DNA from: Pseudomonas sp. LS44
GTDB taxonomy: Bacteria; Pseudomonadota; Gammaproteobacteria; Pseudomonadales; Pseudomonadaceae
Direction of reading: 5' to 3'
Assembly (NCBI RefSeq): GCF_024730785.1
Contig: NZ_CP102830.1
Coordinates: 2,418,001-2,482,000, forward strand
DNA length: 64,000 nucleotides
A model generated the notes under the pieces. It worked only from the letters and a program-made list of their open reading frames with translations, had not been told where the DNA came from and searched no databases. Positions within the stretch are counted from its first letter, which is position 1; every line of letters begins with the position of its first letter. Of this stretch, positions 1-64,000 are shown piece by piece. A program made the position numbers and the translations under genes.

Positions 1-98
1 ACTGCAGGTGTGCCATGGTCTTGAGCAACCGCCACGGGGAGAGTGCCGATCGCAAGGATCGCCACGGCATTAAGGGTTACGAGCCATTTCCTCAGCAT
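1..98 (-). CDS. exported protein, N-terminus only (cut by window edge)
   Basis: Reading leftwards from an ATG at 98-96, the first 32 codons encode a textbook signal peptide: a basic start (MLRKW), a hydrophobic core and a likely cleavage after VAVA before QDHG. A strong ribosome binding site (AGAGGAT) lies about 8 bases upstream of the ATG. No stop occurs before the window edge. It lies downstream of two sulfatase genes on the same strand, so it may belong to the same transcription unit. The mature protein is outside the window and its function cannot be named. Confidence 0.6.
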   Translation of the reverse strand, partial: MLRKWLVTLNAVAILAIGTLPVAVAQDHGTPA

Positions 99-176
99 GG
101 GTGCTTATCCTCTTTCGGTGGGTAGCGAGGCTCTGTGCCCAAGCGGCCTGGCATGAGCCCTAATGGTCAAGTTGAG

Positions 177-207
177 GGGCAGGTGAAAGCGTAGCTTTCA
201 CCTGCCC
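177..207. repeat. perfect 14-bp inverted repeat with 3-base loop
   Basis: Bases 177-190 (GGGCAGGTGAAAGC) and 194-207 are exact reverse complements around the loop GTA. It sits between the first sulfatase stop and the exported-protein start. There is no T-run on either side, so it resembles a REP-like or mRNA-stabilising hairpin more than a classic terminator. The remaining intergenic bases (99-305) show nothing else I recognise. Confidence 0.6.
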
Positions 208-305
208 TGTGAGCGAAGCGAGCGACAAATCACCCTGCCCGCCAAAGCCTGCACGAGCCAGGCGAGACCAAGGCCCATTGTGGGCCCTGATGATTCAGTG
301 AAGGC

Positions 306-2645
306 TCAACGGAGGTCCACCGTCAGCCGGTTCAGCCGGCCTGCGAAGGTGAACGGCGGCGTGTAGTCGGCTGACACCGCGGAACCGGAGTCGAGGCCGA
401 CGTCCTGGCCCTCGTAGAGCGAGTAGATGAACGGCACGGTGCGCTCCACCCTGCCCTCGGCGACGACCTTGCCGTTGGCCGACAGACGCAACGTGCCGCC
501 TTTGCCACGGTCCTTGGCGTTGCCGTCGTAGTCGAAGTCCATCTTCAAGGTGGTTTTGCCGGCCGGTAGCACGGACTCGCTGTCCACCCGGTAGCTGGCC
601 ATGCCCAGGAAGTTGTGCACGGCGCTCAGTCGTCCGTCCTTGAGGAAGAAGCCCCAGCCCCCGGTGGAGCCGCCTTGGGTGAAGAGCATGCCATTGGCCT
701 TCTCCGGCAACTCCACCTCCGCGGTCACCGAGAACGAGCGGTTGTGCAGTCCCGGCGCGTTGCCTTCGGGCAATGCCGCCAGCGGGCCGTTGTAGACGAA
801 CTGCTTGCGCCCGGCGGCCAGACTCGGACGGCCCATCAACTCGGCGTTGAAGCGTTTTATGCCGTCCCAGTTCAGCGGCAGGATATTGGCCTTCTGCGCC
901 TCGGCCCACCACAGCTGTTCCATCTGCTTGACCTTCTCCGGATGTTGCGCGGCGAGGTCGTTGGCCTGACTGAAGTCTTCGTCGATGTTGTACAGCTCCC
1001 AAGTGGTCTTATCCACGTCGAACTCTTCACGGTCCGAATTCCATGGCTTGGAGCCCACCGAGGAAGCGAACCAGCCGTCCTGGTAGATGCCACGGTTGCG
1101 GAACAACTCAAACACCTGGCCTCGACGACGCTCCTTGGCCTTCGCGTCATCGAAGGCATACAGCATGCTGATGCCATCCATGGGCTTCTGCGGCACGCCA
1201 TTGAGCACACTCGGCGCTTCGATGCCTGCCGCCTCGAGGATGGTCGGGGTGATGTCCGAGACATAGGCGAACTGACTGCGCAGGCCACCCTTGTCCTTGA
1301 TCTTCGCAGGCCAGGAAATGACCAGCGGGTTGCGCGTGCCACCGAAGTGCGAGGCGACCTGTTTGGTCCACTGGAACGGCGCGTTCATGGCATGCGCCCA
1401 GGCTGACGGGAAGTGGTTGAAGTGCTTCGGCCCGCCCAGTTCGTCGATGACCTTGAGATTGCTCTGCCAGGTTTCCTGCACACCGTTGAAGATCGAGAAC
1501 TCGTTGGTGCGGCCGTCCATCCCGCCTTCGGCGGAGGCGCCGTTGTCACCGACCACATAGATGATCAGGGTGTTGTCGCCATCGGGCAGCTTGCGCACCG
1601 CATCGATGATCCGGCCCATCTCGTAGTCGGCATGCGCGCTGAAGGCCGCGAACAGTTCCATCATCCGCGAGTACAGGCGCTGCTGCTCGGGCTGCAGGGA
1701 ATCCCAAGCCGGCAGATCAGCCGGACGCGGGGTCAGCTGGGTATTGGCCGGTACCACGCCGAGCTTCTTCTGGCGCTCCAGGGTCAGCTCACGGTACTTG
1801 TCCCAGCCCATGTCGAACTGGCCCTTGTACTTGTCGCGCCAGTCGGCCGGCGGCTGGTGCGGCGAGTGGGCGGCGCCGGGCGCGACATAGAGGAAGAACG
1901 GCCGCTGCGGGTCGATGGCCTTGCCCTTGTTGACCCAGGTGATGGCGTGGTCGGCCAGATCGGTGGTCAGGTGATAGTTCGGATCCTTCGAGCGAGGGAC
2001 CAGGCTATGGCCTTCGTAGAGGATCGGCTCGAACTGGCTGGTATCACCGCCGTTGAAGCCATAGAAGTAATCGAATCCCAGGCCGGTCGGCCAGCGGTCA
2101 AAGGGACCGACTTCGCTGGTCTCCCACGGCGGCGTGTTGTGGTTCTTGCCGATCTGCGCGGTGGCGTAGCCGTTCTGGCGGAGGATCTCGGCGATGGTGC
2201 CGGTACTTTTCGGCAGGATGCCGGTATAGCCGTCGTAGCCGATGCCAAGTTCGGAGATCACCCCGGTGTTGGTCTGATGGGGCGTGCGTCCGGTGAGCAG
2301 CGCGGCGCGGGTCGGCGAGCACAGCGCACTGGTGTGGAAGCGGTTGAAGCGCACGCCGTCGGCGGCCAGCCTGTCGAGGCCGGGAGAGGCAACGCCGCCA
2401 CCGAAGACGTCGAACTGGCCGAAGCCGACATCGTCGAGGAGGATCACCAGGACGTTGGGCGCGCCTTTCGGCGGCCGGTCGACCTCCGGGAATTTGGGCG
2501 GGTCGCTGTCGAGTTTGGTGCGCCCGACATACCCCGGGAAGTGGTAGTCCGGTTTCGGCAGTATCGTCTCGGCATGCGCCTGGATCGCCAGGGCGCACAG
2601 CCCCAGCAGCCAGCCAAGGGCACGCGCCTTTTTCTGAATGAACAT
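306..2645 (-). CDS. secreted arylsulfatase, 779 aa
   Basis: Type I sulfatase that hydrolyses sulfate esters. The N-terminus is a signal peptide (basic residues, hydrophobic core, IQAHA cleavage region), so the enzyme is probably periplasmic. The metal-binding pair in ILLDDVG is at residues 71-72. The formylglycine signature C-S-P-T-R is at 109-113, where Cys109 must be oxidised by a formylglycine-generating enzyme (none is in this window). The length, with an extra C-terminal beta-rich stretch after about residue 600, matches large arylsulfatases. The reading frame stays open further upstream to 3377, but that part overlaps the next gene in another frame. The ATG at 2645 directly precedes the signal peptide and is the credible start. 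It lies 146 bases downstream of a second sulfatase and is probably cotranscribed with it. The natural substrate is unknown. Confidence 0.9.
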   Translation of the reverse strand: MFIQKKARALGWLLGLCALAIQAHAETILPKPDYHFPGYVGRTKLDSDPPKFPEVDRPPKGAPNVLVILLDDVGFGQFDVFGGGVASPGLDRLAADGVRFNRFHTSALCSPTRAALLTGRTPHQTNTGVISELGIGYDGYTGILPKSTGTIAEILRQNGYATAQIGKNHNTPPWETSEVGPFDRWPTGLGFDYFYGFNGGDTSQFEPILYEGHSLVPRSKDPNYHLTTDLADHAITWVNKGKAIDPQRPFFLYVAPGAAHSPHQPPADWRDKYKGQFDMGWDKYRELTLERQKKLGVVPANTQLTPRPADLPAWDSLQPEQQRLYSRMMELFAAFSAHADYEMGRIIDAVRKLPDGDNTLIIYVVGDNGASAEGGMDGRTNEFSIFNGVQETWQSNLKVIDELGGPKHFNHFPSAWAHAMNAPFQWTKQVASHFGGTRNPLVISWPAKIKDKGGLRSQFAYVSDITPTILEAAGIEAPSVLNGVPQKPMDGISMLYAFDDAKAKERRRGQVFELFRNRGIYQDGWFASSVGSKPWNSDREEFDVDKTTWELYNIDEDFSQANDLAAQHPEKVKQMEQLWWAEAQKANILPLNWDGIKRFNAELMGRPSLAAGRKQFVYNGPLAALPEGNAPGLHNRSFSVTAEVELPEKANGMLFTQGGSTGGWGFFLKDGRLSAVHNFLGMASYRVDSESVLPAGKTTLKMDFDYDGNAKDRGKGGTLRLSANGKVVAEGRVERTVPFIYSLYEGQDVGLDSGSAVSADYTPPFTFAGRLNRLTVDLR

Positions 2646-2791
2646 ACCTGCTCCTGTTTCGGTGTGCCTGGCCTTGAGCCGCGCATCACGAGTTACTGGT
2701 CTTGTTGTTCTGGGTGCCCTGACAGTGATCTCCCCTCCCCATGCCGAGGGCACGAGCGCCGCGACGAACGCGGCGCTTGGAGGTCCGGGGT

Positions 2792-4345
2792 TCACTGTGC
2801 GGTGGACGGCTTCTGCAGGCCCGTCAGCGCCTTCTTGAGCGCCAGACTCTGGTAATTGATGTTGGCCGGATTGAGGTTCTGGCCTTCCTGGAAGGGGTAC
2901 GGTTCCAGCGTCGCCATGAACTTCCCGATTTCGGCCTGCACCGGCACGAACAGCCACATCTGGTCGGCGGCCCAACGCGCTGATAGCCCCGACTCCTTGC
3001 GCGCGGTTTCGAAGGGATCGGCCTTCAGGTTGGTGATGCTCGGCCAGTTGGTGACCGTTCGCGATGAGCGGGAGATGGAGCCCTCGAAGCTGGCGAAGGC
3101 GACTTTCCAGTCGTTCCAGCGCAGCGCATTCAGCTCGCCCCCTTGACCGAAATAGAAGTACTCCTCGCGTGGGCTGGCCTTCGCCTCGCCCTTGAAGAAC
3201 GGCAGGAAGTCGTAGCCGTCCAGGTGTACGCGCCACTGCTTGCCGTTGGCCGTGGTGCCCTTGGCCATCTCGGCGACCAGATTCGGGTTGCCGGCAGCGG
3301 CGGCCAGGGTCGGCATCCAGTCGTTGTGGGCGATCAGGTTGTTGAAACGGCTGCCCGGCTTGAGCACGGCCGGCCACTTCACCAGCAGCGGCACGCGGTG
3401 GCCGCCCTCGTTGGAAGTGCCCTTCTCGCCATTGAACGGCGAGGTGCCGCCGTCCGGCCAGCTGACCTTCTGCGCACCGTTGTCGGTGGTGTAGACGATG
3501 ATGGTGTTGTCAGCGATACCCAGGTCATCGAGCTTCTTCAGCAACTGGCCGACCTGACCGTCGTGCTCGACCATGCCGTCCGGATACAGGCCAATGCCAG
3601 TCTTGCCGTCAGACTCCTTCTTCAGGTGGGTCCAGACGTGCATGCGAGTGCTGTTGAACCAGGCGAAGAACGGCTTGTCGGCCTTGTGCGCCTTGTCGAT
3701 GAAGTTCGCGGTGGCATCGACGAACTCTTGGTCGATGGTTTCCATGCGCTTGCGGGTCAGCGGGCCGGTGTCCTCGATCTTGCCGTCGGCGTAGGAGTGG
3801 ATCACCCCGCGCGGGCCATACTTCTTGCGGAATTCCGGGTCCTTCGGATAGTAGTAGGTCTCCGGCTCTTCCTCGGCGTTCACGTGGTAGAGGTTGCCGA
3901 AGAACTCGTCGAAGCCGTGGTTGGTCGGCAGGTGCTTGTCGCGGTCGCCGAGGTGGTTCTTGCCGAACTGGCCGGTGGTGTAGCCCTGCTGCTTCATCAC
4001 GTCGCCGAGGGTCGGTGCCCAGTCCGGGATGCCATGCTGGGAGCCGGGCAGGCCGATGGTCAGCAGACCGGTGCGGAACGGATGCTCGCCGAGGATGAAG
4101 GCCGAGCGCCCCGCCGTGCAGGATTGCTCGCCGTAGGCGTGGGTGAATAGCGCGCCCTCGTTGGCGATACGGTCGATGTTCGGCGTCTCGTAGCCCATCA
4201 TGCCCTGGTTGTAGGCGCTGACGTTGAAGTAGCCGATGTCGTCGCCGAAGATCACCAGGATGTTGGGCTTGTCGGCGGCCTGCGCCAGCACTGGCATACA
4301 GATCGCCATGACCAGCCCGCCTAACCATTTGTTCAGCATTCTCAT
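2792..4345 (-). CDS. secreted arylsulfatase, 517 aa
   Basis: Second type I sulfatase. A signal peptide (MRMLNKW, hydrophobic stretch, AQAA) precedes the metal-binding FGDDIG (Asp35, Asp36). The formylglycine motif here is C-T-A-G-R at residues 76-80, the alanine variant of CxPxR that formylglycine-generating enzymes accept. The ATG at 4345 is chosen because GGAGAG lies upstream at suitable distance; the frame is also open to 4369. It shares only the family core with the downstream 779-aa sulfatase and lacks its C-terminal extension, so the two probably act on different sulfate esters. The gene starts a minus-strand unit that diverges from the hydratase/dehydrogenase gene at 4669. Confidence 0.9.
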   Translation of the reverse strand: MRMLNKWLGGLVMAICMPVLAQAADKPNILVIFGDDIGYFNVSAYNQGMMGYETPNIDRIANEGALFTHAYGEQSCTAGRSAFILGEHPFRTGLLTIGLPGSQHGIPDWAPTLGDVMKQQGYTTGQFGKNHLGDRDKHLPTNHGFDEFFGNLYHVNAEEEPETYYYPKDPEFRKKYGPRGVIHSYADGKIEDTGPLTRKRMETIDQEFVDATANFIDKAHKADKPFFAWFNSTRMHVWTHLKKESDGKTGIGLYPDGMVEHDGQVGQLLKKLDDLGIADNTIIVYTTDNGAQKVSWPDGGTSPFNGEKGTSNEGGHRVPLLVKWPAVLKPGSRFNNLIAHNDWMPTLAAAAGNPNLVAEMAKGTTANGKQWRVHLDGYDFLPFFKGEAKASPREEYFYFGQGGELNALRWNDWKVAFASFEGSISRSSRTVTNWPSITNLKADPFETARKESGLSARWAADQMWLFVPVQAEIGKFMATLEPYPFQEGQNLNPANINYQSLALKKALTGLQKPSTAQ

Positions 4346-4668
4346 CTCGTCAGCTCTCCACTCTTGCATTGACGGCGGTCGAAGTTGCCCTTCGCCCGGA
4401 TGCTACTCGCCACTTCCTGTTTCGCCCCCACTCCTTCCGGCCAGCCCACCCCATACCTTAGCCGTGCCAACCAACCCATCCGGAGCAGGCCAACCCCACC
4501 CCCCAGGATGGTCTCGGAGGTTGAGGTTTACGGTTCACTGCATGTGTCTGCCGCTCCCCTCTGCTGCCGAAGTGTGTCGCTCATGGCAACAACGTGGCCC
4601 TCACAAGCAATACGGCCAGGCCAGCGCGCGAGACCTTTCGACAACCTTCACGCGCACCAGGAACCTCC
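4346..4668. other. divergent intergenic region
   Basis: These 323 bases separate the leftward sulfatase unit from the rightward beta-oxidation genes and must carry both promoters. I see ribosome binding sites at both ends, but no convincing -35/-10 pair, palindrome or terminator. Confidence 0.5.
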
Positions 4669-6780
<2,112 letters not shown>

Positions 6781-6825
6781 TCGCCACTCACTGCACAGGA
6801 TTCATAGGCAAACGCTGCATTAGCT

Positions 6826-6930
6826 CCCCTCTCCCGTTTACGGGAGAGGGGCTGGGGGAGAGGGAAATGGGCTAGCACAGGTGCCGACCTGAACGCCCGC
6901 CCCTCTCCCTAACCCTCTCCCCAGAGGGGC
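6826..6930. repeat. REP-like CCCTCTCCC inverted repeats
   Basis: Two related hairpins lie between the hydratase and thiolase genes. 6826-6836 and 6841-6851 form a perfect 11-bp stem with loop TTTA. 6899-6906 pairs with 6923-6930. Both are built from CCCTCTCC-type units facing each other, the layout of palindromic intergenic repeats found in many copies in pseudomonads and relatives. It may attenuate or stabilise the shared transcript. Confidence 0.7.
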
Positions 6931-6967
6931 GAGGGAAAAAAGCCAACGCCCATAGACAGGACAAACC

Positions 6968-8152
6968 ATGAAAGAAGCCGTCATCCTTTCCACCGCCCGC
7001 ACGCCGATTGCCAAGGCGTTCCGTGGCGCGTTCAACAACCTCAAGTCGCCGAGCATGGCCAGCCATGCGATCCGCGCCGCGGTCGAGCGCGCCGGCATCG
7101 AAGCGGGCGAAATCGACGACCTCGTGATGGGCACCGCCATGCCCGCCGGAACCGCCGGATGCAACCTCGGCCGCCTGAGCGCGCTGGCTTCCGGGCTGCC
7201 GCTGTCGGTGAGTGGCCAGACCCTCGACCGCCAGTGCGCCTCCGGGCTGATGGCAATCGCCACCGCCGCCAAGCAGATCATGGTCGACGGCATGGCCGTG
7301 ACCATCGGCGCCGGCCAGGAGCAGATCAGCCTGGTGCAAGGCCGCCACATGGAGTGGGTCAACAGCCAGCCCGACGAGTTGGTGCTGCGCCACGCCGAAC
7401 ACGCCTACATGCCGATGCTGCAGACCGCCGAGCTGGTCGCCGCGCGCTACGGCATCAGCCGTGACGCGCAGGACGCTTACGCGCTGCAGTCGCAGATGCG
7501 CACCGCCGCCGCCCAGACCGCCGGCCTGTTCGAAGCCGAGATCGTTCCGGTCACCGCTACCAAACAGGTGGTCGATAAGGCCAGTGGCGCGGTCAGCTAC
7601 GAGCAAGTCACCCTCAGCCTCGACGAAGGCAACCGCCCGCAGACCGTGCTCGACGACCTGAGCAAACTCAAGCCGGTGATCGACGGCGGCTGTATCACCG
7701 CCGGCAACGCCAGCCAGCTTTCCGACGGCGCCAGCGCCTGCGTGCTGATGGACGCGCGCCTGGCCTCGCAGCGCAACCTCGAACCGCTCGGCCTGTATCG
7801 CGGTATCGCGGTGGCCGGCCTGGCCCCGGAAGAGATGGGCATCGGCCCGGTGCTGGCGGTGCCCAAGCTGCTCAGGCAACACGGCCTGAAGGTCAACGAC
7901 ATCGGCCTGTGGGAGCTCAACGAAGCCTTCGCCTGCCAGGTGCTGTACTGCGCCGAGAAGCTCGGCATCGACCCGGCCAAGCTGAACGTCAACGGCGGCG
8001 CCATCGCCATCGGTCACCCCTATGGCATGAGCGGCGCACGGATGGTCGGCCACGCGCTGCTGGAAGGTAAGCGGCGTGGCGTGAAGTATGTGGTGATCAC
8101 CATGTGCGTCGGCGGGGGCATGGGCGCGGCCGGCCTGTTCGAGGTGTTGTGA
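6968..8152 (+). CDS. acetyl-CoA C-acyltransferase (thiolase), 394 aa
   Basis: Degradative thiolase that cleaves 3-oxoacyl-CoA with CoA to acetyl-CoA and a shortened acyl-CoA. The nucleophilic Cys90 is in LDRQCASG, the catalytic His350 in [11 protein letters not shown], and the second Cys380 in [10 protein letters not shown], so all three active-site residues are present. The 394 residues match the family. It follows the fused hydratase/dehydrogenase, and its stop overlaps the start of a short-chain dehydrogenase remnant by one base (TGATG), showing that a third gene was once translationally coupled to it. Confidence 0.93.
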
Positions 8153-8283
8153 TGAGTGCTTTCGACGGCTTTTCCCTGAACGGCAAGGTGCTGCTGGTCA
8201 CCGGCGCATCGAGGGGCATTGGTGCGTACATGACCGTCAGCGTGCTGGTGGTCGACGGCGGCCACTTGGTGAACCCGCTGTAG
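8152..8283 (+). pseudogene. short-chain dehydrogenase remnant with in-frame internal deletion, 43 aa
   Basis: The ATG overlaps the thiolase stop. The first 20 or so residues are a normal SDR N-terminus (LNGKVLLVTGASRGIGA, the NAD-binding glycine motif). They are joined directly to a normal SDR C-terminus (VSVLVVDGGHLVNPL, the family's final 'VDGG' strand) and a stop. The roughly 200 intervening residues, including the YxxxK active site, are missing, so it cannot be an enzyme. The join keeps the frame, which suggests a single deletion in a gene that was part of the upstream operon. Confidence 0.75.
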
Positions 8284-8290
8284 GCACCGG

Positions 8291-8316
8291 CGCTCCGGGC
8301 TGCCCCCCCCGGAGCG
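8291..8316. terminator. bidirectional hairpin between convergent genes
   Basis: CGCTCCGGG (8291-8299) pairs perfectly with CCCGGAGCG (8308-8316) around a C-rich loop. It lies in the 40-base gap between the rightward SDR remnant and the leftward regulator gene. There is no long T-run, so termination is likely but not proven. Confidence 0.55.
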
Positions 8317-8323
8317 TTGGTCC

Positions 8324-11029
8324 TCAGGCGCGCTTTATGCGTTTGCGGGCGATGACGATGGCGTCATAGCGATTGGACACACCGAGCTTGCCGAAGATGT
8401 TGCGCAGGTTCCACTTGACCGTCTGCAAGCTGAGGCTGAGCGTCAGAGCGATGCGCTTGTTAGACATCGATTGCTCCAGCAATACCAGGATTTCCAGTTC
8501 GCGCTTGGTCAAAGACAGGCCGCCATCGAAATCGGTAAGCAGGGTGAGCTCGCCTTTCCCATCGATCCGCGCGTCAATCTCGCTGTCTACCGGCGCCGGG
8601 CCGGGACTCTGCTTGAGCTGATCGAGGTAGGCATCCAGGTCCGGATTATCTGGGCACTCAAGGCCATGCAGCAGCCGCGACAAGACCTTGCCCTCGTCAA
8701 AAAAAGTCCTCAACAGGCCTAGGCGATAGCCACTGAGCACGGCGTGCCAGAGCGCCTCCCCAGCCTCGATGTCGCGACCCAATTGATCCAACGCCAGGCA
8801 ACGCAGCAGGTCCAGGCGTACCCGCCAGACACCGCGCTGATACTCGCTGACCAAGGCATCCAGCTCGACCAGCACCCGCAAGGCCATCTCTGGCTGGCGC
8901 CTGGACAAGGCGACTCGGGCCAGGGAAAGCGTTGCCAGCACCTTGATTTCCACACTCCGTGGACACGGTTCCAGATGCTGCTTTTGCAGGTCGTCGAGCA
9001 CCATCTGCAGGCTTTCACCGTGGCGCCAGTCGCCGTCGGCGAGCACCATGCGCACCTGCTCGGCCAGCATGTTCGCCACCCCCCGGTCAGAACCGAGCCG
9101 GCGGAAGTGCTGTTCGCGCTGCCGAAGGAACTCCAACGCGCTGCGCGATGACTCCTGCAGGTACTGAAGCCGCGCGAAGCACAACACCGCGTTGATCATC
9201 AGTTCGGGAACGGCGATATGCAGGATGTCCAGGCGGTTGGAAAGTGCCTCGCGGGCGTCGTCGATTCGATCGAGCTCGTAGAAGGCGGTCGCCATCAGGG
9301 CCGCGCAGTTGCAGGCGCTGACCGAGCGACGCCCATGGACGGTCTCTGCCTCCGCCAGCAGGTCGCTGCCGATTCGCACGGCCTCCAGCATATTGCCCTC
9401 GAACAGTGCGACGTGAGCCATCGAGTTGACTGCGATCAGCGCCATCTCGTGCGTGTTACCACGTAGCCCACGCGCCTGCGGTGAATTGAAGTAGCGGCGC
9501 GCGTCGTGATGGCGACCTACAGTGCCGAGACAACCTATATAGAGACTGGCAAACACCTGCGCGAGGAACGGGCTATCCAGCGGCTGTTCCGCCAGAGGCT
9601 CAAGGAGTTGCAGGCATTGGCCTACATCATCGCGCTGGTTGGCAATCGCCGCCTTAAGCACGGCCAGTTCCATGCGCCTGTCCGGCACCACTCCGGCCTG
9701 TTGCCAGACTGCGATCCACTGCTCAGCCTTGTCGGTACGCAGGGTCAGCACACTGCTCCAGATGCCGATCAGGAAGAGTTCCGGATGCTGGGCCAGCGTT
9801 TCAAGCGGCACCCGGTCGAGCCAGCACATGAACTCACTCAGATGACTGATGCTTTTAAGCGGCGGCCTGATCCGCTCCAGCAGGCCGATCAGGTAGTCCA
9901 CGTCTTCCGTCAACAGCGCATGGCGCGCCGCTTCCGCCACCAGTCCGGCCTCCTCGAACCAGCGGGTCGCCCGCAAATGCAAGGAGCGTATGTCGTACCC
10001 AGAAGCCAATAGCTGCTCGGCGAGAAACTCCGAAAACATAGGGTGCAAGCGGAACCACTGCAGGTCACCCGGTCCGTCCACCGGCTGCAGGAACAGATTG
10101 CGCGCCTCGATAGCCTGAATAAGTGCCTGGGCGTCATCCACCCCGGTGATGTGCGCGGCCACGGTCGAGTTGAAACGACGCAGCATGGATATCTTCTGCA
10201 GGAAGTCCAGTAGCGGCGGCGGCAGGTCCGCCAGGACATCCTCCGCGAGATAGGCCCCCAGCGCCTGGCGGGTCGGCTGCAATGCAGCTGCACTGAGCTT
10301 GCGGCGCGGATTGGCCTTCAGGGCAATCGCCAGCAGCTGTAGACCTATGGGCCAGCCGTCGGTCTTGTCATGCAATGCGCGTGCGACATCCACTTCAATG
10401 CCTTGATCGAGGTGGCTGCGCAGATAGGCGAAGGCTTCACGGAAGCTGAACAATAGCTCCTCGCCATCGATCTCGCAGAACTCTCCCATTGCTCGCCAGC
10501 GCCCGAGCAGCAACATCGGCACTGTCCGGCTGGCGAGGACAATGTGCAGGTTCTGCGGAGCTCGTTCGATGAGCCCCTGTATCAACCGGTCGATACGCGG
10601 ATCGGTGGCATGCTGGAAGTCATCGATGATCAGATACAGGTCGCTCTTGACCCTGGCCACGCTGTTGACCAGTAGCGAGAGAAACGGTTTCAGCGCGTCA
10701 TCCGAGACGATTTCGCCAGGCACCAGCGTCCCTTCCAACGCCATACCGGCTTGTTGCAGTGCACCCACCAGGTTGGTGCAAAACGGCTCCAACTGGCCTT
10801 CGTCAGTCGATAGCGACAACCAGGCCACCGTCGCACCGCCCTGGATCAGCGACTGCCGCCATTGCGCCACCAGCGTGGTCTTGCCGAACCCCGCACCTCC
10901 GGTCACCAGGAACAGACGGCTATTGCGCGCTTCGCTCAGCCGCACGAGCAGTTGCTCGCGCAAGATACTGTGGCTGCCAATCCTCGGCGGTGTGAACTGG
11001 CTGTTAAACAACAGAGGTGATTGGCTCAT
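8324..11029 (-). CDS. MalT-like ATP-dependent LuxR-family regulator, 901 aa
   Basis: Large signal-transducing activator of the STAND/MalT class. A P-loop GGAGFGKTT is at residues 44-52 and an acidic Walker B (YLIIDDFQ) at about 130. A long helical sensor region follows. The C-terminal 65 residues form a LuxR helix-turn-helix (LTKRELEILVLL ... SLQTVKWNLRNIFGKLGVSNRYDAI). Such proteins usually bind an inducer, hydrolyse ATP, oligomerise and activate catabolic promoters. It diverges from the acyl-CoA-dehydrogenase-like gene at 11251. It is the first of three such regulators around this catabolic locus. The inducer cannot be inferred. Confidence 0.88.
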   Translation of the reverse strand: MSQSPLLFNSQFTPPRIGSHSILREQLLVRLSEARNSRLFLVTGGAGFGKTTLVAQWRQSLIQGGATVAWLSLSTDEGQLEPFCTNLVGALQQAGMALEGTLVPGEIVSDDALKPFLSLLVNSVARVKSDLYLIIDDFQHATDPRIDRLIQGLIERAPQNLHIVLASRTVPMLLLGRWRAMGEFCEIDGEELLFSFREAFAYLRSHLDQGIEVDVARALHDKTDGWPIGLQLLAIALKANPRRKLSAAALQPTRQALGAYLAEDVLADLPPPLLDFLQKISMLRRFNSTVAAHITGVDDAQALIQAIEARNLFLQPVDGPGDLQWFRLHPMFSEFLAEQLLASGYDIRSLHLRATRWFEEAGLVAEAARHALLTEDVDYLIGLLERIRPPLKSISHLSEFMCWLDRVPLETLAQHPELFLIGIWSSVLTLRTDKAEQWIAVWQQAGVVPDRRMELAVLKAAIANQRDDVGQCLQLLEPLAEQPLDSPFLAQVFASLYIGCLGTVGRHHDARRYFNSPQARGLRGNTHEMALIAVNSMAHVALFEGNMLEAVRIGSDLLAEAETVHGRRSVSACNCAALMATAFYELDRIDDAREALSNRLDILHIAVPELMINAVLCFARLQYLQESSRSALEFLRQREQHFRRLGSDRGVANMLAEQVRMVLADGDWRHGESLQMVLDDLQKQHLEPCPRSVEIKVLATLSLARVALSRRQPEMALRVLVELDALVSEYQRGVWRVRLDLLRCLALDQLGRDIEAGEALWHAVLSGYRLGLLRTFFDEGKVLSRLLHGLECPDNPDLDAYLDQLKQSPGPAPVDSEIDARIDGKGELTLLTDFDGGLSLTKRELEILVLLEQSMSNKRIALTLSLSLQTVKWNLRNIFGKLGVSNRYDAIVIARKRIKRA

Positions 11030-11250
11030 CTGAACTCCTTATTCCGCAACGGCCGGTCCCGCCTGCGTGCGGCCTGGAGGGAACTCGCTGTACTTTGACT
11101 AAGGTGCATCGTAGCCGTCGCGCCCTGCCGTCGTTGGCGCGACCGCGATAAAGGTACCCGCGGTAGGGAGTCTCCCCATCCACAGGAGGGGTGGGCCTGC
11201 CAGGTGGATGCATTAGTCTGGCTGCACTTCCCCTCCAGGACTGTTTCAGG

Positions 11251-12294
11251 ATGCGTACGCCACTCCACTTCACCTCTCAACAGGCCTTGCTCGTCCAGAG
11301 CATGCGGGCTTTCGTCAGCTCGGAGATTCAGCCGATTGCCGCCACGCTTCAGCGGGGCGCTCGAGCTCATCCACAACTCCTCGAGCTGTTGGAGAGTCTG
11401 GCCGAGTTCGGCCTGCCTGGCGGAGCGGTCGCAACGGAGCTGGGCGGGATGGGGTTGGACTGGACCAGCCTTGCCCATCTGTTCGAGGAGCTGGCCAGAG
11501 GCAGTGACGAACTGGCCGAAATAGCGCTCGCTAACCTGCTGACAGCGTGGCTGCTGGCGTCCCGGGACACCTCGCGCGACGGCTACCTGGCAGATCTCCT
11601 CGAAGGCCGCTGCATCGTCGGTTTCGCCTTGGACCACCAAGGCCTGAGCACGACCGTCCAGCGCGGCGGCTTCCTCCTCGATGGTACTGTCGAGCAGGTA
11701 CGCGGTGCCGCCTGGGCGGACCTCCTCATCTGCAGCGCGAACAATGGCAATGGTGGGCAGAGCTGCTTTCTGCTGGACCGGCATGCGGACCGGATCGATA
11801 TCTCTCATTCACACTCTTCCGGAAGCGCCTCGGCTCCCCTTTCCAACTTACAGGTCACCCAGACCTTTCTGACTGAGGAGCGATGGCTTGGCGACGCGAC
11901 CACGATCGCCCGCCTGCACGACCTTCGTAAACTGTTCAAAGGAATGAATTGCGTCGCAAAAGCGCAGCAGGTGCTCGACCACGTCGTCGAGCAGACGCGC
12001 GAACACACGACCGGCAACATTCAGCCCCTGCTGGCCCTGCACCTGGCCGAAATGGCCACCGCCGTGTCTGCAGCTCGGCAGATGATCGTCGCCAGCTTGC
12101 AGCGTCTGGACGAAGGCCAGGCCTCTCGGACCGAGATTCAGATGGCCAGCCTGCTCAGCGCGAGGACCCTGGCGAAGATCGACCAGTTGGCAGCGCGCAT
12201 AGACCCGTCGCATCGATCGATCGCAATGACACTCGATCAGTCAGAGCATGACGCCGACGCGCAGGCGATCACCCGCGCGTTGTTTCAGGCCTGA
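11251..12294 (+). CDS. acyl-CoA dehydrogenase-like protein, degenerate, 347 aa
   Basis: Overall layout follows acyl-CoA dehydrogenases: an N-terminal helical region with the ELGGMGLDW turn near residues 70-80, a central region and a C-terminal helical half. However, the usual FAD-contact and catalytic signatures (the MTEP strand, the IYxGxxEI C-terminal motif) are not visible, and the protein ends early. It may be an inactive partner subunit, as occurs in heteromeric acyl-CoA dehydrogenases of steroid and cholate side-chain degradation, or a diverged enzyme. The ATG at 11251 follows AGGA; the frame is open to 11191. It diverges from the regulator at 8324 and converges on the ligase at 12437. 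Confidence 0.65.
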   Translation: MRTPLHFTSQQALLVQSMRAFVSSEIQPIAATLQRGARAHPQLLELLESLAEFGLPGGAVATELGGMGLDWTSLAHLFEELARGSDELAEIALANLLTAWLLASRDTSRDGYLADLLEGRCIVGFALDHQGLSTTVQRGGFLLDGTVEQVRGAAWADLLICSANNGNGGQSCFLLDRHADRIDISHSHSSGSASAPLSNLQVTQTFLTEERWLGDATTIARLHDLRKLFKGMNCVAKAQQVLDHVVEQTREHTTGNIQPLLALHLAEMATAVSAARQMIVASLQRLDEGQASRTEIQMASLLSARTLAKIDQLAARIDPSHRSIAMTLDQSEHDADAQAITRALFQA

Positions 12295-12388
12295 ATCTCA
12301 TCCTTCAACGCCGTATCGGTATGCCAATCAGCCAGACTTTGCCGGCCCATCAGGCGGCAGTCGGAAACCTGCGAGGGTTGACGCGGAA

Positions 12389-12424
12389 AGACCGCCATGC
12401 TCCTGAGAGGGCGCATGGCGGTCT
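12389..12424. terminator. bidirectional terminator, 12-bp perfect stem
   Basis: AGACCGCCATGC (12389-12400) pairs with 12413-12424. A-rich bases precede it and GTTCTTT follows, so it can work for both the rightward dehydrogenase-like gene and the leftward eight-gene operon that converge here. Confidence 0.8.
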
Positions 12425-12436
12425 GTTCTTTGGCAG

Positions 12437-14005
12437 TTACGCGATGTTGCGCGAGTGGTTTTCCCAGAACGGTTTGCGCAGTTCGTTCTTAAGAATCTTG
12501 CCCACTCCTGAAAGCGGTAGAGCACTACGGAACTCGACGCTGCGCGGACACTTGTAGCCGGCGATACGATCGCGGCAGTGGCTGACGATTTCGGCTTCGC
12601 TGCTGCCGCAATCCGACTTCAGTACGATGATCGCATGCACGGTCTCACCCCACTTGTCGTGGGGAATGCCGATGACCGCGCACTGCGCCACGGCCGGATG
12701 GCTGGAGATGGCGTTCTCCACCTCGGCGGAATAGATATTCTCACCGCCACTGACAATCATGTCCTTCAGGCGGTCGACGATGTAGACAAAGCCCTCCTCG
12801 TCCATGTATCCGCCATCGCCGGTATGCATCCAGCCGTCGCGCAGCACCTCCGCGGTGGCCTCTGGCTTGTTCAGGTAGCCGAGCATGACGTTCGGCCCAC
12901 GCACGACGATCTCGCCCACGCTGCCGCGCGGCACTTCGTGATCCTCGGCATCGACGATGCGCAGCTCGACGCAGTTCATCGCACGGCCGGCGGAATACAT
13001 CTTGCCGCTGTGGTGGTGCGCGTCGCAGTGGTACTCGGGATCGAGCATGGTGCCGCCGGTAGTCAACTCGGTCATGCCATAGCCCTGGAAGAAGCGAGCC
13101 GAGGGGAAGGCTTCGCAGGCACGATCGAGCAGCGCCGGAGAAATCGGCGAGGCGCCGTAGATGATATTGCGGATCGATGCCAACTCGACCTTCGCCAGCG
13201 CCGGATTGGCGTCGCGTGCATCGAGCATCATCTGGATCATGGTCGGCGCCAGCATGACGTCCGTGACCTGCTCGTCGATGACCGCCTGCAGGGCAGACTC
13301 GCCGCTGAACGCCGGCAGCACGACGTGCACGCCACCGGTCACCACTTGGCCGTACATCGCCGAGAAGTCGGCCAGGTGGAACATCGGCATGGCGTGCAGG
13401 AACACCGAGCCACTGCCGTAGAAGCCCCGGGTCAACCCCGCCAGGCCGGCGAAGGCCAGGTTGTTGTGGCTGATCATCACGCCCTTGGGGAAGCCGGTGG
13501 TACCGCCGGTATAGAAGACGCCGAGGAGCGCATCACCGCTGCGGCGCACGTCCTCCACCGGCTCGGCGGCCGCCAGCAGCGCCTCGTAGTTGAGCATGCC
13601 CTCCGGAGTCTCGCCGTCGCCGGCATAGATCATGTGGCGGAGTGTCTTGGCCTGTTCGAAGATCGCCTCACCCATCGCCTTGAAGGTGTCGTCGACAATC
13701 AGCATGGTCGATTGCGAGTCGTCCAGGGAATAGACGATCTCGGCGACGCTCCAGCGTGTATTGACCGGGTTCAGCACGCCATCGGCCCAGGGTACGCCGA
13801 ACGCGTATTCGAGGTAGCGCTGCGAGTTGCGCGAGAGCATGGCGACACATTCGCCACTGGCCATGCCCAGGGTCTTGAGTGCGCCGGCCAGGCGAGCGAT
13901 GCGGCTGCCAAGCTCGGCGAAGGTGACGCTGCGGCCCTGCTCGCGAATGGCAGTTGCCTGAGGGCGCTGCTGCATGTGGCGGTGTAAGCCTTGGGTGATG
14001 TACAT
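12437..14005 (-). CDS. AMP-dependent acyl-CoA ligase, 522 aa
   Basis: Member of the ANL superfamily that activates a carboxylic acid to its acyl-CoA through an acyl-adenylate. The AMP-binding P-loop reads YTGGTTGFPKGV (about residues 160-171). The adenine motif GYGMTE and the hinge/ATP motif TGDGGYMDEEGF are in the usual places, and the C-terminal subdomain ends with a lysine context of the type GVGKILKNELR. The ATG at 14005 has GGAGG six bases upstream; a GTG four codons earlier is less likely. It is the last gene of the minus-strand operon that starts at 20276 and is followed by the terminator at 12389. It probably supplies the CoA ester the operon degrades. Confidence 0.92.
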   Translation of the reverse strand: MYITQGLHRHMQQRPQATAIREQGRSVTFAELGSRIARLAGALKTLGMASGECVAMLSRNSQRYLEYAFGVPWADGVLNPVNTRWSVAEIVYSLDDSQSTMLIVDDTFKAMGEAIFEQAKTLRHMIYAGDGETPEGMLNYEALLAAAEPVEDVRRSGDALLGVFYTGGTTGFPKGVMISHNNLAFAGLAGLTRGFYGSGSVFLHAMPMFHLADFSAMYGQVVTGGVHVVLPAFSGESALQAVIDEQVTDVMLAPTMIQMMLDARDANPALAKVELASIRNIIYGASPISPALLDRACEAFPSARFFQGYGMTELTTGGTMLDPEYHCDAHHHSGKMYSAGRAMNCVELRIVDAEDHEVPRGSVGEIVVRGPNVMLGYLNKPEATAEVLRDGWMHTGDGGYMDEEGFVYIVDRLKDMIVSGGENIYSAEVENAISSHPAVAQCAVIGIPHDKWGETVHAIIVLKSDCGSSEAEIVSHCRDRIAGYKCPRSVEFRSALPLSGVGKILKNELRKPFWENHSRNIA

Positions 14006-14092
14006 CTGAACCTCCACTCTTGTTGTTATTGGCGGATGCGCGCTGTGCAGGCTGCATGCAACACCAAGTCACTCATGCCCCGTCCGGGGCCT

Positions 14093-14692
14093 TCAGTCGA
14101 CGGCCACAGCCAGCGGCAACGCTGCGGCCGCTCGGCTGCGGGCCAGTAATATGTTCGCGGCTTCGCCATCGCTGCGGTAGCCATGGCAGGTGCCGATCAC
14201 CCATTGGTTGCCAGAAAACCCGTTGGCCGGATCGACTGCCGCCCGCTCTCGCGGGGTGCCATAGGCGAGCATGGAAACTGTCTGGTAAACGGTAGTCGCC
14301 ATCGGGCCGAGCAGTTCGGTCAGGTGGGTACAGCCCTGCTCGCCGCCCACGCGTTCGAGCAGCCGTTTCTTGAAGCCTGAACCTATGCGCAGCCCCTTCA
14401 AGGCCGCATAGGCGCCGTTTATCTGGCTGCAGAACGGCATCGGCCCGACCTCGGTGACAGCCTTCAGGTCGTGGATCAGCAGATCCTGGTCGACGGTCAT
14501 GACGATCAGCATCTGGTGCACCGGCTCGTTGGCAGGAATGCTGCTGAACAACAGCGTGGTGTCATACGACTTGGTATCGCGCAACCGCCCTTCGAACTCG
14601 AACAGGCCGTCCTCGCGCAGATAGCCCGTGCAGGTGACCTGGCGAGTGTGCAGCAAGCGCCGCTGCTGGTTTTCCGATGCGTATTCCGCCAT
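14093..14692 (-). CDS. DUF2889 family protein, 199 aa
   Basis: Matches the DUF2889 family by its N-terminal pattern (LHTRQVTCTGYLREDGLFEFEGRL) and by the later 'VHQMLIVMTVDQDLLI' and 'PMPFCSQINGAYAALKGLRIG' blocks. The biochemical function of the family is unknown. It is commonly found among CoA-ester degradation genes, as here between an acyl-CoA dehydrogenase and a ligase. I chose the ATG at 14692, preceded by AAGAGAAG; a TTG at 14713 is also possible. No signal peptide or membrane segment is seen, so it is probably cytoplasmic. Confidence 0.7.
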   Translation of the reverse strand: MAEYASENQQRRLLHTRQVTCTGYLREDGLFEFEGRLRDTKSYDTTLLFSSIPANEPVHQMLIVMTVDQDLLIHDLKAVTEVGPMPFCSQINGAYAALKGLRIGSGFKKRLLERVGGEQGCTHLTELLGPMATTVYQTVSMLAYGTPRERAAVDPANGFSGNQWVIGTCHGYRSDGEAANILLARSRAAAALPLAVAVD

Positions 14693-14783
14693 CACAGTCT
14701 TCTCTTGAGGCAATCAGGGTTGAAAGGCCTTCCCTGGCGAACCGGGCGGCACTCTCGTGGATGAGCGCCACCCGAATCCTCTC

Positions 14784-15935
14784 TTACAGCGAGCGACCGA
14801 CCAGCTCGCGCTGGATCTCGTTGGCACCGCCATAGATGCGCGCGACGCGGGCGTCGGCGAACATCCGGGCGATGGGGTACTCGTTCATGTAGCCGAAGCC
14901 GCCGAAGAACTGCAGGCAACGGTCCATGACCTCGCCCTGGCGATCGGTCAGCCAGAACTTGCCCATCGACGCCAGGGTGGTGTCCAGGGTGCCGTCGACC
15001 CAGCGCTGGATGATCAGATCAACGAAGGTGCGCGAGGCGACCACCGTGGCCTTCACATCGGCGAGCTGGAAGCGGGTGTTCTGGAAGTCCAGGATCGCCT
15101 TGCCGAAGGCCTTGCGCTCCTTGGTGTACTCCACGGTCAGGGCCAGGGCGCGCTCCATGTGGGCGACGGCCTGGATGCCGATTTCCGCGCGCTCGTATGG
15201 CAATTGCTGCATCAGCTGGATGAAGCCCTGCCCTTCGGCGCCGCCGAGCAGGCAGTCGGCCGGCACGATGCAGTCCTCGAAGAACATTTCCGAGGTGTCC
15301 TGGCCCGGCATGCCGATCTTGTCCAGGCACTTGCCGCGCTGGAAGCCCGGCGTCTTGGTGTCGACGATGAACAACGAGATACCCTTCGAGCCCTTGGCTT
15401 CCAGATCGGTCTTGGCGACCACCACCACCATGTCGCTCAACTGACCGTTGCTGATGAAGGTCTTCGAGCCGCTGATGACGTACTTGTCGCCCTGCTTGAC
15501 GGCGCGGGTGCGCACGCCCTGCAGGTCAGAACCGGTGCCCGGTTCGGTCATGGCGATGGAGCAGATCACCTCGCCCGAAGCGATCTTCGGCAGCCACTGC
15601 TGCTTCTGCGCCTCGGTGCCGCCGGCCAGGATGTAGTGGCCGACGATATGGTTGATGCTCAGCGCGATACTGGCCGAGCCGCCATAGGCCAGCTCCTGCA
15701 GCACCACGGCGTAGTGCGCCGGAGTGCCGTCGGCGCCGCCATACTCGGAAGGGATGTCCGGCAGGATCATGCCCATCTCGCCGCAGGCCAACCAGGTGGC
15801 GCGGTCGCCTTGGTGTTGCGCACGCCATTCATCCTCATGCGGCGCCATGCGCTCACGCACGAAGCGGCGGATGCTGTCGCCGAAGGCGGAGAGCTCTTCG
15901 TTCACCCAGGGGGAACGGTAATTGTCCAGTTGCAT
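14784..15935 (-). CDS. acyl-CoA dehydrogenase, 383 aa
   Basis: FAD-dependent enzyme introducing the alpha-beta double bond in an acyl-CoA. It shows the flavin-contact block SIAMTEPGTGSDL, the FISNGQ segment and a C-terminal IYGGANEI signature. The usual catalytic Glu of the IYEGT position is Gly. In the long-chain/isovaleryl branch with this signature the base is a Glu on the preceding helix, here probably the one in LPYERAEIG. It lies 18 bases downstream of the SDR gene in the operon read from 20276. Confidence 0.92.
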   Translation of the reverse strand: MQLDNYRSPWVNEELSAFGDSIRRFVRERMAPHEDEWRAQHQGDRATWLACGEMGMILPDIPSEYGGADGTPAHYAVVLQELAYGGSASIALSINHIVGHYILAGGTEAQKQQWLPKIASGEVICSIAMTEPGTGSDLQGVRTRAVKQGDKYVISGSKTFISNGQLSDMVVVVAKTDLEAKGSKGISLFIVDTKTPGFQRGKCLDKIGMPGQDTSEMFFEDCIVPADCLLGGAEGQGFIQLMQQLPYERAEIGIQAVAHMERALALTVEYTKERKAFGKAILDFQNTRFQLADVKATVVASRTFVDLIIQRWVDGTLDTTLASMGKFWLTDRQGEVMDRCLQFFGGFGYMNEYPIARMFADARVARIYGGANEIQRELVGRSL

Positions 15936-15953
15936 GTCGGATTCCTCTCAGGC

Positions 15954-16784
15954 TCAGACGTTGCCGTGACCGCCGCCGCAGACGATAGTCTGGCCGGACA
16001 CGTAGTTGGCTTCCGGCAGGCACAGCATGACCACCGCACCGGCTGCTTCGTCCGGAGTACCCGGGCGACCCAGCGGAATTACCTGGCTGGCGCCATCGAC
16101 CACGGCCTTCTGCACGCCAACCTTGATCACACGACCCTCGATGTTGATGGTCTTGCTCTCGTCGCCGGCCAGCGCCTGGGTCATGCGGGTTTCGATAAAG
16201 CCGAAGGCCACGGCGTTGACGCATACCTTCATGCGGCCCCACTCCTTGGCCAGGGTCTTGGTCATGCCGAGAATGCCGGCCTTGCCAGCAGAGTAGTTGG
16301 TTTGTCCGGCGTTGCCGCCCGCGGCAATGGAGGAGATGTTCACCACACGGCGGAACACTTCCTTGCCTTCAGCGGCTTCTTTCTTGGCCTGGGCGCTGAT
16401 GATCGGCTGGGCGGCGCGCAGGATGCGGAATGGCGCGGTCAGGTGGCAGTCGATGATCGCGTACCACTGCTCGTCGCTCATCTTCTGGATCACGTTGTCC
16501 CAGGTGTAACCGGCGTTGTTGACGAGGATGTCGATGGCGCCGTATGTCTTGACGGCGGTCTGCACGAAGCGGTCGGCGAAATCGACTGCAGTCACGCTAC
16601 CGACGCAGGCCACGGCTTCGCCGCCCGCAGCACGGATCTCGGCGACTACTTCTTCAGCCGGAGCGGCATCCAGGTCGTTGACCACGACTTTGGCGCCGTA
16701 GGCGGCCAATTGCAGCGCGACGCTACGACCGATGCCACGACCGGAACCGGTGACCAGGGCGACTTTACCTTCGAGCTTTTTCAT
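15954..16784 (-). CDS. short-chain dehydrogenase/reductase, 276 aa
   Basis: Classical SDR. The cofactor motif TGSGRGIG is at residues 12-19, NNAG follows in the usual position, the catalytic Ser is in NISSIAAGG and the active-site YSAGK (Tyr-x-x-x-Lys) is intact. In this operon it most plausibly oxidises a 3-hydroxyacyl-CoA made by the adjacent MaoC-like hydratase pair. The length is slightly above the 250-residue norm because of an insertion near residues 130-140 (QAKKEAAEGKEVF), a feature shared by the 17-beta-hydroxysteroid-dehydrogenase-type hydroxyacyl-CoA dehydrogenases. The substrate remains inference. Confidence 0.9.
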   Translation of the reverse strand: MKKLEGKVALVTGSGRGIGRSVALQLAAYGAKVVVNDLDAAPAEEVVAEIRAAGGEAVACVGSVTAVDFADRFVQTAVKTYGAIDILVNNAGYTWDNVIQKMSDEQWYAIIDCHLTAPFRILRAAQPIISAQAKKEAAEGKEVFRRVVNISSIAAGGNAGQTNYSAGKAGILGMTKTLAKEWGRMKVCVNAVAFGFIETRMTQALAGDESKTINIEGRVIKVGVQKAVVDGASQVIPLGRPGTPDEAAGAVVMLCLPEANYVSGQTIVCGGGHGNV

Positions 16785-16811
16785 TCGTTCTATTCCTATT
16801 CAGGTTCTTGC

Positions 16812-16873
16812 CGTAGGGCGGGTGCAACCCGCCAGGCCGGAGTGGCTGCTTGGCGGGTTACACCCGTCCTACG
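16812..16873. repeat. REP-like 23-bp inverted repeat
   Basis: 16812-16834 (CGTAGGGCGGGTGCAACCC...) is nearly the exact reverse complement of 16851-16873, separated by 16 bases. This is the common 'GTAGGGCGGGT ... ACCCGCCCTAC' palindromic element of Gammaproteobacteria. It sits in the gap between the MaoC and SDR genes of the operon and could modulate the transcript there. Confidence 0.75.
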
Positions 16874-16893
16874 ACTTGTTCGTATGGGGGGGT

Positions 16894-17313
16894 TCAGGCC
16901 AGCGCCACCACGGCTTCGCCGACCAGCTTGGGTTCGCCGTACTGGTTGGCGCACTGGATATCGAGGCGCACGCGCTGTTCGCCGTTCTCCTCGAATTTCT
17001 CGGCGATACGCCCGGTCAGGCGCGGGATGTGGCCGAGCTGGGTGATACCCGTGAAGCGCACCGCCAGCTTGCGGATCTGCCGCTGCGGCACCCAGTGGGT
17101 GAGCAGGCGACCGAGGTAGGCGGCGGACAACATGCCGTGGGCGAACACGTCGGGTTGACGCGCCTTGCGGGCAAAGTCGATGTCGATATGGATCTGGTTG
17201 TGATCGCCCGAGGCACCGGCATAGAGCGCCAGCATGGTGCGATCGATCGGGCGCAGCTTCATCAAGGGCAGTTCGTCGCCGACCTGCACATTGCTGTATT
17301 GCGGGATAGTCAT
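16894..17313 (-). CDS. MaoC-like dehydratase (hot-dog fold), 139 aa
   Basis: Short hot-dog hydratase carrying the catalytic block: YAGASGDHNQIHID (Asp and His of the hydratase 2 motif) followed by FAHGMLSAAYLGRL. It follows, 10 bases downstream, a gene for a second hot-dog half with a different motif. The two probably pair as a heteromeric enoyl-CoA hydratase, as known for MaoC-type heterodimers in steroid side-chain degradation. The ATG at 17313 starts MTIPQYSNVQVGD, the family's usual N-terminus. Confidence 0.88.
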   Translation of the reverse strand: MTIPQYSNVQVGDELPLMKLRPIDRTMLALYAGASGDHNQIHIDIDFARKARQPDVFAHGMLSAAYLGRLLTHWVPQRQIRKLAVRFTGITQLGHIPRLTGRIAEKFEENGEQRVRLDIQCANQYGEPKLVGEAVVALA

Positions 17314-17323
17314 GGCCTGCTCC

Positions 17324-17764
17324 TCAACGCTGCACGAGCGACGAACGGATGTCGGCGATGTGCTCGCCTTTCTGGTTGATGACGCGGGTCTGCTGGACGA
17401 CGAACTGCAGCGCACCGCCCTTCTTCTCGTACACATCGGCGATGTGGGTATCGAAGGTCAGCAGGTCGCCGGCAAACGCCATTCCGTAATAGGTGAACTC
17501 CTGCTCGGCATGCAGGATGCGCCCGAGGTCGAAACCCATGACCTCTTCGACGATCGCCTGCGCATTGCGCCCTTCGCTCTCCAGGCACATCAGGAAGGTC
17601 GGTGGCACCGGCAGGGACGGATAACCGGCGGCCTCAGCCGCTGCCTCGTCGGTGTAAATGGGATCGGTCTCGCCGATCGACTTGGCGAAGAAGCGCAGAC
17701 GGCCCTTCTCCACTTCACAGGTGCTCATTCCGGTGGAGCGACCGATCAGACTCTTGTCTGCCAT
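17324..17764 (-). CDS. FAS1-like/MaoC N-terminal dehydratase subunit, 146 aa
   Basis: Matches the 'N-terminal MaoC' subfamily: FAKSIGETDPIYTDEAAA near the start, the PVPPTFLM turn, and LGRILHAEQEFTYYGMAFAGD in the middle. These subunits generally lack the catalytic Asp-His pair and instead bind the acyl-CoA, working with a catalytic MaoC partner. That partner is the next gene. The start ATG at 17764 is the first in frame. It lies 65 bases after the thiolase stop, with a GC hairpin between them. Confidence 0.85.
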   Translation of the reverse strand: MADKSLIGRSTGMSTCEVEKGRLRFFAKSIGETDPIYTDEAAAEAAGYPSLPVPPTFLMCLESEGRNAQAIVEEVMGFDLGRILHAEQEFTYYGMAFAGDLLTFDTHIADVYEKKGGALQFVVQQTRVINQKGEHIADIRSSLVQR

Positions 17765-17795
17765 GTCAGTGTTTCCTGTCGTTTATCCGGGGAAT

Positions 17796-17817
17796 CGCGC
17801 GCCTTCAAGGGCGCGCG
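17796..17817. repeat. GC hairpin in operon gap
   Basis: CGCGCGCC (17796-17803) pairs with GGCGCGCG (17810-17817) around a 6-base loop, between the thiolase stop and the dehydratase start. There is no T-run. It may partially attenuate or protect the transcript. Confidence 0.45.
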
Positions 17818-17829
17818 TGCGGGGACGTG

Positions 17830-19017
17830 TCAACCGCGACCGTAGAGGGTCACGACACCAGCGCCGCCGAGGCCGAGGTTGTGCTGCAGGGCGTGCTGCA
17901 GGTTCTCGACCTGACGCGCGCCAGCGGTGCCGCGCAGCTGGTGGGTCAGCTCGAAGCACTGCGCCAGACCGGTGGCGCCCAGCGGGTGACCTTTGGACAG
18001 CAGACCGCCGGACGGATTGATCACCACCTGACCGCCGTAGGTGTTGTCACCGTCCATGACGAACTTCTCGCCGCCACCAGCCGGGCAGAAGCCCAGGCCT
18101 TCATAGGTGATCAGTTCGTTGTGGGCGAAGCAGTCGTGCAGCTCGCAAACGCGGATGTCTTGCGGGCCGACGCCAGCTTTTTCGTAGACTTCCTGGGAGG
18201 CCTGGCGGGTCATGCCACTGCCGACGATTTCGATCATCGACGGCGGGTCGAAGGCTGCCGGCTTGTCGGTGGCGAGGGCTTGGGCGAGGACCACCACGTC
18301 GGTACGCAGGCCGTGCTTCTTGGCGAAGCGCTCGGACACGAGGATCGCCGCGGCGCCACCGCAGGTCGGCGGGCAGGCCATCAGACGGGTCATCACGCCC
18401 TCCCAGACCACTTGGTCGGCCATTACTTCTTCAGTAGTGACGACTTTCTTGAACACCGCCAGCGGGTTGTTGGCGGCGTGACGGCTGGCCTTGGCGCGGA
18501 TCGCGGCAAAGGTGCTCATCTGCGTGCCGTACTTCTCCATGTGTTCTTTACCGGCGCCACCGAAGAGCATCAGCGCCCCTGGCATGCCGACACCCTCCGG
18601 AAAGACTTCGGAAGCGGCACGATAGGATTTGCCCATGGCCGGCTCTCGATCGTTCCAGGAGCTCTTCAGCGCGCCCGGCTGCATCTGCTCGAAACCGAAG
18701 GCCAGGGCGCAATCCACCGCGCCGCTTTCCACCGCCTGGCGGGCCAGGTACAGGGCGGTCGAGCCGCTGGCGCAGTTGTTGTTGACGTTGATCACCGGGA
18801 TACCGGTCATGCCGACTTCGTAGAGTGCCGACTGGCCGCAGGTGGAGTCGCCGTAGACGTAGCCTGCATAAGCCTGCTGCACCAGGTTGTAGTCAATGCC
18901 GGCATCCTTCAGGGCCAGGCGGATCGCCTCGGCACCCATCTCGACGTAGCTACCGCTCTGGCCAGGTTTGGCAAACTGAATCATGCCGACACCGGCAACA
19001 TAGGTTTTCTGCGACAT
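17830..19017 (-). CDS. SCP2-type thiolase / lipid-transfer thiolase, 395 aa
   Basis: Thiolase of the SCP-x/SCP2 branch, which cleaves 3-oxoacyl-CoAs, often with branched or cyclic chains. The nucleophile Cys82 is in NVNNNCASGSTAL. CELHDCFAHNE and the [12 protein letters not shown] block supply the other active-site residues. The first ATG matching family length is at 19017; the frame remains open to 19419 but runs into the preceding gene. A homologous thiolase C-terminus with nearly the same motif order lies at the right edge of the window (63736-64000). The SCP2 type, rather than FadA type, favours a non-linear substrate. Confidence 0.9.
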   Translation of the reverse strand: MSQKTYVAGVGMIQFAKPGQSGSYVEMGAEAIRLALKDAGIDYNLVQQAYAGYVYGDSTCGQSALYEVGMTGIPVINVNNNCASGSTALYLARQAVESGAVDCALAFGFEQMQPGALKSSWNDREPAMGKSYRAASEVFPEGVGMPGALMLFGGAGKEHMEKYGTQMSTFAAIRAKASRHAANNPLAVFKKVVTTEEVMADQVVWEGVMTRLMACPPTCGGAAAILVSERFAKKHGLRTDVVVLAQALATDKPAAFDPPSMIEIVGSGMTRQASQEVYEKAGVGPQDIRVCELHDCFAHNELITYEGLGFCPAGGGEKFVMDGDNTYGGQVVINPSGGLLSKGHPLGATGLAQCFELTHQLRGTAGARQVENLQHALQHNLGLGGAGVVTLYGRG

Positions 19018-19148
19018 TTCTATCTCCACTATCAGTTGGTCAGTTGCTGGGCTGCGGTCGTCTATCGATCCGGGAGCTCCATGACTTGATGGTCGCGCAT
19101 GCCCGGCCACCTGTATCCAGCGCGGAGGGAGTGGGGTACCCCACCCCT

Positions 19149-20276
19149 TCAGGCAATTGCCCCGGCCGATCGCAACGTGGCGATAGCCACTTCGTCTAGG
19201 CCGAGTTCGCGGAGAATTTCCAGGTTGTGCTCGCCGTTGCGCACGACCTTGCCGGCGACTGCAGGAGTCGCGCTCAGGTGCGGAGCAGGGGCTGGGTGGA
19301 CGACCCCGTTGCTCTCCATGAAGGTGCCCCGCGCCAGGTGATGCGGGTGGGCAGGTGCCTCGCTGAAATCCAGCACCGGGGCGAAACACACATCCGTCCC
19401 TTCCAACAGCTGGCACCACTGGTCACGACTGCGGGTGCGGAATAGCGCTTCCAGCTTGCTGCGCAGCGCCGGCCATTCCCCGCGGTCCCACTGGGCCTTG
19501 AAGGCTGGATCGTCGATTCCGCAGAGTTCGAGGAGCAATTGATAGAACTGCGGCTCGATCGAGCCGATGGACACGAAGCCGCCATCGGCACAGGCGTAGC
19601 AACCGTAGAACGGCGCACCGCCGTCGAACATGTTCTCGCCACGACCGCGCCACTCACCGCGCTGCTTGAGCTCGTAATACATCGTGCTGAGCAGCGCCGC
19701 GCCGTCGCTGATGGCCGCGTCCACTACCTGGCCTGCGCCCGACTTACGCGCCTCGAACAGCGCGCAGACGACACCGAACGCGAGAAACATCGCCCCGCCG
19801 CCCATGTCGCCGGCCAGGTGTAGCGGCGGCGTCGGTTCGCGATCGGCATGCCCCATGGCATGCAGGGCACCAGTGATCGCCAGGTAGTTGAGGTCATGCC
19901 CGGCACTAGATGCCAGCGGTCCTGTCTGCCCCCAGCCGGTCATGCGGCCGTAGACCAGCTTCGGGTTACGCGCGAGACAGATGTCGGGACCAAGGCCGAG
20001 GCGCTCCATGACGCCGGGGCGGAAACCCTCCACCAGCACGTCTGCGCCCTCGATCAGCTGCAGCAGCACCTCAGTGGCACCTGGTTTGCGCGGGTCGATG
20101 GCCAGGCTGCGCCGGCCACGGCCGATCACGCTGTCGTCGCCGTTGAGGAAGCCGGAGACCTGCCGATCGATGCGGATCACCTCGGCGCCCATGTCGGCGA
20201 GCAACATCACCGCGAACGGCGCCGGGCCGATTGCATTCATCTCAATTACTTTCACACCTGCCAATGGTCCCGCCAT
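19149..20276 (-). CDS. CaiB/BaiF-type CoA-transferase or acyl-CoA racemase, 375 aa
   Basis: Family III CoA-transferase. The N-terminal [13 protein letters not shown], the catalytic-region [14 protein letters not shown], and [12 protein letters not shown] are all present. The sequence [25 protein letters not shown] is of the alpha-methylacyl-CoA racemase subtype. It may transfer CoA onto the substrate acid or epimerise a 2-methyl branch, as Amacr does before beta-oxidation; sequence alone does not decide. It is the first gene of the minus-strand operon and diverges from the regulator at 20518. Confidence 0.88.
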
Positions 20277-20517
20277 CGCTTGCCTCTCTTGTCGTGGAAT
20301 GTCCTCGCTGACTCGCGAGGCCAACGCAGCGACAGGCTAGCCGGCGACACCACACGAACAATCACTCGAACGAGCGAAACTCGGCCCTTTTCTACCTGTG
20401 GAGCACCATCGGGGCTTCTCAGCCCTTATGAGCGTGGCAATATGGGCGAAAGACCTACAAACGAAGGCCTGCCGCCGTGACTATTGCCGCACGGCGGCGT
20501 GCCTGCCGGAGAGTTCG
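20277..20517. promoter_or_regulatory. divergent promoter region of operon and regulator
   Basis: These 241 bases lie between the first gene of the degradation operon (leftward) and the second MalT-like regulator gene (rightward). They must contain the operon promoter. I see no clear -35/-10 pair or palindrome that I would assign. Confidence 0.4.
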
Positions 20518-23238
20518 ATGTTCGACCGCCCAGACCTGTTGGCGCGCCTGAGCCTGATCCCCACTGTCGCGGAAGCACCGGCACACCAGGCGTGGCCGGA
20601 CCTCACCGAAACTGGCAATGCCGGCCCCTCTGAACTGCATATCCACCCCACCAAGTTCAGCGTGCCGAGGGCAGTGACCAGCCCTCTCCCTCGCCACGCT
20701 TTGCTGCAGCGCATGAGTGACGCCGACGCGCCCCGCCTCATCCTGATCAGCGCCGCTGCCGGCTTCGGCAAGACCACTTTGCTGCGCCTGTACCGCGAAC
20801 ACTGCCTTGCGCAGGGGCGCCGGGTGCTCTGGCTGAACCTCGACGCGGCCGACAACCAGCCGCGTCGCCTGGCGGCTCACCTGCGCGCAGGCCTTCAGCC
20901 CGGAGAATCGGTGCGCGGAGACGAAACCTCGCTACTCACCTACCTGGGCAGCCTGGACGAACCATTTTCAATCTTGCTGGACGACTTCGAGGCGCTCACT
21001 GCGCCCGCGGCGCTGGACTTCATCCGGCGCTTGCTCGAAGCCCTGCCCGCGTGCGGATCGCTGGTAATTGCCTCCCGAACCACACCGGACATCAGCCTGG
21101 GTCGGCTACGTGCCCAGGGCCAGGTGCTCGAGATTGGCACCGCCGCGTTACGCTTCACCCCCGAGGAGACCGCCACCTACCTCCGCGAGACCTGCGGCCT
21201 GGAGTTGGACGACAGCGAAGTCGCCAGCTTGCAGCACAGCACCGAAGGCTGGATCACCGCCCTCTACCTGGCCACCCTGTCATTACAAGGCCGCAGCGAC
21301 CGGACGGCCTTCATCCACTTGCTCTCCGGGTCCAGCCTAGAGCTGGCCGACTACCTGGCCGAGGACATCCTCGCGAACCAAAGCGAGGAACTGCGCAACT
21401 TCCTGTTGCAGACCAGCATCCTCGACGACTTCTGCGTCCCGCTCTGTGACGAGCTTCTGGGCAGCCATAACAGCCAGGCGCTGATTGACCAACTCGAGCG
21501 CGCCAATCTATTCATCCAGCCGACTGACCCGCAGCGTCACTGGTATCGCTATCACCGGCTGTTCCGCGAGTTCCTGTCTCACGCCCTGGAACGTCAGCTT
21601 CCCGGGCAGGCCGAACACCTCCACAGACGTGCTGCGCAGTGGTATCTGAAGACTGAGCGCCCCTTGGCAGCCATCGAGCAGCACCTGCAGGCGACAGACT
21701 GGGCGGCTGGCGCGGAACTGCTGGACCGCCAGCTCGACGCGCTGGTCGATGCCGGCCGGTTGCGCCTGCTGTTGCGCTGGCTCGAGCGATTGCCTGCGGA
21801 TGTTCTCGATGTCTACCCACGCTTGGTGCTGAGCCACGCCTGGACGCTGCTGCTCGATCGCCGCTATCAGCACGCCATGCGGGTCGTCGAGCGCCACCCG
21901 GCCGGGCCGGAAATCCAGGCCATCCGCTGCCTGTTACTGGCGCTCACCGATCAGCTGGATGCCGCACTTGCCTTGGGTCAAACCCAGATCGAACGCCTAT
22001 CGCCACACGACGGCCTGCAGTACAGCATCGTGGCGACACCGCTGGCCTTCTGTCTGGTCTATGCCGGCCGCTACGACGATGCGCGCCACATTTTGACCGA
22101 GATGGCGCACCAAGGCTCGCAGGGCGGCCGGGCGCTTCTGGGGGGAATCGCGACCTACATTGAAAGTACGCTCGAACTGACCCAGGGGCATTTGCGCGAC
22201 TCTTCCGCTCGACTGGAGGCCGCCCGCCTGACTGAGACTCCCGAGCAGAGCAGCAAGTGGGGGGCAGGCAAACCGACGCTGGATATCTTGCGGGCCGTCG
22301 TGCTTTACGAGGGCGACGAGCTGGTCAAGGCAGGCCACATCCTCGCCGGCATTCCGGCTGACGCACTGGATATCGCCGGATCGGATTCCCTGATCACCCG
22401 CCTGGTGCTTCTGGCACGCATCGCCTTGCAGCTGGGTGACCGCGATGCTTGGCTGCATCACCTGGCCGAGCTGGAACAACTGGGGCGAGGCAGTGGCTCC
22501 ATGCGCATACTCTGCGCGGTCTGGCTGGAGCGTACCCGCGTCGCCACCCTGGAGGATCGTCTGGATATCGCCGCCCAGGCACTCCACTCCGCGGAGCTAT
22601 CCGGCGGCTGGGTACGACCGGATCGATCGACGAACAGTTGCGATACCGACACCCCGTTCATCGCTCGGCAACGCCTGCAGATCGCCCGCGGCCAGTACCG
22701 AGAGGCCGTTACCGCCCTGCGCCCCGCCATCGAAACCGCACTGCAGTATCAGCATTATCGTCGGGCCTTGAAGCTGCGCCTGTTGCTGGCAATGGCACAG
22801 GCCGGAACGGGCCGACGCAAAGACGCCCTGACAACCCTCACCGCGGCGTTGCAGCTGGCCAGCAAGGAGGGGTTTCTGCGGACCTTCCTCGACGAGGGCG
22901 CAGCGCTGGAAAAACTTATGCGCAGTTGGGCAGTCTCCTTCCAGGCCCTGTGCAGCAGCCTGAACATTTCGCCGGCCTTCATCACCGACCTGCTGCACCG
23001 CTACGAAACGCAGCATGGAGCGAAGACGACTCCGCAAGCTGATTTGCAGCTGACCGCTCGCGAGATCGATGTGATCCGTCTACTGGCGGCGGGCAACCGA
23101 AACCGCGCCATCGCCGAACAAATGTGCCTCTCCGAGCACACCGTGAAGAGTCACTTGCGCAGCGTCAGTGGGAAGTTGGGGGCGAAGAGCCGTACCGAAG
23201 TCCTCGCCATCGCTCGGGCCCATGGCCTGCTCGACTGA
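20518..23238 (+). CDS. MalT-like ATP-dependent LuxR-family regulator, 906 aa
   Basis: Second STAND-type activator. The P-loop AAAGFGKTT is at residues 80-88, Walker B is SILLDDFE, and a long alpha-helical sensor follows. A C-terminal LuxR helix-turn-helix (LTAREIDVIRLLAAG ... SEHTVKSHLRSVSGKLGAKSRTE) ends the protein. GGAGAG lies just before the ATG at 20518; the frame is also open to 20398. It diverges from the CoA-transferase gene, the best position for direct control of the eight-gene operon. Its 3' end faces a third regulator with only 12 bases between stops. Confidence 0.88.
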   Translation: MFDRPDLLARLSLIPTVAEAPAHQAWPDLTETGNAGPSELHIHPTKFSVPRAVTSPLPRHALLQRMSDADAPRLILISAAAGFGKTTLLRLYREHCLAQGRRVLWLNLDAADNQPRRLAAHLRAGLQPGESVRGDETSLLTYLGSLDEPFSILLDDFEALTAPAALDFIRRLLEALPACGSLVIASRTTPDISLGRLRAQGQVLEIGTAALRFTPEETATYLRETCGLELDDSEVASLQHSTEGWITALYLATLSLQGRSDRTAFIHLLSGSSLELADYLAEDILANQSEELRNFLLQTSILDDFCVPLCDELLGSHNSQALIDQLERANLFIQPTDPQRHWYRYHRLFREFLSHALERQLPGQAEHLHRRAAQWYLKTERPLAAIEQHLQATDWAAGAELLDRQLDALVDAGRLRLLLRWLERLPADVLDVYPRLVLSHAWTLLLDRRYQHAMRVVERHPAGPEIQAIRCLLLALTDQLDAALALGQTQIERLSPHDGLQYSIVATPLAFCLVYAGRYDDARHILTEMAHQGSQGGRALLGGIATYIESTLELTQGHLRDSSARLEAARLTETPEQSSKWGAGKPTLDILRAVVLYEGDELVKAGHILAGIPADALDIAGSDSLITRLVLLARIALQLGDRDAWLHHLAELEQLGRGSGSMRILCAVWLERTRVATLEDRLDIAAQALHSAELSGGWVRPDRSTNSCDTDTPFIARQRLQIARGQYREAVTALRPAIETALQYQHYRRALKLRLLLAMAQAGTGRRKDALTTLTAALQLASKEGFLRTFLDEGAALEKLMRSWAVSFQALCSSLNISPAFITDLLHRYETQHGAKTTPQADLQLTAREIDVIRLLAAGNRNRAIAEQMCLSEHTVKSHLRSVSGKLGAKSRTEVLAIARAHGLLD

Positions 23239-23250
23239 AATCATCTGCGG

Positions 23251-25767
23251 TCAGGCCAGCATGCCCATCGACTTCGCCCGCATCACGGCCTGGGTCCGCC
23301 GCTTGACGCCGAGTTTGTGGTTGATGCTCACGGCGTGTGCCTTGACCGTGCTTAGAGAAATGAAAAGCCGATCACTTATTTCCTGATTGGACAGGCCCTG
23401 GGCCACCAACTCCAGAACGGAAAACTCGCGCGACGTGAGCCCATCGCCACCCTGTTGCCGATTCGCGAGAGGCGAAACGCCCCGCTGAGAATGTCGCCCA
23501 TACAACAGGCTCGTGTTGACCAGCGGCCGCGACGACTGGCCAGCAGGCGCGTCCGGTTCACTGCCCAGCTCCTGCTCCACCCGCGCCAGGGCGACTCGAG
23601 CTTCGGCGCTCAGTCCGCGAAAGCACAGCTGCTCGCAGTCCGCGAGCAACCTGCGCAAACGCTCCATCGCGGCCTGCCCTTGCCCAGTGCCCCACTCCGC
23701 CAACGCCAGCAGCAGCTGGAAGCGCTGCGGTAGCGACGGGGAATGCAGCGGCGGCAAGCGCCGGGAAGTGCCCAGTAGCGCGGCCTCAGCGGCGAGTGCC
23801 AGCGGCAGCATACGTTCCCAAGCGCCCTGGCGAGCCAGCAATCGCAGCTGCTGATAGTCGAGCAGCAATTGGTAGCAGCCCTCCTCCACTCGCCCGCATT
23901 GCATATGCCGCTCCGCCCGACAGAGCTGGAAGCGGGCCTGATCAAAATCGTTACGGCAGGCCGCCACTTCCGCCAATCCTACCCACGCATGCAAAGCATA
24001 GGGATCGGCGCTCGCCAGGGCATTTTCCAGCCCCGCCTTCAACGCTTTTTCGCAGGCATCCAGATCACCGCGCAACAAATACAGCTCGCCTTCCAGCATC
24101 TGCAGCCGCCCTAACAGCAGACTGTGGTGGGTGTTGTCGGCGCTGATCAGGTCGAAACACTCACCGAGCATCAACCCGGCCAGTTCCAGTTCATCAGCGA
24201 GAATCAGCTGGCGAATCCGGTCGGCATTGATCAACACCTCGCTGGCGAGGCAGCCCTGGCGCCGCGCCAGCGTCAGCGACGCCTGTTGCCAGCGGTGGGC
24301 CTGCTCGGGCTCGCCTTCTGCCATCGCCACCCGGGAGAGGGTCGAATAGCAGAGGAATGACGATTGCCAGTCGCGCATTTCGAGGTGCTGCAAGGCCGCC
24401 GCGCAATGTTCGCGGGCTCCCGCAGCGTCGCCTCGCAGCCCCTGGAGGGTGCCTTGCAGCGCTTGCCAGTTGGCCATCATGCGTACGTTCACCTGCACCC
24501 TGGGCTGCGGATACAGGCTGGACAGCCGCGTGATGCACGCATGCGCCTCATCCAGACGCCAAGTGCTGAGCAGCGCCCGGGCATTCATATAGATCAGGCT
24601 CGGCGTGCTCTCCAGCAGTTGCAAAGACAGATGCGAACGCCACTCCAACCAGGTACGCAGATTGCGCGCAACATACATCCAGTCCAGCTTCAGGCGTTCC
24701 ATGTAGCAGGCTGCCATCTCCATCTGGCCAGCCGACAAGGCCAGCTCAATGGCCTCGTCGATGAAGCCATCGGCATAGAGCAGGCGACAGGCATCCAATC
24801 GCAAGCGATTCAACTCGGCCGCTCCAAGCTCTTGGCGCAATGCCGTGGAGACGACCGGCAGCATGCCGTACCAAGAGTCATCCGGTCCCTCTAGGGGCAG
24901 GAAGAATGATTGCGTCTGCAACAAGCCCTGGAAAAGATCGCCCGCGCCCAAGTCGGGCCAGAGCTGGTCGCACAAACTGGCCGAGATCCGCGGCAAGTAG
25001 GCCATTCTGCTCAGCAACCGACACTCGTCCGGGGACAGACTCGCGAGCACTTCGTCACCAAGGTAGGCACGCACCCAAGCGGTTCCGGTGCGGTCGTGGC
25101 ACCCGGGCACGCTCAGCAATAGACGCACTCCCGCACACCAGCCACGCGTCGAGCTCCAGAGGCTTATGCGGGAGGACGGGGAGATATCGGGCTCAAAGAG
25201 CTCGACCACCGCCTCGAACTCTTCGCGGCTGAACGCCAGCAGCGCTGCGTCCAGCTCAATCAGTTCGCCATCCGCCAGCAAACGCCCTAGCCGCCACGCC
25301 GGACGCCGGCGACAGCTTACCCATAGCTGAACCGGCGCTGCAGAGTGCAGTAGCTGGTCAAGCCAGTCGTCGAGCCCGGCGCAACGCTCGGTCGGAAAAT
25401 CGTCGAGGATCAGCCAGAGGTCACTGGCCCGCCCCAAGTACTCCAGCAACGCCTGGGGGGCTCGGCACTGTGCGGCCTCGGCACCGAGTCGAGTCGACAG
25501 CTGCATGCAGAACTGCTCCAGCGTCAGAGGCCGGCCGGCCATATCAAGCCAGACATGCCGCGCTCCCCCCGCCCGCCGAGACAAACAGGCATTGAGCAGC
25601 GCCGTCTTGCCGTAGCCAGCCGGAGCGCATAGCAAGCGCAGCCGCCGAGGACGCGTGAGCAGTTCACTGGTGAGCCGTTCCCGAGGCAGATAGGCGAAGG
25701 GCTGGCGCGGCGGTTCCTCGTCCACGCCCTGCGCGCTTTGGATCGTCGTTACCAGACACCGCGTCAT
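23251..25767 (-). CDS. MalT-like ATP-dependent LuxR-family regulator, 838 aa
   Basis: Third large activator of the same class. The P-loop is APAGYGKTAL at about residues 48-57, the Walker-B-like strand is LWLILDDFP, and the middle is leucine-rich tetratricopeptide-like helices. The C-terminal LuxR domain reads LTSREFSVLELVAQGLSNQEISDRL. The ATG at 25767 has GGAGGG just upstream; the preceding GTG is an alternative. It diverges from the DUF1302/DUF1329 pair, so it is the candidate activator of those envelope genes. Confidence 0.87.
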   Translation of the reverse strand: MTRCLVTTIQSAQGVDEEPPRQPFAYLPRERLTSELLTRPRRLRLLCAPAGYGKTALLNACLSRRAGGARHVWLDMAGRPLTLEQFCMQLSTRLGAEAAQCRAPQALLEYLGRASDLWLILDDFPTERCAGLDDWLDQLLHSAAPVQLWVSCRRRPAWRLGRLLADGELIELDAALLAFSREEFEAVVELFEPDISPSSRISLWSSTRGWCAGVRLLLSVPGCHDRTGTAWVRAYLGDEVLASLSPDECRLLSRMAYLPRISASLCDQLWPDLGAGDLFQGLLQTQSFFLPLEGPDDSWYGMLPVVSTALRQELGAAELNRLRLDACRLLYADGFIDEAIELALSAGQMEMAACYMERLKLDWMYVARNLRTWLEWRSHLSLQLLESTPSLIYMNARALLSTWRLDEAHACITRLSSLYPQPRVQVNVRMMANWQALQGTLQGLRGDAAGAREHCAAALQHLEMRDWQSSFLCYSTLSRVAMAEGEPEQAHRWQQASLTLARRQGCLASEVLINADRIRQLILADELELAGLMLGECFDLISADNTHHSLLLGRLQMLEGELYLLRGDLDACEKALKAGLENALASADPYALHAWVGLAEVAACRNDFDQARFQLCRAERHMQCGRVEEGCYQLLLDYQQLRLLARQGAWERMLPLALAAEAALLGTSRRLPPLHSPSLPQRFQLLLALAEWGTGQGQAAMERLRRLLADCEQLCFRGLSAEARVALARVEQELGSEPDAPAGQSSRPLVNTSLLYGRHSQRGVSPLANRQQGGDGLTSREFSVLELVAQGLSNQEISDRLFISLSTVKAHAVSINHKLGVKRRTQAVMRAKSMGMLA

Positions 25768-26099
25768 CACACCCTCCCAGCCTCAAGTGGTCGCCACAAG
25801 GACAAGTGCAGCAATTATTCGTGCGTAAGGGTGCTTTCCCTATCCTTCGTTCGAGGTAAAAACGCGCCTAAAAACGCTCGAAACCCGCCTGCCAGGCGGC
25901 TGCGGGAGGCTGTTACCTTCGGCAACACCGCGTCCCCCTATGTCTGCCAATGTCGCTCTGAGGCGCTGCCAAACGAGGTGGAATCAAGGTCGAAATTGAG
26001 CTTTCGGACAATGCGCGAAATGACTGATCGGACAATTCAGTCTTTTCAGGCGGCTGCCTAGGATGGCTGCTCCATCTGATCCATACACTGGAGCGCCGC
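25768..26099. promoter_or_regulatory. divergent regulatory region
   Basis: The 332 bases between the third regulator (leftward) and the DUF1302 gene (rightward) carry both promoters. The part next to the regulator is AT-richer than the surroundings. The part next to DUF1302 contains a spaced direct repeat that is listed separately. Confidence 0.5.
26004..26036 (+). promoter_or_regulatory. direct repeat TCGGACAAT x2, candidate activator site
   Basis: TCGGACAAT occurs at 26004-26012 and again at 26028-26036, 24 bases apart. Each copy is preceded by GAAAT about 11-13 bases earlier, giving an imperfect 20-base direct repeat. Its location 64-96 bases before the DUF1302 start suits a MalT/LuxR-type activator, which often binds direct repeats. 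Assignment to the neighbouring regulator is inference. Confidence 0.4.
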
Positions 26100-28010
26100 A
26101 TGACAAGAACAACAAAGCGCGGGGCCTTTCAGCCGCATCTGCTGGCTGCAGCCGTCGCCTTGGGCGTGAGTGCACAGGCTCACGCCATTAACTTCAATAT
26201 CGGGGAAATCGAGGGGCAATTCGACTCATCGCTGTCCGTGGGCGCCAGCTGGGCGGTGCGTGGCGGCGATCCGGACTTCATCTCCAACTTCAACTCGCAA
26301 GGGGTGCGTGGCAACTCCTCCGCTCGCACGGTCGACGACAACCGCCTGAACTTCAAGAAGGGCGAGACCTTCTCGAAGATCTTCAAGGGCGTGCACGACC
26401 TCGAGCTGAAGTACGGCGATTCCGGCGTCTTCGTGCGCGGCAAGTACTGGTACGACTTCGAGCTGAAGGACGAACACCGCCTGTTCTACGACATCGACGA
26501 CAGCGGCCGCGACGACTTAGCCAAGTCCTCCGGCGCCGAGTTCCTCGATGCCTTCGTTTACCACAACTACAACCTCGGCGACCTGCCGGGCAACGTGCGC
26601 CTGGGCAAGCAGGTAGTGAGCTGGGGCGAGAGCACCTTCATTGGCAACAGCATCAACTCAATCAACCCGATCGACGTCGCCGCCCTGCGCCGCCCCGGCG
26701 CCGAGGTCAAGGAAGGCCTGATCCCGGTCAATATGCTCTATGTCTCCCAAGGGCTGACCGAAAACCTCAACGCCGAGGCCTTCTACCAGCTGGAGTGGGA
26801 CAACAGCGTGGTCGACAACTGCGGCACCTTCTTCGGCAACGATGGCGTGCCGAAGGGCTGCAACGATCGCCTGGTTGTGACCGGTCTCGACCTGGCCCCT
26901 GGTGTCTCGCAATCGGGCAATCCGGCAGTCAGTTCCGCCACCTTGGCGGGCGGCATTCGCGCCGGCACTCAAGACGCGTACATCCCCCGCCTCGAAGACA
27001 ACGAACCGGGTGATAGCGGGCAATGGGGCTTGGCCTTGCGCTGGTTCGCGCCGGAACTGCACGACACCGAGTTCGGCGCCTATGCGATGAACTACCACAG
27101 CCGCAGCCCGTTCCTGAGCCTGAAGCGGACTACGGTAAACAACTTTATCGCCGGAGCAACGACAGCCGCATCCCTCAACGCCATCGATCGGATCCGTGGA
27201 GCGAGTTACTTCATCGACTACCCGGAAGATATCCGCCTGTATGGCGTTAGCTTCCAGACCAACGTCGGCGGCACTTCGCTGGGCGGCGAAGTCAGCTACC
27301 GGCCGAACATGCCGCTGCAGATCAATACCCCCGACCTCAACCTGGCGGCACTGAACCAGCAAGTGGCCGGGGTGGCCATGTCGCCGGTCATCACCACCGG
27401 TCATGCGCAGAATGCGCCGGGCGCCAATATCGCCGGCTACGAGCGCATGCCGGTGCTGCAGGCGCAGATGACCGCCACCCAGTTCATCGACCAGGTGATG
27501 GGCGCGAGCCGCCTGACCTTAGTCGGCGAGGTCGGCTACAACCGCATCAACGGTTTGGGCAAGAGCGACGGCACCGACCTGCGCTTCGGCCGCAGCCCGA
27601 GTTTTGGTGGGGGCCAGTTCCCCGGTATCAACAATGCGGTATGCCTGGGGTCTCCCGGTCAGGTGCCCGGTCAGCCCAATGGCGTAACCCGGCCCAGCAA
27701 CCCGCAGCAGGAATGCAACGACGACGGCTTCTACACCACCGACTCCTGGGGCTACCGCGCCCGCGCCCGCCTGGATTACCAGAACGTCTTCGCCGGTATC
27801 AACCTGGCGCCGAACCTGGCCTGGTCGCATGACGTAGAAGGCTATGGGCCGAACTTCGAAGAAGGCACCAAGGCGGTCAGTGTCGGCCTGGATGCCGACT
27901 TCAAGAACACGTACACCGCCAGCCTGAGCTACACGGACTTCTTCGGCGGTGACTTCAACACCAACACCGATCGCGACTTCGTCGCGCTCAGCTTCGGCGT
28001 GAACTTCTGA
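26100..28010 (+). CDS. DUF1302 family outer-membrane protein, 636 aa
   Basis: Signal peptide (basic start, hydrophobic LLAAAVALGVSA, cleavage near AQAHA), then a beta-rich protein beginning INFNIGEIEGQFDSSLSVGASW, the typical DUF1302 start. It has many alternating aromatic strands and a C-terminal Phe (SFGVNF), as expected for an outer-membrane barrel. The family's function is unproven, but it is repeatedly found with DUF1329 and with degradation genes for hydrophobic compounds. The DUF1329 gene follows 26 bases downstream. Confidence 0.9.
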   Translation: MTRTTKRGAFQPHLLAAAVALGVSAQAHAINFNIGEIEGQFDSSLSVGASWAVRGGDPDFISNFNSQGVRGNSSARTVDDNRLNFKKGETFSKIFKGVHDLELKYGDSGVFVRGKYWYDFELKDEHRLFYDIDDSGRDDLAKSSGAEFLDAFVYHNYNLGDLPGNVRLGKQVVSWGESTFIGNSINSINPIDVAALRRPGAEVKEGLIPVNMLYVSQGLTENLNAEAFYQLEWDNSVVDNCGTFFGNDGVPKGCNDRLVVTGLDLAPGVSQSGNPAVSSATLAGGIRAGTQDAYIPRLEDNEPGDSGQWGLALRWFAPELHDTEFGAYAMNYHSRSPFLSLKRTTVNNFIAGATTAASLNAIDRIRGASYFIDYPEDIRLYGVSFQTNVGGTSLGGEVSYRPNMPLQINTPDLNLAALNQQVAGVAMSPVITTGHAQNAPGANIAGYERMPVLQAQMTATQFIDQVMGASRLTLVGEVGYNRINGLGKSDGTDLRFGRSPSFGGGQFPGINNAVCLGSPGQVPGQPNGVTRPSNPQQECNDDGFYTTDSWGYRARARLDYQNVFAGINLAPNLAWSHDVEGYGPNFEEGTKAVSVGLDADFKNTYTASLSYTDFFGGDFNTNTDRDFVALSFGVNF

Positions 28011-28036
28011 TCGGCGCGTGCAAGAGGAAACACAAC

Positions 28037-29404
28037 ATGAAAACAACAATGATGAAAATGGGTGTCTTGGCGCTGAGCCTACTGGCCTCCAGCGTGATGG
28101 CCGCCGTCTCTCAGCAGGAAGCCGACAAGTTGGGCACCACCCTGACCCCGGTAGGCGCGCAGAAGGAAGGCAACGCCGACGGCAGCATCCCAGCCTGGGA
28201 CGGCGGCCTGAAACCCGGCGCGGCGCCGGTGGACAGCAATGGCTTCCTCGGCGATCCGTTCGCCGGCGAGCAGCCGCTGTTCACCATCACCGCAGCGAAC
28301 GCCGAGCAGTACAAGGACAAGCTGACCCCAGGGCAACTGGCGATGTTCAAACGCTACGGCGCCAGCTACAAGATTCCGGTGTACAAAACCCACCGCACCG
28401 CCAGCATGCCGCAGGCCGTCTACGATGCCGTGAAGAAGGGTGCGGTGAGCACCGAGCTGACCGATGGCGGCAACGGCCTGGCCAACTTCACCGAAACCCG
28501 CTACACCCCCTTCCCAATTCCAAAAAGCGGCGTCGAGGTGTACTGGAACCATACCAACCGCTACCGCGGCGGCAACACCACTCGCCATGCAGCCCAGGTC
28601 GCGCCGCAGACCGATGGCTCTTACGCTCTCGTCGAATATGGCGACGAGCTGAGCTATCCCCAGCTCATGGATGGAATCAACCCTAACCAGGCCAGCAACC
28701 TCCTATACGTCTACAAGCAGAGCATCACCGCCCCTGCCCGCCTGGCCGGCAACGTCACGCTGGTCCACGAGACCATTGACCAGGTCAAGGAGCCGCGCAT
28801 GGCCTGGATCTACAATGCTGGCCAGCGCCGCGTCCGGCGCGCCCCCCAGGTGGCCTACGACGGCCCAGGCTCAGGCTCCGACGGCATGCGCACCGCCGAC
28901 AACACCGACCTCATGAACGGCGCTCCGGACCGCTACGACTGGAAGCTGGTCGGCAAGACAGAGCGGTACATCCCGTACAACAACTACCAGCTGGCGTCGC
29001 CCAAGCATAAGTACGCCGAGATCATCAAACCCGGCCACATCAACCAGGATCTGACCCGCTACGAACTGCACCGCGTCTGGCATGTCGTTGCCACTCTGAA
29101 GGAGGGTGAGCGACACATCTACGCCAAGCGCGACATGTACTTCGACGAAGACACCTGGCAGTTGGCCGAGGCCGACCACTACGACGGTCGCGGTCAGCTC
29201 TGGAGGGTCGGTGAGGGGTATGCCGTCAACGACTACCAGCACCAGACGCCGCTGAACTCCATGATCGGCATCTATGACCTGATCTCCGGCCGCTACAACG
29301 TCATCGGCATGACCAACGAATCGAAGAAAGCCACTCAATTCGTTGACCGCACCCGGATGAACGATTACACCCCGGCCGCCTTGCGCAACGCGGGCATTCG
29401 CTAA
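28037..29404 (+). CDS. DUF1329 family exported protein, 455 aa
   Basis: Short signal peptide (MKTTMMKMGVLALSLLASSVMAA), then the DUF1329 hallmark region TTLTPVGAQKEGNADGSIPAWDGGL and the later WIYNAGQRRVRRAPQV and ELHRVWHVVATL blocks. DUF1329 proteins resemble outer-membrane lipoprotein-sorting folds and are encoded with DUF1302 partners; together they may move a hydrophobic substrate across the envelope. No lipobox is visible. The gene ends at a strong terminator. Confidence 0.9.
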   Translation: MKTTMMKMGVLALSLLASSVMAAVSQQEADKLGTTLTPVGAQKEGNADGSIPAWDGGLKPGAAPVDSNGFLGDPFAGEQPLFTITAANAEQYKDKLTPGQLAMFKRYGASYKIPVYKTHRTASMPQAVYDAVKKGAVSTELTDGGNGLANFTETRYTPFPIPKSGVEVYWNHTNRYRGGNTTRHAAQVAPQTDGSYALVEYGDELSYPQLMDGINPNQASNLLYVYKQSITAPARLAGNVTLVHETIDQVKEPRMAWIYNAGQRRVRRAPQVAYDGPGSGSDGMRTADNTDLMNGAPDRYDWKLVGKTERYIPYNNYQLASPKHKYAEIIKPGHINQDLTRYELHRVWHVVATLKEGERHIYAKRDMYFDEDTWQLAEADHYDGRGQLWRVGEGYAVNDYQHQTPLNSMIGIYDLISGRYNVIGMTNESKKATQFVDRTRMNDYTPAALRNAGIR

Positions 29405-29433
29405 ACCACTCCCCCTCGCTCCGGCGAGACGCA

Positions 29434-29470
29434 CAAGAGCCCGGCCTGAAAAGGTCGGGCTCTTGTCGTT
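29434..29470 (+). terminator. intrinsic terminator after the DUF1329 gene
   Basis: CAAGAGCCCGGCC (29434-29446) pairs with GGTCGGGCTCTTG (29453-29465) around TGAAAA, followed by TCGTT. The stem is 13 bp with one G-T pair, 30 bases after the stop codon. Confidence 0.85.
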
Positions 29471-29732
29471 ATGGATGCCTGCAACGGCAAAGGTATTTAG
29501 GCAATTGGCAAGCGTTGAGATCGTTTGCGAAAGGCTAAAAACGGCCAATAGCTGCCGGATGGCAAGGAGCACACGCGCTGTAGATTCGAGCTGCGGCACC
29601 ATCAACGCGGTAGTAAAGCCGAATCTGTTAACTCATCAGCCGCCGTCGCAGACTGCATAAGAGGTAGTGCTCTTCTCGCTTTTCAAAGCAGGTCTCGCCG
29701 TCTCTCGGATAACCCCCCACGGGGGGCATCAG

Positions 29733-32700
29733 TCACCTATTGAGATTGGCGCCAATGCGGGCCAAGCCTTCATCAAGCCTGCGTCGCAAATCCGGGTGAA
29801 GCGTAGGCAAACGGGCAGCCACCCTGGCCAAATCTGCGGCGTGGTAAGCAACAACGCAGTTGCACAAGTAAATGAGCAGCTCTGCGGTCTCGTCGGGATA
29901 GCGTGTAACCGACTCGTTGTCGCGGAGCTCGTACAGCAGACTGCTGTGTTCAATTTGAATCGTCGGAGCGCGAATAGACAACGATACCGCTGAGGGGAAT
30001 GCATCTCCAAGATAAGGCAACCACTCCAGCATCTTGCGAATTTCCGCCTCATCCAGCACAGCAAGCACTCCTTGAAGCCGATCCTGCCAGTAAAGGTGCA
30101 GCCAACTGTCCCATAGCCGTTGCTTGGCATCCTGTTGCATTTGGCGAAGGAAGTATCCGAGATGAGCGGCGAAGCCGGTTCGATCTTCTAATGACCCGTG
30201 CTGGAAGAGCGCCGGTAACAGCTGCTGCATCGGATCAGCGACGTGAAACACGGCAAGCGCTGTGTAGAACTCAACGAAGCGGTGTCTCTGCTTAGGTAGG
30301 ACTGTACCAAGCGACTCTATTGCCGAGATGAAAGCCGGCATCAATGCCTCGACCAGGGCTGGATACAACCTTCCCCATACTAGGAAGCCATCCCAGGCCT
30401 GGGCAAACTTTTGTCTATCAACATCTATAAACAGAGAGACGATGTGTTGCTGTGCCCAAATTTCATCAAGGCTGAACAGAAAAGCCGTCTGACTGGCTAG
30501 CAAACTGCGTCCTAACCCACCCTTCGAGGTTGGGTCCTGCACCACCATCGTGAACCATTGCCGGTAATTTTCAGGAAGGACTCGCTCGGTTCCAGTCTTG
30601 CCGCTCAAGAGCAGCGAAAGGCCATTGATCCAAAACTCGACAATTTTTCCAGCTGGCCGATTGATGGCGCGCGATAACCAGTCGTCAATTTCCTCATCCT
30701 GCTCGTATGGCTCCAAGACGCCCCACACAGGTAGCGCAATTGCATTGGCACACTCCAGTAAGTCGAGAGCAAACGGCTTTCCCCCGTCTCTTACAAGGGC
30801 ATAGAGCAAGCTTGCGATATCGTATGCATGCGACGTATGAAGCTCGGGGTTTGATGCAACTTCCAGCAGGGCGCGCCAACCATCCACTGTTAGCTCAGAT
30901 TCCTGCAACCCTCCAATCACTGCAGGCCATAGATCGGATGTCCATAGCGACCGTTCGACCAAGACCCCGGCAAGAGCGAATGCCCAACTTGCTTTCTGTT
31001 TACATGCTTCTCTGACAGCCACGATCAAGCCATCTCGGTCAGGTCCGTCAAAGCGGCTCCCGTTGAAGGTCAGCAGGTCTTCAATTTGCTCTAAAGGGTC
31101 ACGGGCCAGCATCTGCTCAACGGACCACGGGCTCTGAAAGCCAACCCAGCCCGCCGAACCAGCCCAGTGTGTGAGATCAGGATGCTCCGACGGTCGCCAG
31201 TCCGGAAACTGGGCCTTGATCGGTGTCAACGCTGCTTCTGCCAAACTGCAATCGGGCTTCGACTGCAGTAACCAGGAAAGCCAATTGAAATGCGAGCGCG
31301 CCGTCTGCATTTCGCCAGGCCTGTCGTCGCTCGTCGGCAAAATGTGCGCAAGCACAGCGTCCACGACGGCCTGCCGCACTCCATCACTTGCCGCAGCGTA
31401 GTTCAGGGCTGCCATGCGGTGAACCTCGTGATGCTCCGAGAGCTCATGCAGGCCGACTCGATCCAGCAACCACCTCAAACGCTCGTCCGCCGACTTGCAG
31501 GTATGCACGATGACAGCGTGTATGGATAGCCGCCGCAACAGCGGCACATTCGAGGTGACAAGCCTTTCGATCCATGCATCGAGCAGCGTGGGTGCGTTGG
31601 CGGCGAGCCACTCCAGCGCATCTCGTGCGGCATCGATCACTACATCAATGGCTTCTGGATAGCGATCTTGCTCGTGAGGCTCGATCGCGGAGCGGCCGTA
31701 GCTCACCGGATCCCATTCAGGGGACGCCTTGTCCCAGGCTGCAAGGTCGTGGTGTATATCCTCCAGCCGACTGGTGATTCCGGACAGCAGAGGCTGCGCA
31801 ATCAAAGCCATGTGCGACTGAATGTGGTTGATCCAGATTTCATTCAGCGACCAATGATCAGCACGCAGGATGCAGTCTGCATCCAAGCGTCGGTCGCGTT
31901 CATTATCGTCTCCGTCGTGCCAAACAATGCCGGGCCTGATGGCAAGTCTGTGTTGGCTCATGTGGAGGAACACCTTCAACGTGAGCTGGAAAATTTCATT
32001 GCTGGCGCAGCGCTCCGCAAGCCACATCAGGACGTGGTGGTCCGCAGTGGATGGTGCACTCGCGAGCAAAATCGTGACCCAGCGCTTGAGGGCGGAGTTG
32101 TCCAGCGGCTTGTCCTTTGTGACGCCTAGTTCTCGCCCAATAGACCACCAGAGCACCGGATTAATCCGCAGGCCGTGCGCCGCAACCAAATCGAACATCA
32201 TCTCCGGATGTTCGATGGCAAAATGCTCCGCCAGCCACCAGGCCAGCAAGCGGTCTCGTTCACTGAGGTCTGCTGCATCGAAAAGTGCATCAAGGTGGTT
32301 GCGCGCATCCAGCCACTTGGGCCACTCCACATCTCGCGCGACGCCGACTAGAAAGCGTGTCGTGTGCACCTCGCGCAGCGCCTGTTCGACTTCACCAATA
32401 GCCTCTTCGTCCGCCGGTGGCACGCGGCTCCCCAAATCGGTCAATCGCGTTTGCCAGTCCAGCGCGCCACGCGTTGAACGCTCGGCGAGCTTTTGGATGC
32501 CGTCGTAGAGTTCCTTATAGGCGTCGGCCCCCGAGCCTGTGTTGAATCGAATGGGCTTGATGCCCAGAAGATCCCAGCTTCCATCCTCGTTGGTGAGTGC
32601 GAAGCGTCCTGCGACACCACTTGCAGGCAGGGCGCGCGCGAGGTAATTCATCACGACATCGTTGTGGCTGTAGCCAACGAACAGCACGGTGTATCGGCGG

Positions 32701-33251
32701 AATGCATCAACTAGAAAGCGTCTGGCCCAGCCTTCGGTGAGGTAGGCCCGGCCAAAGTCAGCATCGGTAAGAACAAGGTTCTGCGCATGTGGAAGTGCGC
32801 CATGAAGATGCACGATGCCGGCAAAGTTATATCCCAGCGGTAGCGCTGGAGCTCGATAAATCTCTGGCACGACCCCGAACAGAGCATGGGCCGCGGTCTC
32901 AAAATGCAGATCGAAGTTGGTGGTAACCAGTCTCACATGGTTTGATACGCGAAACAGGCGAAGTAAGTCGTGGTGAAGTGCGTTCGGAGCGCTACCTGAG
33001 GGGGAGAGTAATTGAGCGGCGCGCTCGTGAACGTTCACCTTGCGGTGTTGCAACTGCCCCAGAAAGCGATCTAGAGGATTGGAAGGCACTAACCCTGTTC
33101 CCTGAGCAATATCGCTGGTCAGTTTCTCAAAACTAGCCAGGTTTGATGGTGGTCCCATCGAGACCCCCGCACCAGCAAATATGACAAGCCTGTCGTCACG
33201 CATTGCATCGAATATGCAGTCGTCGAACTCGATAGCCCCGAGCTTCACCAT
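29733..33251 (-). CDS. SIR2-domain / DUF4020-type protein, probable phage defence, 1172 aa
   Basis: The N-terminal 250 residues are a SIR2-like NAD-binding domain: FAGAGVSMG at 25-33, VTTNFD at 109-114 (the Asn-Asp of the active site), IVHLHG at 146-151 with the presumed catalytic His, and LFVGYSHND at 190-198. The remaining 900 residues are helical and end in a region I assign to DUF4020 by architecture. Proteins with SIR2-like N-termini and long helical sensors are known antiphage effectors that deplete NAD on infection, so this is probably a single-gene defence system. GGAG lies seven bases before the ATG at 33251; an in-frame ATG at 33272 is less well placed. Base composition is lower in GC than neighbouring operons, and mobile-element traces lie upstream. 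Confidence 0.8.
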   Translation of the reverse strand: MVKLGAIEFDDCIFDAMRDDRLVIFAGAGVSMGPPSNLASFEKLTSDIAQGTGLVPSNPLDRFLGQLQHRKVNVHERAAQLLSPSGSAPNALHHDLLRLFRVSNHVRLVTTNFDLHFETAAHALFGVVPEIYRAPALPLGYNFAGIVHLHGALPHAQNLVLTDADFGRAYLTEGWARRFLVDAFRRYTVLFVGYSHNDVVMNYLARALPASGVAGRFALTNEDGSWDLLGIKPIRFNTGSGADAYKELYDGIQKLAERSTRGALDWQTRLTDLGSRVPPADEEAIGEVEQALREVHTTRFLVGVARDVEWPKWLDARNHLDALFDAADLSERDRLLAWWLAEHFAIEHPEMMFDLVAAHGLRINPVLWWSIGRELGVTKDKPLDNSALKRWVTILLASAPSTADHHVLMWLAERCASNEIFQLTLKVFLHMSQHRLAIRPGIVWHDGDDNERDRRLDADCILRADHWSLNEIWINHIQSHMALIAQPLLSGITSRLEDIHHDLAAWDKASPEWDPVSYGRSAIEPHEQDRYPEAIDVVIDAARDALEWLAANAPTLLDAWIERLVTSNVPLLRRLSIHAVIVHTCKSADERLRWLLDRVGLHELSEHHEVHRMAALNYAAASDGVRQAVVDAVLAHILPTSDDRPGEMQTARSHFNWLSWLLQSKPDCSLAEAALTPIKAQFPDWRPSEHPDLTHWAGSAGWVGFQSPWSVEQMLARDPLEQIEDLLTFNGSRFDGPDRDGLIVAVREACKQKASWAFALAGVLVERSLWTSDLWPAVIGGLQESELTVDGWRALLEVASNPELHTSHAYDIASLLYALVRDGGKPFALDLLECANAIALPVWGVLEPYEQDEEIDDWLSRAINRPAGKIVEFWINGLSLLLSGKTGTERVLPENYRQWFTMVVQDPTSKGGLGRSLLASQTAFLFSLDEIWAQQHIVSLFIDVDRQKFAQAWDGFLVWGRLYPALVEALMPAFISAIESLGTVLPKQRHRFVEFYTALAVFHVADPMQQLLPALFQHGSLEDRTGFAAHLGYFLRQMQQDAKQRLWDSWLHLYWQDRLQGVLAVLDEAEIRKMLEWLPYLGDAFPSAVSLSIRAPTIQIEHSSLLYELRDNESVTRYPDETAELLIYLCNCVVAYHAADLARVAARLPTLHPDLRRRLDEGLARIGANLNR

Positions 33252-33457
33252 TGATACACTCCAGCCTTCCATTCACTCTGCAATGGAGCTCCATCGATTT
33301 CGATGGAGGCATGCCAGTTCCACTGATTGTGTCAGCTTCCTGATGGGGCAAGCCTGAGCTGATTCTCTATCGTAGACAACTTTGTGATCGGCCACTGGTA
33401 GCCGTTGTGGCGAAGTCCGAAGGTCTTTATTAAAGATCTGAACGTCTGCAAAGGGTC

Positions 33458-33635
33458 GATTCTGTTGAAAAAGTCGGTCCCCGAGAGAGCTGGCTTTCGG
33501 CAGCTCAAAAAGCGCGCGATTTTGGCGTAGCTACGTAAAAACCAAGGCAGTTCTACCTTCCGAGCGAACCAGATTTCAACGTCGCCACCGCTCTTTCGTG
33601 GGGAAAAATCGTGGCGGGACTTTTTCAACAGAATC
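33458..33635. mobile_element. MITE-like element, 178 bp
   Basis: GATTCTGTTGAAAAAGTC at 33458-33475 is the exact reverse complement of 33618-33635. The interior has no intact gene. GGTC directly flanks both ends (33454-33457 and 33636-33639), a possible 4-bp target duplication. The terminal sequence with TTGAAAAAGTC resembles insertion-sequence ends widespread in Pseudomonas. It is probably a nonautonomous element mobilised by a transposase elsewhere. Confidence 0.7.
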
Positions 33636-33646
33636 GGTCGTAAGTA

Positions 33647-33806
33647 GTCATTAACGGGCGGCCGCTTTACCGGCTGCTGCCGATGTTGCCGCAGTTCCTT
33701 CGACGCTACCCCCCATGCCCGTCACCTGCCGTTGCGCGTCAGGGCGCTCATCGATTACCTAATCCAGGACAGCGAAGCGAATTCCATCGCCCCTAGGCTG
33801 CCATGA
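33647..33806 (+). pseudogene. LysR-type regulator remnant
   Basis: One frame reads RPLYRLLPMLPQFLRRYP, like the start of a LysR effector domain. After a frameshift near 33712 the next frame reads HLPLRVRALIDYLIQDSEA and ends at a stop (33804-33806), like a LysR C-terminus. The middle of the domain is missing and the helix-turn-helix part is absent, so this is a deletion remnant next to the MITE. Confidence 0.45.
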
Positions 33807-33943
33807 CAGGTCGGATACAGCAGAAGAGGATGAGGTCTTGGTGGGACGGGGCATGACGTGCCCCGCCTGCGGAGACTGGGCAAGGTGGACATCAGCCCCT
33901 CCATCGCCATCCTTCGTCGCCGGGGCCAAACGGCCCCGACAGA

Positions 33944-35086
33944 TCACAGTGTGCGGGCGATCAGCTCGCGCATGATGTCGTTGGCGCCGCCATAGATGCG
34001 AGTGATGCGGCTATCAATGTAATGGCGCGCTACCGGGTACTCGAGCATGTAGCCATTGCCGCCATGCAGCTGCAGGCAGGCGTCGACCACCTTGGAGTAC
34101 AGATCCGAGCACCACATCTTGGCCGCGGCCGCAGCTTCGGTGGTCAGTTTGTGCTCCAGGCAGAGTTCCATGCAGCGGTCGACATAGGTCTGGCCGATGG
34201 CGATCTCGGTCTTCAGATCGGCGAGCTTGAAGCGCGCATTCTGAAACTCGATGATCGGCTTGCCGAACACGGTGCGGCCTTGGGTGTAGTCAATGGTATG
34301 GTCGAGCACCGCCTGGGCACCGGAGATACTGGCGATGGCAATGGACAGTCGCTCCCACGCCAGCTCTTTCATCATCTGGTAGAAGCCCTTCCCTGGCTCG
34401 CCGCCAAGCACGCTACACACGGGGACCCGCACGTTCTCGAAGAACAGCATGGTGGTGTCCTGGGCGTGCAGGCCGACCTTGCGCAACGGTTTCGATTTGG
34501 TCACGCCCGGGCTATCCGCCTCGACCAGGATTAGCGAAATGTCCTGGGAGCCCTTGCCGCTGCTGCCGGTCTTCGCCACCACCACGATAAGGTCGCAGTT
34601 GGTGCCGTTGGAGATGAAGGTCTTGGCGCCATTGATGACGTATTCATCACCGTCCAGCACGGCACGGGTTTTCACCGCCTGCAGATCGGAACCGGTGTTC
34701 GGCTCGGTCATCGCCAGAGCCGCAATCACCTCACCACTCGCCATTTTCGGCAACCATTGCAGTTTCTGTTCTTCGGTACCGAAGTTGGCAATGTAGCCGG
34801 CACAGATGTCCTGAATGCCAAAGCCGTTCAGGCCGGTGACATTGGCGAAGGCTATCTCCTCCACCGTGATCATCGTGAACAGATGGTTGAGGCCCAAGCC
34901 GCCATAGGCTTCCGGCGTGGTGGCGTTGAGCATGCCCAGTTCGCCGGCTTTCCTCCAGATCTCGCGCGGGACGCGGCGGTCCTCTTCCCACTGCTCGTGG
35001 AACGGCATGCACTCATCAGCCAGGAAGCGGCGGACGGTACTGCGAAACTCTTCATGTTCGTGGTCAAACAAAGTGCGGGGGATCAT
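33944..35086 (-). CDS. acyl-CoA dehydrogenase, 380 aa
   Basis: FAD-dependent acyl-CoA dehydrogenase. ALAMTEPNTGSDL and TFISNGTN are the flavin/substrate segments. The C-terminal IYGGANDIMRELIAR places it in the long-chain/isovaleryl-like branch, with the presumed base in LAWERLSIA. The ATG at 35086 is preceded by AGAGGAT at good spacing; the frame is open to 35137. It diverges from a longer acyl-CoA dehydrogenase at 35346. It is related to the dehydrogenase at 14784, suggesting either duplicate function or successive steps. Confidence 0.92.
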   Translation of the reverse strand: MIPRTLFDHEHEEFRSTVRRFLADECMPFHEQWEEDRRVPREIWRKAGELGMLNATTPEAYGGLGLNHLFTMITVEEIAFANVTGLNGFGIQDICAGYIANFGTEEQKLQWLPKMASGEVIAALAMTEPNTGSDLQAVKTRAVLDGDEYVINGAKTFISNGTNCDLIVVVAKTGSSGKGSQDISLILVEADSPGVTKSKPLRKVGLHAQDTTMLFFENVRVPVCSVLGGEPGKGFYQMMKELAWERLSIAIASISGAQAVLDHTIDYTQGRTVFGKPIIEFQNARFKLADLKTEIAIGQTYVDRCMELCLEHKLTTEAAAAAKMWCSDLYSKVVDACLQLHGGNGYMLEYPVARHYIDSRITRIYGGANDIMRELIARTL

Positions 35087-35345
35087 GGTGGAATCCTCTG
35101 GAGACGGGTGGAACAGGTCCGCCCCACGGGCGACCATCTGCCCGCCACCTTAGGTAAAAGCGCTGCCAGCCGGACCACTCCCGTGGAGTTGGCTGAGGGG
35201 CCGAAAGGCTGGGGTCTGCCACTAGATGCCCTTCCAATGGAGTGGGAGAGACAAGCCGACAATCTGGTTAACTACCGCCCTCTTGCCGATGCGCCGCGAG
35301 CAATCGTCGCTAGCTACCCCAACGACAACCGATAGAGACCTTCCG

Positions 35346-37142
35346 ATGAGTGACTACACCGCCCCCCTACGCGACATGCAGTTCCTCCTCAACGAGTTTG
35401 GCCACTTGCAGCGCATCGCTGCCCTGCCCGGCTGCGAGGATCTGGGTAGCGATCTGGTCGACGCCATCCTCGCAGAGGCCGGGCGTTTCGCCGGTGAAGT
35501 GCTGTCGCCGCTGAACGTGATCGGCGACCGCGAAGGCGCGCGCTGGCACGACGGCGCGGTGAGCACCCCCGCTGGCTGGCGCAAGGCCTACGAGCAATTC
35601 GTCGAGGGCGGCTGGAACGCGCTGTCCTGCGAGCCAGAGTTCGGCGGCCAGGGCCTGCCGCGCCTGGTCTCGGCGCTGGTCGAGGAAATGTGGAACGGCG
35701 CCAACGTCTCCTTCGGGCTGTGCCCGATGCTGACCCGTGGTGCTATCGAAGCCATCGAACTGCGTGGCTCCGCGCACCTCAAGGAAACCTACCTGCCGAA
35801 GATGGTCAGCGGCGAGTGGACCGGATCGATGAACCTCACCGAACCCCAGGCCGGTTCCGACCTCGCCGCCGTGCGCAGCCGCGCCGAGCCGCAGGGCGAC
35901 GGTACCTACAAAGTGTTCGGCCAGAAGATTTTCATCACTTACGGCGAGCACGACCTCACCGACAACATCGTCCATCTGGTGCTGGCCCGCATACCGGGCG
36001 CGCCGGAGGGTGTCAAAGGCATCTCGCTGTTTGTCGTGCCGAAGTTCCTGGTCAACCCCGACGGCAGCCTCGGCGCGCGCAACGACGTGCGCTGCGTATC
36101 GATCGAGCACAAGCTCGGCATCCACGCCAGCCCGACTGCGGTACTGGCCTTCGGCGACCAGGGCGGTGCCACTGGCTGGCTGGTCGGCGAAGAAAACCGC
36201 GGTCTGGAATACATGTTCATCATGATGAACGCCGCGCGCTTCTCGGTCGGCATCGAAGGCATCGGCCTGGCCGAACGCGCCTACCAGCGCGCCCTCGCCT
36301 ACGCCCGTGATCGCGTGCAAGGCGGCGAACTGGGCGTGAAGAGCCGCGACAAGGTGGCGATCATTCGTCACCCGGACGTGCGCCGCATGCTGCTGTCGAT
36401 GAAGTCGCGTACCGAAGCGATGCGTGCGCTGGCTTGCGAGGTCGCCACGGCGATGGATTTTGCCCAGCGCCATGCCGACGCCGAACAGCGTCAGCGCAGT
36501 CAGGCCTTCGTCGACCTGATGATCCCGGTAGTCAAAGGCTGGAGCACCGAGAACGCCATCGACATCGCCTCGCTCGGCGTGCAGATCCACGGCGGCATGG
36601 GCTTCATCGAGGAAACCGGCGCCGCCCAGCACCTGCGCGATGCGCGCATCACCACGATTTACGAAGGCACCACCGGCATCCAGGCCGCCGACCTGGTCGG
36701 TCGCAAGATCGCCCGCGACGGCGGCCAGGCCATCGGCCAGCTGATCGAGCGCATGCGTACCGTCAAGGCGCAGCTCGGTGCGGCCGACAGCGCCAGCCTG
36801 AGCCGCATCGGCGCGGCCCTGGGCCAGGGCATCGGCGCCCTGCAGCAGGCCGTGCAGTTCATCGTCGCCGAGTACGACAGTGCGGTAGCCAAGGTCTCGG
36901 TCGGCTCGGTGCCGTTCCTCGAGCTGTTCGGCATCGTCGCCGGCGGCTGGCAGCTGGCGCGCAGCGCGCTGGTCGCCGAGCAGCGCCTGCGCGAAGGCAG
37001 CGGCGACACCGCGTTCTACCAGGCCAAGCTGCATACCGTGCAGTTCTATGCCGATCACCAGCTGACGCGGGCCAACGGCTTGGCAGACACCGTACTACAC
37101 GGTGGCGATGCCGCCCTGGCGATGGACGACGCGCAGTTCTAA
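35346..37142 (+). CDS. long-form acyl-CoA dehydrogenase with C-terminal extension, 598 aa
   Basis: About 200 residues longer than ordinary acyl-CoA dehydrogenases, matching the ~600-residue group with extra N-terminal and C-terminal domains. GSMNLTEPQAGSDL and IFITYGEHD form the flavin site. IYEGTTGIQAADLVGRK carries the catalytic Glu. After it comes a helical C-terminal domain of about 150 residues. The ATG at 35346 is chosen by homology of the start (MSDYTAPLRDMQFLL); the open frame to 35226 is unlikely to be translated. It diverges from the shorter dehydrogenase; the epoxide-hydrolase-like gene follows 100 bases later on the same strand. Confidence 0.92.
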   Translation: MSDYTAPLRDMQFLLNEFGHLQRIAALPGCEDLGSDLVDAILAEAGRFAGEVLSPLNVIGDREGARWHDGAVSTPAGWRKAYEQFVEGGWNALSCEPEFGGQGLPRLVSALVEEMWNGANVSFGLCPMLTRGAIEAIELRGSAHLKETYLPKMVSGEWTGSMNLTEPQAGSDLAAVRSRAEPQGDGTYKVFGQKIFITYGEHDLTDNIVHLVLARIPGAPEGVKGISLFVVPKFLVNPDGSLGARNDVRCVSIEHKLGIHASPTAVLAFGDQGGATGWLVGEENRGLEYMFIMMNAARFSVGIEGIGLAERAYQRALAYARDRVQGGELGVKSRDKVAIIRHPDVRRMLLSMKSRTEAMRALACEVATAMDFAQRHADAEQRQRSQAFVDLMIPVVKGWSTENAIDIASLGVQIHGGMGFIEETGAAQHLRDARITTIYEGTTGIQAADLVGRKIARDGGQAIGQLIERMRTVKAQLGAADSASLSRIGAALGQGIGALQQAVQFIVAEYDSAVAKVSVGSVPFLELFGIVAGGWQLARSALVAEQRLREGSGDTAFYQAKLHTVQFYADHQLTRANGLADTVLHGGDAALAMDDAQF

Positions 37143-37242
37143 GTCGATTTGTCGCGGACTGCGAAAGGGCCATGGACTCTTGGCCCCCTCCCCTAGGGGC
37201 GCCTGACCAGTGCCCCAATCGGCCCGAATCAAGGAGCCCAAC

Positions 37243-38193
37243 ATGCCCGTTATCGACCACCTACTGCTTGACGTTCATGGCATCACGCTCAGCTTGTACA
37301 GCGCAGGCCCGGCTGACGGTCGACCACTCTGGCTACTGCACGGTTTTCCCGAATGCTGGCACTCCTGGCGCCAACAGATCGAGCCGTTGGCTTGCGCCGG
37401 CTACCGAGTGCTTATTCCTGAAATGCGCGGCTACGGCCTGAGCAGCGCGCCGAGCGAGCCAGAGGCTTACGACCTGGTCACCCTATGCGGTGACATCCAG
37501 GCCGCGATGGACGTACTCGGCCACACCGAGGTCGGGGTGATCAGTCACGACTGGGGGGCGGGCATGGCCTGGTACCTGGCCATGCTCGAACCGCAGCGTG
37601 TCAAAACCCTGGTGACGATGTCAGTGCCCTTCGGCGGTCGCCCCAAACGCCCCGCCATCGACATCATGCGCGAGGTGAATGCTGGTCGCTTTAACTACAT
37701 CGTCTATTTCCAGGAGCCGGGTGACGCGGAGGCCAAGCTGGAGGCTGACGTCGCCCGCAGTCTGCGCCTACTGCTCGGCGGACAGGGCGAGGTGTTCCTG
37801 CAGGACAAACCCGCCGGCGCCCGCCTGCTCGACGGTCTGCCCGAACCACAGGACTTGCCGGCCTGGTGTACGGCCGAGGACTTCGCCATCTACGTGCGCA
37901 CCTTTGCCCGCGGCTTCCGGGGCCCGCTGAACTGGTACCGCAACTTCGCTCGCACCTGGCAGCGCACCGAAGCACTGGCCGGCCAGACCATTCTCCAGCC
38001 GACCCTGTTTCTGCTCGGTGAGCGCGACCCGGTCGGCAAGCTGGAAACCTATACGCTCAAGCGCATGGGCGAACGGGTGCCGAGACTCGAGCAGCACGTA
38101 CTGGAAGGCTGCGGTCACTGGATACAGAACGAACGACCGGCAGAAGTGAATGCCCTACTCAGCGACTTTCTCGACCGCCACTATCCGGCTTGA
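37243..38193 (+). CDS. alpha/beta hydrolase, epoxide hydrolase-like, 316 aa
   Basis: Alpha/beta-hydrolase of the epoxide hydrolase/haloalkane dehalogenase group. HGFPE (33-37) forms the oxyanion region. The nucleophile is Asp103 in ISHDWGAG, and the catalytic His292 is in GCGHWIQ. An Asp nucleophile favours an epoxide hydrolase or dehalogenase over an esterase. AAGGAG six bases before the ATG at 37243 fixes the start. It converges with the GntR regulator gene. In this setting it may open a cyclic epoxide or ester of the catabolised compound. Confidence 0.85.
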   Translation: MPVIDHLLLDVHGITLSLYSAGPADGRPLWLLHGFPECWHSWRQQIEPLACAGYRVLIPEMRGYGLSSAPSEPEAYDLVTLCGDIQAAMDVLGHTEVGVISHDWGAGMAWYLAMLEPQRVKTLVTMSVPFGGRPKRPAIDIMREVNAGRFNYIVYFQEPGDAEAKLEADVARSLRLLLGGQGEVFLQDKPAGARLLDGLPEPQDLPAWCTAEDFAIYVRTFARGFRGPLNWYRNFARTWQRTEALAGQTILQPTLFLLGERDPVGKLETYTLKRMGERVPRLEQHVLEGCGHWIQNERPAEVNALLSDFLDRHYPA

Positions 38194-38217
38194 AACGCCC
38201 GCGAACGGCGAGTTCGG

Positions 38218-38961
38218 CTAAGCCTGAACGTACATGTTCAGACGTTTCGCCGCGTTGTGCAGATGGTTTTCCGCGGCGGCGCTCGCTGCTTCGGCATTCC
38301 CGGCCTCGATCGCCTCGAAGATTGCCTTGTGCTCGTTCTGCACGTCCTGAATCAGCTCGGCGTAGTTCTTCGCGGTATTGCTGCGCGCCTGGCGGATCAG
38401 CCGACGGGCGTGCTGCTCCAGGTAATCGTTGAACGATTTGAAGTGGGGGTTCTTGGTGGCGTCAACGATGGCCTGATGAAAGGCAAAGTCCTCCTCCTCG
38501 CCCAGTTCGTCGTTGAGCACCGCGTACTCCATGCCGACCAGTGCCCGCTTGATGCACTTCAGGTCGTCAGGCGTACGCCGCAGGGCTGCGTAGCGAGCAG
38601 CAGCCGTTTCGAAGGTCACCAGCAGCTCAAGAATGTGCGCCAGGCTCTCACTGTCATCCAACGAGGACGCCTGCAAGCGAAAGGCCTGGCGCGCCCCCCG
38701 TTCGTTGACGAATACGCCCCGCCCCTGCTCAGCCCTGACGATGCCTTCGGACTTGAGCTGCGACAGGGCCTCGCGCACCGCCGAGCGCCCCACTGAGAAG
38801 CGCTCCTGTAGCGCGCTTTCGCTGGGCAGCTTGTCACCCGGCTGGAGCACCCCGCTTTCAATCTGTTGATACAGCCACTCGACAATCACCTCCGTCACCG
38901 GCTGGCGCGACTGTTCTGCTGTGGGAGTGGCCCGATTCGGGGTGTTCTGCGCAGTGCTCAT
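38218..38961 (-). CDS. GntR-family regulator, FadR/FCD subfamily, 247 aa
   Basis: An N-terminal winged helix-turn-helix (GDKLPSESALQERFSVGRSAVREALSQL, about residues 42-69) is followed by an all-helical FCD ligand-binding domain (DFAFHQAIVDATKNPHF). Members bind small organic acids and repress catabolic genes. The ATG at 38961 gives the usual length; the frame is open to 39072. Two TTGTCTGACA-type sites in the nearby divergent promoter (39938-40012) match the FadR-subfamily consensus TNGTNNNACNA, so this protein probably controls the SDR and the plus-strand cluster that diverge there. Confidence 0.9.
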   Translation of the reverse strand: MSTAQNTPNRATPTAEQSRQPVTEVIVEWLYQQIESGVLQPGDKLPSESALQERFSVGRSAVREALSQLKSEGIVRAEQGRGVFVNERGARQAFRLQASSLDDSESLAHILELLVTFETAAARYAALRRTPDDLKCIKRALVGMEYAVLNDELGEEEDFAFHQAIVDATKNPHFKSFNDYLEQHARRLIRQARSNTAKNYAELIQDVQNEHKAIFEAIEAGNAEAASAAAENHLHNAAKRLNMYVQA

Positions 38962-39008
38962 GTAGGCAAGCCTTGGATCCGGAGGGGTGATCATGGTCGG
39001 TATTCTTA

Positions 39009-39148
39009 GAGCCTGTTTACGATCTCCTGGCTCGCGGCCAGACCGCGTTAAAAGTGGCCTCAAAATGCTCATTTACACTTCGTAAACTGCGCTTTCTCGG
39101 CCACTTTTGCCTTGTCTGACTCTAATCCAGAAGATCGTAAACAGGCTC
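39009..39148. mobile_element. MITE-like element flanked by TTA repeats
   Basis: GAGCCTGTTTACGATCT (39009-39025) is the exact reverse complement of 39132-39148. TTA flanks both sides (39006-39008 and 39149-39151), a likely 3-bp target duplication, and the interior has no gene. The right-hand TTA is also the stop codon of the SDR gene, so the element landed exactly at that gene's end. IS5-like elements of the IS1031 group target TNA, which would fit, but the source element is not in the window. Confidence 0.7.
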
Positions 39149-39892
39149 TTACACCATATACAAGCCGCCGTTGACGTGAAGGGTTTCGCCAGTGACGAAA
39201 CTGGCCAGCGGAGAGCAGAGGAACACGATGGCTCCAGCCACTTCCTCCGCCGTGCCGAAGCGCTTTAGCGGCGTACCGTCGAGCAGCGCCTGGCCCTTCT
39301 GGTGCAGCAGCGCGGCAGTCATCGGTGTCTCGATGATGCCTGGGGCGACCAGGTTGACCCGGGTCTTGGGCGCCAGCTCGAGCGCCAGGCTCTTGCTGAA
39401 ACTGCTGACCGCGCCCTTGGACGCCGAGTAGTGGGCGTGCGCGTAGCTGCCGCGATGACCGGCCACCGATGAGAGATTGACGATCGAACTGTCGTCGCTG
39501 AAAAACGGCATCGCCGCACGGCAGATGTAGAAGGTGCCGTCCAGGTTGATGCGCATCAGACGCTGCCAGTCGGCGTCCTGCAGGTCGCGCACCAGGCCTT
39601 CCGGGTAGATGCCGGCGGCGTGGATCAGGTGGTCGATCTGCCCGTGGCGCGCGGCCACCGCTTCGCTGGTGCGGATGCACGACGCTTCGTCGCCGATATC
39701 CAGCAGATGGCAGCTGATGCTACCGGCCACTCCGTCGGCGATCAGCTCGGCCTGCAGCACTTCCAGCGCTGCCTCGTTGATGTCGGCCAGGGCCAAGTTG
39801 GCGCCTGCTCGCCCCAGCATCCGCGCACAGGCACGGCCAATGCCGCTAGCGGCGCCAGTGATCAGGGCAGTTTTGCTCTCGAAAGCGATCAT
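39149..39892 (-). CDS. short-chain dehydrogenase/reductase, 247 aa
   Basis: Classical SDR: TGAASGIG cofactor motif at residues 12-19, an AAG in place of the usual NAG (LIHAAGIYPE), catalytic Ser in NLSSVAG and YSASK with Tyr and Lys. AGAGGGAA lies upstream of the ATG at 39892. It diverges from the shikimate-dehydrogenase-like gene across the GntR operator region, so both sides are probably co-regulated. The stop codon coincides with the flank of the MITE at 39009. It probably oxidises a ring or chain hydroxyl of the cluster's substrate. Confidence 0.9.
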   Translation of the reverse strand: MIAFESKTALITGAASGIGRACARMLGRAGANLALADINEAALEVLQAELIADGVAGSISCHLLDIGDEASCIRTSEAVAARHGQIDHLIHAAGIYPEGLVRDLQDADWQRLMRINLDGTFYICRAAMPFFSDDSSIVNLSSVAGHRGSYAHAHYSASKGAVSSFSKSLALELAPKTRVNLVAPGIIETPMTAALLHQKGQALLDGTPLKRFGTAEEVAGAIVFLCSPLASFVTGETLHVNGGLYMV

Positions 39893-39937
39893 TGTGTTCC
39901 CTCTGTTGATGGCGCTGTGCGGTGCTTGCCATGCAAC

Positions 39938-39948
39938 TTGTCTGACAG
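39938..39948. promoter_or_regulatory. GntR/FadR-type operator, upstream copy
   Basis: TTGTCTGACAG at 39938-39948 matches the palindromic operator at 40000-40010 except for the last base. It lies 46 bases from the SDR start, where it could control leftward transcription. Confidence 0.6.
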
Positions 39949-39962
39949 GCTGATAGTAGTTA

Positions 39963-39991
39963 TTGACAACCGCGATTGCGGCCAATAATGT
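39963..39991 (+). promoter_or_regulatory. sigma70-type promoter
   Basis: TTGACA (39963-39968), a 17-base spacer and TAATGT (39986-39991) form a near-consensus promoter reading towards the plus-strand cluster that begins at 40079. The predicted start site, about 39998, falls at the edge of the operator. Confidence 0.75.
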
Positions 39992-39997
39992 GCGCCA

Positions 39998-40012
39998 ACT
40001 TGTCTGACAAGT
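39998..40012. promoter_or_regulatory. palindromic GntR/FadR-type operator
   Basis: ACTTGTCTGACAAGT is symmetric apart from its centre base and contains TTGTCTGACAA, an exact TNGTNNNACNA match. It covers the expected transcription start of the promoter at 39963, a position that favours repression. Confidence 0.75.
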
Positions 40013-40078
40013 AAACATCATTCGTCATACATGATGGCGAGACAGCACCGGCACGGCCCGATCGGAGACGAGGGAAAC

Positions 40079-40870
40079 ATGATCAACGGAAAAACCCGCG
40101 TCGTCGGCATCGTCGCCGACCCCATCGAGCACGTGCGCACACCGGAACGCTTCAATGCGTACATGCAGGAACTGGGCTGCAATGCCGTCCTCGTACCCTT
40201 GCATGTGCGCCCGGAAAATTTCGCAGCGTTCATCGCCAGCTTGCCGGCCATGCGCAATCTCGCGGGGCTGGTAGTGACCATCCCCTACAAGGAATCCGTG
40301 TTGCCGCTGTGCACCGAACTCAGCGACGCGGCGCGGCAGATCGGCGCGGTCAACGTGCTGCGCATCGACCATGAGCTCGGCGCGTTGGTCGGCACCAACC
40401 TCGACGGCGAAGGGTTCACCCGCGGTCTGCTCGCCCAGGGCCATGCCATTCGTGCTCAACACGTCTACATCGCCGGCGCCGGCGGCGCGGCCAAGGCCAT
40501 CGCCCATACGCTGGCCAACCACGGCGCGGCGTCCATCGCCATCTACAACCGCACCGAGAGCCGCGCGCGGCAACTGGTGGAGGAGCTGCGTGCGCATCAC
40601 CCGCACCTGGTCGCCGAGGTGGCCGGATCAGTGCCTGAGCACTGCACGCTGGCGGTGAACTCCACGTCGCTCGGCCTGCAGCCAGGCGATGGCCTGCCCT
40701 TCGAGCTGGATCGACTGCCAGTCGGCGCAGTGGTCGCCGAGGTAGTGATGAACCCGGACATGACCCCGCTGCTGCTCGCCGCAGCCAAGCTCGGTCACCC
40801 GATCCATCTGGGCCGCCACATGGTCGATGCGCAGATCGAGGAAATGGCGCGCTTCTTCGGACTGGCCTGA
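40079..40870 (+). CDS. shikimate dehydrogenase family protein, 263 aa
   Basis: Fold and motifs of shikimate/quinate dehydrogenases: VTIPYK with the catalytic Lys71, the matching catalytic Asp109 in GTNLDGEGF, and an NAD(P) loop YIAGAGGAAKAIA. The usual N-terminal substrate motif, with two serines that hold the shikimate carboxylate (xHSxSPxxHN), is instead DPIEHVRTPERFN, so one serine is Val and the other Thr. The protein therefore probably acts on another cyclic hydroxy compound. GAGGGAAAC precedes the ATG at 40079. It is first in the cluster driven by the GntR-controlled promoter. Confidence 0.85.
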   Translation: MINGKTRVVGIVADPIEHVRTPERFNAYMQELGCNAVLVPLHVRPENFAAFIASLPAMRNLAGLVVTIPYKESVLPLCTELSDAARQIGAVNVLRIDHELGALVGTNLDGEGFTRGLLAQGHAIRAQHVYIAGAGGAAKAIAHTLANHGAASIAIYNRTESRARQLVEELRAHHPHLVAEVAGSVPEHCTLAVNSTSLGLQPGDGLPFELDRLPVGAVVAEVVMNPDMTPLLLAAAKLGHPIHLGRHMVDAQIEEMARFFGLA

Positions 40871-40914
40871 ACCGCCAAGAACAACAACCGACAACTGAAA
40901 GGCTGGACAGCGGT

Positions 40915-41727
40915 ATGACACAGCAAACGAGCACACCTATGAGCACGGTGCAGGGGTACCCGGAACTGGCAGGCAAGGTGGCCTTCGTCACCGGCGCCGC
41001 CAGCGGCATCGGCCTCGCCATGGCTAAAGCCTTCGCCGCCAATGGCGCCCACCTGGCGCTGTTCGACATCAACGCCAGCGCGCTGGAGCAGGTTCGTGGC
41101 GAGCTGGGTGAAACACATCCCGGCATCCAGCTGGAAGCCATCGCCGGCTCGATCACCGATCCGCAGGTGGTCGAGGACGCGATGCAGCGCACGGTGGAGA
41201 GCTTCGGGCGGGTCGACGTTCTGCTGAACAATGCCGGCATCGCCATGAACCGTCCGACCCTCGAACTGAGCGCGGATGACTGGCGGCGGGCGATCGACAT
41301 CAACCTCAACGGCGTCTTCTACTGCGCGCAGGCAGCCGGCCGCCGGATGGTCGACCAGAGCAGTGGCGTGATCCTCAACACCGCCTCGATGTACGGCCTG
41401 AGCGCCGCTCCAGAGCGCGCCGCCTACTGCGGCAGCAAGGCCGCCGTGGTGATGCTGACCAAGGTGCTGGCCATCGAATGGGCCAAGGCCGGCGTGCGGG
41501 TCAACGCCATAGCCCCCGGTTATGTGCAGACCGCGCTGGTCGACCAGTTGGTGCGCGACGGGCGCATGGACCTGGATGCGCTGACCGCGCGCACGCCGGC
41601 CGGGCGCCTGGCGCAACCGGAAGAAATCGCCGGCGTCGCCCTGTTCCTTGCGGCCGATGCGGCCGCTTTCATCAATGGCCAGACCCTAGTCGCCGACGGC
41701 GGCTGGACGGCTTACGGCTACATCTGA
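40915..41727 (+). CDS. short-chain dehydrogenase/reductase, 270 aa
   Basis: Classical SDR with TGAASGIG, NNAG (LLNNAGIAMN), catalytic Ser in NTASMYG and the active site YCGSK. It ends in the typical NGQTLVADGGWTA. The ATG at 40915 is first in frame, with a second ATG eight codons later. It lies 44 bases after the shikimate-dehydrogenase-like gene and 16 bases before the E1 gene, and so belongs to the same transcript. Probably the second oxidation step of the pathway. Confidence 0.9.
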   Translation: MTQQTSTPMSTVQGYPELAGKVAFVTGAASGIGLAMAKAFAANGAHLALFDINASALEQVRGELGETHPGIQLEAIAGSITDPQVVEDAMQRTVESFGRVDVLLNNAGIAMNRPTLELSADDWRRAIDINLNGVFYCAQAAGRRMVDQSSGVILNTASMYGLSAAPERAAYCGSKAAVVMLTKVLAIEWAKAGVRVNAIAPGYVQTALVDQLVRDGRMDLDALTARTPAGRLAQPEEIAGVALFLAADAAAFINGQTLVADGGWTAYGYI

Positions 41728-41743
41728 CCCCGAGACCGACATC

Positions 41744-43933
41744 ATGGCAGAACATATCGCGCTGGCGCCCGCCGCGCCCTGGGTGGAGCTGCGCACCACC
41801 GAACAGGACTGGCAGAACGCCGCCCCGGCCGTGCTCGGCACCCTGCTGGCGCACATGCACCTGATCCGCGCCTTCGAGGAAAGCGTGCTGGAGCTGGCCG
41901 CCGAAGGCCTGGTACACGGCCCGGCACACTCCAGCGTCGGCCAGGAAGGCGGCGCGGCCGGCTCCATTGTGCCGCTGGTCGCCGCCGACCAGATCAACGG
42001 CTCCCACCGTGGACATCATCAGTTCCTCGCCAAGGCCCTCGGCTATCTCAACCCCACCGGCATCGATCCCAAGGCGCCGCTGAGCAGCGAGGTCGAGAAC
42101 CTGCTGCAACGCACGCTGGGTGAGATCCTCGGCCTGGCCCAGGGCTTCTGCCAGGGACGTGGCGGCTCCATGCACCTGCGCTGGCAGGACGCCGGCGTGC
42201 TCGGCACCAACGCCATCGTCGGTGGCGGTGTGCCGCTGGCGGCCGGTGCGGCCTGGGCGCACAAGCACGCCGGCACCGATGCCGTGGCGGTGACCTACTT
42301 CGGCGACGGCGCGGTGAACATCGGCTCGGTGCTAGAAAGCATGAACCTCGCCGCCGCCTGGCAGTTGCCGCTGTGCTTCTTCATCGAGAACAACCGCTAC
42401 GCGGTTTCCACCACGGTCGAGGAAGCCACCGCCGAGCCGCGCCTCTCCGCGCGCGGCGCGGCCTTCAACATCCCCAGCTGGCGTGTCGACGGCATGGACC
42501 CGCTGGCGGTATACCTGGCGATGCAAGAAGCACTGGCGCACATGCGCGCCGGCAAGGGGCCGACCATCATCGAGGCCGACGTGTACCGCTTCTTCCACCA
42601 GAACGGCGCCTATCCCGGCAGCGCTTTCGGCTACCGCAGCAAGGACGAGGAGCAGGCCTGGCGCGAGCGCGACCCGCTCGATCACCTGGGCCGGCGCATG
42701 CAGGAACGCGGCTTGATCGATGCCGAGCAGATCGCCGACCTGCGCGGTCGCGCGCAGGCGGCCATGCAGCGCGCGGCGGCCGCGCTGACCGAAGCCGACA
42801 GCGGCGTCCGGGCGGGCAAGCGGCGGATTCGCCCCGACCTGTGGCCCAGCCCGGACTTCTGCAACGTCGGCGTGCGCGGCGACCTGAGCGAGCTGCAGGG
42901 CGCGCGTACCGCGGAGGAAGCCGGCTTCCAGGGCAAGCTGGAGAAGCGCAAGTTCATCGATGCGGTGGCCGACGTGATGGCCCGCCGCATGGAAACCGAC
43001 CCGGGCGTGGTGGTCATGGGCGAGGATGTGCACCGCCTCAAGGGCGGCACCAACGGCGCCACCCGCGGCCTCAAGGATCGCTTCCCGGATCGCGTGCTCG
43101 GCACGCCGATCAGCGAGAACGCCTTCGCCGGTCTCGGCGGCGGCCTGGCGATGGACGGCCGCTACCGCCCGGTGGTGGAGTTCATGTACCCCGACTTCAT
43201 GTGGGTCGCCGCCGACCAGGTGTTCAACCAGATCGGCAAGGCCCGGCACATGTTCGGCGGCGACATCGAGATGCCCTTTGTGCTGCGCACCAAGGTGGCC
43301 ATGGGCACCGGTTACGGCTCACAACACTCGATGGACCCGGCGGGCATCTTCGCCACCAGCCCCGGCTGGCGGATCGTCGCGCCGTCCACGCCGTTCGACT
43401 ACATCGGTCTGATGAACGCCGCGCTGGCGCTCAAGGACCCGGTGCTGGTGATCGAGCACGTCGACCTGTACACCTCGTCAGGCCTGGCGCCGGCCGAAGA
43501 CCTCGACTACCAGATCCCGTTCGGCAAGGCCGCCATCCGCCGCAGCGGCAAGGAGGTGACGGTGCTGACCTACCTGTCGATGGTCGCCCACGCCCTCGAA
43601 GCCGCCGAACACAGCGGCGTCGACGCCGAAGTGGTCGACCTGCGCTGGCTCGACCGCGCCAGTCTCGACTGGGAAACCATCGAGGCGAGCATCCGCAAGA
43701 CCAACAACGTGCTGATCGTCGAACAGGGCTCGGTCGGCACCTCGTACGGTGGCTGGCTGGCGGACGAGATCCAGCGCCGCTGCTTCGACTGGCTCGACCA
43801 GCCGGTGCAGCGCGTATCCGGCAGCGAAGCCTCGCCGAGCATCTCCAAGGTGCTGGAGCGCGCGGCCTGCGCACGCACCGAAGAGGTGGTCGTCGGCCTG
43901 CACCGCGTCATGCGCGACAAGGGCGCCGCCTGA
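41744..43933 (+). CDS. 2-oxoacid dehydrogenase E1, fused alpha and beta subunits, 729 aa
   Basis: Thiamine-diphosphate-dependent decarboxylase of a 2-oxoacid dehydrogenase complex, with both subunits in one chain. The alpha half (1 to about 380) carries the thiamine motif from GDG at 187-189 to ENN at 215-217 and the substrate-loop region GRGGSMH. The beta half starts near 395 (KRKFIDAVADVMARRM) and contains the VVMGEDV strand and the PVVEFMYPDFM segment. Acetoin and branched-chain complexes normally use separate subunits; some fused versions are known. The complex would convert a 2-oxoacid or acetoin-like diketone to an acyl-CoA. E2 and E3 follow after a VOC gene. Confidence 0.92.
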   Translation: MAEHIALAPAAPWVELRTTEQDWQNAAPAVLGTLLAHMHLIRAFEESVLELAAEGLVHGPAHSSVGQEGGAAGSIVPLVAADQINGSHRGHHQFLAKALGYLNPTGIDPKAPLSSEVENLLQRTLGEILGLAQGFCQGRGGSMHLRWQDAGVLGTNAIVGGGVPLAAGAAWAHKHAGTDAVAVTYFGDGAVNIGSVLESMNLAAAWQLPLCFFIENNRYAVSTTVEEATAEPRLSARGAAFNIPSWRVDGMDPLAVYLAMQEALAHMRAGKGPTIIEADVYRFFHQNGAYPGSAFGYRSKDEEQAWRERDPLDHLGRRMQERGLIDAEQIADLRGRAQAAMQRAAAALTEADSGVRAGKRRIRPDLWPSPDFCNVGVRGDLSELQGARTAEEAGFQGKLEKRKFIDAVADVMARRMETDPGVVVMGEDVHRLKGGTNGATRGLKDRFPDRVLGTPISENAFAGLGGGLAMDGRYRPVVEFMYPDFMWVAADQVFNQIGKARHMFGGDIEMPFVLRTKVAMGTGYGSQHSMDPAGIFATSPGWRIVAPSTPFDYIGLMNAALALKDPVLVIEHVDLYTSSGLAPAEDLDYQIPFGKAAIRRSGKEVTVLTYLSMVAHALEAAEHSGVDAEVVDLRWLDRASLDWETIEASIRKTNNVLIVEQGSVGTSYGGWLADEIQRRCFDWLDQPVQRVSGSEASPSISKVLERAACARTEEVVVGLHRVMRDKGAA

Positions 43934-43951
43934 GCGGCCGAGGAGTTTGCG

Positions 43952-44437
43952 ATGACCATCCACATGACCGTCCCTCTCGAAGTCGGTATCGCCTGTCGCG
44001 ATCTCGCCATGCAGCGCGCCTTCTATGAAGGCGTGCTGGGTTTTCGCTTCGTCAGCGAGTTCGTTGTGCCGGCCGACAAGGCCAGTGCCGCCGCGTTGTG
44101 CCCGGAGGCCTATACCGTGGTGCGCCTGCAGACCAACCGGGGCGAGCGTATCAAGTTGCTGGCGCGGGCCACGCCGACCGGTGCCGCGGCACCCGGCGAA
44201 TGGATTCTCGACCGACCGAACGCGACCTACCTGACCTTCATCCTCGACGACATCGACGCTGCGATCGCCGATCTGCAGCACGCTGGCATCGAGTTCATGA
44301 CCGGCCCGCAGCGCGTGGAAGTGCGGCCCGGTGTTTACCTGGCGTTCTGTCGCGACCCCGAGGGAAACGTCCTCGAACTGGTGCAGTACCAACGCATCGG
44401 CGACTACCGTCCCGACCTCATCAACGGAGCGAGCTGA
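43952..44437 (+). CDS. VOC (glyoxalase/dioxygenase superfamily) protein, 161 aa
   Basis: Two beta-alpha-beta-beta-beta modules of the vicinal-oxygen-chelate fold: VGIACRDLAMQRAFYEGVLGF begins the first, and YLTFILDDIDAAIADLQHAGIEF the second, ending in FCRDPEGNVLELVQY with the usual Glu ligand. Members are metal-dependent isomerases, epimerases, lyases or ring-cleaving dioxygenases. GGAG lies before the ATG at 43952. Its place between E1 and E2, one base from the E2 start, suggests it makes or rearranges the substrate for the complex. The metal and reaction are unknown. Confidence 0.85.
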   Translation: MTIHMTVPLEVGIACRDLAMQRAFYEGVLGFRFVSEFVVPADKASAAALCPEAYTVVRLQTNRGERIKLLARATPTGAAAPGEWILDRPNATYLTFILDDIDAAIADLQHAGIEFMTGPQRVEVRPGVYLAFCRDPEGNVLELVQYQRIGDYRPDLINGAS

Positions 44438-44438
44438 C

Positions 44439-45656
44439 ATGGCAAAACTCATCCGCATGCCGGAAATCGCCGCCAACGGCACCTCGGCAGTGCTCAACGA
44501 ATGGCTGAAGCGCGAGGGCGACGCCATTGCGGTCGGCGACATCCTCGTCACCATCGAAACCGACAAGGCATTGGTTGACTTCGAGGCCGATGAGGCCGGC
44601 GTACTCGGCAAGATTCTCAGCCCGGTCGGCGAGGACGTTGCCGTGGGCGCCCCCATCGCCGTGCTGCATGCGCCCGGCGAGAACGGCGTCGATATCGCGG
44701 CGCTGCTGGCTACGGCTCTTGTCCCTACAGCGCAGGCCGCAGCACCGGCAGCCTCGACAGCCCAGGCAACTCCTGTGGTTGCCGATGGCGAACGGATCAA
44801 GGCCAGCCCGCTGGCGCGGCGCCTGGCCAAGGAACAGGGAGTCGAGCTCGCCACGCTGCAGGGCAGCGGCCCGCACGGGCGCATCGTCAAGCGCGATGTG
44901 GAAAGCGCCCGCCCGGCACCCGCCGCACCGGCGCCCACGCCTGCACCAGTCGCCCCGGCGGCCAGCAGCGGCGCAGGCGATTACGAAGAAGTCGCACACT
45001 CGAACATGCGCCGCACCATTGCGCGTCGCCTGACCGAGAGCAAGGCCAGCGTGCCGCACTTCTACCTGAAGGCTGACTGCCGGATGGACCGACTGAACGA
45101 CTTGCGTGCCCAAATCAACGCCAGTGCGCCGCGCAAGTGCTCGATCAACGACTTCATCATCAAGGCGGTCGCCGCGGCGCTCGAGGAAGTGCCAGCGATG
45201 AACGTCAGCTGGACCGACAGTGCCTTGCGTCGCTACCAGCGGGCGGACATCGCCGTGGCAGTCGCCACCGACAACGGGCTGATCACCCCGGTGGTCCGCG
45301 ATGTCGGCAGCAAGTCGTTGTCGCGCATCGGCAGCGAGGTCGCCGAACTGGCCGGACGCGCGCGTAGCGGACGACTGGCGCCGGCGGACTACCAGGGCGG
45401 CAGCTTCACCATCAGCAACCTTGGCATGTACGGCGTCGAGGAGTTCTCCGCGATTATCAATCCACCCCATGCGGCGATCCTTGCCGTGGGCGCCACATCG
45501 CTGCGCCCGGTGGTCGAGGATGGCGCGCTGGTAGTGGCGCCGCTGATGACCGTGACCTTGTCGGTCGACCATCGCGCCGTCGACGGTGCCCTCGCCGCAC
45601 AGTGGCTGGCCGCCTTCAAACGCATTATCGAAAACCCGCTGGCGATTCTGGTCTGA
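44439..45656 (+). CDS. dihydrolipoamide acyltransferase E2, 405 aa
   Basis: One N-terminal lipoyl domain with the lipoylated Lys43 in ETDKALVDF, an Ala/Pro-rich linker, a peripheral-subunit-binding domain (ASPLARRLAKEQGVEL, about 123-138), a second linker, and a catalytic acyltransferase domain with SVDHRAVDG, whose catalytic His is residue 378. The single lipoyl domain is like acetoin and branched-chain complexes rather than the three-lipoyl enterobacterial pyruvate E2. The ATG at 44439 begins one base after the VOC stop, so translation is coupled. Confidence 0.93.
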   Translation: MAKLIRMPEIAANGTSAVLNEWLKREGDAIAVGDILVTIETDKALVDFEADEAGVLGKILSPVGEDVAVGAPIAVLHAPGENGVDIAALLATALVPTAQAAAPAASTAQATPVVADGERIKASPLARRLAKEQGVELATLQGSGPHGRIVKRDVESARPAPAAPAPTPAPVAPAASSGAGDYEEVAHSNMRRTIARRLTESKASVPHFYLKADCRMDRLNDLRAQINASAPRKCSINDFIIKAVAAALEEVPAMNVSWTDSALRRYQRADIAVAVATDNGLITPVVRDVGSKSLSRIGSEVAELAGRARSGRLAPADYQGGSFTISNLGMYGVEEFSAIINPPHAAILAVGATSLRPVVEDGALVVAPLMTVTLSVDHRAVDGALAAQWLAAFKRIIENPLAILV

Positions 45657-45663
45657 GGCAACG

Positions 45664-47061
<1,398 letters not shown>

Positions 47062-47087
47062 AGACTGCCAAGAGGCGAGGAACAAGC

Positions 47088-47558
47088 ATGAATGATCTGA
47101 ACAACGACTCCCGGGCGCAGTACGGCGTCGAACCGGGCTGGGCCTTCGGCAAGCATTTCGAAGTACGCTGGGCGGACATCGACCCCTTCGGCCATGCGAA
47201 CAACCTCGCCTACCTGGGCTGGTGCGAAGAAAGCCGCAATGCCTATCTCGAATCCCTGGGCGTACCCCGCTTCACCCGGGAAGCCCCAGGCCCGGTGATC
47301 AAGGAACTCGGCTTCACCTACGACCGCTCGCTCGAACACGGCGAGAAGATCCTGATCACCGGTCGCGTCGCCTGGATTCGCAAAACCAGCTTCCGCATGG
47401 AGTTCGCGGCCTGGAACGGCACCCGGGTTGGTCACGGCCACGCCATCTGTGTCTGGATGATCAACTCGACGGGGGAAAAGGTCGCCGTCGCCGACGAACT
47501 GCGTCGCCTGATCGTCGATCGCGATGGGGCTGAGCTATTGCCCTCTGCGGCACAATGA
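47088..47558 (+). CDS. hot-dog acyl-CoA thioesterase, 156 aa
   Basis: 4-hydroxybenzoyl-CoA thioesterase-like hot-dog protein with VRWADIDPFGHANNLAYLGWCEESR, where the Asp before the PFGHxNN turn is the usual catalytic acid. It follows E3 by 26 bases, with GAGG before the ATG at 47088. It could release the acyl-CoA made by the complex, or recycle CoA from dead-end esters. This is the last gene of the plus-strand cluster. Confidence 0.85.
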   Translation: MNDLNNDSRAQYGVEPGWAFGKHFEVRWADIDPFGHANNLAYLGWCEESRNAYLESLGVPRFTREAPGPVIKELGFTYDRSLEHGEKILITGRVAWIRKTSFRMEFAAWNGTRVGHGHAICVWMINSTGEKVAVADELRRLIVDRDGAELLPSAAQ

Positions 47559-47572
47559 GTCTTGGTGGATAG

Positions 47573-47595
47573 GGCTGCGATACCGATGCAGCCCG
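47573..47595. terminator. possible hairpin after the thioesterase gene
   Basis: GGGCTGC (47573-47579) pairs with GCAGCCC (47589-47595). There is no T-run after it, so it is only a weak terminator candidate at the end of the cluster. Confidence 0.4.
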
Positions 47596-47741
47596 ATTGC
47601 CGACGCAGTGCTGGGACAATCTGCCATCCCAGTTCTGTCGGTTGAGACAGATTATCCGTTGTACCAGCGAGGCCCTTGGCTCAATGCCTGTCGATGAGAG
47701 CCACGCGATACGTCAAGTTTGTTCGAATCACCCGTATATGG

Positions 47742-49115
47742 CTATATATTCAGGAGTTCCTTTAACAGTGGCCACGGATCTTCATAGGTACACTCAGTAT
47801 AACCGTTAAACTTAAGCTTCGGCCTGTATCCGGGTAGCGTTCGCTTTAGCTCGTTTTCTAATCTGAGCGCCTCACAGAGCGGCTTGCTTACAGCATGCTC
47901 AATGTTCCAGCTATACATATCAAAGAAGGAAAAACGATTTTCCGGATATTTACTTGTCGTGTGCCCGACCTTAAAGAACTTCTCCTCACAACTTTCCATG
48001 CACACAATATACACCCAGGCATCAACTCTGCCGAGCTCCGGCTCATTTTCTAACCGAACATCAGTAATCCCCCCGATTCCTTTTCGCTTAAGAAATCCGC
48101 ATTCCGGACATCCATCACCTCTACTCAAATGTTTTGTTGGCGTTACTTCAAACGAGCCATGCGCAGCACAGATAACTTTAATCTTTGTATAAGCATTAAT
48201 GTAGTCGACTTCCGAATAGTCATACTTCGCACCATGTTTATTTCTAGCATCAAGAATGAACGCCTCTTTTTCCTTGCGTCTCATACTCCTTCTTTCATCC
48301 CAACATTTCGGACAGCCCATCCCACGAGAGTGCTGGTAAAAATCTTGCGAAAAAAGTCCATGCCTGGGACATCTGATTCGTACCTTGTCGCAGGAACTCC
48401 CCTCTGCTGGCACTAACGCGTAGTCATAAAAATCCTTATGTTTTTTTCTTGCTCGCTCAATATTGGCTCGCATTCCTAATTCACGACACTTCCCTCTCTG
48501 TTCAGCTGCACACCTCTTACATCCACTACCTTTGAGATGAGTATCTGGCGTCTGTTGGAATGGGCCATGCTTTGCGCATTCAATTATCACGCTCGCCCTT
48601 GCATTAAGGTAATTAACCTGGGCATAGCCATATCTATTTCCATGGATACGATATGCTCGAGCAACAAACTCGTCTCCACTGGATCTGCACTTGTTAGCTC
48701 GCCTGCTCACCCCGCAGTCTTTGCAGCCTTGACCGGTTAGATGATTCGAAGGCTCCATCATAAAAACACCATGATCGGGACATACAATTGGCACCTTAGA
48801 ACTAGCTGAATAATTTTCTATTTGATCGTAGCAATACTTATCGCCGTGCTTATATTGAGCTTTTGCGATAAATTCACTCAGTGTTTGCCTGCACCTCATG
48901 GATCTACTTTTTATACCACAGCCTATGCAGCCGCAGCCCGCCAGGTGGCTTGAGGGTGCTTGCAAAAACTCCCCATGTATTTTGCAGAGCATGGCGACCT
49001 TCGTCTTATTGTTTTTATATACGACACCGTCATAACTGTATTTATCTCCATGGACTTTCCTTGCCTTCTCAATAAAGTACCGCCTCCGATCCTGCTTAAC
49101 TAATGCATTCTGCAT
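47742..49115 (-). CDS. five-repeat zinc-ribbon protein with C-terminal GIY-YIG-like domain, 457 aa
   Basis: Five tandem units of about 60 residues fill the first 330 or so. Each follows the pattern A-x(3)-HG-x-KY-x-Y ... C-x(2)-HG-x-F ... HL-x-G-x-GC-x(2)-C (unit four is the most diverged). Three Cys and several His per unit suggest one zinc site each, like the DUF723-type repeats of phage proteins. From about 350, VYIVCMESCEEKFFKVGHTT resembles the GIY-YIG/T5orf172 nuclease fold. The gene is distinctly AT-rich against its high-GC surroundings, which indicates recent transfer. The role is unknown; a homing or antiphage nuclease targeted by zinc ribbons is a fair guess. Confidence 0.8.
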   Translation of the reverse strand: MQNALVKQDRRRYFIEKARKVHGDKYSYDGVVYKNNKTKVAMLCKIHGEFLQAPSSHLAGCGCIGCGIKSRSMRCRQTLSEFIAKAQYKHGDKYCYDQIENYSASSKVPIVCPDHGVFMMEPSNHLTGQGCKDCGVSRRANKCRSSGDEFVARAYRIHGNRYGYAQVNYLNARASVIIECAKHGPFQQTPDTHLKGSGCKRCAAEQRGKCRELGMRANIERARKKHKDFYDYALVPAEGSSCDKVRIRCPRHGLFSQDFYQHSRGMGCPKCWDERRSMRRKEKEAFILDARNKHGAKYDYSEVDYINAYTKIKVICAAHGSFEVTPTKHLSRGDGCPECGFLKRKGIGGITDVRLENEPELGRVDAWVYIVCMESCEEKFFKVGHTTSKYPENRFSFFDMYSWNIEHAVSKPLCEALRLENELKRTLPGYRPKLKFNGYTECTYEDPWPLLKELLNI

Positions 49116-49415
49116 AACTTAACTATCGCCATGTTTGATGAGAGGTGGATGGGTAGGATATATCTGAGTTCTCTCAAGCCTTCCCTACTTCTCTTATTGA
49201 TTGCTAACAAGTCGATTCAAGCTTGCACTATCCAGCCATGTATGGCGGATTGAGGCGGCGTTATTTGCAGTGAATCAATTCAGCCGTTTAATAAAGCGTT
49301 AGGGCGCGCGCACCAGGTTTCAGCCACACGTGCGCTCACCGGGAAACGTCAGAATCGAGTTTTGCTCGCCCGCAAACTCCAGCACCAAGGTGAAGTGTTT
49401 AGCCTTTTTAATGCG
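49116..49415. other. gene-poor stretch upstream of the zinc-ribbon gene
   Basis: These 300 bases hold no gene I can support. On the minus strand, the frame of the neighbouring small ORF continues past its stop from 49415 to 49320 and reads KHFTLVLEFAGEQNSILTF before a second stop, so part may be a degraded extension of that ORF. Confidence 0.4.
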
Positions 49416-49715
49416 CTAAAACGCTGGGGCTCTGATGCCGGTATTGGAAACCTGTGAACCTGCGCCAGAAATCCCCATGCGCTCGACCTCTCGCCACTCG
49501 TAACGCCAAGCCAATATATAAGCGAAGCCCCAACAATATCCGGTCACGTGATTGCAGATCGCCAACTTGCGGTTCTGTTTAGCGAATACGAGAAAGATCG
49601 GGGCTGGATAACCCAGCAGATTCGCCGGGTCTAGCCAGAGATCATTCTCCCGAATAATGCTCTCCATCAATGCTTTGCGTGCTTTTGCAACTTGAAAACC
49701 AGAAAGCGAGCCCAA
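49416..49715 (-). CDS. small hypothetical protein, up to 99 aa
   Basis: The first start is a TTG at 49715. An ATG at 49667 gives an 83-residue version (MESIIRENDLWLDPANLLGYP...). The sequence has balanced amino-acid use and a central LAICNHVTGYCWGFAYILAW stretch, but no recognisable domain. No good ribosome binding site is seen for either start. The stop may be premature, as coding-like sequence continues in the same frame. It could be a pseudogene. Confidence 0.35.
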   Translation of the reverse strand: MGSLSGFQVAKARKALMESIIRENDLWLDPANLLGYPAPIFLVFAKQNRKLAICNHVTGYCWGFAYILAWRYEWREVERMGISGAGSQVSNTGIRAPAF

Positions 49716-50063
49716 ACAGCCCCGCCGAGCGAAGGAAGAGCATCACGACACTATTGGTTCGGTTATTCGCTGACAGCATCGACAGCAGGGAACCCTCCGC
49801 CCCAACCCAGAAAGTCCGTCTAGCGGAATCGCCAGACCTGCCAGCACTGAAACGTCAGGTTTTTACGATGCCAGCCATTCATGGTTTTCCTGATCAACTA
49901 TCTGACCAATGTCAGTGCTAGCCGCAAGCTTTCAGCTCAATAGGTACTTATAGAGGCCATCTTAAGCCTGAAATTAAAATTTGTCACTCATAGAGCGTGC
50001 ACCTATAGAGCGTGGCCCGATAGAGGCGGCACTCATAGCATCTCCGCTCTTTGAGGGGTGAAG
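49716..50063. other. non-coding stretch upstream of the XRE gene
   Basis: There is no supportable gene in these 348 bases. The last 75 carry the 15-bp tandem repeats listed separately; one more ATAGAGGC copy, out of phase, lies at 49950. Confidence 0.5.
49986..50045. repeat. four 15-bp tandem repeats before the XRE gene
   Basis: ATAGAG or ATAGCA occurs at 49990, 50005, 50020 and 50035, exactly 15 bases apart, within units like ACTCATAGAGCGTGC. The array ends just before the ribosome binding site of the XRE regulator gene, so it is a candidate binding array for that regulator or an iteron-like set. Confidence 0.65.
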
Positions 50064-50294
50064 ATGCCAACCGATCCAAGAGTTCTTTTCGGCCAACGAT
50101 TGATAGAGGCCAGAAAAGCAAAAAGCTGGTCCCAAGAGCGCCTTGCTCTGGAAAGCGGGCTGGCGCGTAGCTATCTCGGCGGAGTAGAGCGAGGGCAGCG
50201 CAACATTGCATTGCTAAATATCTATCGTTTGGCTGAAGCGCTCGACGTCACGCCATCATTCCTGCTTGAACTGCCAAGCCAAGATCAAGCCTGA
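50064..50294 (+). CDS. XRE-family DNA-binding protein, 76 aa
   Basis: A compact lambda-Cro/C1-type helix-turn-helix: FGQRLIEARKAKSWSQERLALESGLARSYLGGVERGQRN at about residues 9-47, followed by a short dimerisation tail (LAEALDVTPSFLLEL). GAGGGG precedes the ATG at 50064. Single-domain proteins of this type are controllers of restriction-modification systems, phages or mobile elements. It sits directly behind the 15-bp tandem repeats, which may be its own operator. Confidence 0.85.
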   Translation: MPTDPRVLFGQRLIEARKAKSWSQERLALESGLARSYLGGVERGQRNIALLNIYRLAEALDVTPSFLLELPSQDQA

Positions 50295-50384
50295 GCATTT
50301 GCCTCGACTGGAACTTCGCGGCGAAATTGCGTCGACTTGCACAGCTGTATGTACCAACCACTCCCACAGTGCAGCGAGCAGCTA

Positions 50385-50547
50385 GGGCGAACTGCAAGTT
50401 CAGGAGCAACACCTGATACAAGACAATGAGTACCTACAGGACACCCTGCTCGTGACCTAGGATGCACTCACGCAGAGCCGCCGCGCGCATGAGCCGATGG
50501 TGTATCAACTCACCGAGCTGAAACAGGTCCATAAGGCATTAGAGTAG
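50385..50547 (+). pseudogene. degraded coiled-coil gene fragment
   Basis: One frame reads ELQVQEQHLIQDNEYLQDTL and then, after TAG at 50458-50460, DALTQSRRAHEPMVYQLTEL, ending in another TAG. Another TAG precedes the first block. The heptad-like Leu/Gln/Glu pattern resembles the coiled-coil tails of KfrA-type plasmid proteins. The stops make it a relic. This is the only content I see between 50295 and 50595. Confidence 0.3.
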
Positions 50548-50595
50548 TGCCACGGCCTAAGAGGAGTGTCTAGTTTGACATCAGGAGTGCTGCAC

Positions 50596-51330
50596 TAGTG
50601 TTCCTCCCGGCCACCGAGCGCTACCCCCAGAGAGCCGGGTAAAATCCTCCTGTAGCTCGGCAATCGCCTGGTTAAGTTCACACAGGCTTAAGAACTGGCG
50701 GTACCGCAGCCACGCCATGACCCAGCGCTCGACGACCTGTACCACCACCTCGGCTTTGTCCTGTGGCTTACGCGGCCGCGCCGGCAGCATCACGCTGCCG
50801 TAATGCCGGGCACACTCCAACGCGGCACGGTTCAAGCCCGGCTCGTAGCGGTCCGGATGGCAATCAGGGCGCGCGGGTTGTCGGGGACGATCATCTCGGT
50901 GACGCCGCCAAAGTAGCTGAACGCCTGACTCAGCGCGGTCAGCCAGTCCACCAGGGTTTTCACCGGGCGTGGCGTAGGCATAGGTGTAGCTTGAGGCTCC
51001 CAGTGCCGGCGAAGAAATGCGCCCAGGTGATCGCACCGGTGGTTGGATCGATCACCCGTAGCGTCGGGCCGGCGTAGTCGATCAACAGCTTCTCGCCGGC
51101 CTGGTGCTGTAGGCGCATCGAACGCTTGAGGGTTCTGGCGTAGCTGCGGTAATGCTCGACGAACCGGGTATTGCGGTAGGTCGGCTGCTCGGGATGGGCG
51201 GCGACGTACTCTTCCGACAGCAGTTACAGGGTGACGCCCTTGCGGCGGAGGCTGATCACGTCCGGCACACCCGTTCGCCGCGGGCCTGGCGCACCTTCGC
51301 GGTAGGCAACAGCACCTGCGCCAGAGCTAC
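50596..51330 (-). pseudogene. IS21-family IstA transposase remnant
   Basis: Minus-strand frames contain IstA segments in order: LRRKGVTL, a stop codon (TAA), EEYVAAHPEQPTYRNTRFVEHY, QAGEKLLIDYAGPTLRVIDP, WAHFFAGTG, YFGGVTEMIVPDNPRA, RYEPGLNRAALECARHYGSV and LPARPRKPQDKAEV. They lie in different frames and contain at least one internal stop, so the gene is inactive. The N-terminal helix-turn-helix and the partner istB were not found. It marks an old insertion inside the mobile region. Confidence 0.8.
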
Positions 51331-51387
51331 CTCATGTGGGTGCAGATGCGCTCGCTGAGCGAGATCAGATTGGGGGGCAGCTCCATG
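51328..51387 (-). pseudogene. truncated small gene behind a conserved leader, 19 codons
   Basis: An ATG at 51387 preceded by GTAAGAAGGAGGCGATC, the leader shared by neighbouring small genes. It encodes MELPPNLISLSERICTHMR and then a stop (TAG at 51328-51330) where IS21-derived sequence begins, so the body of the gene is probably lost. Confidence 0.45.
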
Positions 51388-51423
51388 ATCGCCTCCTTCT
51401 TACGTGGGGTGGGTTAGAGGGCC

Positions 51424-51705
51424 TCAGCGACAGCCTTGAAGGCGGCCAACAGCGGCCCGTTGGCGAGTTAGCCATAGCCCGCCGTGCTCGTGGGCATCGA
51501 GCAGCAGGACCAGGGCCTCGTTGATCTCGTCGCGGCTGTTGGCGCTGCCGAAGAAGAAGCCGTCGGTGGGCGTGAGGCGGCCCGCCAGCCAGTCGGCTTC
51601 CAACTCTTCGACGAGGGCCTCGGTGAGGTACAGGGGCTCGCAGTTGAACTGGTCGGCCGGCAGGCCCGAGTGGCGGGTGACGTGGATGAAGCAATCGAGG
51701 CCCAT
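51424..51705 (-). CDS. small hypothetical protein of mobile region, 93 aa
   Basis: Starts MGLDCFIHVTRHSGLPADQF behind a strong AAGAAGGAG at good spacing. The protein is acidic in the middle (EALVEELEADWLAG, DEINEALVLLLDAHEHGG) with no recognised domain. The last 20 residues (TRQRAAVGRLQGCR) look out of frame compared with the ends of its neighbours, so a frameshift near 51480 is possible. It is part of the minus-strand run of small genes from 52315. Confidence 0.6.
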   Translation of the reverse strand: MGLDCFIHVTRHSGLPADQFNCEPLYLTEALVEELEADWLAGRLTPTDGFFFGSANSRDEINEALVLLLDAHEHGGLWLTRQRAAVGRLQGCR

Positions 51706-51718
51706 GGCGGACTCCTTC

Positions 51719-52069
51719 TTAGCTGGGGGTGGGGGGTTCGTGGCGGCTGATCCAGGCGTCGAGGAACGCCAGCCAGGCCGTGGGGTTCTTGCTCAGGGCG
51801 GCCGGGTCGCCGGGCACCACGGCCGTGCGACCGTCGGGCAGGGTCTCCACCAGCTGGCGGGCGTAGCGCGCCGGGCGGCAGTTCGGCCCCAGGAAGAAGT
51901 CGACGTGGCCCGGATCGAGGCATTCGCCGCGTTCCTCGCTGAGGCTGGCCAGCAGCTGGTCGTCGGCGCCGTACAGGTGCAGCAGCAGCGGGGTGGTGGT
52001 GCCGCCACCGAGGTGGAGGATGTGCAGGCCACGCTGGCCGAAACGCTGGGAGGGGGTGCCTTGGCGCAT
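51719..52069 (-). CDS. small hypothetical protein of mobile region, 116 aa
   Basis: Begins MRQGTPSQRFGQRGLHILHLGGGTTTPLLL after AGGAG eight bases upstream. It has a mix of charged loops (SEERGECLDPGHVDFFLGPN) and a C-terminal AWLAFLDAWISRHE. No family recognised. Its stop codon lies inside the leader of the next gene (AGCTAAGAAGGAG), so translation is probably coupled. Confidence 0.6.
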   Translation of the reverse strand: MRQGTPSQRFGQRGLHILHLGGGTTTPLLLHLYGADDQLLASLSEERGECLDPGHVDFFLGPNCRPARYARQLVETLPDGRTAVVPGDPAALSKNPTAWLAFLDAWISRHEPPTPS

Positions 52070-52096
52070 GGTCGGTGCTCCTATTCGAGGGATGGC

Positions 52097-52315
52097 TCAG
52101 ATCACCTGGCCGTCATCGTCGATGTCGAGCGCGCCGCGCGTCAGCAGGCCACGGGCGAACAGTTGGAAGATGAATTCGGCGAGCGCGTCCTTGTGCAACT
52201 GGCCCAAGGCCTGCGCGGCCTGGGCGTCGTCGATCTCGCCCCGGTAGTAGCGGGCAAGGGTGGTGCGGATGTGCAGGATGGCTTCCTGGGACAGGCCCTT
52301 GGGGGTGGTGGTCAT
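52097..52315 (-). CDS. small hypothetical protein of mobile region, 72 aa
   Basis: I chose the ATG at 52315 because AAGAAGG is at proper spacing; the frame is open to 52369. The protein is helical and acidic: ILHIRTTLARYYRGEIDDAQAAQALGQLHKDALAEFIFQLFARGLL. No family recognised. It opens the run of small genes on the minus strand that ends in IS21 debris. Confidence 0.6.
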   Translation of the reverse strand: MTTTPKGLSQEAILHIRTTLARYYRGEIDDAQAAQALGQLHKDALAEFIFQLFARGLLTRGALDIDDDGQVI

Positions 52316-52868
52316 GGCCATTGCCTTCTTAGCTGGGTTTTGGTGGGTTTTGCCCGGAATACCGGGCAAGTATCGAAATTTGGGGGGTGATTACTGGAAT
52401 TGGCTAAACCACCGACCGTGACGGGGTAGCGCGTGGGTATTTTTTCCTTACGGGATTGCTATCGGTTCGAGTGGGTGGGTGGCGGGCCGAGGGGTAGCGC
52501 GTAGCGCGTGGGATCGGCAAATGGCGTAGACCTCGGACTTTTAAGTAAGTCGTTGATTTTACTGGGGAAGTTGATTTTTGGGGTCGGACTTTGCCGCGAA
52601 AAATCGCCCACAAAATAGAGAAACAGTCAAGCTATTTATCTGTTCATCTGTTTTTTTGGTTCTTTTTCGCCCGAGGTTTTTTCGGCAACCCTCGTTTTCC
52701 GTTTTATGACCCCCCTTAGTAATAATATTTTGATTGTTAAAAAATATTATTAGATAGAAGAGAGATAACCGAGAAATCGAGCAAACAACGACCCGGGCCT
52801 GCCGGCGGCGTACCTGCACACCGGCCAAACGACCCGTTCAAAGATGGGAGGGGTGCTTCCTGCCAGCT
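52316..52868. other. gene-free region with repeats, origin-like
   Basis: 553 bases without a gene. It contains a small hairpin TGCCCGG/CCGGGCA at 52351-52368, three copies of GTAGCGCGT (first in GGGGTAGCGCGTGGG near 52422, two more near 52493-52510), and a strikingly AT-rich zone with a perfect palindrome at 52720-52752. Short direct repeats with an AT-rich zone are typical of plasmid or element replication or transfer origins, but no replication gene is beside it. Confidence 0.45.
52720..52752. repeat. AT-rich perfect 12-bp inverted repeat
   Basis: TAATAATATTTT (52720-52731) pairs with AAAATATTATTA (52741-52752) around nine bases. It could be a terminator-like hairpin or an easily melted origin element. 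Confidence 0.6.
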
Positions 52869-53516
52869 CTAGGCCGGGCAGTTGTCGCGTTCAAGGTCCT
52901 GCTTGACCCGCTGCACCGTCGACTTGGCGCAGTCGAGCATCGCGGCGGTTTCCCGGATCGGCATGCCGCGACGCAGACAGGCCTTGATCTTGTCGTGCAG
53001 CTCGCCGTTGATGGGTCGGCCCTTGTACTTGCCTTGCGCCTGCGCCTTGGCGATCCCCTGCAGGGTGCGCCGCCGCCTGTCCTCGTAGTCCTTGCGCGCC
53101 ACGGCGGCGAGCATGTCCAGCAACATGCTGTTGATCGCCGACAACATCCGCCCCGTGAAGCTGTCGCCCTGCGCCTCGGCCAGAAACTGGTGCGAGGTCG
53201 GCAAGTCGAGGGCGACGATGTGCAGCTCTTTGGCGGCGATGATGCTGCGCAGTTGGAGCCAATCGGCGGCCTCCAACCTGCTCAGCCGGTCGACCTGCTC
53301 GCACAAGAGAATGTCGCCGGGCTGGGCGTCCCTCAGCAGGCGGAACAGTTCCGGTCGGTGGAGTTTGGTGCCGCTCTCGTTCTCCAGGTAGAAGGCCGCG
53401 ATGTGCTGGCCGTGCTCCTGGGCGAAATCGACGAGCATCTGCCGTGCTCGATCCACGTCCTGCTCCACAGTGGACGCGCGCAGGTACGCCCGGACAAAGC
53501 GGGGTTTTGGGGTCAT
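52869..53516 (-). CDS. serine recombinase (resolvase/invertase family), 215 aa
   Basis: Small serine recombinase. The catalytic Ser15 is in YLRASTVEQD, and the family's Arg-rich turn QVDRLSRLEAADW follows at about residues 74-86. The long E-helix connects to a C-terminal helix-turn-helix (AAMLDCAKSTVQRVKQDL) that reads the DNA site. Such enzymes resolve transposon or plasmid dimers or invert segments. Its upstream region has GTTTTAAG repeats that may be its crossover or operator site. Confidence 0.88.
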   Translation of the reverse strand: MTPKPRFVRAYLRASTVEQDVDRARQMLVDFAQEHGQHIAAFYLENESGTKLHRPELFRLLRDAQPGDILLCEQVDRLSRLEAADWLQLRSIIAAKELHIVALDLPTSHQFLAEAQGDSFTGRMLSAINSMLLDMLAAVARKDYEDRRRRTLQGIAKAQAQGKYKGRPINGELHDKIKACLRRGMPIRETAAMLDCAKSTVQRVKQDLERDNCPA

Positions 53517-53531
53517 GTTGCCTCCTGGGCT

Positions 53532-53568
53532 GTTTTAAGGTGCCGATATACAACGTACCGTTTTAAGT
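53532..53568. promoter_or_regulatory. spaced direct repeat upstream of the resolvase
   Basis: GTTTTAAGG (53532-53540) and GTTTTAAGT (53560-53568) are 28 bases apart, beginning 16 bases upstream of the resolvase start. Resolvases bind repeated sites just upstream of their own gene, so this is a candidate res/operator site. Confidence 0.4.
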
Positions 53569-54273
53569 GACGAATCACTAGAAAAAGGCACACTTATCGA
53601 GGGCGCTGGGGCGGGCAGCTTGAGGGATGCTCAAAAGACGCGACCAACGGCATTGACGCCTAGCGTTTCTTGTCGCGCTGGAGGGCTTTGGCCCATTCTG
53701 GGTAACCCGGGTCTCGGCCCATAGGCTCTGAAAAGAGCGATCACCCCAGTCGCCAACCCCACTAATTGAGGATACGGCGTCGCGCACTCTCCCTAGGGCA
53801 TGCCCTCCTCCATGAGAGGACCGACAAATAACACTAACAGCCATTTCGATATGCAGGCAGGCCTATATAGATATTAAGACAACCAATAACGGTACAATAC
53901 TGATCGCGCCACACTGGTTTTGAGCCAACGCTATATGTGCTTGCCGCGGCAGTGAGCGTGCCAACCAAGCACCCCGGCCACGACTTTTACCCGATCATCT
54001 GTCCGAAAGCGGTACACAGACCCTATCACCACCCTCACCCACACTTAAATCCCATCGGTACATTGTACAAATCCCTGAAACTGCCCCAGTTATCGGAAAA
54101 AAATACCGATGACCAATACAACCAAGAGCCAAGGCACATCTATATCGATGCGCTCAACCTAATCCCAAAAGGCACACGATCACTTTGTGTGATCGCACTT
54201 ACCTGACCACCCGTTTGCACACCAACTGGCCAGCCATTTGTATTTACGCTGACTAGCTGTTTGCAGTAGATGG

Positions 54274-54411
54274 GTGTCAGCGGGCGCTACTCAGGAGAGC
54301 ATCAGACAAGCACTGAAGGACAAAAACCGACCCATTGCTGCCGTTCACGGCCTACTCGGAGTAGGCGTGGTGACGGTGGGTTTGGGCTTAGGAAAGAAAG
54401 CTGAAGCGTAG
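54274..54411 (+). other. possible short ORF or gene tail, 45 aa
   Basis: From a GTG at 54274 the frame reads ATQESIRQALKDKNRPIAAV followed by a Gly/Val-rich hydrophobic stretch and GLGKKAEA, ending in TAG. It looks coding in composition, but no ribosome binding site is visible. It may be a small membrane protein or the end of a lost gene. Confidence 0.25.
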
Positions 54412-54765
54412 TCACGCAAAGTGGGGACTTTACCTTCCCGTCCGCAGAGACACCGATGACAGATAGGTTTCAACCGAGCCCTTCACACTGCTCATACGGG
54501 TTTGCTTGCTCCGCAGACCTCGATGGCCTGCTGTCTTCCTCCTAGCCAGCTGCTGGGCTTTTGCAGCTTTGCCAGCCCCATCTCCAACGGAACGTCCAGC
54601 ACGTCCGCCCACGGTGTTTTGAATATAGGTGGCGAGTACGGGAGCAAGAGAGTCCGGCGGGGAGGTACGGTTTCGTCTCGTACCGAGGCAGGCTGTTGAA
54701 GAGCAGAAAATAAAGCAGTCCCCTTTTTCGTGGCGATCGCCCGCTTCCTGCTGAAGAACATTGCC

Positions 54766-55842
54766 TCAATACCCCGTCAGCTCCAGGTAGCCCACGCCCT
54801 GATGGCTGCCACTGAAACGGATGGGCCCCTCCCAGTAAGGGAAGCGGGTATCCATCCAGGCATTCTCCTGCACCGGCGTGCTGCTGATGGCGAAACCCTG
54901 GCTGGCGATGCGCAGCGACCAGCGGGTCGGTAGCCGACGGCCGGCGACCCGGCTGTACTGCAAGGGGGTCATGACGATGTCCTGGCTAGCCAGCGCGCGG
55001 GGCTGGCCGCTGGCACTGATCCAGGTGCCGGCGCGGTAGTGTGCGCCGTCGGCATGGCGCAGCTGGAACAGCATGAGCTTCTCGCCCGTATCCAGATGCA
55101 GGGAGAACCAGTCCCACCCGCTCTGGTCGGGCGCCAGGTACTGGCTGGTCCACTCACGGTCTAGCCAGGCCGGGCCCTTTACTCGGTACGAGCGGCCTTG
55201 CAACTGGATGGTGCCCTGGGCCTGGAAGAACGGCTGACTGTAGTAGTAGGACGCCTGCCCTTGGCCGGACTTCTGGCTGAAGCCCTGCTCGCCGTGCAGC
55301 ACCGGCGGGCGGCTGCTGAGCAGGCGCAGGCGATAGCTGAAGGCGCCGCCCTTGGCGTGCAGATCCAGCTCGCCCAGCCCCGCGTTCGCCGGCTTGCGGC
55401 TGCTGAACTGCCAATCGTCGATCCAGGCCTTGAAGGGCGAGGCGTCGACGCCGACCTGGCCGATGCCGCCGCGGGCGAAGGTTTCCGCGGAGCGATGGCC
55501 ATGCGGGCCGGTCAGCCCGGCATGGCCCATCCACAGGTTCTGGTTGCTCCAACCCTCACTCGTGGAGCCGGGCTGCAAGGCACTGCGGAACAGCGTCCAC
55601 TGCACGCCCCAGGCACGGCCCTGCTCATCCTCCAGATTGGCCGTCACATACCACCATTCGATGCGGTAATCCGGGTGCGCGCCGTGATCGGCCGGGAAGC
55701 TGAAGGCCCGGCCCGGGGTCACCTGGGCAAAGTTCGCCGCGGCGCTGCCGAGCCCGGCAAAACCCTCGGCAGGCGGCGGTTCGGCATCGCAGGCGCCGAG
55801 CAGCAAGCCCGCGAGGAGCACCAGGCGCAGGCTAGCGTTCAT
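54766..55842 (-). CDS. AttH/CrtC-like lipoprotein, 358 aa
   Basis: Lipoprotein: signal peptide with lipobox LGAC, Cys18 lipidated. The mature part shows the paired lipocalin-like domains of the AttH / CrtC family: FPADHGAHPDYRIEWWYVTANLED at the start, NLWMGHAGLTGPHG, then GPAWLDREWTSQYLAPDQSGWDWFSLHL. The family includes hydroxyneurosporene-synthase-like enzymes and attachment-associated proteins; the activity here is unknown. Its start overlaps the stop of the permease gene by four bases (ATGA), showing tight coupling to an ABC exporter, so it probably handles or receives the exported lipid-like molecule. Confidence 0.87.
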   Translation of the reverse strand: MNASLRLVLLAGLLLGACDAEPPPAEGFAGLGSAAANFAQVTPGRAFSFPADHGAHPDYRIEWWYVTANLEDEQGRAWGVQWTLFRSALQPGSTSEGWSNQNLWMGHAGLTGPHGHRSAETFARGGIGQVGVDASPFKAWIDDWQFSSRKPANAGLGELDLHAKGGAFSYRLRLLSSRPPVLHGEQGFSQKSGQGQASYYYSQPFFQAQGTIQLQGRSYRVKGPAWLDREWTSQYLAPDQSGWDWFSLHLDTGEKLMLFQLRHADGAHYRAGTWISASGQPRALASQDIVMTPLQYSRVAGRRLPTRWSLRIASQGFAISSTPVQENAWMDTRFPYWEGPIRFSGSHQGVGYLELTGY

Positions 55843-58310
55843 CGGCGAAGGTCCTCAGCAACTCGGCCGGGGGTGGTCCGCCCGAGCTTCCACAGCGGCC
55901 AGGCGGCGGCCAGTAGAGTGGCGAGCACGGCCATGGCCAGCAGTTGCAGGAGCTGCCAGGGAAACACATGCAGCGGCAGGCGCCAGCCAAAGGCCTGCAC
56001 GTTGATCACCGCGACCAGGCACCAGGCCAGCACCAGCCCCAGCGGCACCGCCAGCAGCAGGGTGATCAGCGCCAGCAGCAGGGTCTGGCCGAGGCTGAGC
56101 CAGGCCAGCTGCGCTCGACTCACCCCCAGCGCCCAGAGCGGTGCCAGTTGGCTCAGGCGCGCCTGGCCGAGGGTCAGCAGGTTGATGAACAGCGCCACGC
56201 CGGCCACTCCCAGGGTCAGGCTGTTGAGCGCGGCGGTGGCGGCAAAGGTGCGTTCGAATATGCGGGTCGACCAGGCCTTGAGTTCGCTCTGATCGATGAT
56301 CCGGTCGCTGCCCAGGGCAAAGGTCTGCTGCAGGGCCTGCATCAGCTCGGGGACCTCGGCGGCAGGCAGGTGCAGGCTGTAGCTGCTCGGGCTCAACCCC
56401 GGCCAGTGCTGTTGCAAGCCCGAGGCATTGACCAGCAGATGCCCTTTCGGATTGCCGTAGTCGGCATAGATGCCGGCGACTACCAGCCGCCATTCGCCTT
56501 TAGGGGTTGGCAGGCTCAGGCTCTCGCCCAGCTGCAGGTTCAAGCGTCGCGCCAGCTGCTCGCTTAGCATCAGCGCCTGTTGCCGGGCCAGTTGCTCCCA
56601 GGCATCGGGGCTGGCGCTTAGCAGTGGCCAGTGGGCACGGTAGGCCGGGTGATCGAGTATGCCGCTGAGCTGCGCCGGCCAGCCCTGCAGCTGCAGCTCG
56701 ACCCGCCAGCTCGGCAGTACCGCGCTGACCTGTGGCTGGCGGGCCAACCAGGCGCCGATGGCCAGGGCTTGTTGCGGATCCTGCGGGGTGAGGTACAGCT
56801 CGGCGGCCAGGCGCTGATCGAGCCAGCCGGCAAAGGTCTGGCGAAAGCCCTCGGTCATGCTGCCGACGCCGATATTCGCCGCCAGCGCCAGCAGCAGGGC
56901 CATCAGCGCCAGCGCCAGACCCGGCAGCTGCTGGCGACTGTCGGCGACGAACCACTGCGCCAGCGGCGAGCGGCAGCGCGGCAGCAGGCCCTCCAGCAGC
57001 AGGTTCAGGCATAGCGGCAAACTCAGGGCCGCCGCCAGCAGCAAAGCGGCGAGCAGGACGAAGCCGGCGATCAGGCTGTTGCCGCCCAGCAGCGCGACCA
57101 GCGCCAGCACACCGAGCGCCGCCGCCAGCAGGGCCTGGCGGCGCAACCAGAGCGCCTGGGCCTGCTGCCACGCCTCGGGCTGAGCCAAGGCCAGCAGCGG
57201 CAAGCGCGCGGCCCTGAGCAGGCTGCCGGCGCCGGCGAGCAAGGCGCCGAGCAGGCTCATGGCCAGCCCGCCGAGCCACCACTGCGGGCTGAGGCTGAGC
57301 TGCCCGGCGACCTCGGCGCCATACAGGCCACGCAAGCTGGCCACCACATCCGGCAACAGCAGGCTGGCCAGCCAGTAACCACTGAGCACGCCAGCCAGGC
57401 CGCCGAGCAAGGCCAGGCCGCAGAGTTCCAGGGCAAGGGCGCCCAGCAGGGTGCGGACGCTCACCCCGCAGGCCCGCAGGGTGCGCAACAGCGCGCGGCG
57501 CTGCTCCAGCGCCAGGCCGATGGCGGCATGCACGATGAACAGCCCGACGACAAAGGCCAGCAAACCGAGGGCGGTGAGATTGAGGTGGAAGCTGTCGGTG
57601 AGCCGGCCCAGATCGGCCGCTTCGCTGCGACGGTTCAGCACCAGTTGCTCGGCCAGTTGCGGCGGCAGGCGCGGATTACTGCGGGCGAAATCGCCGGCCA
57701 GCAGCAACCGGGACAGCTGCTGTGGTGCATCGAGCAGGCGTTGGGCGACGCCGATATCCACCAGCAGCACGCCCGGCGCCAACTGCGGCCGCAGCTCCAG
57801 CGGCGGCAAGGCTTGCCCGGCCTCGGTCAGCGGTTGCGCCCCGGCTGCCAGGCCGAGGGCCGCGAGGGTGTCGGGGGCAATCCAGGTGCGCCCGGGCTGG
57901 CCAAGAAAGGCGGCCAGGTCCAGGCGCTCGATAGCTTGCCCGGCCAGCGAGGTGTCGGCCGGCAAGGTCAGGGGTTCGATGCCGATCAGCTGCAGGCGCT
58001 GTTCGGCCTGCCCCCGCAGGCGCAAGCGGCCCTGCAGGACTGGCGATACCGGCCAGCCGGCACGTCGCAGTTCGATGAAGTACTGCTGCGCAAACAGCCC
58101 GCCGTTGCGGGCACTGAGCGCGTATTGGTCAGCGCCGGCCAGCAGTTGGCTGGCCCGCGCATAGCTTTCCCGGGCCTGGCTGTTCAGCGCCTGCACACCC
58201 GTCCATAGGCTGGTGGCCAGCCACAGACCGGTCAGCACACTGAAGAACTGCACGGGATGCCGGCGCCAATGGCTGAACAGACCACTCAGCGTCCAGTAGA
58301 AAATCCGCAT
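55839..58310 (-). CDS. ABC transporter permease, FtsX/MacB-like, 823 aa
   Basis: Large permease with about ten membrane segments: an N-terminal anchor (about 20-40) followed by a periplasmic domain, a first FtsX block around residues 240-400 ([20 protein letters not shown] and others), a second periplasmic domain, and a C-terminal FtsX block ending in the predicted cytoplasmic tail. Duplicated FtsX domains mark type VII-like exporters of lipoproteins, lipids or peptides rather than importers. It starts one base after the ATPase stop and overlaps the AttH-like gene. Confidence 0.9.
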
Positions 58311-58311
58311 G

Positions 58312-58980
58312 TCAGGCCTCGCCTCGCGCCAATAGGCGGCCGCCCTGCAAGCTCACGCGCCGCTGCAGGCGCGCCGCCATGCGCGGGCTATGGGTCACCA
58401 TCAGCAGGCTGGTGGTACTGCCTTCGAGCAGTTGCAGCAGCAGCTCCAGCACCTCGTCACAGGTCGCCTCATCCAGGCTGCCGGTAGGCTCGTCGGCCAG
58501 CAACAACGGCGGTCTGGCGGCCAGCGCTCGGCCCAAGGCCACCCGTTGCTGCTGCCCGCAGGAGAGTTGTTCGGGATAGCGCTTGAGCAGCTGGCCAAGG
58601 CCGAGCCGCTGGACCAGCTGCGCCTGCCAGTGCGGGTCATGGCGGCCGGCCAGACGAGCCTGGAAGGCCAGGTTGTCCTCGACCCGCAAGCTGGCAATCA
58701 GGTTGAACTGCTGGAAGATCAGACCGATCCCGCTGCACCGCCAGGCCGCCAACTGGCTTTCATCGAGCGCGGCCAGCGAGCGCCCGGCCACCCAGATGCT
58801 GCCGGCATCGAAGCGGTCGAGGCCGGCCACCAGGTGCAGCAAGGTGCTCTTGCCGCTGCCGGATTCGCCCATCAACGCCAGGCTGCCGCCCTCCTCCAGC
58901 TCGAGGTCGATGCCCCGCAGCACCGCCAGCGGCCCCTGGGGAGTCGGGTAGCTTTTGCATAGGCCCTGGATCTTCAGCAT
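58312..58980 (-). CDS. ABC transporter ATP-binding protein, 222 aa
   Basis: Lol/MacB-type ATPase: Walker [10 protein letters not shown] at 38-46, Q-loop FQQFNL, signature LSCGQQQR at 139-146 (Cys replaces the usual first Gly of LSGGQ), Walker [10 protein letters not shown] at 159-167 and the switch His in VTHSPR. It energises the permease encoded next. No convincing ribosome binding site precedes the ATG at 58980. It is the first gene of the exporter operon. Confidence 0.93.
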
Positions 58981-59414
58981 CGGTGTGCGGCCCTATCGAG
59001 GCTGTGCCGGCGATGGCTGTGGCAAACAGCCAAGAACGCCCCGCGGCACGACTGGACCGGGGAGAGCCCGGCGCTGCCGGGAACCCTTTTCCGATCTGCG
59101 CGGCAGATCCGGGGCAGGTTCTCAGTAATCGCGCTCCAGCCAAGGTGCCTTTAGCTGAGACTAGTCGGGATCAGCCGCAGCGATTTCCCTGCCCGTCCAT
59201 ACGGCACGGACCGCTGCAAGATCGGCTGGCCGCCCATCCGCCCGGCAACAGTTGAACCGGGTCATGACCAAGGCATGGCTATGCTTAATTCGCCGGCGCA
59301 ACCGATTGTGCCGCCCGGGACCACCAGGGCCGGATGCTCGGCAACGCGGGGCGTGGCTAGGGCTCCCGCATGATTTGCGCGCCGTTAAACCCGATCGGAA
59401 AAGGGAGGTTTGCG
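58981..59414. other. structured 434-bp divergent intergenic region
   Basis: It separates the ABC exporter operon from the adenosine-specific kinase gene. It holds several strong hairpins: CCCGGC/GCCGGG at 59067-59081, GATCTGC/GCAGATC at 59093-59109, and a longer multi-helix arrangement at 59112-59194 described in the findings. No open reading frame of interest. It could encode a small RNA or a leader. Confidence 0.5.
59112..59194. ncRNA. candidate structured RNA, unassigned strand
   Basis: GGGCAGG (59112-59118) pairs with CCTGCCC (59188-59194), enclosing AATCGC (59127-59132) paired with GCGATT (59180-59185), and GCTGA/TCAGC (59154-59158 and 59171-59175) in the apical part. CTCAG (59121-59125) could alternatively pair with CTGAG (59155-59159), which would make a pseudoknot. 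No known RNA family was recognised. Confidence 0.35.
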
Positions 59415-59900
59415 ATGCAACTCATCACCGTGAAAATCGACAAGCCGGAAGCCACGAACTTCATTTTGGGTCAGACGCACTTCATCAAGTCCGTCGAGGA
59501 CATCCACGAAGCCTTGGTCGGTGCCGTGCCAGGCATCAAGTTTGGCCTGGCCTTTTGCGAAGCCTCGGGCAAATGCCTGGTGCGCTGGTCTGGCACCGAT
59601 GCCGCGATGATCGAACTGGCCCAGAAGAATGCCCAAGCCATTGCCGCCGGCCATAGCTTCATCATTTTCCTCGGCGACGGCTTCTACCCGCTGAACCTGT
59701 TGAACGCCATCAAGATGGTCCCGGAGGTCTGCCGGGTTTTCTGTGCCACCGCCAATCCCACCGAAGTGATTGTCGCCGAGACGGAACAGGGCCGCGGCAT
59801 ACTCGGCGTGGTGGATGGCTTGCGGGTCAACGACATCGAAGGCGACGACGACATCCTCTGGCGCAAGAATTTGTTGCGGCAGATCGGCTACAAGCTGTGA
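59415..59900 (+). CDS. adenosine-specific kinase family protein, 161 aa
   Basis: Matches the small adenosine-binding family typified by thermophile proteins: ITVKIDKPEATNFILGQTHFIKSVEDIHEAL, VPGIKFGLAFCEASGKCLVRW, and the very conserved IVAETEQGRGILGVVDG near the end. The family binds adenosine and may phosphorylate it; its role in mesophiles is unclear. GGGAGG before the ATG at 59415 fixes the start; the frame is open to 59370. It is a single-gene unit, with no obvious link to its neighbours. Confidence 0.9.
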   Translation: MQLITVKIDKPEATNFILGQTHFIKSVEDIHEALVGAVPGIKFGLAFCEASGKCLVRWSGTDAAMIELAQKNAQAIAAGHSFIIFLGDGFYPLNLLNAIKMVPEVCRVFCATANPTEVIVAETEQGRGILGVVDGLRVNDIEGDDDILWRKNLLRQIGYKL

Positions 59901-60141
59901 CTGCAGCCCGGCCTTGGGGCGGGGTGAAAAAGCCTCAATCCCCCCCGTTGATGAGGCCGAAGACTCAAGCTCATCAACACGTGCGAAATTGCGCCTCACT
60001 TGACCGGCGGTTGGCCTTGCCGCTGACCAGTCATATGCATTCGATATGACCACGCATTGGCAACGGGTTGACCACTTACGCGGGTCAGCCGAGCGGCTCA
60101 AAACGACCCATAGCTGCCTGTCGCGAATGTCGGAAATCGGC
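59901..60141. other. intergenic region before the IS30 remnant
   Basis: 241 bases between the adenosine-kinase-family gene and the IS30 left end. GCCTCAA near 59945 can pair with TTGATGAGGC after a C-run, a possible weak terminator for the upstream gene. Nothing else recognised. Confidence 0.4.
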
Positions 60142-60735
60142 TGTGGATTCAACCGGTGGATGCAACACACTAGATTCTGTGTAAGCAAGAGGAGTGTTGC
60201 AAATGAAGCAAAGCCCTCGGATCTATTACACCGAAACCCAAAAGCGCTGATGTGGGAGCATTGGCGAAAGGGAGATTCTCTCCAGCAGATCGCGCAGTTG
60301 TTCGACCGTAATCACTCATCAATACAACGCATTTTGGCGGAGACCGGGGGTATCCAGCCTCCTGCGCGCCATCGCTCAAGATTGGCGTTGACTTTGGCTG
60401 AGCGCGAAGAGATTTCACGTGCGGTGGTGGCCGGAAAATCGATCCGTTCGGTGGCATCACTACTCGGGCGAGCACCTTCTACCATCAGCCGCGAGATTAA
60501 GCGCAATGGCGGTCTGGGAAGCTATCGGGCAAGTCAGGCCGAGCAAGCTACCTGGGGCAGAGCATGTCGTCCCAAGATCTGTAAACTGGCAAAGAACCCA
60601 ACAGCGGCGCAGATCGTAGCAAGCAAGCTCCAATTGCAGTGGTCGCCGGAGCAAATTGCTGGATGGTTAAAGCGCGAATTTCCAGATGATGCGAGCTCTC
60701 AGGTGTCACACGAAGCCCCGCATATGCGGGGCTTC
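60142..60735 (+). mobile_element. IS30-family element, left part only
   Basis: The left end is TGTGGATTCAACCGGTGGATGCAACA at 60142-60167, of the IS30 terminal type. The transposase gene starts at 60203 (MKQSPRIYYTETQ) behind AAGAGGAG. The element stops near 60713 at a palindrome without its right end. Confidence 0.7.
60203..60735 (+). pseudogene. IS30-family transposase, frameshifted and truncated
   Basis: The ATG frame MKQSPRIYYTETQKR meets a stop (TGA) near 60248. A base loss near 60240 shifts the reading to the frame that continues ALMWEHWRKGDSLQQIAQLFDRNHSSI (an IS30 helix-turn-helix), a second helix-turn-helix (GKSIRSVASLLGRAPSTISREIKRNGG) and WSPEQIAGWLKREFPDDASSQVSHE. There the IS30 sequence ends; the catalytic DDE core is missing. 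It is inactive. Confidence 0.8.
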
Positions 60736-60736
60736 G
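60711..60736 (-). terminator. perfect 26-bp palindrome, terminator of the ligase operon
   Basis: CGAAGCCCCGCATATGCGGGGCTTCG is a perfect palindrome 52 bases after the stop of the leftward ligase gene. The form is typical of intrinsic terminator hairpins, although the T-run is missing. The IS30 remnant is broken exactly here. Confidence 0.65.
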
Positions 60737-60787
60737 AGACGCAAGAACCAGTATCTTTCCCAGACCCGACCCTGCTGATTACATGGG

Positions 60788-62467
60788 CTAGGCCAGATCG
60801 TTTTCGAAAATGATCGTTTGCCCCGAACCGAGCCAGGCTTCGGCATTGGCCAGGTAGCGGCTTTCGATGACATCACGCTTGATCTTCAGTGTCGGGGTGA
60901 GGAAGCCGTTTTCGATGCTCCAGGTATCCTTCACTACGACCATATAACTCAGCCGTTCATGCGCCTCCAGGCTGCTGTTGACGCTGCCCAGCAATTCCTC
61001 CAGTTCAGCCACCCATTCATTGCGGCGTTGCGAATCGGCGAGGGCGCTGCGTCCTTCTGGTGAAAGCATGAGCAGTGCAAAGGGCTGTGGCTGAGACGGG
61101 CCGGTGACGCAGATCGCCTCAATTGCCTTGTGACCGAAGCGGTTTTCGATAGGCACGGGTGCCACGTACTTACCCTTGCTGGTCTTGAACAGTTCCTTCA
61201 CCCGACCGGTGATTCTCAGCCGTTCCTCCTCGTCCAGAACGCCGCGGTCGCCAGTTTTGAAGTAGCCGTCTGCCGTCATGCTTTGGGCGGTCAGTTCCGG
61301 CTGCTTGTAATAACCCATCATCTGCGTCGGGCAGGCGACCAGGATCTCACCTTCTTCCGAGATGCGGCAGCGAACCCCCGGTAGCGCCTGGCCCACATAA
61401 CCCACGCGCACCTGTCCGGGGCGGCTGTAATGGGAGTAGCAGAAGTTCTCAGACATGCCGTAGACATCCAGCAGCTCGAGCCCCAGGTTGCGGTACCAAC
61501 TGACGATCTCCGGCGGCAGTGGCGCCGAACCGGTAAAGGCGATGCGCGTCTGGTCCAGCCCCAGCATGACCAGCACCTGCTTCCGGAGGGCAGCGCCGGC
61601 CTCGCACTGGCTGAAGAGCAGCGTCTGCTGTTCGGCCGTCAGCCGGGCGCAAGTCGCTTGGTAGAACTTGGTCCAGAGCCTCGGCATGGAGATGAAGATC
61701 GACGGCCGCGCCCGCGCCAGATCCTGGGTAAAGGTTTCAAGACTGTCGTTGAAGAAAATCTGGACCCCATGGCATAGGGAATTGGATTCCACTGAGGATC
61801 GTTCTGCTGCATGCGCCAGGGGCAGATAGGAGAGCATGCGCTCCCCGGGCATCAAGTTGCAGAAATCGCCACCGGCGAGGGTGGCGTAGGTATGCATGAC
61901 ACCGAAGCTATGCATCACCCCTTTCGGCTTACCAGTGGTGCCGGAGGTATAGATGATGGTGGCCAGCTCGCTGGGTTCCGGCAGGTGAACGTCTTGCAGC
62001 GGCGGGTGGACTGCGATCAGATCGTCCCATTGCGCATAGTTGCCTGCCGGCGCCAAGGGCAAGGCTATGACCGGCATACCCGCCGGAAGCATGTCGTGGA
62101 TGTTGCTGCCGGCCTCCATCCTGCCGAGGAACAGCAGCCGGACGCTGGCATGCTCGATGACGTAGCGCAGGGCGTCCTCACTCATCGTCGGATACAGCGG
62201 GACGGAGACATGACCGGCCATCCAGATCGCCAGGTCGGCGATGATCCAGTGCGCGCTATTCTTGCCAATGATCGCGATGGTGCTGCCGGCAGGCAGCGCC
62301 AGCGAATTCAGGTAGGTCGCCATCCGACGCGCCTGGTCACCGACCTCGCGCCAGCTGTAGTCGGCAACGCCACCGGGCACAGGCTGGGTCAGGTAGATGG
62401 CATCGGGCCGGGTTTCTTCCCAGTGCAGGAAGCGATGGAGCAAAGTCGTCGAATTATTGTTGTTCAT
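60788..62467 (-). CDS. AMP-dependent long-chain acyl-CoA ligase, 559 aa
   Basis: ANL-superfamily acyl-CoA synthetase. The P-loop TIIYTSGTTGKPKGVMHS is at about 171-188, the motif DVYGMSENF near 335, and TGDRGVLDEEERLRITGRVKELFKTSKGKYV supplies the ATP-binding hinge. The length and the R-x-K-E-x-F-K-T-S-x-G pattern fit the long-chain/bubblegum branch. AAGGGAA precedes the start at 62467. It is only distantly related to the ligase at 12437. It is the last gene of the minus-strand group with a CoA-transferase and a thiolase. Confidence 0.92.
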   Translation of the reverse strand: MNNNNSTTLLHRFLHWEETRPDAIYLTQPVPGGVADYSWREVGDQARRMATYLNSLALPAGSTIAIIGKNSAHWIIADLAIWMAGHVSVPLYPTMSEDALRYVIEHASVRLLFLGRMEAGSNIHDMLPAGMPVIALPLAPAGNYAQWDDLIAVHPPLQDVHLPEPSELATIIYTSGTTGKPKGVMHSFGVMHTYATLAGGDFCNLMPGERMLSYLPLAHAAERSSVESNSLCHGVQIFFNDSLETFTQDLARARPSIFISMPRLWTKFYQATCARLTAEQQTLLFSQCEAGAALRKQVLVMLGLDQTRIAFTGSAPLPPEIVSWYRNLGLELLDVYGMSENFCYSHYSRPGQVRVGYVGQALPGVRCRISEEGEILVACPTQMMGYYKQPELTAQSMTADGYFKTGDRGVLDEEERLRITGRVKELFKTSKGKYVAPVPIENRFGHKAIEAICVTGPSQPQPFALLMLSPEGRSALADSQRRNEWVAELEELLGSVNSSLEAHERLSYMVVVKDTWSIENGFLTPTLKIKRDVIESRYLANAEAWLGSGQTIIFENDLA

Positions 62468-62550
62468 GCAATGTTCCCTTCCAGGCTATTTCAAGTCGTC
62501 ACGCTCTAGGACCAATCATGCTTGTCAGCCGCCAATACGGCTGCCCCGAT

Positions 62551-63663
62551 TCATGCGCCGCACCAATCGTGCAATACCCTCTTTGTGTCCTGGCCGCGAG
62601 CCGGTATGGCGCCGGGCGAAGCGGTCGAGGTGACTGAGAAGCGTGGTGCCGGGCCGGCCTGCAGGACGCCGTCAACCCGACTGTAGATGCCCCGCTCCCG
62701 CATATGCGGATGCGCCGCCGCCTCGTCGACATTGAGCACCGGCGCAAAGCAGGCGTCGGAACCTTCCAGCAGCGCACACCACTCGTCACGTGTCCTTGTC
62801 GCGAACAGGGCAGCGAAGCCGTCATGCAGGCGCGGCCAGTGGGCCGGATCGGCGCTTTGCACGTAGTCCGGATCATCGTTCAGCCCAAGCTTCTCCAGCA
62901 ACAGCCTGTAGAAGCGTGGCTCCACCGCGCCTACGGAAATGAACTGGCCGTCGGAACACCTGTACGTGCGGTACCACTGCGGCCCATCCAGAATGCTCTT
63001 GCCACGCTCATTGCTCATCTGGCCCGCCGATTTCAGACTGAGCAGCAGGTTCAGCATGTGGGCGCTGCCATCGACGATGGCGGCATCCACCACCTGCCCT
63101 TGTCCGGTGGTGCGCGCGTTCATGATGCCAGCGAGTACGCCTATCGTCAGATAGAGCGCACCCCCACCGACATCGCCCACCAGGCTCGGCGGGACAATCG
63201 GCGTCTCACCGGGCTGGCCGGACCACCACAGGGCGCCGGAGAGAGCGACGTAGTTCAGATCATGCCCCGCGGCCTGGGCCAACGGCCCGCTCTGGCCCCA
63301 GCCGGTCATGCGGCCATAAATCAGTCTCGGATTGCGCGCCAGGCACACTTCTGGCCCGAGCCCCAGGCGCTCCATCACACCGGGACGCATGCCTTCGATC
63401 AGGGCGTCGCAGCTTTGCGCCAGCTGCAGCACGGTGTCGATGCCTTCCTGGCTCTTGAGATCGACTGCTATCGAGCGCTTGCCGCGGTTGAAGACCGCAT
63501 GCTTGCCGAAGTCGACATCTTCCGGCCCCGTCTCTAGCCGATCCACCAGCACGACATCCGCTCCTAGGTCTGCGAGCAACATGCCGCAGAACGGCGCTGG
63601 CCCGAGTCCCGCGATTTCCAGAATTCTCAGTCCAGCCAGAGGACCGCTGCGATCTTGCGTCAT
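62551..63663 (-). CDS. CaiB/BaiF-type CoA-transferase or acyl-CoA racemase, 370 aa
   Basis: Close paralogue of the protein at 19149. Shared blocks include [56 protein letters not shown] and HDLNYVALSGAL. The ATG at 63663 begins MTQDRSGPLAGLRILEI; the frame is open to 63723 into the thiolase region. Like the other copy it may transfer CoA or racemise a methyl branch. It lies between the thiolase and the ligase. Confidence 0.88.
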   Translation of the reverse strand: MTQDRSGPLAGLRILEIAGLGPAPFCGMLLADLGADVVLVDRLETGPEDVDFGKHAVFNRGKRSIAVDLKSQEGIDTVLQLAQSCDALIEGMRPGVMERLGLGPEVCLARNPRLIYGRMTGWGQSGPLAQAAGHDLNYVALSGALWWSGQPGETPIVPPSLVGDVGGGALYLTIGVLAGIMNARTTGQGQVVDAAIVDGSAHMLNLLLSLKSAGQMSNERGKSILDGPQWYRTYRCSDGQFISVGAVEPRFYRLLLEKLGLNDDPDYVQSADPAHWPRLHDGFAALFATRTRDEWCALLEGSDACFAPVLNVDEAAAHPHMRERGIYSRVDGVLQAGPAPRFSVTSTASPGAIPARGQDTKRVLHDWCGA

Positions 63664-63735
63664 GAAATCTACTCTCCCTTCCTGTTGGAACGCCTCGAGG
63701 CCGGCATCGGGTTGAAAGTCCATGGCGGGCTCCCG

Positions 63736-64000
63736 TCAGTCTTTGCGGTACATGGTGACCACGGCCGCACCACCGATACCGATGTTGTGCTGCAAGGCGA
63801 TGCGCGCACCCTCGACCTGACGCTGCTCGGCCTGGCCGCGCAACTGCAGGACCAGCTCGGTGCACTGTGCGAGGCCGGTGGCGCCGATCGGGTGGCCCTT
63901 GCAGAGCAGGCCGCCGGAAGGGTTGACCACAAATTTACCGCCGTAGGTGTTGTCGCCGTCGTCGACAAACTTCTGCGCGCCGCCTTCTGGGCACAGGCCT
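63736..64000 (-). CDS. SCP2-type thiolase, C-terminal part (cut by window edge)
   Basis: The last 88 codons of a thiolase: [20 protein letters not shown], then [20 protein letters not shown] with the active-site GHP, ending VTMYRKD. It is clearly homologous, block by block, to the end of the thiolase at 17830. The N-terminal part with the nucleophilic Cys lies outside the window. Confidence 0.88.

Follow-up and report, generated by a model that had tools for sequence, protein, structure and literature searches.

The window analysed here, a stretch of 64,000 nucleotides from Pseudomonas sp. LS44, carries on its minus strand an intact open reading frame (29733..33251) that codes for a protein of 1172 aa when read from its conserved start. 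The first-pass annotation had proposed this frame without giving its strand, and it proved to be real, open and uninterrupted. The longest form of the ORF extends from 33272 to 29733 and encodes 1179 aa; residue numbers throughout the text are counted from 33272. The start at 33251, which corresponds to M8 of the 1179-aa form, is the better one, because M8 is invariant in all 39 rows of alignment A1 and a GGAG is located 7 bases ahead of it. Profile search against Pfam placed a SIR2_2 match near the N-terminus (residues 115–218; 32619–32930, minus strand; E-value, 1.4e-18) and a DUF4020 match near the C-terminus (residues 1019–1142; 29847..30218, minus strand; E-value, 3.9e-12), both with scores above the gathering scores, in agreement with the architecture proposed earlier. 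Based on Pfam and on profile matches to solved SIR2 domains, which begin at about residue 8, the SIR2 domain has approximate limits of residues 16–280 (32433..33227, minus strand), while the C-terminal region, a presumed sensor and regulator, covers about residues 281–1179 (29736..32432, minus strand). All four of the motifs previously read from the sequence were found in the translated protein, namely GAGVS (33159–33173), TTNFD with N119 and D121 (32910–32924), HLHG with H157 (32799–32810), and VGYSHND (32658–32678), each on the minus strand.

The gene is surrounded by genes of catabolic character, as had been claimed: according to Pfam, its neighbours encode DUF1302 and DUF1329 proteins, two acyl-CoA dehydrogenases, an alpha/beta hydrolase and a GntR regulator. 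The MITE reported upstream of the gene is also real (33454..33637, no strand assigned), since paired arms (33457–33484 and 33609–33636) and homologous copies in genus genomes were found. One copy is present in the genome of LS44, and homologues occur in 25 of 298 genus genomes, that of LS44 included, the best other copy being 86% identical. The MITE is a neighbour of the gene, not a demonstrated part of the system. The 'dead regulator' placed beside the gene is less well founded: by eye, LysR-like sequence can be made out in two short stretches, each in a different frame, at about 33665–33805, but local blastx against the flanking ORFs gave nothing convincing. No tRNA gene was found in the window, no sigma-70-like promoter was found by a crude consensus scan, and no defence neighbour was seen, the 35 window proteins being part of a 104-protein PADLOC control in which at most one protein matched (mad3). 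The composition of the gene differs from that of its surroundings, with a GC content at third codon positions of 62% versus 75–91% in 14 of the 15 other window ORFs, and a GC content, measured in 1-kb steps, of 0.53–0.59 over the gene versus 0.60–0.68 away from it. The fifteenth ORF (third-position GC, 61%) looks like a wrong frame.

Within the SIR2 domain, residues G34, A35, G36, S38, T118, N119, D121, H157, G158, G200 and D205 are conserved without exception in 70 out of 70 aligned relatives. The catalytic residues of the window protein are equivalent to N133 and H171 of DSR2, and in the passages of PMC10973363, PMC11087589 and PMC11263360 that deal with these residues, NAD+ cleavage is abolished in the DSR2 double mutant N133A/H171A and reduced by Y134A, D135A or H171A. 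A profile of the 70 sequences matched solved structures in the SIR2 part, among them ThsA, KomC and DSR2 along with generically named chains; when the single sequence was searched by phmmer, the top solved match was a chain whose deposited name is 'NAD-dependent protein deacetylase'. Given the invariant active site, the behaviour of DSR2 mutants at equivalent residues and the solved SIR2 matches, it is likely from sequence that the window protein has NADase activity.

Comparison with the nearest relative yielded dN/dS values of 0.085 for the SIR2 domain and 0.100 for the C-terminal region; versus five more distant relatives, synonymous change was near or at saturation. The lineage is thus under purifying selection. 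These values of about 0.1 bear on the lineage and not on the time since the gene arrived in its present genome, a reading that has to be kept in mind when they are set against the idea of an inert passenger, a gene that came with mobile DNA and is unexpressed or non-functional in LS44. The catabolic neighbours, the adjoining MITE and the outcome of the promoter scan would suit such a passenger, whereas the 1172 open codons, the intact active site and, with the above restriction to the lineage, the low dN/dS argue against it, and we consider it highly improbable.

The kinship of the protein was examined along its whole length. PADLOC Dsr1 models match the window protein (best E-value, 3.1e-65), and its profile aligned with that of six named Dsr1 proteins over 1138 columns (23% identity; E-value, 1.9e-86). 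The C-terminal part alone, with SIR2 removed and represented by a 30-sequence profile, still aligned with Dsr1 over 809 columns (E-value, 8e-45). Because the homology spans both the SIR2 domain and the C-terminal region, the window protein is assigned by sequence to the DSR1 lineage in a wide sense; the earlier designation of a 'SIR2/DUF4020-type protein' was right as to the architecture, although it left this lineage unnamed. Like Dsr1 (NCBIfam NF041818; PADLOC PDLC02183, PDLC04166, PDLC04167), the protein is encoded by one gene, has an N-terminal SIR2_2 domain with the same motifs, and is homologous along nearly its full length, C-terminal region included. Unlike Dsr1, it scores 268 bits on NF041818, well below the equivalog cutoff of 1400 bits that three out of three named Dsr1 proteins scanned exceed; it has 1172 aa, compared to about 1194–1281 aa in the named Dsr1 proteins compared; and it possesses DUF4020, which is absent from all four of the named Dsr1 proteins scanned. 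In a diverse set of 41 relatives of the window protein, DUF4020 was found in 36; it was found in none of seven plasmid proteins, of which four bear the name Dsr1 and three the name 'SIR2 family'.

In a tree built from 76 proteins, the window protein is found among 67 rows that stand opposite 9 plasmid proteins, which comprise every one of the seven named Dsr1 and, in addition, two 'SIR2 family' proteins; both branches have a support of 100. A tenth plasmid protein, from Rhodococcus, falls on the side of the window protein although it lacks DUF4020. Trees of the SIR2 domain alone and of the C-terminal region alone (38 rows each) split the same groups when the Rhodococcus row is not counted; several tree rows have long branches, as indicated by a warning of the tool. 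The sequences thus place the window protein in a separate, DUF4020-type branch rather than in Dsr1 proper. The novelty of this protein is nevertheless relative, for PADLOC already has Dsr1 models that match it, and a defence finder may therefore already label the gene DSR1. A literature search for 'DUF4020' gave no match. DSR1 is reported to be anti-phage in the pertinent passages of PMC10973363 and PMC10952713, the latter of which, a review citing Garb et al. 2022, describes a block of phage replication without cell death.

Membership in DSR2, the other candidate among the large defence sirtuins, was rejected because the C-terminal regions do not align, with the Dsr2 side represented by a profile of two sequences. 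The window protein resembles Dsr2 (PADLOC PDLC02184; solved structures 8k98, 8wyb and others) in being a single large protein with an N-terminal SIR2 domain, related at a profile probability of 96%, and a large C-terminal region. It differs from Dsr2 in that C-terminal homology is undetectable (hhalign probability, 0.1; E-value, 0.59), although the Dsr2 profile consisted of two same-genus proteins matching the PADLOC Dsr2 model and remote kinship could escape so weak a profile. The Dsr2 model was not among the PADLOC matches of the window protein, nor did it match anything in the LS44 genome at an E-value of 1e-40. No credible match to a solved structure was obtained by profile for the C-terminal region (one hit at an E-value of 0.19). 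By sequence, the presumed sensor is therefore not demonstrably related to that of DSR2, the C-terminal region of which binds the phage tail tube protein and thereby releases SIR2, as described in passages of PMC10973363 and PMC11263360. Since no C-terminal homology to the two-sequence Dsr2 profile is detected, the tail-tube trigger cannot be assumed for the window protein, and, more generally, it should not be presumed for every large defence sirtuin. DSR2 activation has been solved in atomic detail, whereas the passages on DSR1 in PMC10973363, PMC10952713, PMC12700824, PMC12931631, PMC10981675 and PMC11087589 name no trigger; the remark in the first-pass annotation that the trigger of this architecture was not known to its author accordingly stands. 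In sequence, ThsA of Thoeris and KomC rank with the solved SIR2 domains closest to that of the window protein, but their match is confined to the SIR2 part. The C-terminal SLOG domain of ThsA is absent here, as Pfam at an E-value of 0.1 gives SIR2_2 and DUF4020 only; ThsA acts together with ThsB via a small molecule, according to a passage of PMC10973363.

The distribution of the gene is patchy. Full-length copies were found in 2 out of 398 genus genomes, LS44 included, and a third match in this set spans residues 20–281 only; among 57 relatives, three matches were obtained, the single full-length one being that of LS44 itself. A comparison of the same locus in related strains had been proposed earlier, and a housekeeping gene conserved at one place is not what it revealed. 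The DNA common to the window and to the second Pseudomonas copy (29729..33314, no strand assigned; blastn, 77% identity) comprises the gene together with 63 bases preceding its start and 4 bases following its stop, and nothing else matches in 16 kb of the second genome. Outside the genus, searching of the GTDB collection with two peptide patterns yielded 208 relatives, the best 80 of which were kept; these come from many phyla, and many of them are metagenome bins in which contamination is possible. The gene is interrupted by stops or frame changes in 10 of the 75 relatives checked, owing to either decay or assembly error. Among plasmids, 58 records match, with an identity of 29% for the best relative.

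Signs of mobility were sought around the relatives and at the insertion site. Phage_integrase was matched by 4 of 125 flanking proteins of close relatives, and a cluster of related flanking proteins from five loci includes two tested integrases. A tmRNA gene in locus L009 and a tRNA gene in locus L008 are each located within 1 kb downstream, and in L004 a tRNA gene lies beside an integrase; the remaining 8 of the 11 loci scanned yielded no tRNA. A clean before/after pair for the insertion was not recovered in same-genus genomes: eight same-genus stretches with the DUF1302–DUF1329 pair (L108–L115) lack the gene, and the right-hand neighbour was found at an E-value of 1e-150 in only 2 of 9 genomes, on other contigs. 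An integron cassette was considered on account of a GTTAGGC upstream of the copy in L007 and was rejected, as attC-like pairs are missing. In 9 of 77 loci, the motif GTTRRRY is present no more than 120 bases upstream; a strict motif search detected an attC-like pair within 260 bases downstream in none of the 77, and a looser count over whole loci gave more than 2 hits in L055 only.

Although tblastn against 50,697 phage records gave no match, a search of viral contigs with the two peptide patterns retrieved one relative (L143) on a contig of 52.8 kb, which is 57% identical over residues 7–1174. Six of the eight tested neighbours of this copy match families of endolysins, Q-like antiterminators, NinB, P-like helicase loaders, O-like initiators and CII-like proteins, a pattern typical of accessory genes carried by lambda-like phages. 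This setting is compatible with a resident prophage that would exclude other phages.

The company kept by the close relatives was analysed in ORFs with a length of 110 aa or more, taking a maximum of four per side, which gave 154 ORFs from 22 loci; of these, 125 ORFs from 21 loci were scanned, the dropped ones, mostly short, having been removed by hand. At an E-value of 1e-10, the 125 flanking proteins match 136 PADLOC models, and since one protein can match many models (a single methyltransferase matches 16), the number of proteins with a match is lower than 136. The models listed include type I, IIG and III restriction-modification, BrxA, BrxB, HmaC and QatC, each found in one or two proteins. 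In comparison, the 104 control proteins (35 from the window and 69 from eight genus stretches; 104 of the 110 picked), which come from mostly catabolic loci and were taken irrespective of organism, match one PADLOC model, in one protein. When ten large neighbours were inspected singly, six matched defence models, in five loci, the match in L009 being weak. In L003, L025, L044 and L045, the defence-matching gene directly precedes the SIR2 gene, and genes of HmaC, type III, type I and type IIG/DrmMI-like kind were found immediately upstream of relatives. The flanks of the close relatives are thus rich in defence genes compared to the near-empty control. An obligate partner gene was rejected because no neighbour recurs: clustering of 1097 flanking ORFs from 77 loci gave no gene represented in more than 5 loci, and the clusters that reach this number occupy varied positions. 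By this genomic measure, the gene may act singly, without a partner.

These surroundings also bear on whether the protein is a cellular enzyme, i.e., an NAD-dependent deacetylase or an NAD-signalling enzyme, rather than a defence protein. Its SIR2 fold, the deacetylase name of the top phmmer chain and its strong conservation could be read in that way. However, the full-length gene is missing from 396 of 398 genus genomes, there is no common locus, the flanks of relatives are defence-rich, and the Pfam type is SIR2_2 and not the classical SIR2 family, which makes a cellular role very unlikely.

It is probable that the gene was acquired horizontally and encodes a stand-alone NADase directed against phages, which belongs to a DUF4020-type branch of the DSR1 lineage. 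The earlier proposal of a candidate stand-alone phage defence is supported by the PADLOC Dsr1 matches, the full-length homology to Dsr1, the defence-rich flanks of relatives, the phage-borne relative, the lack of a partner and the patchy distribution. The invariant catalytic residues, the dN/dS of about 0.1 in both halves and the lower GC content of the gene point the same way; against it count the deacetylase name of the top phmmer chain, the score below the Dsr1 cutoff, the 10 interrupted copies among 75 and the window's own flanks, in which no defence neighbour was seen. For the window protein itself, we infer NADase activity, self-inhibition, protection against phage and a phage product as the trigger. 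By analogy with DSR2, the C-terminal region of about 900 residues would most likely hold the SIR2 domain inactive in healthy cells until a product made during phage infection binds to it; upon binding, the SIR2 pocket would open, NAD+ cleavage would take place at the site of N119, D121 and H157, and the cell would cease to support the phage. As DSR1 halts phage replication without cell death, according to the passage in PMC10952713, the consequences may be less drastic than those of abortive infection. The same NADase could instead respond to a plasmid or another mobile element, as in the short Argonaute–SIR2 systems, which detect phage or plasmid DNA (a passage of PMC10981675); a relative residing in a phage genome could act against other elements. 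Nevertheless, the protein is of the Dsr1 lineage, and Dsr1 is reported to be anti-phage in the passages of PMC10973363 and PMC10952713; no Argonaute-like or other partner recurs in the 77 loci, so that a mobile-element trigger appears unlikely.

If the protein is an anti-phage NADase, the constraint on its two halves is of relevance to what it may detect. In the 39 closest sequences among the matches listed, the mean identity to the majority residue was 0.86 in SIR2 and 0.80 in the rest of the protein, compared to 0.63 and 0.50, respectively, in the 70-sequence set. No hypervariable block stands out in the sensor region of these 39 sequences at a resolution of 30 residues, and Pseudomonadota, Sumerlaeota and Planctomycetes are among the sources named for them. 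This conservation pattern gives a faint hint that the region may not be a sensor racing against one phage protein. It is conceivable, if rather doubtful, that the DUF4020-type branch represents a third type of defence sirtuin, in which the sensor would respond to a feature that varies unusually little, for example a phage fold that is conserved or a change in the host that many phages bring about, rather than to one fast-changing phage epitope. Such a reading draws on the similar identities of sensor and enzyme without a hypervariable block, on the range of sources among the 39 closest matches listed, on the similar constraint on both halves (dN/dS of 0.100 and 0.085), and on the copy carried by a lambda-like phage, which would have to be able to avoid or delay the triggering of its own passenger. 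Being a single, well conserved and widespread gene (208 relatives), this branch is well suited to identifying the stimulus to which a DSR1-type sensor responds.

One viral contig, from a lambda-like phage, carries a relative of the SIR2/DUF4020 gene that is full-length (stretch L143, 5881-9525). It sits within the phage's replication and late-regulation region, and the matched phage genes are on the other strand. The relative is followed, on its own strand, by a gene for a 298-aa product, which gave no match to the PHROG models. Another relative was found in a restriction-modification setting: in a Hoeflea bin (L025:4099-9849), a type I methyltransferase gene is directly followed by the SIR2/DUF4020 relative, an arrangement that looks as if the latter had been inserted into a restriction-modification operon.

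Genes matching the PADLOC model of Dsr2 (defense-associated sirtuin 2) were detected in three of 249 genomes of the genus (loci L140, L141 and L142), and are about as rare as the SIR2/DUF4020 gene studied here.

The MITE beside this gene (window 33454-33637) is ~184 bp long and is bounded by imperfect terminal inverted repeats of 28 bases. Its homologues are present in 25 out of 298 genus genomes, including its own, and partial matches were found in six Pseudomonas plasmid records. Inspection by eye picked out, at 33665-33805, two short segments that resemble LysR and lie in different reading frames; they are possibly the remnant behind the "dead regulator" of the first-pass annotation, and no database support was obtained for them.

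At the locus of another relative (L007), a GTTAGGC motif reminiscent of an integron recombination site lies 45 bases upstream of the gene, and a search downstream for its partner revealed no matching pair. In the window, the end of the DUF1329 gene (28037-29404) is duplicated elsewhere in the same genome (G000:C1:2272034-2272732), with 80% identity at the DNA level.
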